Source of the DNA: a virus | Direction: 5' to 3' (one strand) | Length of the DNA stretch: 20,028 nt | IMG/VR virus record: IMGVR_UViG_3300035670_001500 | Location: 1-20,028 of that record | Shown: positions 1 to 20,028 of the stretch, piece after piece | Numbering within the stretch: position 1 is the stretch's first letter | Layout of the letters: each line of letters opens with the position of its first letter | The notes under the pieces: generated by a model | Seen by the model: only the letters and a program-made list of their open reading frames with translations | What the model was told of the DNA's origin: nothing | The model's database searches: none | Position numbers and translations under genes: made by a program

Positions 1-143
1 TCCTTAATCCATTGGTTCAACAGAGAGATGTAAACAGTTCTCTCCCAGGGCATCATATTCTCGACCTCTGTCAAGCTATATTTATGGTGCTGCATGAGGG
101 AGAAATTTGTTCTATAATAGTTCTCAAGGTTATTATAGAACAT
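1..143 (-). CDS. gp51-like ORF next to gp26, truncated at window edge
   Basis: The first 47 codons of a minus-strand ORF that runs off the left edge. It opens with MFYNNLENYYRTNF and contains an ENMMPWERTVYISLL segment. Its position directly after gp26 matches T4, where gene 51 (baseplate hub assembly catalyst, not found in the virion) follows gene 26; the gp51 name is therefore mainly positional. The ATG lies only 2 nt after the gp26 stop. It is half buried in a 12-bp stem-loop (108-142) and has only a GGATAGGG stretch directly against it as a ribosome site, so independent initiation looks poor. The ORF is in the -1 frame of gp26 and could be translated as a gp26 extension by frameshifting. 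That the ORF is real is fairly certain; its exact identity is not. Confidence 0.65.
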   Translation of the reverse strand, partial: MFYNNLENYYRTNFSLMQHHKYSLTEVENMMPWERTVYISLLNQWIK

Positions 144-158
144 CCCTATCCGAAAAAA
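108..158 (-). other. Putative -1 ribosomal frameshift signal at the gp26/gp51-like junction
   Basis: In gp26 reading frame the codons AGT TTT TTC place a canonical X XXY YYZ heptamer, T TTT TTC, at 158-152. After a 9-nt spacer (151-143) comes a perfect 12-bp inverted repeat (142-131 pairing with 119-108, 11-nt loop). Slipping back one base after TTC reads CGG ATA GGG ATG and continues in the downstream ORF, bypassing the gp26 TAG at 148-146. Heptamer, spacer length and stem all fit known -1 frameshift sites. Function is inferred. Confidence 0.7.
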
Positions 159-871
159 CTTTGTAAGCCCTCCAACGTGTAGGTCGATTCAACTCCAGTG
201 TTTGGATTTGTTACTTTAAAACTATGTCTAAGTACAGGCATTGTTTCAAAGAACTGCTGTACTTTTTCAAATTGTTCCTGAGTCATTTGATCTAGGAAGT
301 CAATAATATATTGAGGCTTCAAATCAGATGCTTCCCAAACTTCTTCGCCATTAAAGATCTGATCGACACACTTACCAATCAAAGTAAATAATTCTTCTGT
401 TGTTGACAAATCTTTATTGAGCAAAGTGATTTGAATGAATTGATCCATACCAGGATATTTCATGACAATACCAACATCATCTTGAATCATAATCTTATTG
501 GTATGACCTTCTGGTTTTTCTACCTCAACTTCATCAAGATCAATAGAAACAGTAACCTGAGTTTCGTTGTCATCGAGACAAGTTACTTTCATTTTGACTT
601 CTGATCCTGCTGATACAGATCTAATCTTCAGGAACAAATATTCGAGATCAAAAGATGCTAGGCTCTCAACTTTGAATCCTCTAGTCTGAATACAGTTCTT
701 TAAGATGTCTCTAACAGCAGATTCGATTTGCTTTTCATCTTCTGATTCCATAGCAAGAAGTAAAACCTTCTCTTCTTTTACTAAGAATGGTCTGTATTTA
801 ACTGTCTTTCCTGTTGATGGTAGTGCTACCTCATAAGTAGGCACAGACAAAGTAGGTAATGGTGAAGACAT
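146..871 (-). CDS. 26: gp26 baseplate hub subunit / assembly chaperone-like protein
   Basis: A 241-aa protein recognised as the T4 gp26 baseplate family of cyanophages (Pfam T4_baseplate type). It begins with a proline-rich tail, then TGKTVKYRPFLVKEEKVLL, a hallmark of this group. The middle is beta-rich and the C-terminal third acidic and helical (DLKPQYIIDFLDQM). T4 gp26 is needed to build the central baseplate hub. A late-promoter-like ATAAATA box lies upstream at 900-894, overlapping the end of gp54, so gp54 and gp26 share orientation but gp26 may have its own late start. The last codons, AGT TTT TTC GGA TAG, contain a slippery heptamer that may yield a longer gp26-gp51 fusion. Confidence 0.85.
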   Translation of the reverse strand: MSSPLPTLSVPTYEVALPSTGKTVKYRPFLVKEEKVLLLAMESEDEKQIESAVRDILKNCIQTRGFKVESLASFDLEYLFLKIRSVSAGSEVKMKVTCLDDNETQVTVSIDLDEVEVEKPEGHTNKIMIQDDVGIVMKYPGMDQFIQITLLNKDLSTTEELFTLIGKCVDQIFNGEEVWEASDLKPQYIIDFLDQMTQEQFEKVQQFFETMPVLRHSFKVTNPNTGVESTYTLEGLQSFFG

Positions 872-893
872 AACAATCTATTCTATATGTTAA

Positions 894-900
894 TATTTAT
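894..900 (-). promoter_or_regulatory. Late-promoter-like ATAAATA box for gp26
   Basis: The minus strand reads GGATAAATATT, overlapping the gp54 stop codon, 23 nt before the gp26 ATG. It resembles the T4 late consensus TATAAATA used by gp55/gp33-directed polymerase. The match is 7 of 8 positions and the context fits a late gene. Confidence 0.5.
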
Positions 901-1691
901 CCAGCCATCTTACGAATATCATTATATACGATTGAATACTTAGAATAATAAAAGTTTGCTGTTACTTTGGTTATTTGAGAGGCACCATAAGCAAGAGGAA
1001 CAGCATCAATAGCATATGGAAAACAATCAATCATTGTATACATCATCGATGGTCTACCATTAGGAGCATTTTTTCCTCGTTCAGATTTAGTGATAATAAT
1101 ATTACATTGATATTCATCTGGATATCTTAATCTAATTGATTTGTCTCTAGAAGATAAAGTTCCTGTTTCAGACTTCATCTTGTCCAAACTAACTCCAGTT
1201 TTATTAAATGTTGTTGCTGAACTAGGAGCTACAGTAGAACCAGCTGATCCTAAAATTTCAATACCACCAGAATCAAACTCACCAAAAATAAAAGAGTACC
1301 AAGCATTAAGAAATTTCAATGGTGTCATGTTGGCATCACACATCCAACCTAGTTGAAAATCTGTGTGTAATTTAGTGTGAGCATAATTTACGTTACCTTC
1401 CCCAAGCATTCTTCCATTTATTTGCCCAGTTGCTGCTTGTACATTTGGTAGTTGTGCTTCCTCACAAAAGACTTTCAAAACAGAGGCAGTACTTACATTC
1501 AATCCTTCATCAGAAGAAGAAGAATTTTTCATATTTAGTTTCAAGCTGTTAAATCTGTTCAACAAATCACCATTTGTAGAAGTGAATTGAAACTCCACAT
1601 CAAAGTTATTGCTATATGACATACCCCCCTGGGCAGCCATAATTTCCATGAATTTTGCTAAACTTTTTGTTGATGTCTTCTTTGGTGCCAC
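897..1691 (-). CDS. 54: gp54 baseplate tail-tube initiator
   Basis: A 264-aa protein of the tail-tube fold shared by T4 gp19 and gp54. The C-terminal half carries the family pattern: a YPDEYQCNIIITK strand, then MIDCFPYAIDAVPLAYGAS and TKVTANFYYSKYSIV, where tube proteins have a conserved pre-sheath interface. In T4, gp54 sits on the gp48/gp27 hub and nucleates gp19 tube polymerisation; gp48 is encoded just across the divergent junction. The start is a GTG at 1691 with no clear Shine-Dalgarno; a later ATG (residue 15) is possible. A CATAAATA late-like box lies 28 nt upstream. Distinguishing gp54 from gp19 rests on the length, the divergent N-terminus and baseplate-gene neighbours. Confidence 0.75.
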   Translation of the reverse strand: MAPKKTSTKSLAKFMEIMAAQGGMSYSNNFDVEFQFTSTNGDLLNRFNSLKLNMKNSSSSDEGLNVSTASVLKVFCEEAQLPNVQAATGQINGRMLGEGNVNYAHTKLHTDFQLGWMCDANMTPLKFLNAWYSFIFGEFDSGGIEILGSAGSTVAPSSATTFNKTGVSLDKMKSETGTLSSRDKSIRLRYPDEYQCNIIITKSERGKNAPNGRPSMMYTMIDCFPYAIDAVPLAYGASQITKVTANFYYSKYSIVYNDIRKMAG

Positions 1692-1718
1692 ACTAAATAC
1701 AAATAGTTGGTCTAACTA

Positions 1719-1726
1719 TATTTATG
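1719..1726 (-). promoter_or_regulatory. Late-promoter-like CATAAATA box for gp54, in a divergent promoter region
   Basis: On the minus strand CATAAATATAG precedes the gp54 GTG by about 28 nt and overlaps the gp4 ATG of the opposite strand. The plus strand carries a weaker CTAAATA at 1693-1699, 25 nt before gp4, so this 30-nt gap may hold two divergent late promoters. The same 11-mer, CATAAATATAG on the minus strand, recurs at 86-76 inside the gp51-like ORF. Confidence 0.4.
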
Positions 1727-2161
1727 TCATACTCTGGAGTTTATAAACCAACATACCCACAGAAGTATAAAGGCAATCCTACTAGGATTATCTACCGTTC
1801 AATGTGGGAAAGAAAGTTTATGTTTTTTTGTGATCATAATGATAGTATCATAGAGTGGGGCAGCGAGGAAGTTATTATCCCATATCGTTGCCCAACTGAT
1901 GGTAGAATACATCGCTATTATCCAGATTTTTATGTTAAAATAAAATCAAGAACTGGCGAAGTAAGAAAGTACCTAGTTGAAGTAAAACCCAAAAGACAAA
2001 CACAACCACCGAATGAAAAACCAAACAAAAAAACTGCCGCTTGGAAAAGAGAAGTTCTAACTTATATTAAAAACCGTGCTAAATGGGATGCTGCCCAGGA
2101 CTTCTGTGAGGATCGGCAGATGAAATTTTTGATCCTTACCGAAGATCACTTAGGAGTATAA
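1724..2161 (+). CDS. 4: gp4 head completion protein (TnsA-like nuclease fold)
   Basis: A 145-aa protein of the T4 gp4 (gp50/65) head-completion family, needed to finish DNA-filled heads before tail joining. It shows the endonuclease core also seen in TnsA N-termini: SMWERKFMFFCD with E29, then RYYPDFYV with D68 and YLVEVKPK with E86 and K88. This is a complete PD-(D/E)XK-like set, so nuclease activity is plausible. The length is close to T4 gp4 (about 150 aa). It is the first gene of a plus-strand late cluster, 2 nt before the next ORF, which shows tight translational coupling. The ATG at 1724 overlaps the opposite-strand late box for gp54. Confidence 0.85.
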   Translation: MSYSGVYKPTYPQKYKGNPTRIIYRSMWERKFMFFCDHNDSIIEWGSEEVIIPYRCPTDGRIHRYYPDFYVKIKSRTGEVRKYLVEVKPKRQTQPPNEKPNKKTAAWKREVLTYIKNRAKWDAAQDFCEDRQMKFLILTEDHLGV

Positions 2162-2163
2162 CA

Positions 2164-2850
2164 ATGGCACAAGGATTTTCTTCTATACAAAAAAATAGAG
2201 TTAACAAAGAACCAGGATATAAAACGTTGTTTGAAAGAATAACAGAAAAAACTGGCGGAGAAAAGAAAAGTTTTTCGTGGTATCGTTCCGCTGTAAAGAA
2301 CGAAGCTTCTTCATACAAAAAAGATATATCAAAGTTTGTAGCATCAGAACGAAGCGACCGCACTGGATCTCCAGAAGAAAGAGATCAGAATATGCTGAGA
2401 ACATATCCTGTTGCTGGGCATCTTTATATGTTTGAATACAAAGCTAAGATGAGATGGTTACCATACTATGATAGGTTTCCATTAGTGTATGTAATCAAAT
2501 CAATGAAAGATGAGTTCTTTGGAGTGAACCTACACTACTTAAATCCAAAGAAAAGAATCATAGCTGTTAAAAAATTGATGGAAGGGAGAATAGATTTACC
2601 CAAGACATGTTTCCATAAATATATCAGCAATCATGTAGAAGGATTATACCTCGATCTTGCTCTTGTTGAATGGGACACAGCCATTCTATTACCAACTGAA
2701 GACTTTGTTAAAGATATCAAAGGTCATGTATTTCCATACGATAAAGAACTAGTGTGGGAAGAAACCAATGAAAACTTCTACGATAAAATCAAAGGTCATA
2801 GAAATATAGAAGGTTATGGCAAACGTTCAGACAAAGAGATGGTAAAGTAA
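2164..2850 (+). CDS. 2: gp2-like DNA end protector (probable)
   Basis: A 228-aa basic protein. After a lysine/serine-rich N-terminus it has the segment YMFEYKAKMRWLPYYDRFPL followed by GVNLHYLNPKKR, a pattern I associate with the gp2 DNA-end-protector group of T4-like phages. In T4, gp2 caps the ends of packaged DNA against host RecBCD and is encoded beside gp4, which fits here. It lies 2 nt after gp4, and its TAA directly abuts the gp48 ATG. The assignment rests on remembered motif and synteny; an uncharacterised virion protein is the alternative. No enzymatic motif is visible. Confidence 0.55.
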   Translation: MAQGFSSIQKNRVNKEPGYKTLFERITEKTGGEKKSFSWYRSAVKNEASSYKKDISKFVASERSDRTGSPEERDQNMLRTYPVAGHLYMFEYKAKMRWLPYYDRFPLVYVIKSMKDEFFGVNLHYLNPKKRIIAVKKLMEGRIDLPKTCFHKYISNHVEGLYLDLALVEWDTAILLPTEDFVKDIKGHVFPYDKELVWEETNENFYDKIKGHRNIEGYGKRSDKEMVK

Positions 2851-3900
2851 ATGGCAGAGTCATTAAATTTACTAGGATTATCTCCTAATAAAATAACAGC
2901 AGGAAGATTAGCATATCCAAATAATATATTTGACGATTACACAGATTATGTCAAATTTACTTTTTATAAGTATAAAGGACCATTTAGCAGCGGTTCTGAT
3001 ACTACAAGCACGAATAAAGATGGCAAAACTATAAGCAGTGTTCCAGCATATAATCTTTATAACCAAGCTGGTCAGCAATTTTCTGCATATGAAGGAGTTG
3101 TCCCAATTTATTTGTACATGCCAGAAGATGTCAGCACAGGATATCAAACAGATTGGGGTGGTAAAGGATTTACTAATGTTGCCACACAAGCTTTACGTGG
3201 TGGTGGTAGTGCATTAAATGGTAATGTTGGCGGAACTGTTCAAGCAATTGTTCAACAAATACAAAATACTGCTGGAGCAGTCCCAACTGCTGGAGCAGAA
3301 GCTATTGCTGGTGCTATTAACAATCTTCCAGGTGGTCTTGGTGGGGGAAATATAACAACTCAAGATATATTACAAGGATCTCTGGGAGTTATTTTGAATC
3401 CAAATACTGAGTTGATGTTCACTGGATTTCAAATGAGACAATTCTCATTAAGATTTAAACTAGTTCCAAGGAATGATAAGGAAGCAAAGGACATAAGAAA
3501 TATTGTCTATACTTTTAAAAAAATAATGCTACCCACTTTAGGAAAAAGTCCTGGTGGAATAGCAGATATTACAGGAGCAATACAAAGTTTATTTAAATCT
3601 GATTCTCCACCAGCAACTCCACCAAACGCTGTTAAAGATGATCCAGAAACAAGTAATGCCAATTACATTGGAGTTCCTGGTCTCTGTCAGGTTCAATTTA
3701 TGAAAGGGACAACATTACACCCATACCTTCCTCAATTTAAAGTATGTGCTATAACTGGTGTTGATGTAAACTACACACCCGACGGCAGTTATGCTACATA
3801 TAGAGAAGGATCTCCTGTTGCTACAGAACTTTCATTAAACTTTACAGAAACAAAACTGGTTTACTCTCAAGATATTCTTCCAAACGGACCTTCATACTAA
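2851..3900 (+). CDS. 48: gp48 baseplate tail-tube cap/junction protein
   Basis: A 349-aa protein recognised as gp48, which binds the hub top and, with gp54, starts the tail tube. The diagnostic stretch is NPNTELMFTGFQMRQFSLRF followed by KLVPRNDKEAKDIRNIVYTFK, typical of the family, and the C-terminus has SLNFTETKLVYSQDI. A glycine/alanine-rich low-complexity insert (about residues 115-175) separates the N-terminal domain from the tube-like domain. The start directly abuts the upstream TAA, and the stop overlaps the gp53 ATG by one base (TAATG), so gp48 and gp53 are probably made in step. The length is close to T4 gp48 (about 364 aa). Confidence 0.85.
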   Translation: MAESLNLLGLSPNKITAGRLAYPNNIFDDYTDYVKFTFYKYKGPFSSGSDTTSTNKDGKTISSVPAYNLYNQAGQQFSAYEGVVPIYLYMPEDVSTGYQTDWGGKGFTNVATQALRGGGSALNGNVGGTVQAIVQQIQNTAGAVPTAGAEAIAGAINNLPGGLGGGNITTQDILQGSLGVILNPNTELMFTGFQMRQFSLRFKLVPRNDKEAKDIRNIVYTFKKIMLPTLGKSPGGIADITGAIQSLFKSDSPPATPPNAVKDDPETSNANYIGVPGLCQVQFMKGTTLHPYLPQFKVCAITGVDVNYTPDGSYATYREGSPVATELSLNFTETKLVYSQDILPNGPSY

Positions 3901-5588
3901 TGTACTTTAATTTTTTACCATCTATTAAATATGATGCTAAACCAATCAGCTATCCGTTTTCGGAATCTGATTATGTTGTAGCAAAAAATTTCTTTAGACG
4001 TTTTAAAATTGCTGATACAGCATTTTCTAATACAGTATTTTTTAATAAGTATGCTGTGGAAGACGGGCAACGTTTAGATCTAATAGCAGAAGCAGCTTAT
4101 GGCAGTCCTTTTTATGATTGGGTAATTGCTTTGACAAACAATATGATTAACCCGCTTTTCGATCTTCCAATGTCAGAAGCAGAGTTGAGAAGACATATTG
4201 AAAGTAGATATGATAATCCATACTATGATATTCATCACTACGAAATCATTAGTAACGAAGAACAAGAAGAACTATTTGGTAAAATAATCATTCCTGGTGG
4301 TACATGGGTTGATGAAGCTTTCTACAATGGTGAAGTGGATTATGTACTAGATACTCTTCCAAATCTTTCTCCAGTTGTAGATAACTTACCATACTCAACT
4401 GATTATATATTTTCTATTGATGATTATTTTATATTAGAATCCAGCGGAGCTACTGTAGAAAACTATGGTAGTGGTATAGGCACAAACAGTGGATTTGCCA
4501 TTCCATACCCACCAATCAAGAACAATCTATATGCTACTGGTTATCTACGTTTTAGAGGCAACTCTGGAATAGCACGTTACGCCACGTTTAGACCAATTGA
4601 AACTACTTACTATAATAAAGTTGTTATATATGCCAAGTTTGGAACTGATGGTAATGGTGGTGAGTTTCCAGATCTTCCTAACGAATTTTTGAGATTGGAT
4701 TATCGTAATGATCCGTCCGATCCTTGGACAGAAATTGAGATGATTATTCCAGTCAAAATGGCACAACAAATTTTATATTCCGTTGTTGCTGTTGGTCCAG
4801 ATGGAGAAGGAGGACCTGGCAGAATACCAGGAACTTATAATAACGTTATTATTTACGAAACTGATTTAGTAACACCAACAACAATGAGAGCAAATGTTAT
4901 TGTTAACAGTTCTGGTGGTGTTGATAGTATCACATTGGTTGATAGAGGATATGAAATTGATTTGGGATCATACATTATAAGAAATCAAGACATTGGAAAT
5001 GGTTACATTATTTCTGGTGGTATTCAAACTTCAGTATCAAATATAACTATTCAAGTTTCTTCTTTACTTCAAGATGACTCTGGAATTCAATACGGTAGAA
5101 AAGATTCAGAACCATTTAGATTCACCGTTAATTTACCAAATGCGGCGAAAACATCTTCTACAGAGTTTAGATTATATCAACCAAGTAATACTGGTGTTGA
5201 TAATGATAACTATGGTATTCAAGCAATTCAATTTGTCGGCACTATACCAGTAGAAAGACCTTTAAATTTTGAATGGAATGAAATTGATGCTAATAATTAT
5301 GTAATTGATAACGTTATCTGGACCAGAATAAACAGTGCTTGGTATAGAAAAGTACAGTCTGGGTATCAATTCTGGAATGGATCATCTGTAGAAGAAGTAG
5401 CTGGCAATGTTCTCGCTAGACCAGTCACTGAATTTGAATATGAAACTACAGAGAATGAAAAGAAAAGAGAAATCTATCTACTGAAACCATCTTACTTAGA
5501 AACTATTGTTGAAGATTTCAGAAAGGCAGCACTGTATAAAAAATCTTCTGATTTTGTTAGTGCTCAGTTGAAAAAAACTGGAGTATAA
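3900..5588 (+). CDS. 53: gp53 baseplate wedge subunit with a large internal insertion
   Basis: The N-terminus, MYFNFLPSIKYDAKPI with EDGQRLDLIAEAAYGSPFYDW, and the C-terminus, PSYLETIVEDFRKAA, both match T4 gp53, the wedge protein that lets wedges join around the hub. T4 gp53 is only about 196 aa; this one is 562 aa. The extra 350 or so residues lie between about 120 and 505 and are rich in beta-strand, Gly, Asn and Asp, with no match I recognise, as expected for a surface decoration or Ig/jelly-roll-like insert on the baseplate. The gene overlaps gp48 by one base and is the last of the plus-strand cluster. It converges on gp32 with a terminator between them. Confidence 0.8.
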   Translation: MYFNFLPSIKYDAKPISYPFSESDYVVAKNFFRRFKIADTAFSNTVFFNKYAVEDGQRLDLIAEAAYGSPFYDWVIALTNNMINPLFDLPMSEAELRRHIESRYDNPYYDIHHYEIISNEEQEELFGKIIIPGGTWVDEAFYNGEVDYVLDTLPNLSPVVDNLPYSTDYIFSIDDYFILESSGATVENYGSGIGTNSGFAIPYPPIKNNLYATGYLRFRGNSGIARYATFRPIETTYYNKVVIYAKFGTDGNGGEFPDLPNEFLRLDYRNDPSDPWTEIEMIIPVKMAQQILYSVVAVGPDGEGGPGRIPGTYNNVIIYETDLVTPTTMRANVIVNSSGGVDSITLVDRGYEIDLGSYIIRNQDIGNGYIISGGIQTSVSNITIQVSSLLQDDSGIQYGRKDSEPFRFTVNLPNAAKTSSTEFRLYQPSNTGVDNDNYGIQAIQFVGTIPVERPLNFEWNEIDANNYVIDNVIWTRINSAWYRKVQSGYQFWNGSSVEEVAGNVLARPVTEFEYETTENEKKREIYLLKPSYLETIVEDFRKAALYKKSSDFVSAQLKKTGV

Positions 5589-5610
5589 AAAAGGGGGACC
5601 GTAGTCCCCC
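5587..5610 (-). terminator. Rho-independent terminator of gp32 operon
   Basis: A perfect 7-bp stem GGGGGAC/GTCCCCC with a CGTA loop (5593-5610) is followed on the minus strand by TTTTTT (5592-5587). It ends leftward gp32 transcription. On the plus strand the hairpin lacks a T-tract and could only weakly stop gp53 transcripts. Confidence 0.85.
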
Positions 5611-5618
5611 CATGTAAT

Positions 5619-6500
5619 TCAGTCTTCCTCAGCAAGACGAGCGAAGTAACTAAGAGCATCGTCATCATCAGTGCTAGACTGCATCGACTCCCTAAAACTA
5701 GAAGAAGATGAAGAAGCAACTGGTTCAAACTCTTCCTCTTCTTGCTCTCGTACAGCAGCACGAGGAGCAGTGCTGTTGAGAACAGCATTCAGGCGAGTAT
5801 CAAGTTCGTCATAGGACTTGAATTCACTATCAGCAGTGTATGCTTCCAGACTGTAAGCTTGCTTCCAAACTTGTTCCAGTTCATCATCATCTGCCGAGAG
5901 AGCAGAGGGGCGATCAAATTCAGAACTGTCGTAGTTCCAATAACCAGCAACGGTCTTGATCTTCAGTTTGAAGTTAGAACCTTCCCACATATCGAAAGGA
6001 TTCATGGGAGTTTCATCTTGGAACTCAGGTTGCATCGCTGCCATGATCTTATCAAAGATCTTTTTGCCGTAGCGATAGAGGAACACTTTGCCCTCAGCTT
6101 CGGGATGCTTGCTATCTTTCACAACATAGATGTTGCTGTAGTAAGACAGTTTACGTTTCTGCTTACGAGCAACTTCTTTATCACTCTCGTGACCGCTGTT
6201 CCAAAGTCCATTGTTATGGACACAAACAGGACACTTATCACCTTTGGTGGTCAGGCAGTTCTCAATAAACCACCCACCAGGACCTTGGAAAGCATGAGAA
6301 TAGACTTTCGCCCAGGGCACCGTCTCCCCTTCAGGAGCGGGCAGGAAACGGATAACGGCATAACCGTTACCAGAAGCGTCAAGTTCGGGCTTCCACAGAC
6401 GTTCGTCGGCACCACCTCCCTCGGTGCTGGACTTCTCAAGTTCTTTCTGAAGGAACTCAAAGTTGGTCTGGGACTTACGCTTAAGATCAGCAAATGACAT
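5619..6500 (-). CDS. 32: gp32 single-stranded DNA-binding protein
   Basis: A 293-aa T4-type SSB that coats ssDNA and organises replication and recombination. The N-terminus has a basic LKRKS patch (residues 6-10), like the T4 cooperative LAST motif. The zinc site is complete: H69, C82, C90 and C93, spaced like T4 H64/C77/C87/C90. The C-terminal 50 residues are acidic (EQEEEEFEPV) with a serine run and end in DALSYFARLAEED, the protein-interaction tail. The 5' leader carries three 10-nt repeats abutting the ATG, and a promoter overlaps the end of the upstream gene. The gene appears more GC-rich in codon use than its neighbours. Confidence 0.95.
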   Translation of the reverse strand: MSFADLKRKSQTNFEFLQKELEKSSTEGGGADERLWKPELDASGNGYAVIRFLPAPEGETVPWAKVYSHAFQGPGGWFIENCLTTKGDKCPVCVHNNGLWNSGHESDKEVARKQKRKLSYYSNIYVVKDSKHPEAEGKVFLYRYGKKIFDKIMAAMQPEFQDETPMNPFDMWEGSNFKLKIKTVAGYWNYDSSEFDRPSALSADDDELEQVWKQAYSLEAYTADSEFKSYDELDTRLNAVLNSTAPRAAVREQEEEEFEPVASSSSSSFRESMQSSTDDDDALSYFARLAEED

Positions 6501-6530
6501 TCGGATTACCTCGGATTACGTTGGATTAGT
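6501..6530 (-). repeat. Three tandem 10-nt repeats in the gp32 leader (possible autoregulatory operator)
   Basis: Reading the plus strand the units are TCGGATTACC, TCGGATTACG and TTGGATTAGT, placed exactly end to end. They touch the gp32 start codon and contain its GAGG ribosome site. T4 gp32 represses its own translation by cooperative binding to an unstructured leader. A repeated, weakly structured leader is a plausible operator, but this is inference. Confidence 0.6.
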
Positions 6531-6556
6531 TTGATGTGACATCCAATCACTTACTC

Positions 6557-6597
6557 ATAATAACAGGGCACAGGAGCGGATGTCAATCCCCTGTGCC
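6557..6597 (-). promoter_or_regulatory. gp32 promoter embedded in a hairpin
   Basis: On the minus strand TTGACA (6586-6581), an 18-nt spacer and TATTAT (6562-6557) form a sigma70-type promoter. The -35 lies in the loop of a strong hairpin: GGCACAGG at 6597-6590 pairs with CCTGTGCC at 6574-6567, with an inner GGAT/ATCC stem. The TGA stop of the DUF1825 gene is part of the TTGACA. The hairpin has no T-tract, so it may attenuate or process read-through RNA more than terminate it. Confidence 0.65.
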
Positions 6598-6927
6598 AGT
6601 TTCTAGTTTGGATTTCATGACACGAATTTTTTCTAGAAGATCGTCAAATATTTGATCTACTCTTTTATTTGGATCAGCACCTAGCATAACAGCAGCCATT
6701 TTCATGCTCTCTGCTACTTCCTGTGCTTCTTGATCATCACTTAGTTTCAAGCGAGCATTAAAGATTTTTTGTTTTTCTAACAACTCTTCCATGACATTAA
6801 AGTATTCCATCTTCTTTTCTGAAGATAGAACAGGAAAAGCATGTGCCGCTTGGAAACAATAACGTTGGAGCTCCATAATTTCTTGGAGATCTCCACGTAC
6901 CATTTCTGATTGAAAAAAATTACTCAT
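6583..6927 (-). CDS. DUF1825 family protein (cyanobacterial-type), in the T4 gene 33/59 neighbourhood
   Basis: A 114-aa all-helical protein: MSNFFQSEMVRGDLQEIMEL, then KKMEYFNVMEELLEKQKIF and a C-terminal DDLLEKIRVMKSKL. The layout matches the DUF1825 family of cyanobacterial hosts: FF-SE start, an MEELLEKQKIFNARLKLSDD centre and a final coiled helix. T4-like cyanophages carry it between gp33 and gp32, and it has sometimes been labelled gp33; here the separate ORF just upstream fits gp33 better. Its ATG overlaps the gp33 stop (ATGA), so both are co-translated. Function is unknown; a transcription or recombination accessory role is suggested only by location. Confidence 0.7.
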   Translation of the reverse strand: MSNFFQSEMVRGDLQEIMELQRYCFQAAHAFPVLSSEKKMEYFNVMEELLEKQKIFNARLKLSDDQEAQEVAESMKMAAVMLGADPNKRVDQIFDDLLEKIRVMKSKLETGTGD

Positions 6928-7142
6928 ACTAATAACAATTTGGCACGACTTGTTTTCTTAATATAATTTAGTTTCTGAGCATCAAACTTTAGTTTTTCTT
7001 TCAAAGGTTTACTAATAAGTTTAGGCACAGATTCTATTTCAATATCGTTTGTTTCACAATAAAACACAATGGCATCAATATAATTCATTGAATTGTCATG
7101 TGCTATTTTTTCCACGTCATGGGAAAACTTAGCTGCTGTCAT
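6924..7142 (-). CDS. 33: gp33-like late-transcription coactivator
   Basis: A 72-aa protein, MTAAKFSHDVEKIAHDNSMN followed by YIDAIVFYCETNDIEIESVP and KLISKPLKEKLKFDAQKLN. This is the pattern of the phage late-transcription coactivator family (T4 gp33), which bridges RNA polymerase and the gp45 clamp at late promoters. The open frame extends to 7235, but the ATG at 7142 is preferred: it has a good AGAGGA ribosome site 7 nt upstream, begins 4 nt after the exonuclease stop and matches where family homology starts. The T4-style late boxes elsewhere in the window imply that such a coactivator is needed. It overlaps the next gene by ATGA. Confidence 0.75.
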   Translation of the reverse strand: MTAAKFSHDVEKIAHDNSMNYIDAIVFYCETNDIEIESVPKLISKPLKEKLKFDAQKLNYIKKTSRAKLLLV

Positions 7143-7146
7143 AAAT

Positions 7147-7839
7147 TTATCCTCTAATGTCTCTTTCATAAGTTTGTTCGTACTCCCGAATATATTCTTG
7201 TAACTTAATAAAGTATTCTTTTTTAGGAGGGACAATACTTACTTGAGTATCGCCAGATTCACAAGCAATAATCGTAACTAATTGTTCTACCGTCAGATTA
7301 TAAAGTTCTTGGAACATACAAGCGTATGCTGTTTCTTGAACGTAATAATCATACAAATAAGACTCTTTCTTTTCTTGAGCAGATGTTTTGAAATCGATGA
7401 TCGATAACTTACCATTATATTCTGCTATACAATCCACACGACCAGCGATACGTAGAAAATCGGAATATAATGCTGCTTCTTGAAGGTATATATTATTTAT
7501 ATTATCAAGAATTTTTCGAGAGCAATTGAACATCATCCACACAAGAGGAGTGTCCTTGTATAAATCGGGATCATGTTCATTATTTAAATAATTTTCAACA
7601 AGTTTGTGATACTTATTGCCGCGGTTGGTGGATCGGTTAGAAATGTTTTGTGCTTTTTCTACACCGATCCGCCGTCGCCATTCAGAAATTACTTTCCTCT
7701 TGGTTGGATTGTTACTAATTACTGTAGTAACTGACTTGTGTTTATTGCCAGTAGGAGTAACGTAATATCTTTTCTCATCAATAGTAACCGTGTTTAGTTC
7801 TATTGGAGTGATCACATCAACATGTTGAAAAATTTTCAT
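7147..7839 (-). CDS. PD-(D/E)XK exonuclease, RecB/MGME1-like
   Basis: A 230-aa protein with the RecB-family nuclease motifs in order (numbered from the ATG at 7839): GNKYHKLVE (H78, E82), AGRVDCIA (D136), SIIDFKTS (D149, K151) and YVQETAYA (Q168). This set and the GRVD-IDFKTS spacing resemble mitochondrial MGME1 and the phage exonucleases found next to gp32 in cyanomyoviruses. It probably trims ssDNA ends in replication or recombination. It occupies the place where T4 has gene 59 (helicase loader), but I see no gp59 similarity. The ATG overlaps the phoH stop (TGATG); a TTG one codon earlier is less likely. Confidence 0.8.
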   Translation of the reverse strand: MKIFQHVDVITPIELNTVTIDEKRYYVTPTGNKHKSVTTVISNNPTKRKVISEWRRRIGVEKAQNISNRSTNRGNKYHKLVENYLNNEHDPDLYKDTPLVWMMFNCSRKILDNINNIYLQEAALYSDFLRIAGRVDCIAEYNGKLSIIDFKTSAQEKKESYLYDYYVQETAYACMFQELYNLTVEQLVTIIACESGDTQVSIVPPKKEYFIKLQEYIREYEQTYERDIRG

Positions 7840-8591
7840 CAAAATCCTAAATTCAATTTGGCAATTAGATAGTTCTTAACAAGTCCAGAGCGTACAATAT
7901 CTTGGATACCATATTCAATTGAAGCGAAATCTTCAGGCATATTCTGAAGAATTTTCATAAAGTCAATGATACCTGTTCGCTCATTTGTTCTCTGTAAATC
8001 AGACTGTCTAGCATCTCCACAGAAAATAATCTTGGTGTCTTGACCACAACGAGTGATAATAGAATCAAGCTCGTGGAAGTTCAAGTTTTGACATTCATCT
8101 ACGATAACAATAGAGTTGTCAAGTGTAGTTCCACGAAGGAACGATGTTGACCAGAAAGAAATAGTTTCTTGTGCTTTAAGATTTTCATAAAGCATTTCAA
8201 AGCTGTTATCGTCTGGCATCTCAAACATATATTTTACCATATTCTTATATGGAATTTGATATATGTCTGCTTTATCTTCATGTGTTCCAGGAAGGAATCC
8301 GATCTCTCTAGTAGCAACCAAAGAACGAACAATATAGACCTTTTGATAAGGACTGTATTCGTCAAGAACATCTTTGAGTGCTAGATAAAGAGCAACGAAA
8401 GTTTTACCTGTACCAGCACAACCATAGGCAAAAATATTTTTACCTTTGCCATACTCTTCAAACATAACACGTTGGTTATCTGTTAGAGGTTCAATATTCA
8501 GGAGATAATCCTGACTAATAGGCTTGTTTCTTTTCATTTGGCGAGAAGACATTCTTGCGCCAGGTGCTTTTTTACTACGAGATCTTGTCAT
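7839..8591 (-). CDS. phoH: PhoH-like P-loop ATPase
   Basis: A 250-aa PhoH-family ATPase. Walker A is GCAGTGKT (residues 57-64) and Walker B IVIVDE (161-166) followed by CQNL, as in PhoH. IVRSLVATREIGFLPG and CGDARQSDL are further family signatures. The N-terminus is a short basic tail (MTRSRSKKAPGARMSSRQMK). PhoH genes are widespread in marine phages; the host gene is linked to phosphate starvation, but the biochemical role in phages is not settled (an RNA-helicase-like role has been proposed). It starts directly after the upstream TAA and its stop overlaps the exonuclease ATG, inside the thyX-gp32 operon. No Pho box is apparent. Confidence 0.92.
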   Translation of the reverse strand: MTRSRSKKAPGARMSSRQMKRNKPISQDYLLNIEPLTDNQRVMFEEYGKGKNIFAYGCAGTGKTFVALYLALKDVLDEYSPYQKVYIVRSLVATREIGFLPGTHEDKADIYQIPYKNMVKYMFEMPDDNSFEMLYENLKAQETISFWSTSFLRGTTLDNSIVIVDECQNLNFHELDSIITRCGQDTKIIFCGDARQSDLQRTNERTGIIDFMKILQNMPEDFASIEYGIQDIVRSGLVKNYLIAKLNLGF

Positions 8592-8831
8592 TTACCACTC
8601 CACTGTTGAACCAGGCAATTTAGAAACGTTTTTCATTATTTCTCCCCATCCTGGGTGGGTTTTGTCCATTTTGTTTCTCCAATCTCCAACTTCTCCAACA
8701 CCAGCTACACCAGCGGTCCAGTCTTTATCCCAATCGGGATTGTCTTTTCTCCACTGATCATACTCTACCATGGACATGTAGAGTTCTTTTGTTTCGCCAG
8801 TCTCTTTATGTTTAACAGGATATGTAGGCAT
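8592..8831 (-). CDS. Small conserved cyanophage protein with MPTY start (FmdB-like N-terminus)
   Basis: A 79-aa protein, MPTYPVKHKETGETKELYMS followed by MVEYDQWRKDNPDWDKDWTA. The MPTY- beginning and beta-hairpin/WRKDNP region resemble the FmdB zinc-ribbon family, but the zinc-binding cysteines are absent, so it would be a degenerate ribbon. Similar short proteins accompany phoH in cyanophages as I recall. The ATG at 8831 overlaps the thyX TAA (TAATG) and is preferred to a GTG three codons earlier. Function unknown. Confidence 0.7.
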   Translation of the reverse strand: MPTYPVKHKETGETKELYMSMVEYDQWRKDNPDWDKDWTAGVAGVGEVGDWRNKMDKTHPGWGEIMKNVSKLPGSTVEW

Positions 8832-9493
8832 TATGTCCACCCCAAAGCTTCAGCACAAGTAGGAAATTGACCAGCAAAAATACATTGACATTCTTTAGCA
8901 ATATCCATGTGTTCTTTCTGGGTGCCATTGGCACTTCTCAATTCTATATAGTGGATCCACGAACGAACAGATCCTGTCATGTAGATTCTAGTTGGTGTTG
9001 CCAATGGAAGAACGAATCTGGCACACTCTTTGGCAACTCCCATCTCCAAGAGGCGCTTGTAGAGGTTGTTGGCAGCGGTGAAGTGCTCAGCAATCTCGGT
9101 CTGAAACTTCAGTTTCACATAGTCTCCAAGATCGTCAGTAGAGTTCTGACGATTCTTTGTGTCCTGGCGACGAAGATCGGGAACAGGAATATTTTCAGTG
9201 ATCAGATTCGTATCAGCATAGCGTTGTGAAAACTCTTGGAATGTAAACGAACGATGCCTCAGAATCTGTGCTGCAATACCACGACTGGTTTCAATCTCCA
9301 ACGTCATGTGTGCCTGCTCAAATACTGACCAATGATTATGCTTGATGCAATACTTGAGCAGGCCAGCGACGTTAGGATTCTCCTGATTCGATGGGTTGCT
9401 CACTCTCGCTACATACCCCATCATCTTCTCCGCTTCGGGAGTCACTGATATTAGTCGGACGGGGGAGTTCTTCAAATTTGTATCCAAATCCAT
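8831..9493 (-). CDS. thyX: ThyX flavin-dependent thymidylate synthase
   Basis: A 220-aa FAD-dependent thymidylate synthase, converting dUMP to dTMP with methylene-tetrahydrofolate and NADPH. The signature RHRX7S is present as RHRSFTFQEFS (R79-S89), with HWSVFEQAHMTLEIET before it and RSWIHYIELRSANGTQKEHM near the C-terminus for dUMP/FAD binding. It supplies dTMP for phage DNA synthesis. The ATG at 9493 has no obvious ribosome site and lies 122 nt inside the preceding ORF, so translation may depend on coupling; family homology starts at about residue 12 (VRLISVTP), so a later non-ATG start cannot be excluded. Confidence 0.95.
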   Translation of the reverse strand: MDLDTNLKNSPVRLISVTPEAEKMMGYVARVSNPSNQENPNVAGLLKYCIKHNHWSVFEQAHMTLEIETSRGIAAQILRHRSFTFQEFSQRYADTNLITENIPVPDLRRQDTKNRQNSTDDLGDYVKLKFQTEIAEHFTAANNLYKRLLEMGVAKECARFVLPLATPTRIYMTGSVRSWIHYIELRSANGTQKEHMDIAKECQCIFAGQFPTCAEALGWT

Positions 9494-9656
9494 ATGCTGA
9501 TTTATTACGTGTTTGTACTAGTTGACGGAGTTTTTTAGCTTGATAGAGTTCCTTTTTTATTTTAGCATACTCTTCGTTGTCATACAAATGACTTTTATCG
9601 ACAGCATTTTGTAACCAACGAATGTATTGTTTAAGATTCTGTGGTGTTTGTGTCAT
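9372..9656 (-). CDS. 94-aa hypothetical protein overlapping thyX
   Basis: The N-terminal 60 residues form a charged helical segment (NLKQYIRWLQNAVDKSHLYD and AKIKKELYQAKKLRQLVQTR), and the C-terminal 40, read within thyX in another frame, are acidic and serine-rich, as if unconstrained. It is the first gene of the leftward operon to gp32, and its ATG lies about 20 nt after a clear promoter (9677-9705), giving a very short leader without a Shine-Dalgarno. No family is recognised. Codon-level reality is supported by promoter position and by the lack of any other ORF here. Confidence 0.6.
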   Translation of the reverse strand: MTQTPQNLKQYIRWLQNAVDKSHLYDNEEYAKIKKELYQAKKLRQLVQTRNKSAYGFGYKFEELPRPTNISDSRSGEDDGVCSESEQPIESGES

Positions 9657-9676
9657 ACTTTTGTTCGACTCATAAC

Positions 9677-9714
9677 ATTTTACTATGAAAAAAGGAGGGT
9701 GTCAACCCTCCTTT
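9677..9714 (-). promoter_or_regulatory. Composite terminator/promoter (ends DUF4278 gene, starts thyX-gp32 operon)
   Basis: A perfect 10-bp stem AAAGGAGGGT/ACCCTCCTTT (9714-9705 with 9700-9691) and TTTTTT on the minus strand form a terminator 5 nt after the DUF4278-type stop. The same bases hold TTGACA (9705-9700), a 17-nt spacer consisting of the hairpin arm and T-tract, and TAAAAT (9682-9677). Confidence 0.75.
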
Positions 9715-9718
9715 CAAA

Positions 9719-9868
9719 TCAATATCTTGTTGCCATATGGTATTGTGCTTCTTGAAGCTTCTTTTCCTTTTCCATTTGTTTACGGATGATTGGAAGCCAA
9801 TTTGCTACAATTTGTTCTTTATTAATTTCAGTATCGTATTTGATACCACGATAAGTTGCTTGTGACAT
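9719..9868 (-). CDS. 49-aa DUF4278-type peptide under riboswitch control
   Basis: A short ORF, MSQATYRGIKYDTEINKEQI then a helix ending KEKKLQEAQYHMATRY. The N-terminal TYRGIKYD matches the YRG-x-Y core of DUF4278, a cyanobacterial small-protein family that includes the PII-interacting regulator PirA. The remainder is a lysine/glutamate helix and is shorter than PirA. It has an excellent AAGGAG ribosome site 8 nt before the ATG, a leader resembling a glutamine riboswitch, its own promoter and its own terminator, making a self-contained transcription unit. A role in altering host nitrogen or carbon control is an inference from the family and the leader. Confidence 0.8.
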   Translation of the reverse strand: MSQATYRGIKYDTEINKEQIVANWLPIIRKQMEKEKKLQEAQYHMATRY

Positions 9869-9899
9869 TAGGGTTCTCCTTAGTGGTTTAGGTTAAAGA

Positions 9900-9994
9900 G
9901 CGTTCCTTCAGTCGGCTTTTGCGTTCGCTATTTCCGAATAGCGAATGAACGATCCGTTCCGAGTCGGCTTACTTCCGTCCCAATGGGATGAACG
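9900..9994 (-). ncRNA. Glutamine-riboswitch-like leader (glnA / Downstream-peptide family)
   Basis: The minus strand reads CGTTCATCCCATTGGGACGG then AAGTAAGC and ends in GAAGGAACGC. These are the conserved blocks of the glnA and Downstream-peptide RNAs: CGUUCA, a P2 hairpin, GGACGGAAGUARG and GAAGGAACGC, with a CGUUC/GAACG P1. A second CGTTCA with a 9-bp hairpin (9945-9924) sits inside, and AAGCCGACT occurs twice (9970-9962, 9918-9910), so the element is either expanded or two partial units in tandem. It begins at the predicted transcription start and ends 31 nt before the peptide ATG. Confidence 0.75.
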
Positions 9995-10002
9995 TACTAA
10001 TA

Positions 10003-10047
10003 ATTATAACAGATATTTTGTAAAATAAGATACAGTTTTTACAAAAT
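10003..10047 (-). promoter_or_regulatory. Extended -10 promoter for the riboswitch-peptide unit, with AT-rich hairpin
   Basis: TGTTATAAT (extended -10; TATAAT at 10008-10003) places the transcript start at about 9996, just before the riboswitch. The -35 region is weak. A perfect 11-bp inverted repeat, ATTTTGTAAAA/TTTTACAAAAT (10047-10037 and 10025-10015), follows the speD stop directly, with the -35 region in its loop. It lacks a T-tract and so may be only a weak terminator. Confidence 0.6.
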
Positions 10048-10048
10048 T

Positions 10049-10384
10049 TCAACGTCTCACGATAAGTTGTTTACTTCTTCCATATCCTTTCACACCCTCA
10101 GCAATAAACTCCCCAGCAAGTTCTGAGCTACAATTGCCACAGGTGAACACATCTACTGCTGCTTGTCCTTTCTCTGGCCAAGTATGAATGCTTATATGAC
10201 TCTCTGCTAGCAAACAAAATGCTGTTACTCCACAAGGTTCGAACTTATGAGATTCTGTTTTTAGTAAAGTAGCTCCAGCAATTTTTGCTGCTTCTTCTAA
10301 TAGTTGCTTCAAATAATTTTCATCATTCAAAGTATTACTATCGCAGTTATAAAGATCGAGTAGATAATGTTCTCCAAGCATCAT
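10049..10384 (-). CDS. speD: S-adenosylmethionine decarboxylase proenzyme (SpeD)
   Basis: A 111-aa class 1 AdoMet decarboxylase, which makes the aminopropyl donor for spermidine synthesis. The self-cleavage site is clear: LLAESHISIHTWPE, cut between E61 and S62 so that S62 becomes the pyruvoyl group, with H67 nearby and the conserved catalytic cysteine in DVFTCGNC (C82). The N-terminal GEHYLLDLYNCD also matches. The ATG at 10384 overlaps the upstream TGA (ATGA) and is chosen over a TTG three codons earlier; the next codon is also ATG. speD is a recurrent auxiliary gene in cyanomyoviruses, perhaps providing polyamines for packaging DNA or protecting photosystem II. Confidence 0.93.
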   Translation of the reverse strand: MMLGEHYLLDLYNCDSNTLNDENYLKQLLEEAAKIAGATLLKTESHKFEPCGVTAFCLLAESHISIHTWPEKGQAAVDVFTCGNCSSELAGEFIAEGVKGYGRSKQLIVRR

Positions 10385-10629
10385 ACCAACCAAAATAAGT
10401 TTTCTTTTAATCGATTACACTTCCGTATTTTAATGTCATAACCATTATCCATTAGTAATCTACAGTCAGATATGGCTTCTTTTACACTAGAATAAAAATA
10501 AACTTGATCGTAATATGTCGTAGAAATCGGAGTGCCATTTTTATTAATTCTTCTCAGAACTTTAGGATTTGATGGATCCGATACTTTCCAATATTGAATA
10601 CAAAAAGTATTTTTAGTACTGCCTGCCAT
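10381..10629 (-). CDS. 82-aa hypothetical protein upstream of speD
   Basis: A small protein, MAGSTKNTFCIQYWKVSDPS followed by beta-rich sequence and a CRLLMDNGYDIKIRK segment. No domain is recognised; the strand-helix-strand pattern suggests a compact alpha/beta fold. Both ends overlap neighbours (TAATG with the upstream gene, ATGA with speD), which supports its being translated as part of the operon. Confidence 0.65.
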   Translation of the reverse strand: MAGSTKNTFCIQYWKVSDPSNPKVLRRINKNGTPISTTYYDQVYFYSSVKEAISDCRLLMDNGYDIKIRKCNRLKENLFWLV

Positions 10630-10880
10630 TATTTTTTCTTCTTAGATGAATTACTCCACAATTTAGGATTGACACGACCTTCTGTTTGTTTCCAGCCCAC
10701 TAATCCTTCCCTATATTTATCCCAATAATAATCAAACATATCAACTCTCTTATCACTAATTACAATATCGTAACTAGGTTCATTGTCATTGTAATATGTG
10801 ACAATGTATGTATTATATGGCAGTGTTCTATCATCTGCCAATGATGGATCACAGTTTTGATGTAAAATTCTAATACTCAA
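10629..10880 (-). CDS. 83-aa hypothetical protein with TTG start
   Basis: The protein ends in a basic SSKKKK tail and has a NTYIVTYYNDNEPSYDIVIS beta-hairpin and a tryptophan-rich DYYWDKYREGLVGWKQTEGR helix. The start is a TTG at 10880: it overlaps the upstream TGA by TTGA, and GGGGAGG sits 6 nt upstream, a near-perfect ribosome site; the next ATG would remove over half the protein. No family is recognised. The WDKYREGLVGWKQTEGRVNP region looks like a conserved surface. Confidence 0.65.
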   Translation of the reverse strand: MSIRILHQNCDPSLADDRTLPYNTYIVTYYNDNEPSYDIVISDKRVDMFDYYWDKYREGLVGWKQTEGRVNPKLWSNSSKKKK

Positions 10881-11311
10881 CTACGTCCTCCCCATTTAAT
10901 TTGTGGGAAAGCTTCTTCAACACAAGCTTTAGTAATTTTATATTTCTTTCCGAGAAGTTTATCCTTTGCTAGTATAAGAACATTTGCTTCACTTTCATGA
11001 AGACCTTCTAGCATTTGAATAAACAAAGATTCTCTCTTTGATTGTTGTAGCGAATTAGATCCACCCTTAAAGAACAGATACAGTTTACGATACTCTTGTT
11101 CTAGAACTGTGTGATCTGTTCCAGCTGGAGCATCATTAGGGACAAATGGAACCTCCCCAACAGGAAGCATAGAGATAACACTATCATCAAAATTGACGAT
11201 AAGAATTGATCTTAGTGCTGGGGTATTGTGCTCGTGTAAAAGTTTAATTTTTTCTGCCTTTGTTTTGGCATTACTTACTTTTTGTAGCACTTCAGAAATT
11301 AATAGTTTCAT
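10877..11311 (-). CDS. DUF6433-like conserved cyanophage protein
   Basis: A 144-aa protein, MKLLISEVLQKVSNAKTKAE with LHEHNTPALRSILIVNFDDS and a C-terminus VEEAFPQIKWGGRS. I recognise the pattern as a protein nearly universal in T4-like cyanophages and labelled DUF6433. It is helical with an ESLFIQMLEGLHESEA stretch. The C-terminal KWGGRS is followed by the TTGA overlap with the next gene. No ribosome site is apparent before the ATG; a TATAAT lies about 10 nt upstream but would give an almost leaderless RNA. Function is unknown. Confidence 0.75.
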   Translation of the reverse strand: MKLLISEVLQKVSNAKTKAEKIKLLHEHNTPALRSILIVNFDDSVISMLPVGEVPFVPNDAPAGTDHTVLEQEYRKLYLFFKGGSNSLQQSKRESLFIQMLEGLHESEANVLILAKDKLLGKKYKITKACVEEAFPQIKWGGRS

Positions 11312-11350
11312 TTTGAATTATTATAAAGGGATAATGTACAGTAAATTTAT

Positions 11351-11575
11351 TTAGTCTTCGTATTCTTCTTCATCTTCTTCAACAAATCTCACCGATAATA
11401 GTTCTTCGTTTATAACGATACCATCTTCATCATACATTTCTGGATGTAGATAGTTATCATCTGGAGAGAGAACATTATAAAAGAAATCATTCGCCGTCCA
11501 ACCTATTGTTATGCCAACGATAAAAAATAAACCAGTGATTAGTGTTGAGAAAAAAAGAATTACTGGGGTTGACAT
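11351..11575 (-). CDS. 74-aa single-pass membrane protein with acidic tail
   Basis: Residues 5-28 (VILFFSTLITGLFFIVGITI and beyond) form one hydrophobic segment, followed by a soluble part ending in the acidic EEDEEEYED. This predicts an N-terminal membrane anchor with a 45-residue acidic domain. AGGAGT sits 9 nt before the ATG. Function unknown; small membrane proteins like this are common in the auxiliary regions of cyanophages. Confidence 0.65.
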   Translation of the reverse strand: MSTPVILFFSTLITGLFFIVGITIGWTANDFFYNVLSPDDNYLHPEMYDEDGIVINEELLSVRFVEEDEEEYED

Positions 11576-11594
11576 AATAGTACTCCTAGGAAAA

Positions 11595-11750
11595 TTATTT
11601 TCCTCCCCAAGTTATCTCCAATTTGAAATTGAATGTTCTTTTTAGGAAGGAAAGTGTTTTACTTAATCTGAAACCCTTAGGTTCTGGTTCCTTTTTATCC
11701 CTCCTGAGCATGAGCTCTACACCTTTATTTATCTCCAAATCATTACTCAT
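11595..11750 (-). CDS. 51-aa basic hypothetical protein
   Basis: A short ORF: MSNDLEINKGVELMLRRDKK, a proline-containing linker, then FRLSKTLSFLKRTFNFKLEI and a TWGGK end. It is strongly basic and may form an amphipathic helix. The ATG overlaps the glutaredoxin stop (ATGA at 11750-11747), which supports expression by translational coupling. No family recognised. Confidence 0.6.
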   Translation of the reverse strand: MSNDLEINKGVELMLRRDKKEPEPKGFRLSKTLSFLKRTFNFKLEITWGGK

Positions 11751-11998
11751 GATCTCTTCGAAGATACCAAACCTTTTTCTACAAAATACTTTACTGCTTC
11801 TGTTACACCACCAATATATTGCTCATCAATCGTCATGATGGGATATCCAGTAGCAGAAGGAAACTTTTGTTTGAATTCTTCTCTAGTGAAATCTCTATCT
11901 AATAATTGTTCTGTATACTCCAGATTAGATCTCTTAAGTAGCTCCTTTATCTTTACACAATAATGGCAACCAGTCAAAGTATAAATTTTAATGTCCAT
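11747..11998 (-). CDS. Glutaredoxin
   Basis: An 83-aa glutaredoxin with dithiol active site TGCHYC (C11, C14), the cis-proline segment GYPIMTID (P53) and the glutathione-binding IGG motif (62-64), in a complete thioredoxin fold. It probably reduces phage or host ribonucleotide reductase, like T4 NrdC, or other thiols during infection. It has its own sigma70-type promoter (12020-12047) inside the preceding small gene, and it heads a chain of small ORFs. The ATG at 11998 follows a short leader. Confidence 0.9.
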   Translation of the reverse strand: MDIKIYTLTGCHYCVKIKELLKRSNLEYTEQLLDRDFTREEFKQKFPSATGYPIMTIDEQYIGGVTEAVKYFVEKGLVSSKRS

Positions 11999-12019
11999 AC
12001 TAAATGTCGTCTTTCACAC

Positions 12020-12047
12020 ATTATAGCACGGGATAAGCATGTGTCAA
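12020..12047 (-). promoter_or_regulatory. Glutaredoxin promoter inside the upstream 30-aa gene
   Basis: TTGACA (12047-12042), 16 nt, TATAAT (12025-12020). The hexamers encode Leu-Thr and, with the last codon, the TAA stop of the small membrane peptide. GGGAT/ATCCC (12050-12046 and 12033-12029) can pair around the -35, a weak version of the hairpin seen at other promoters here. Confidence 0.7.
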
Positions 12048-12113
12048 TCCCCAGTACATAAAGTAACCAATAATCCCAAACATAATTGCTGCTTTAATTA
12101 AAGTATTAAGCAT
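12021..12113 (-). CDS. 30-aa membrane peptide
   Basis: MLNTLIKAAIMFGIIGYFMY followed by WGLTHAYPVL: one hydrophobic helix with a short tail. GAGG lies 3 nt before the ATG, and the first 8 nt overlap the end of the preceding gene. The tail codons double as the glutaredoxin promoter. It resembles other tiny membrane peptides of cyanophages and photosystem low-mass subunits in size only; function unknown. Confidence 0.55.
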   Translation of the reverse strand: MLNTLIKAAIMFGIIGYFMYWGLTHAYPVL

Positions 12114-12324
12114 ATTCCTCGTAGAGATTTTTTAATTCTGTATCAACCGAAGTCAAACTATCTAATGGCGGTTGATAATTGTTCTTAATTAAATCATCAA
12201 TAAACTCATAGACTCTAGATGTAATTGTTATATTATTTCTCACAAAAGATGATAAAAGAAAATGTCTTCTTTGCCACAATTCATCACGTTTTTGCCAATT
12301 TGCTGGTTTAATCTGGGTGATCAT
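12106..12324 (-). CDS. 72-aa hypothetical protein
   Basis: Begins MITQIKPANWQKRDELWQRR and continues as basic helices, with an LTSVDTELKNLYEEYA end. The frame is open to 12363, but the ATG at 12324 has GAGG 6 nt upstream while the earlier ATG has no ribosome site. The gene overlaps the previous ORF by 17 nt and the next by 8 nt. The tryptophan/arginine-rich start could bind nucleic acid; no family is recognised. Confidence 0.6.
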   Translation of the reverse strand: MITQIKPANWQKRDELWQRRHFLLSSFVRNNITITSRVYEFIDDLIKNNYQPPLDSLTSVDTELKNLYEEYA

Positions 12325-12421
12325 CTTCGTCCTCGTAAGTAGATGGTTCTTCAAATAGCTCATCCATTTTTTGTCGTAAGACTCTCTCTTGTAATTTTTG
12401 TAAATCTTCTTCTGTGATCAT
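12308..12421 (-). CDS. 37-aa acidic hypothetical peptide
   Basis: MITEEDLQKLQERVLRQKMD followed by an acidic EDEDDHPD tail: a short helix and disordered end. It is the first ORF after a putative promoter at 12433-12460 and overlaps the next gene by 17 nt. Ribosome site is poor. It is supported mainly by position and helix-like composition. Confidence 0.45.
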   Translation of the reverse strand: MITEEDLQKLQERVLRQKMDELFEEPSTYEDEDDHPD

Positions 12422-12432
12422 TCTACGGCATT

Positions 12433-12460
12433 AGTATACAACTATCTATAAATTTTACAA
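12433..12460 (-). promoter_or_regulatory. Putative promoter for the 12421-11351 small-gene cluster
   Basis: TTGTAA (12460-12455), 16 nt, TATACT (12438-12433). The -35 is 4/6 to consensus. It follows directly after the T-tract of the psbA terminator, continuing the terminator-then-promoter pattern of this genome. Confidence 0.5.
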
Positions 12461-12461
12461 T

Positions 12462-12488
12462 AAAAAACCCCGACTTTCGTCAGGGTTT
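12462..12488 (-). terminator. psbA terminator
   Basis: Stem AAACCCTGAC/GTCGGGGTTT with one C/A mismatch and a GAAA tetraloop on the minus strand, followed by a run of T (overlapping the stem end, to 12462). It lies 25 nt after the psbA stop. Confidence 0.85.
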
Positions 12489-12513
12489 AAAGTTAATTAA
12501 GAGATCTTAATTA

Positions 12514-13593
12514 TCAGCCAATTGCTGGAGCAGTGAGAGCAACAGAAGTGCTATCAGCAGCAGCAAGATCGAGAGGGAAGTTATGAGCATTACGCTCGTG
12601 CATTACTTCCATACCAAGACCACCACGATTGAGGATGTCTGCCCAAGTGTTGATCACATGACCCTGACTATCCTGAATAGACTGGTTAAAGTTGAAACCA
12701 TTCAGGTTGAATGCCATGGTGCTAACACCAAGAGCAGTAAACCAGATACCAACAACAGGCCAAGCAGCAAGGAAGAAGTGAAGTGAACGAGAGTTGTTGA
12801 ACGAGGCGTACTGGAAGATCAGGCGACCGAAGTAACCATGAGCAGCTACAATGTTGTAGGTCTCTTCTTCTTGTCCAAACTTGTACCCATAGTTCTGTGA
12901 CTCGTTTTCTGTAGTCTCACGAACAAGACTAGAGGTGACAAGAGATCCGTGCATAGCAGAGAAAAGAGAACCACCGAAGACACCAGCAACTCCCAGCATA
13001 TGGAAAGGGTGCATAAGAATGTTGTGTTCTGCCTGGAAAACAAGCATGTAGTTGAAAGTTCCCGAAATCCCAAGAGGCATTGCGTCACTGAAGGATCCTT
13101 GACCAAAGGGATAGACCAGGAACACTGCAGAAGCAGCAGCAACGGGTGCAGAGTAGGCAACACAAATCCAAGGACGCATGCCCAATCTGTAAGACAGTTC
13201 CCATTCACGACCCATGTAGGCATAGATACCAATTAGAAAATGGAATACGACCAATTGGAATGGTCCACCGTTATATAGCCATTCATCAAGTGAATTTGCT
13301 TCCCAGATAGGATAAAAGTGAAGACCGATAGCGTTGCTTGATGGAACAACAGCACCAGAAATGATGTTGTTGCCATACATTAATGAACCAGCAACAGGTT
13401 CACGGATACCGTCGATATCGACAGGGGGAGCAGCAATAAAAGCAACGATGAAACAGATAGTAGCAGCCAGGAGAGTGGGGATCATCAGGGTGCCAAACCA
13501 ACCGACATAAAGACGGTTGTCTGTGCTGGTGATCCAACTACAAAACTGTTCCCAAGTGCTTTCTTGCCGACGTTGGGCAATTGAAGCGACCAT
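12514..13593 (-). CDS. psbA: Photosystem II D1 protein
   Basis: A full-length 359-aa D1 that replaces photodamaged host D1 during infection. All key residues are in register: TyrZ Y161, D170, E189, H190, pheophytin-side E130, chlorophyll ligand H198, iron ligands H215 and H272, plastoquinone site F255 and S264, and manganese ligands H332, E333, H337, D342 and A344. Processing after A344 would release a 15-residue tail, [16 protein letters not shown]130 is the high-light (D1:2-like) state. Five membrane helices are evident. It has its own strong sigma70 promoter, a leader hairpin, a GGAG ribosome site and a terminator, and so is a monocistronic unit. GC-richer codon use than its neighbours suggests host origin. 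No intron is present. Confidence 0.99.
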
Positions 13594-13631
13594 AGATAAT
13601 ACTCCGAGTAATTGGGGGAATGTATGTTAAG

Positions 13632-13671
13632 AACAAATGTTAAGAATTATGAGGAATTCGTAACATTTGTT
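13632..13671 (-). promoter_or_regulatory. Stem-loop at the 5' end of the psbA transcript
   Basis: A perfect 11-bp inverted repeat, AACAAATGTTA/TAACATTTGTT, with an 18-nt loop. The predicted start of transcription is about 13674, so the hairpin would be essentially 5'-terminal in psbA mRNA. It could stabilise the message or bind a regulator; function is inferred. Confidence 0.6.
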
Positions 13672-13680
13672 TACTTATTT

Positions 13681-13709
13681 AGTATAGCAGGACACATCAG
13701 ATCTGTCAA
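13681..13709 (-). promoter_or_regulatory. psbA: psbA promoter (sigma70 type)
   Basis: TTGACA (13709-13704), 17 nt, TATACT (13686-13681): a near-consensus promoter, 88 nt before the psbA start codon. This predicts early transcription by host RNA polymerase. Confidence 0.85.
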
Positions 13710-13723
13710 GCCAAAAAAAGGAG

Positions 13724-13731
13724 TATAAATA
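13724..13731 (+). promoter_or_regulatory. Late promoter box 1 before the tail fibre
   Basis: An exact TATAAATA. It sits in the centre of a GAGTATAAATACTC palindrome whose minus-strand copy is followed by seven T, so on the opposite strand it also looks like a small terminator just upstream of the psbA promoter. Confidence 0.6.
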
Positions 13732-13778
13732 CTCAGTTGTGTCAGATTCTAAATTGGCATAGGAGAAGGTTCCAGTCA

Positions 13779-13786
13779 TATAAATA
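13779..13786 (+). promoter_or_regulatory. Late promoter box 2 before the tail fibre
   Basis: An exact TATAAATA, 50 nt before the fibre start codon. Confidence 0.6.
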
Positions 13787-13793
13787 CGATCCC

Positions 13794-13801
13794 TATAAAT
13801 A
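13794..13801 (+). promoter_or_regulatory. Late promoter box 3 before the tail fibre
   Basis: An exact CTATAAATA late consensus, 15 nt after box 2 and 34 nt before the fibre ATG; the best candidate for the main late start. Confidence 0.7.
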
Positions 13802-13835
13802 GTTGAACGACAAGTTCCACCAAAAGCATAGTGTA

Positions 13836-16800
13836 ATGGCAGACCGTTTTCCCTTAATCGTCAATGCTAGTTCTAGAAAAATTGAAGAGATGGTATCTGG
13901 TGATAACCTAGATCTCACTGGCAATGGCATAGCAATAAATGGTAACGTTGGTATTAGCGGTCAATATTTAAAAAGCACTGGTACTGGTTTAGTTTGGGAT
14001 AGTCCAGGTAATGTTTATTTAACTACTGTACAAACGCTTACTAATAAAACTATTGAATCTAGTTTTCTGTCTGGAACAACAAATACTTTTATTAATATTC
14101 CAAACTCAGCATTAGTTAATAGTTCAATCACTGTTAATGGAACTGCTATTGCTTTGGGTGGGTCTGTAGTAACACCAGATAATAACACAACCTACAGTAT
14201 TTCTGCTTTAGATGGCGCTGCTGGTAAGAAAATTGTTCGTTTAACATCTGGTGGAAATTTTGGATCTGGTGTAGATGATGATGTAACATTTGTAGCTGGA
14301 ACTAATGTTACTCTTGCCAGAGTTGGAGATGAAATAACAATTAATTCGAGTTATGTTGATACAAATACCGTAACCAGACTTGCTGGATCTGGTGGTGTTT
14401 TTCAATCTGGTGATGTTACTATTGCCGCTAGTGGATCGGTTTCTGTATCTCAAGTTGGTAATACGATTACATTAACTGGTGTAGATACAAATACGATAAC
14501 AAGATTAAGGGGAACTGCCTCTGGCACATACGAATCTGGAGACATCAGTATTCTTGCTTCTGGCGCTACCACAGTATCTCAATCTGGAACCGATATTACT
14601 ATATCATCTGTGGATACGATTACCAGAGTACGTGGCACTGGAGGATCTTTCCAGTCAGGTGACATTACAATTGCTGCTTCTGGTTCTTCAACAGTAGCTC
14701 AAGTTGGAAATACAATTACGATTGATTCATCATATGTAGATACTATTACCAGAGTTAGAGGAACTACTTCTGGTGTATATGAAAGTGGTGATATCACATT
14801 TGTAGCAAGTGGTGCTACTACTGTTACCCAGAACGGGAAAACCATAACAATATCATCTGTCAATACTGATACTGGAGCATCATTTACAGCTAGTAAAGGC
14901 ACAGTATTAAATGCTTTAAACTTTGAGCTCAAGAATGCTGATAATTTAACTAATAGTAGAATTTTAAAGTGGGATACTTCCAATACTCAGTTAGTTAGTG
15001 GAATTATAGAAGATGATGGATCTTTAATCACGATTAATGGTGACTTAAAAGTTACTGGTACTACAACAACTGTCGAATCACAAACTCTTGTAATTGCTGA
15101 TGCCCAAATTGAACTAAGAAGGGGTTTAAATTTAACTGGAACTGATGGTGGCATTCAAGTTAACAGAACAACTAACGCTTTAGGATTAGTACAAACTTAT
15201 TCAGCACTTCAGTGGTTTGAGAGTGGTGGATATTGGAGAACATACGATGGATCTGTATCTCAAAGATTAGTTACTGAAGGAGAAATTCAAACACTCACGA
15301 ACAAAACATTATCATCACCAACACTAACCAACCCAACTCTAGGAATTGCTACAGCAACATCTATCAATGGTCTGACAATTTCACAGACTGTTGCTGGAAC
15401 TTTGACTATTGCTAGTAACAAAACATTTACTGTAAATAATACACTTACTTTTACTGGAACCGACACTGCTTCAGTAGCATTTGGTTCTGGTGGTACTGTT
15501 GCTTACACTTCAAACAACCTCTCTGTTTTTGCTAACACAACCTCTGCTCAGTTGAGAGGTATTTTAACAGATGAAACGGGAACTGGTGTTGCTGTGTTTG
15601 GAACCAATCCTCGTTTCACAACAAGTATTACAACTCAATCAACATCATTTGATGTTTTTAATACTGGGGCTACAACTGTTAATGCCTTCGGTGCTGGAAC
15701 AAATATAACAATCGGTGCTACAACAGGCACAACAACAATTAGAAATGCTCTAGCAGTTGATGGAAATACAACTTTGGGAAATGCTGCTGGTGATACAATT
15801 ACCATCACTGGTATTTTAAATTCCGAAAATAATGATATTATCATTAGAGGATCATCAATTGCTCCTATTGCTATTGGTAGAGGTGGAAACGCTATTGTGT
15901 CCAATACTAGGGTTGGATTTAATGCCCTAAATTCAAATACAACTGGATCTCAAAATGCTGCTTTTGGATATGAAGCAGCACTTTCGTTAAATTCTGGAGC
16001 AAGTAATACAGCATTTGGTTATCAAGCACTTAGAGCTGCTAATACTGGTATTGCTAACGTTGCTGTTGGTAGAGGATCTGCTCTAAATCTATTGGATGGT
16101 GATAAAAACGTTTCTGTTGGCACTAGCTCTCTTACAGAAAACCAGATTGGTAACTCTAACGTATGTATAGGACACTATGCTGGATATAATTGCCTTGGTT
16201 CTGGCAACGTATTAATTGGTCCAGCAGATGATGAAAACAGTACAAACTCTACATATCAACCACCATCTATAAGTGGAGATAGACAATTAATCATTGGTTC
16301 TGGAACTGGAACGTGGTTGAGAGGAGATGCTAATTTCGATGTTACTGCTCCACAAAACTTTAACGTTGGTAATAATTTAGTAGTAAGTGGTAATCTAACT
16401 GTCAATGGAACCACAACTACAATTAATTCAAGTGTAATTTCTGTTGATGATAAATCACTTGAACTGGGTAGTGTTATTGCTGGTACATTTTCTGCCAATG
16501 TAGTATCAGGTAGTTCTACAATATCAGGAGTTTCTCCAATGGTTGGATTAATTCCTGGTGTTGCAGTTGCTTCAACAACAGCTGGCATTAGTGTTCCTGT
16601 TGGCACTGTAATTGTTTCAATCATAGGAACAACAGCATTTCTAAGTAATATCGTAACTGGTACAGGGTCTGCTACATTCACTACAGATGGAGCAACAGAT
16701 CTCACAGCTAATGGTGGAGGAGTTATTCTCAAAGGAACCACAGACAAGTCTATTACATGGTCTGACACTACAGATGCTTGGACATCTACAGAACACTTTG

Positions 16801-17780
16801 ACCTTGCCACTGGTAAAGCATACAGAATTGGTAACGTTCAAATTGCTAATGGCAATACAACTACGATTGGTCCTGCTACAGGATCTTGGAGTTTAGGTGC
16901 TGGTGTTACTGCTTCCAGTTTAACTTCTGTTGGAACTCTAACAAGTCTCAACACTTCAGGAACGATTACATCTTCATTCCCTACTGTAGGTTCAGCAGCA
17001 TTAACATTAACAAATGATGCTGCTACTAATCTTGCTAACAGCACATTTAGTATTGCCAAGACAGTTAAAGGTGGTATTCACTTTGGTAATGCTGCTGGAA
17101 CTGGTGGTGCTGCTAGACAGGTTGCTATCACATTCCGTGGTAACTCAACCGATGAAGCACAAGCAGGTATCTATGTAATCAACAACAACACTATCGGAAC
17201 GGCAATGACACTTGCTACGACCGATAACTATACCACTGGTCCTCAGCAAGGTCTTACTATCTCACATACTGGAGATATTACTGTCAATAGAGGCAACCTA
17301 GTCATCGGAACATCTGGCAAAGGTATTGACTTCTCTGCTAATGCCAACGCCTCTGGCATGACTTCTGAGTTGTTAGCGGATTATGAGGAGGGAACTTTTA
17401 GTCCTACTGCTTTTGGAAATAGCACTGCTGGAACAACAACATATGGACTTCAATATGGTATGTATGTAAAAATTGGAAACTTGTGTCATTTCCAAGTTAG
17501 GATGCAAGTAACTAATATGACTGGAACGGGTGATTTGATACTGGGCGGTCTTCCATTCACCGCATTTAACGATTCGGAAAGAGCATATGGATCTGTTGCT
17601 GTTGGTTACTTAGATAATCTTTCTTTTGGAAATGTCGCTGATACCCATTTAGCTTTGTATACTAGCACAAATAGTACTAATGTTATAGTTAGAAGTTCTG
17701 GAAACAACAGAACTAGCACTGCGGTTCCAGTTGATACTGGTTTTACTATTCTTTATAGTGGAACATATAGAACAGCGTAA
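13836..17780 (+). CDS. Large repeat-rich tail fibre / host-recognition protein
   Basis: A 1314-aa virion protein starting MADRFPLIVNASSRKIEEMV, the usual opening of cyanomyovirus fibre proteins. The frame is open from a TTG at 13803, but the ATG at 13836 is chosen because the conserved start lies there. Order: an N-terminal attachment segment with QTLTNKTI motifs; about residues 120-345, alternating beta-repeats (RVRGT-SGDI-ASG-TVxQ); VNGTTTT/VTGTTTT modules with a second TLTNKTL motif; about 690-800, YadA/Hep-Hag-like repeats (GSQNAAFGYEA, ASNTAFGYQA, NVAVGRGSAL); and a C-terminal domain starting SELLADYEEGTFSPTAF that probably binds the receptor. It should form a trimeric beta-helical fibre. 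Three late promoter boxes precede it. Confidence 0.85.
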   Translation: MADRFPLIVNASSRKIEEMVSGDNLDLTGNGIAINGNVGISGQYLKSTGTGLVWDSPGNVYLTTVQTLTNKTIESSFLSGTTNTFINIPNSALVNSSITVNGTAIALGGSVVTPDNNTTYSISALDGAAGKKIVRLTSGGNFGSGVDDDVTFVAGTNVTLARVGDEITINSSYVDTNTVTRLAGSGGVFQSGDVTIAASGSVSVSQVGNTITLTGVDTNTITRLRGTASGTYESGDISILASGATTVSQSGTDITISSVDTITRVRGTGGSFQSGDITIAASGSSTVAQVGNTITIDSSYVDTITRVRGTTSGVYESGDITFVASGATTVTQNGKTITISSVNTDTGASFTASKGTVLNALNFELKNADNLTNSRILKWDTSNTQLVSGIIEDDGSLITINGDLKVTGTTTTVESQTLVIADAQIELRRGLNLTGTDGGIQVNRTTNALGLVQTYSALQWFESGGYWRTYDGSVSQRLVTEGEIQTLTNKTLSSPTLTNPTLGIATATSINGLTISQTVAGTLTIASNKTFTVNNTLTFTGTDTASVAFGSGGTVAYTSNNLSVFANTTSAQLRGILTDETGTGVAVFGTNPRFTTSITTQSTSFDVFNTGATTVNAFGAGTNITIGATTGTTTIRNALAVDGNTTLGNAAGDTITITGILNSENNDIIIRGSSIAPIAIGRGGNAIVSNTRVGFNALNSNTTGSQNAAFGYEAALSLNSGASNTAFGYQALRAANTGIANVAVGRGSALNLLDGDKNVSVGTSSLTENQIGNSNVCIGHYAGYNCLGSGNVLIGPADDENSTNSTYQPPSISGDRQLIIGSGTGTWLRGDANFDVTAPQNFNVGNNLVVSGNLTVNGTTTTINSSVISVDDKSLELGSVIAGTFSANVVSGSSTISGVSPMVGLIPGVAVASTTAGISVPVGTVIVSIIGTTAFLSNIVTGTGSATFTTDGATDLTANGGGVILKGTTDKSITWSDTTDAWTSTEHFDLATGKAYRIGNVQIANGNTTTIGPATGSWSLGAGVTASSLTSVGTLTSLNTSGTITSSFPTVGSAALTLTNDAATNLANSTFSIAKTVKGGIHFGNAAGTGGAARQVAITFRGNSTDEAQAGIYVINNNTIGTAMTLATTDNYTTGPQQGLTISHTGDITVNRGNLVIGTSGKGIDFSANANASGMTSELLADYEEGTFSPTAFGNSTAGTTTYGLQYGMYVKIGNLCHFQVRMQVTNMTGTGDLILGGLPFTAFNDSERAYGSVAVGYLDNLSFGNVADTHLALYTSTNSTNVIVRSSGNNRTSTAVPVDTGFTILYSGTYRTA
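14190..14865 (+). repeat. Tandem repeat block in the fibre (about 40-residue units)
   Basis: At least four well-matched units and a degenerate first one, each with SGD-x3-ASG-x2-V-Q-x-G-x2-ITI. They alternate in type: FQSGD/IAASGS/QVGNTIT units (14358 onward and about 14615 onward) with YESGD/ASGATTV/ITISSV units, so the pair appears to have been duplicated together. Confidence 0.75.
15911..16225 (+). repeat. YadA/Hep-Hag-like repeats in the fibre
   Basis: Degenerate 14-24-residue repeats of the form N-x-A-x-G-x2-A-L (GFNALN, AAFGYEAA, TAFGYQAL, VAVGRGSAL, VSVGTSSL, VCIGHYAG, VLIGPA). These form left-handed beta-rolls in trimeric adhesins. Confidence 0.75.
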
Positions 17781-17824
17781 TAAATAACTCTGCCTAAACC
17801 TGTCTTGTTCGGAGAATAACCCTA

Positions 17825-18079
17825 ATGGCATTAGAAGAAGTTTCAGTAGTAGATAAAGTTGAAGTTCTACTCAACGGATCTATTCAAGTAAGAAGAAGAG
17901 ATCAAATTCTCAAAGATGGTGTAGAAGTTGCTGCTACTTACCATCGTCATGTAGTCAATCCTGGTGATGATGTAAGCAACGAAGATCCAAGAGTTGCTGC
18001 TATCGCTGCTGCTACTTGGACCGAAGAAGTTGTTGCTGCTTACCAGGCATCACTACCACAACCAGAAGTAACTGAATAA
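17825..18079 (+). CDS. 84-aa conserved protein downstream of the tail fibre
   Basis: MALEEVSVVDKVEVLLNGSI then QVRRRDQILKDGVEVAATYH and RHVVNPGDDV. This beta-hairpin-rich KVEVL-x-GxIQVR/DGVEV-x4-HRHV-PGDD pattern recurs in phage tail regions just after fibre genes, where it is usually left unnamed. It lies 44 nt after the fibre stop on the same strand, behind GGAG, so is probably late and fibre-associated (virion part or assembly helper). A convergent terminator follows. Function not established. Confidence 0.75.
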   Translation: MALEEVSVVDKVEVLLNGSIQVRRRDQILKDGVEVAATYHRHVVNPGDDVSNEDPRVAAIAAATWTEEVVAAYQASLPQPEVTE

Positions 18080-18080
18080 T

Positions 18081-18120
18081 AAAAAAAGGGACCGTCCTGT
18101 TATTTGGCAGGGGTCCCTTT
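18081..18120 (-). terminator. Terminator between convergent units (hli side strongest)
   Basis: Stem AAAGGGACC/GGTCCCTTT (18085-18093 with 18112-18120), continued by CCTG/CAGG after a 2-nt bulge. On the minus strand the stem runs into seven T (18087-18081), so it ends the leftward hli transcript. On the plus strand only TTT follows, giving weaker termination of the fibre unit. Confidence 0.8.
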
Positions 18121-18152
18121 GGCTTGCGCCGACGATATTCAATTAATATTTA

Positions 18153-18272
18153 TCACCAAACACCAGGGATTAGCTGCCCAGTAGTCATGTAAGTTCCAAC
18201 AGCAATGACGAAACCGAGCATTGCCAAACGAGCGTTGAGAATTTCAGCCTCAGGAGTAAATCCAAATTTCAT
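18153..18272 (-). CDS. hli: High-light-inducible protein (39 aa)
   Basis: A short one-helix Hli/Scp protein: MKFGFTPEAEILNARLAMLG followed by FVIAVGTYMTTGQLIPGVW. The chlorophyll-binding motif ExxNxRxAMxGF is intact (E10, N13, R15, A17, M18, G20). It should bind chlorophyll/carotenoid and protect photosystem II in the thylakoid, complementing phage D1. AAGGAG sits 8 nt before the ATG and overlaps the stop of the upstream peptide. It is last in the operon from the promoter at 18590-18618. Confidence 0.93.
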   Translation of the reverse strand: MKFGFTPEAEILNARLAMLGFVIAVGTYMTTGQLIPGVW

Positions 18273-18283
18273 AATTGTTCTCC

Positions 18284-18370
18284 TTAATAAGTTTCAGACA
18301 GTTTGTTAATAGAGTGTGCCAAAAGCACAAGAAAAGTGATGCTGGTTACAGTAAAAATTACTTCAGTCAT
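18284..18370 (-). CDS. 28-aa membrane peptide between two hli genes
   Basis: MTEVIFTVTSITFLVLLAHS followed by INKLSETY: a single hydrophobic helix with a polar end. Its ATG overlaps the TGA of the upstream hli (TGATG), indicating coupled translation. The size and topology resemble low-mass photosystem or cytochrome subunits, but the sequence does not let me name one. Confidence 0.65.
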   Translation of the reverse strand: MTEVIFTVTSITFLVLLAHSINKLSETY

Positions 18371-18573
18371 CAGAAGACACCGAAGAAGAGTTTGCCAGTG
18401 AGAGCATAAGAAATAGCCCCAGCAACAATACCGACCATAGCCCAGCGTCCATTGTACTTCTCCTTTACTTGGTTGGGAGTGTCCATTCCGTAGTTTTCGT
18501 AGTACATAGTGGGCTCTTGTGCCCACATATTTTGCTGACCACGATCATTAGTTGTTACAGTCATTAGATTCAT
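18370..18573 (-). CDS. hli: High-light-inducible protein (67 aa)
   Basis: A second Hli protein with a polar N-terminus (WAQEPTMYYENYGMDTPNQV) and one helix carrying EKYNGRWAMVGIVAGAISYA, the ExxNGRxAMxGI chlorophyll-binding motif, ending LTGKLFFGVF. A longer form than its neighbour, typical of phage and Prochlorococcus multicopy hli. The ATG at 18573 is 17 nt after the promoter -10; an ATG three codons later is equally possible, neither having a good ribosome site. First gene of the hli operon. Confidence 0.92.
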   Translation of the reverse strand: MNLMTVTTNDRGQQNMWAQEPTMYYENYGMDTPNQVKEKYNGRWAMVGIVAGAISYALTGKLFFGVF

Positions 18574-18589
18574 TAAGAATTGTTACACT

Positions 18590-18618
18590 AGTATATATGA
18601 AAAAAGGAGATTTGTCAA
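18590..18618 (-). promoter_or_regulatory. hli operon promoter overlapping the 2OG-oxygenase stop
   Basis: TTGACA (18618-18613), 17 nt containing TTTTTT, TATACT (18595-18590). The oxygenase TGA lies within the -35. GGGG (18622-18619) can pair only imperfectly with CTCC (18609-18606), so the terminator half found at similar sites is weak here. Confidence 0.8.
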
Positions 18619-19271
18619 CCCCACATACGAAGCAAGTTATTATGTGATTTACAAATCAAATCAAACTCTTCAGTCTTTCCCTGATTTGCCAACAGAGACA
18701 TTTTAGCAGAATTCAAATCAAAAAGCAACTCCCTTTGATAGGGATCTTTAACTCTACTTTCAACCCAACCACAACAAACAAGACGGGTGCCAGAAGTAAC
18801 TTCAGTAACTTCATGTAATGTAGAAGAAGGATAGAGGATAGCATCACCAGATTTTAATTTGATACCATCAAATTCTTCTGATACCAAATAACCACCTTCA
18901 TATTCACTCGGATCATTTAAAAATATAGTGAATGAAAGATCAGTTCTTCGTCCGTTAATAAAAGCATTATCAACATGATCACCATACTTTCCACCTTCGG
19001 TTGTTTTACTGAAGATAAAAGAATGAATTTTCTTGGGCACAGAAAACGAATTGAATAACAAATTCTTGCCAAGAACATGCCCGACAAGTCCAACTAATTT
19101 TTCATATGCTGGACAGAATTGATTAAGTTGTTTATTCACTTTTACTTGGGAAGCAGCAATACCAGCTGTAGTAGTACCGTCTTCCCACCACTTAGGATCT
19201 TCTTCGTCAATAATTCTAATTGCTTTGTCAAGATCAGTTTGACTAAGAAGATCCTCAATCGTCAAGTACAT
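18615..19271 (-). CDS. 2OG-Fe(II) oxygenase, PKHD type
   Basis: A 218-aa 2-oxoglutarate/iron-dependent hydroxylase like the PiuC/YbiX group. The iron triad is H99-x-D101 (KYGDHVDNAF) and H153 (YPSSTLHEVTEV), and R163 (SGTRLVCCGWVES) would bind 2-oxoglutarate. GGYLVSEEFDGIKLKSGDAI is the typical core. These genes are very common in cyanomyoviruses; the substrate is not known. The C-terminal 40 residues form a helical tail. The ATG lies 4 nt after the preceding gene, without a good ribosome site, suggesting coupling. Confidence 0.9.
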   Translation of the reverse strand: MYLTIEDLLSQTDLDKAIRIIDEEDPKWWEDGTTTAGIAASQVKVNKQLNQFCPAYEKLVGLVGHVLGKNLLFNSFSVPKKIHSFIFSKTTEGGKYGDHVDNAFINGRRTDLSFTIFLNDPSEYEGGYLVSEEFDGIKLKSGDAILYPSSTLHEVTEVTSGTRLVCCGWVESRVKDPYQRELLFDLNSAKMSLLANQGKTEEFDLICKSHNNLLRMWG

Positions 19272-19275
19272 AGTA

Positions 19276-19560
19276 TCAAAGTTTCAGGGTAGCATCACCT
19301 TTGTAGCATACGTGGCGGGGAGCAGGAATACCTTTGAATTCCACCTTACCTTCACCAAGTTTTTTAACAATCTCTTCTACCTTAAAGCAAGTGAGATAAG
19401 GAGAGAGTTCTCCATCAACAGCAACTGCTTCACCAGCAGTAACAGCCTCAGCAGTAGATTTTGCTTGAGGACCAGCAGTAAGAGATTTAATTACAACAGG
19501 AGCGCCAAGAGCAATAGCAATAGCGGCACCAAAAAGAATAGCAATATTAGATTTAGACAT
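19276..19560 (-). CDS. 94-aa membrane-anchored or exported hypothetical protein
   Basis: Residues 4-27 are hydrophobic (NIAILFGAAIAIALGAPVVI), an anchor or uncleaved signal, followed by an Ala/Val-rich linker and a small domain with two cysteines, C58 (YLTCFKVEEIVKKLGEG) and C85 (PAPRHVCYKGD), which may form a disulphide. GCGAGG lies before the ATG, 4 nt after the preceding stop. Function is unknown. With its upstream neighbour it makes a pair of small envelope proteins. Confidence 0.65.
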   Translation of the reverse strand: MSKSNIAILFGAAIAIALGAPVVIKSLTAGPQAKSTAEAVTAGEAVAVDGELSPYLTCFKVEEIVKKLGEGKVEFKGIPAPRHVCYKGDATLKL

Positions 19561-19564
19561 TTAA

Positions 19565-19732
19565 TTACCTCGCTTGTGGGAGCATCATCTTTACACCTTC
19601 ACCAAGAAGACCTTCACCTTCATTAGTCAAAGCAGCATTTACAAGACCACCGCCAATAGCAAGAGTGGCAGCAGCAGCAATCAAAAGACGTTTGGAAGTC
19701 TTTGATTTTTTTGAAATTGTTTGTTCTGTCAT
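19565..19732 (-). CDS. 55-aa small membrane protein
   Basis: A lysine-rich start (MTEQTISKKSKTSKRL), a hydrophobic Ala/Gly segment (LIAAAATLAIGGGLVNAALT), then a Gly/Glu-rich tail GEGLLGEGVKMML. It reads as a signal or anchor with a short tail. First gene after a near-perfect promoter (19755-19783); the two following genes are 4 nt apart each, forming one operon through the oxygenase. The ribosome site is weak. No family recognised. Confidence 0.6.
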   Translation of the reverse strand: MTEQTISKKSKTSKRLLIAAAATLAIGGGLVNAALTNEGEGLLGEGVKMMLPQAR

Positions 19733-19754
19733 GGTTCCAATTAGGAAGACTAAT

Positions 19755-19788
19755 ATTATATATTAAAAAAGGGGGTTTGTCAACCCCC
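19755..19788 (-). promoter_or_regulatory. Composite terminator/promoter (ends beta-barrel gene, starts 55-aa/oxygenase operon)
   Basis: Hairpin GGGGGTT-GACA-AACCCCC (19788-19771) followed by TTTTTT is a textbook terminator. The same bases give TTGACA (19783-19778), a 17-nt spacer and TATAAT (19760-19755), a perfect sigma70 promoter whose -35 spans the loop. Confidence 0.85.
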
Positions 19789-19800
19789 TAATATGCTATA

Positions 19801-19817
19801 TCTTGATTATATCAAGA
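19801..19817. repeat. Small inverted repeat after the beta-barrel gene
   Basis: TCTTGAT-TAT-ATCAAGA, a 7-bp palindrome 21 nt after the stop codon, with no T-tract. It may protect the 3' end of the message or be incidental. Confidence 0.35.
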
Positions 19818-19837
19818 ATAATGATAAGGTTTAGTTA

Positions 19838-20028
19838 TCAAAACTTGATACCGAGACCAGTGGTGAACACAGGCGAATAGGTTCCGTTAGTAGCACCGTA
19901 GCTGTTAGCAGCATTGGTGGTGGGGAACTTCAGATCAGCAAAACCAACCAGTGAGTTGGTGATACGACCTTCAACGCCAAGAGCAAGCACAACCTGTCCA
20001 CGGTTGCCAACAGCAGACTGATAGTTAG
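19838..20028 (-). CDS. C-terminus of a possible outer-membrane-type beta-barrel protein, truncated
   Basis: The last 62 codons of a leftward gene cut by the right edge. The end reads QVVLALGVEGRITNSLVGFA, then a polar Asn/Thr/Ala loop, then YSPVFTTGLGIKF. Alternating polar/apolar strands separated by a polar loop and a terminal phenylalanine are the usual C-terminal signature of outer-membrane beta-barrels, so a porin-like or host-derived protein is possible; a phage structural protein is the alternative. GC-rich codons relative to the neighbours. A composite terminator/promoter follows at 19755-19788. Confidence 0.55.
   Translation of the reverse strand, partial: NYQSAVGNRGQVVLALGVEGRITNSLVGFADLKFPTTNAANSYGATNGTYSPVFTTGLGIKF

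Follow-up and report, generated by a model that had tools for sequence, protein, structure and literature searches.

A Very Likely Programmed −1 Frameshift Signal for Two Tail-Assembly Chaperone Forms at the gp26 Junction of a T4-Like Marine Phage

Anatomy of the gp26 junction

The window, that is, the whole stretch of DNA analyzed here, is a virus record of 20,028 bases, and the feature under study lies entirely on its minus strand. There, a tail tube protein gene is followed directly by gp26, and the end of gp26 overlaps, in the −1 frame, a gp51-like open reading frame (ORF) that runs to the edge of the window. The features are as follows.

897 to 1691, minus strand: the gene preceding gp26, for a tail tube protein (PF23849 Phage_TTP_2, E 2.7e-52; phrog_45 tail tube)
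146 to 871, minus strand: gp26, the putative short tail-assembly chaperone form (TAC-N), 241 aa, stop included in the coordinates
168 to 173, minus strand: internal Shine-Dalgarno (SD)-like GGAGGG, 9 nt before the heptamer
152 to 158, minus strand: slippery heptamer T TTT TTC, read from the sequence and in phase in relatives
3 to 152, minus strand: −1-frame extension (gp51-like, putative TAC-C), 50 codons up to the window edge
143 to 151, minus strand: spacer GGATAGGGA (151-143), 9 nt, on the gp26 side of the stem
146 to 148, minus strand: gp26 0-frame stop TAG, one codon past the heptamer
108 to 142, minus strand: putative stimulatory stem-loop, with arms 142-131 TGTTCTATAATA and 119-108 TATTATAGAACA and loop 130-120

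On the minus strand, the 3′ end of gp26 reads AGT TTT TTC GGA TAG. A ribosome slipping by −1 would go on through CGG ATA GGG ATG TTC, in a frame that is open for 50 codons to the window edge; since the contig ends within the extension, only these 50 extension codons are present. The stem (142-108) consists of 12 perfect pairs around a loop of 11 nt. An ATG at 143-141, 2 nt past the gp26 stop, has its T and G inside this stem. The original prediction, made from the window alone, had described the heptamer, the 9-nt spacer, the stem and its loop, the −1 reading through CGG ATA GGG ATG into the gp51-like ORF, and the half-paired ATG, and all of these agree with the sequence base for base, coordinates included. 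The GGAGGG at 173-168 is an additional element that was absent from it.

Elsewhere in the window, the translation of an ORF at 12514-13593 (minus strand) reads by eye as photosystem II D1 (psbA), which fits a cyanophage. The DNA comes from a T4-like marine phage, most likely a cyanophage.

Selection on three RNA elements

For comparison, we used gp26 relatives from viral contigs and phage records, in which 195 loci had a readable junction; 101 of these, at less than 85% nucleotide identity, form the nonredundant subset. The combination that the original prediction expected relatives to share, a heptamer and a −1 relation between the two frames, is kept in 193 of the 195 loci, as an in-phase T TTT TTN beside the gp26 stop with the −1 frame open, and the extension measures 55 to 68 codons in relatives. 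By annotation, the heptamer occurs in phages of Synechococcus, Methylophilales, Sinorhizobium, Acidovorax, Stenotrophomonas, and Cronobacter; further carriers are Prochlorococcus, Vibrio, Aeromonas, and Rhizobium phages, among them the Straboviridae members Vibrio XZ1 and Aeromonas ZPAH1 as well as Rhizobium RHph_I1_9. Homologues lacking both the heptamer and the −1 relation, which the original prediction had named as evidence against itself, amount to a single locus among the 195, L090 of an Escherichia phage of the T4 subfamily, which has neither the heptamer nor the extension.

The second exception, the Stenotrophomonas phage locus L200, carries T5 in place of T6 (2738-2777). The near-identical loci L088 and L199 have T6, and the gp26 ORF of L200 runs into a third frame; the T5 is possibly a homopolymer sequencing error or else a real loss. 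Separately, gp26 homologues from Ackermannviridae (L213:3150-3400 and L214:3150-3370) have an open −1 extension and no classical heptamer, reading CTTTTTC and GGTTTTC.

Within the nonredundant subset, the gp26 stop follows the heptamer immediately or one codon on in 100 of 101 loci, and the P-site codon is TTT in all of them. Over the full set of 193 heptamers, the last base is mostly C, with A, T, or G in other lineages. Preceding the slip, the nonredundant loci have AGT, TCT, AAT, GAT, or GGT, so that the amino acid varies while the third base is T in 101/101 (log10 P of about −20.6 for this constant T, an overstatement because the loci are treated as independent). Other FF pairs in the same gp26 genes are written T TTT TTN in only 1 of 109 instances. 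T4-type phages encode the long form in a gene of its own, and their gp26 often keeps FF but writes it TTC TTT, which is nonslippery. These patterns of codon use indicate that the heptamer is under selection as RNA.

The internal SD shows a comparable pattern. In the window, GGAGGG (173-168) is predicted to pair with the anti-SD at −9.8 kcal/mol. Under the criteria given in PMC4066793 for spacing found stimulatory in experiments, with the SD-like sequence 6 to 17 nt upstream of the motif, 81 of the 101 nonredundant loci have an SD motif at the proper distance against 49.5 expected from synonymous recoding; at other places in gp26, the motif is found in 11%. Likewise, the Glu codon at the SD site is GAG in 71/90 cases versus 30% elsewhere. 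We conclude from these frequencies that the internal SD is under selection beyond coding.

For the hairpin, the window alone gives a weak signal (151-nt fold against dinucleotide shuffles, z −1.5), and the shuffle test was replaced by a synonymous-codon null, consisting of recodings of the same −1-frame peptide, over the 101 loci. The hairpin site folds better than its synonymous recodings, with a mean z of −1.89 (se 0.14), compared with −0.02 in the same test 60 nt further downstream and a slight effect in the upstream gp26 control (z −0.56). A sliding stability profile peaks at +6 to +42 after the heptamer (ddG −3.78, se 0.31), and the stability excess stays below 1 kcal/mol in profile windows that do not overlap the hairpin.

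Across lineages, the hairpin lies about 5 to 11 nt downstream of the heptamer. Its stem has 12 to 14 bp in the clade of the window and about 9 to 11 bp in two other clades; in a large group of loci, a stem of 5 bp closes a 4-nt loop. Compensatory changes were detected in three sister clades: in clade C, three pairs are altered at both positions without loss of pairing, and in clade D, four of five pairs have such double changes, with covariation scores that 0/500 shuffles reach in either clade; clade B has one covarying pair, and 1/500 shuffles reach its score. Hairpin shape played a part in choosing the clades, so these counts lean toward structure; the synonymous-recoding test is independent of clade choice. 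Among the five sequences of the window's own clade, which are too alike for it, no covariation signal was obtained. The expectation that the stem would be conserved with compensatory changes was thus borne out for covariation, in the sister clades, and not for the 12-bp stem itself, which occurs only in close relatives. We considered and rejected one conserved stem for every lineage, since hairpin sequence and length differ between them. At some sites (e.g., L023, L033, L089, L127, and L152), the hairpin is weak or absent, and it is therefore not universal. Taken together, the comparison indicates that the downstream hairpin is kept by selection at a constant position, with a sequence that changes between lineages.

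Two bases of the ATG at 143-141, its T and G, are paired within the stem in the window, as they might be if the hairpin were a start-site regulator, or else a terminator, and slipping were minor or absent. However, clade B has a hairpin at the same distance with no ATG there, and no T-run follows the stem, which makes such roles exceedingly unlikely.

In dnaX-type signals, an SD-like sequence lies upstream and a stem-loop about 5 to 10 nt downstream. Both are found here, the stem-loop under selection, and with SD, heptamer, and hairpin all present, the signal is therefore dnaX-like, in three parts. This arrangement also bears on transcriptional slippage, in which RNA polymerase would insert an additional U while copying the T6 run, so that ordinary translation would produce the same fusion. 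The site does have six to seven Ts, and the protein product would be identical. However, six Ts are a short run for polymerase slippage, and most loci have six only. Moreover, the phase is conserved, and the SD, 9 nt ahead of the heptamer, and the hairpin, about 5 to 11 nt past it, are stimulators spaced for a ribosome; we regard slippage during transcription as extremely improbable.

Coding in the −1 frame and T4 counterparts of the two proteins

Public records for S-PM2, phiM12, P-HM1, and MC09 annotate the gp51-like ORF as a gene of its own, and an ATG stands just after the gp26 stop in 48 of the 101 loci, the window included. The ORF might accordingly be a separate gene, with translation beginning at a start codon of its own or resuming by termination-reinitiation where gp26 stops, and the T-run being incidental. 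Several findings speak against this. In 37/101 loci, the first ATG of the extension comes no earlier than 10 codons after the slip, and 21 of these loci have no GTG or TTG in that stretch either. At the first ATG, the anti-SD duplex averages −0.01, versus −1.24 at random places and −2.98 at gp26 starts; that the gp51-like start lacks a well-placed ribosome site had been predicted for the window and holds on average for the extensions. Upstream of any ATG, coding constraint is already that of the −1 frame, with a third-position excess of 988 versus 539 and 554, and in late-ATG loci residues such as L8, Y11, N15, and F16 are conserved before the first ATG. Furthermore, the slippery codons are maintained against codon drift, and T4 gp51 corresponds to the fused form by profile alignment. 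An independent gene is thus very improbable. As in other chaperone frameshifts, there is an overlapping −1 ORF without a translation start of its own, and the evidence argues against independent initiation of the extension, which keeps a small probability in the 48 loci with an ATG just after the gp26 stop.

In the Cronobacter S13 and Acidovorax ACP17 records, the extension is unannotated. Every annotated record that we examined either has separate entries for the two ORFs or omits the second, and the product lists of these abundant marine phages therefore lack the long chaperone.

Concerning protein identities, gp26 matches PF12322 T4_baseplate (E 1.3e-72) and phrog_150 (E 4.6e-77), as do both T4 gp26 and T4 gp51. 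With hhalign, the short form aligns with T4 gp26 end to end (probability 99.5) and the fused form aligns with T4 gp51 through its C terminus (98.9). The extension alone aligns to positions 207-247 of T4 gp51 and not to gp26; it matches phrog_634, "baseplate hub assembly catalyst" (E 1.1e-24), as well as positions 239-278 of phrog_150. The short form is thus the counterpart of T4 gp26 and the long form that of T4 gp51, C terminus included. No match to gp26 was found among PDB sequences. Its predicted structure is confident (pLDDT 91.8), and the two best of 350,542 PDB chains are the HK97 tail assembly chaperone 2ob9, below significance (E 0.93 and 2.0; target TM 0.40), a suggestive likeness of the modeled fold.

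The tail tube gene upstream of gp26 is the canonical neighbor of tail-assembly chaperones. The gene after the extension lies outside the window; it is a weakly supported tape measure candidate, by matches in S-PM2 and by the phiM12 annotation. In S-PM2, this gene (S-PM2p207; L083:3880-6708) encodes a large protein with an N-terminal ADP-ribosyltransferase match (PF01129, E 8e-6) along with matches to peptidase and tail lysozyme and weak ones to tape measure proteins. The proposal that gp26 and the gp51-like protein are the T4-type equivalent of the lambda G/GT chaperone pair is supported by synteny and the full-length profile alignments to the T4 proteins and weakly by the fold.

Proposed mechanism and comparison with known systems

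The comparative evidence makes a programmed −1 frameshift at the end of gp26 very likely, and we are highly confident in reading the site as the signal by which a T4-like marine phage would make both tail-assembly chaperone forms. In our model, most ribosomes would stop at TAG and yield gp26, the short form TAC-N. At T TTT TTC, two Phe-tRNAs could re-pair one base back, with GGAGGG 9 nt upstream and the hairpin 9 nt downstream holding the ribosome on the slip site. A fraction of ribosomes would then continue in the −1 frame and add the gp51-like domain of about 60 residues, giving the long form TAC-NC. Coating of the tape measure protein would be the expected task of the short form, and recruitment of tail tube subunits that of the long form. 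The slipping itself, its rate, and the chaperone action are what we infer from these features. In the T4 lineage, the two forms come from separate genes, 26 and 51, and the slippery codons are gone. Genes 26 and 51 of T4 are reportedly named in the 2022 paper of Vladimirov, Gautam, and Davidson.

The frameshift would explain the apparent truncation of cyanophage "gp51," reported to be about 20% of T4-type length with roughly the first 200 residues missing, for which the account of Sullivan et al. 2010 (PMC3037559), in the portion dealing with it, gives no explanation. The ORF would be the second half of a frameshift product rather than a truncated gene. This rereading of the "short gp51" gene and the extra RNA elements are well supported, and the RNA anatomy is fuller than originally predicted. 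The loci also provide a large natural data set on bacterial −1 signals, in which heptamer phase, SD, and hairpin position are kept as the hairpin sequence drifts.

The signal is a further case of a known chaperone frameshift and ordinary in kind. With dnaX-type signals, it shares an SD located about 10 nt ahead of an XXXYYYZ heptamer and a stem-loop after it; it differs in its U-rich heptamer, in the stop codon within the spacer, and in the gene and purpose served. The lambda heptamer differs from T TTT TTC, which in the window is accompanied by an SD and a hairpin. As in the window, lambda G/GT-type chaperone genes adjoin the tail tube gene, and lambda and other long-tailed phages share the end-of-gene −1 slip with short and long forms (Xu, Hendrix & Duda 2004). 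Most long-tailed phages produce their chaperone pair by such a slip. The chaperone frameshift of Vandenendeviridae and Andersonviridae (PMC12846349) shares a poly-T slip at the TAC-N 3′ end and an uninterrupted −1 frame, and its extension is unannotated or separately annotated, as in T4-like relatives; unlike the window, it belongs to other phage families and uses a GTTTTT motif.

The original prediction knew of no description for T4-like cyanophages. The equivalence has nevertheless been described: as cited in PMC10885494 and PMC12846349, the study of Vladimirov, Gautam & Davidson 2022 (Virology 566:9-15) had already established which proteins serve T4-like phages as tail-assembly chaperones, and the core frameshift-chaperone idea was therefore already known. 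According to PMC12846349, the TAC-N genes of T4-like phages have slippery sites of the poly-T type, and PMC10885494 gives, for some of these phages, a separate short gene and a fused long gene. For the SD and hairpin elements, we found no description in the literature consulted, where the 2022 study is represented by the papers citing it, and this RNA anatomy, with its internal SD and with covarying hairpins that differ from lineage to lineage, may be new. We see roughly an even chance that the full picture holds, with a dnaX-like trio (internal SD, U6N heptamer, hairpin) in marine T4-like phages, a hairpin rebuilt from unrelated sequence in different lineages at an unchanged position, two genes instead of the signal in the T4 lineage, and a previously undescribed RNA part. 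The gp26/gp51 pair of the T4-like set of Vladimirov et al. 2022 comprises the same genes as in the window, and what the present analysis documents in comparison is the internal SD and the covarying hairpins of individual lineages.
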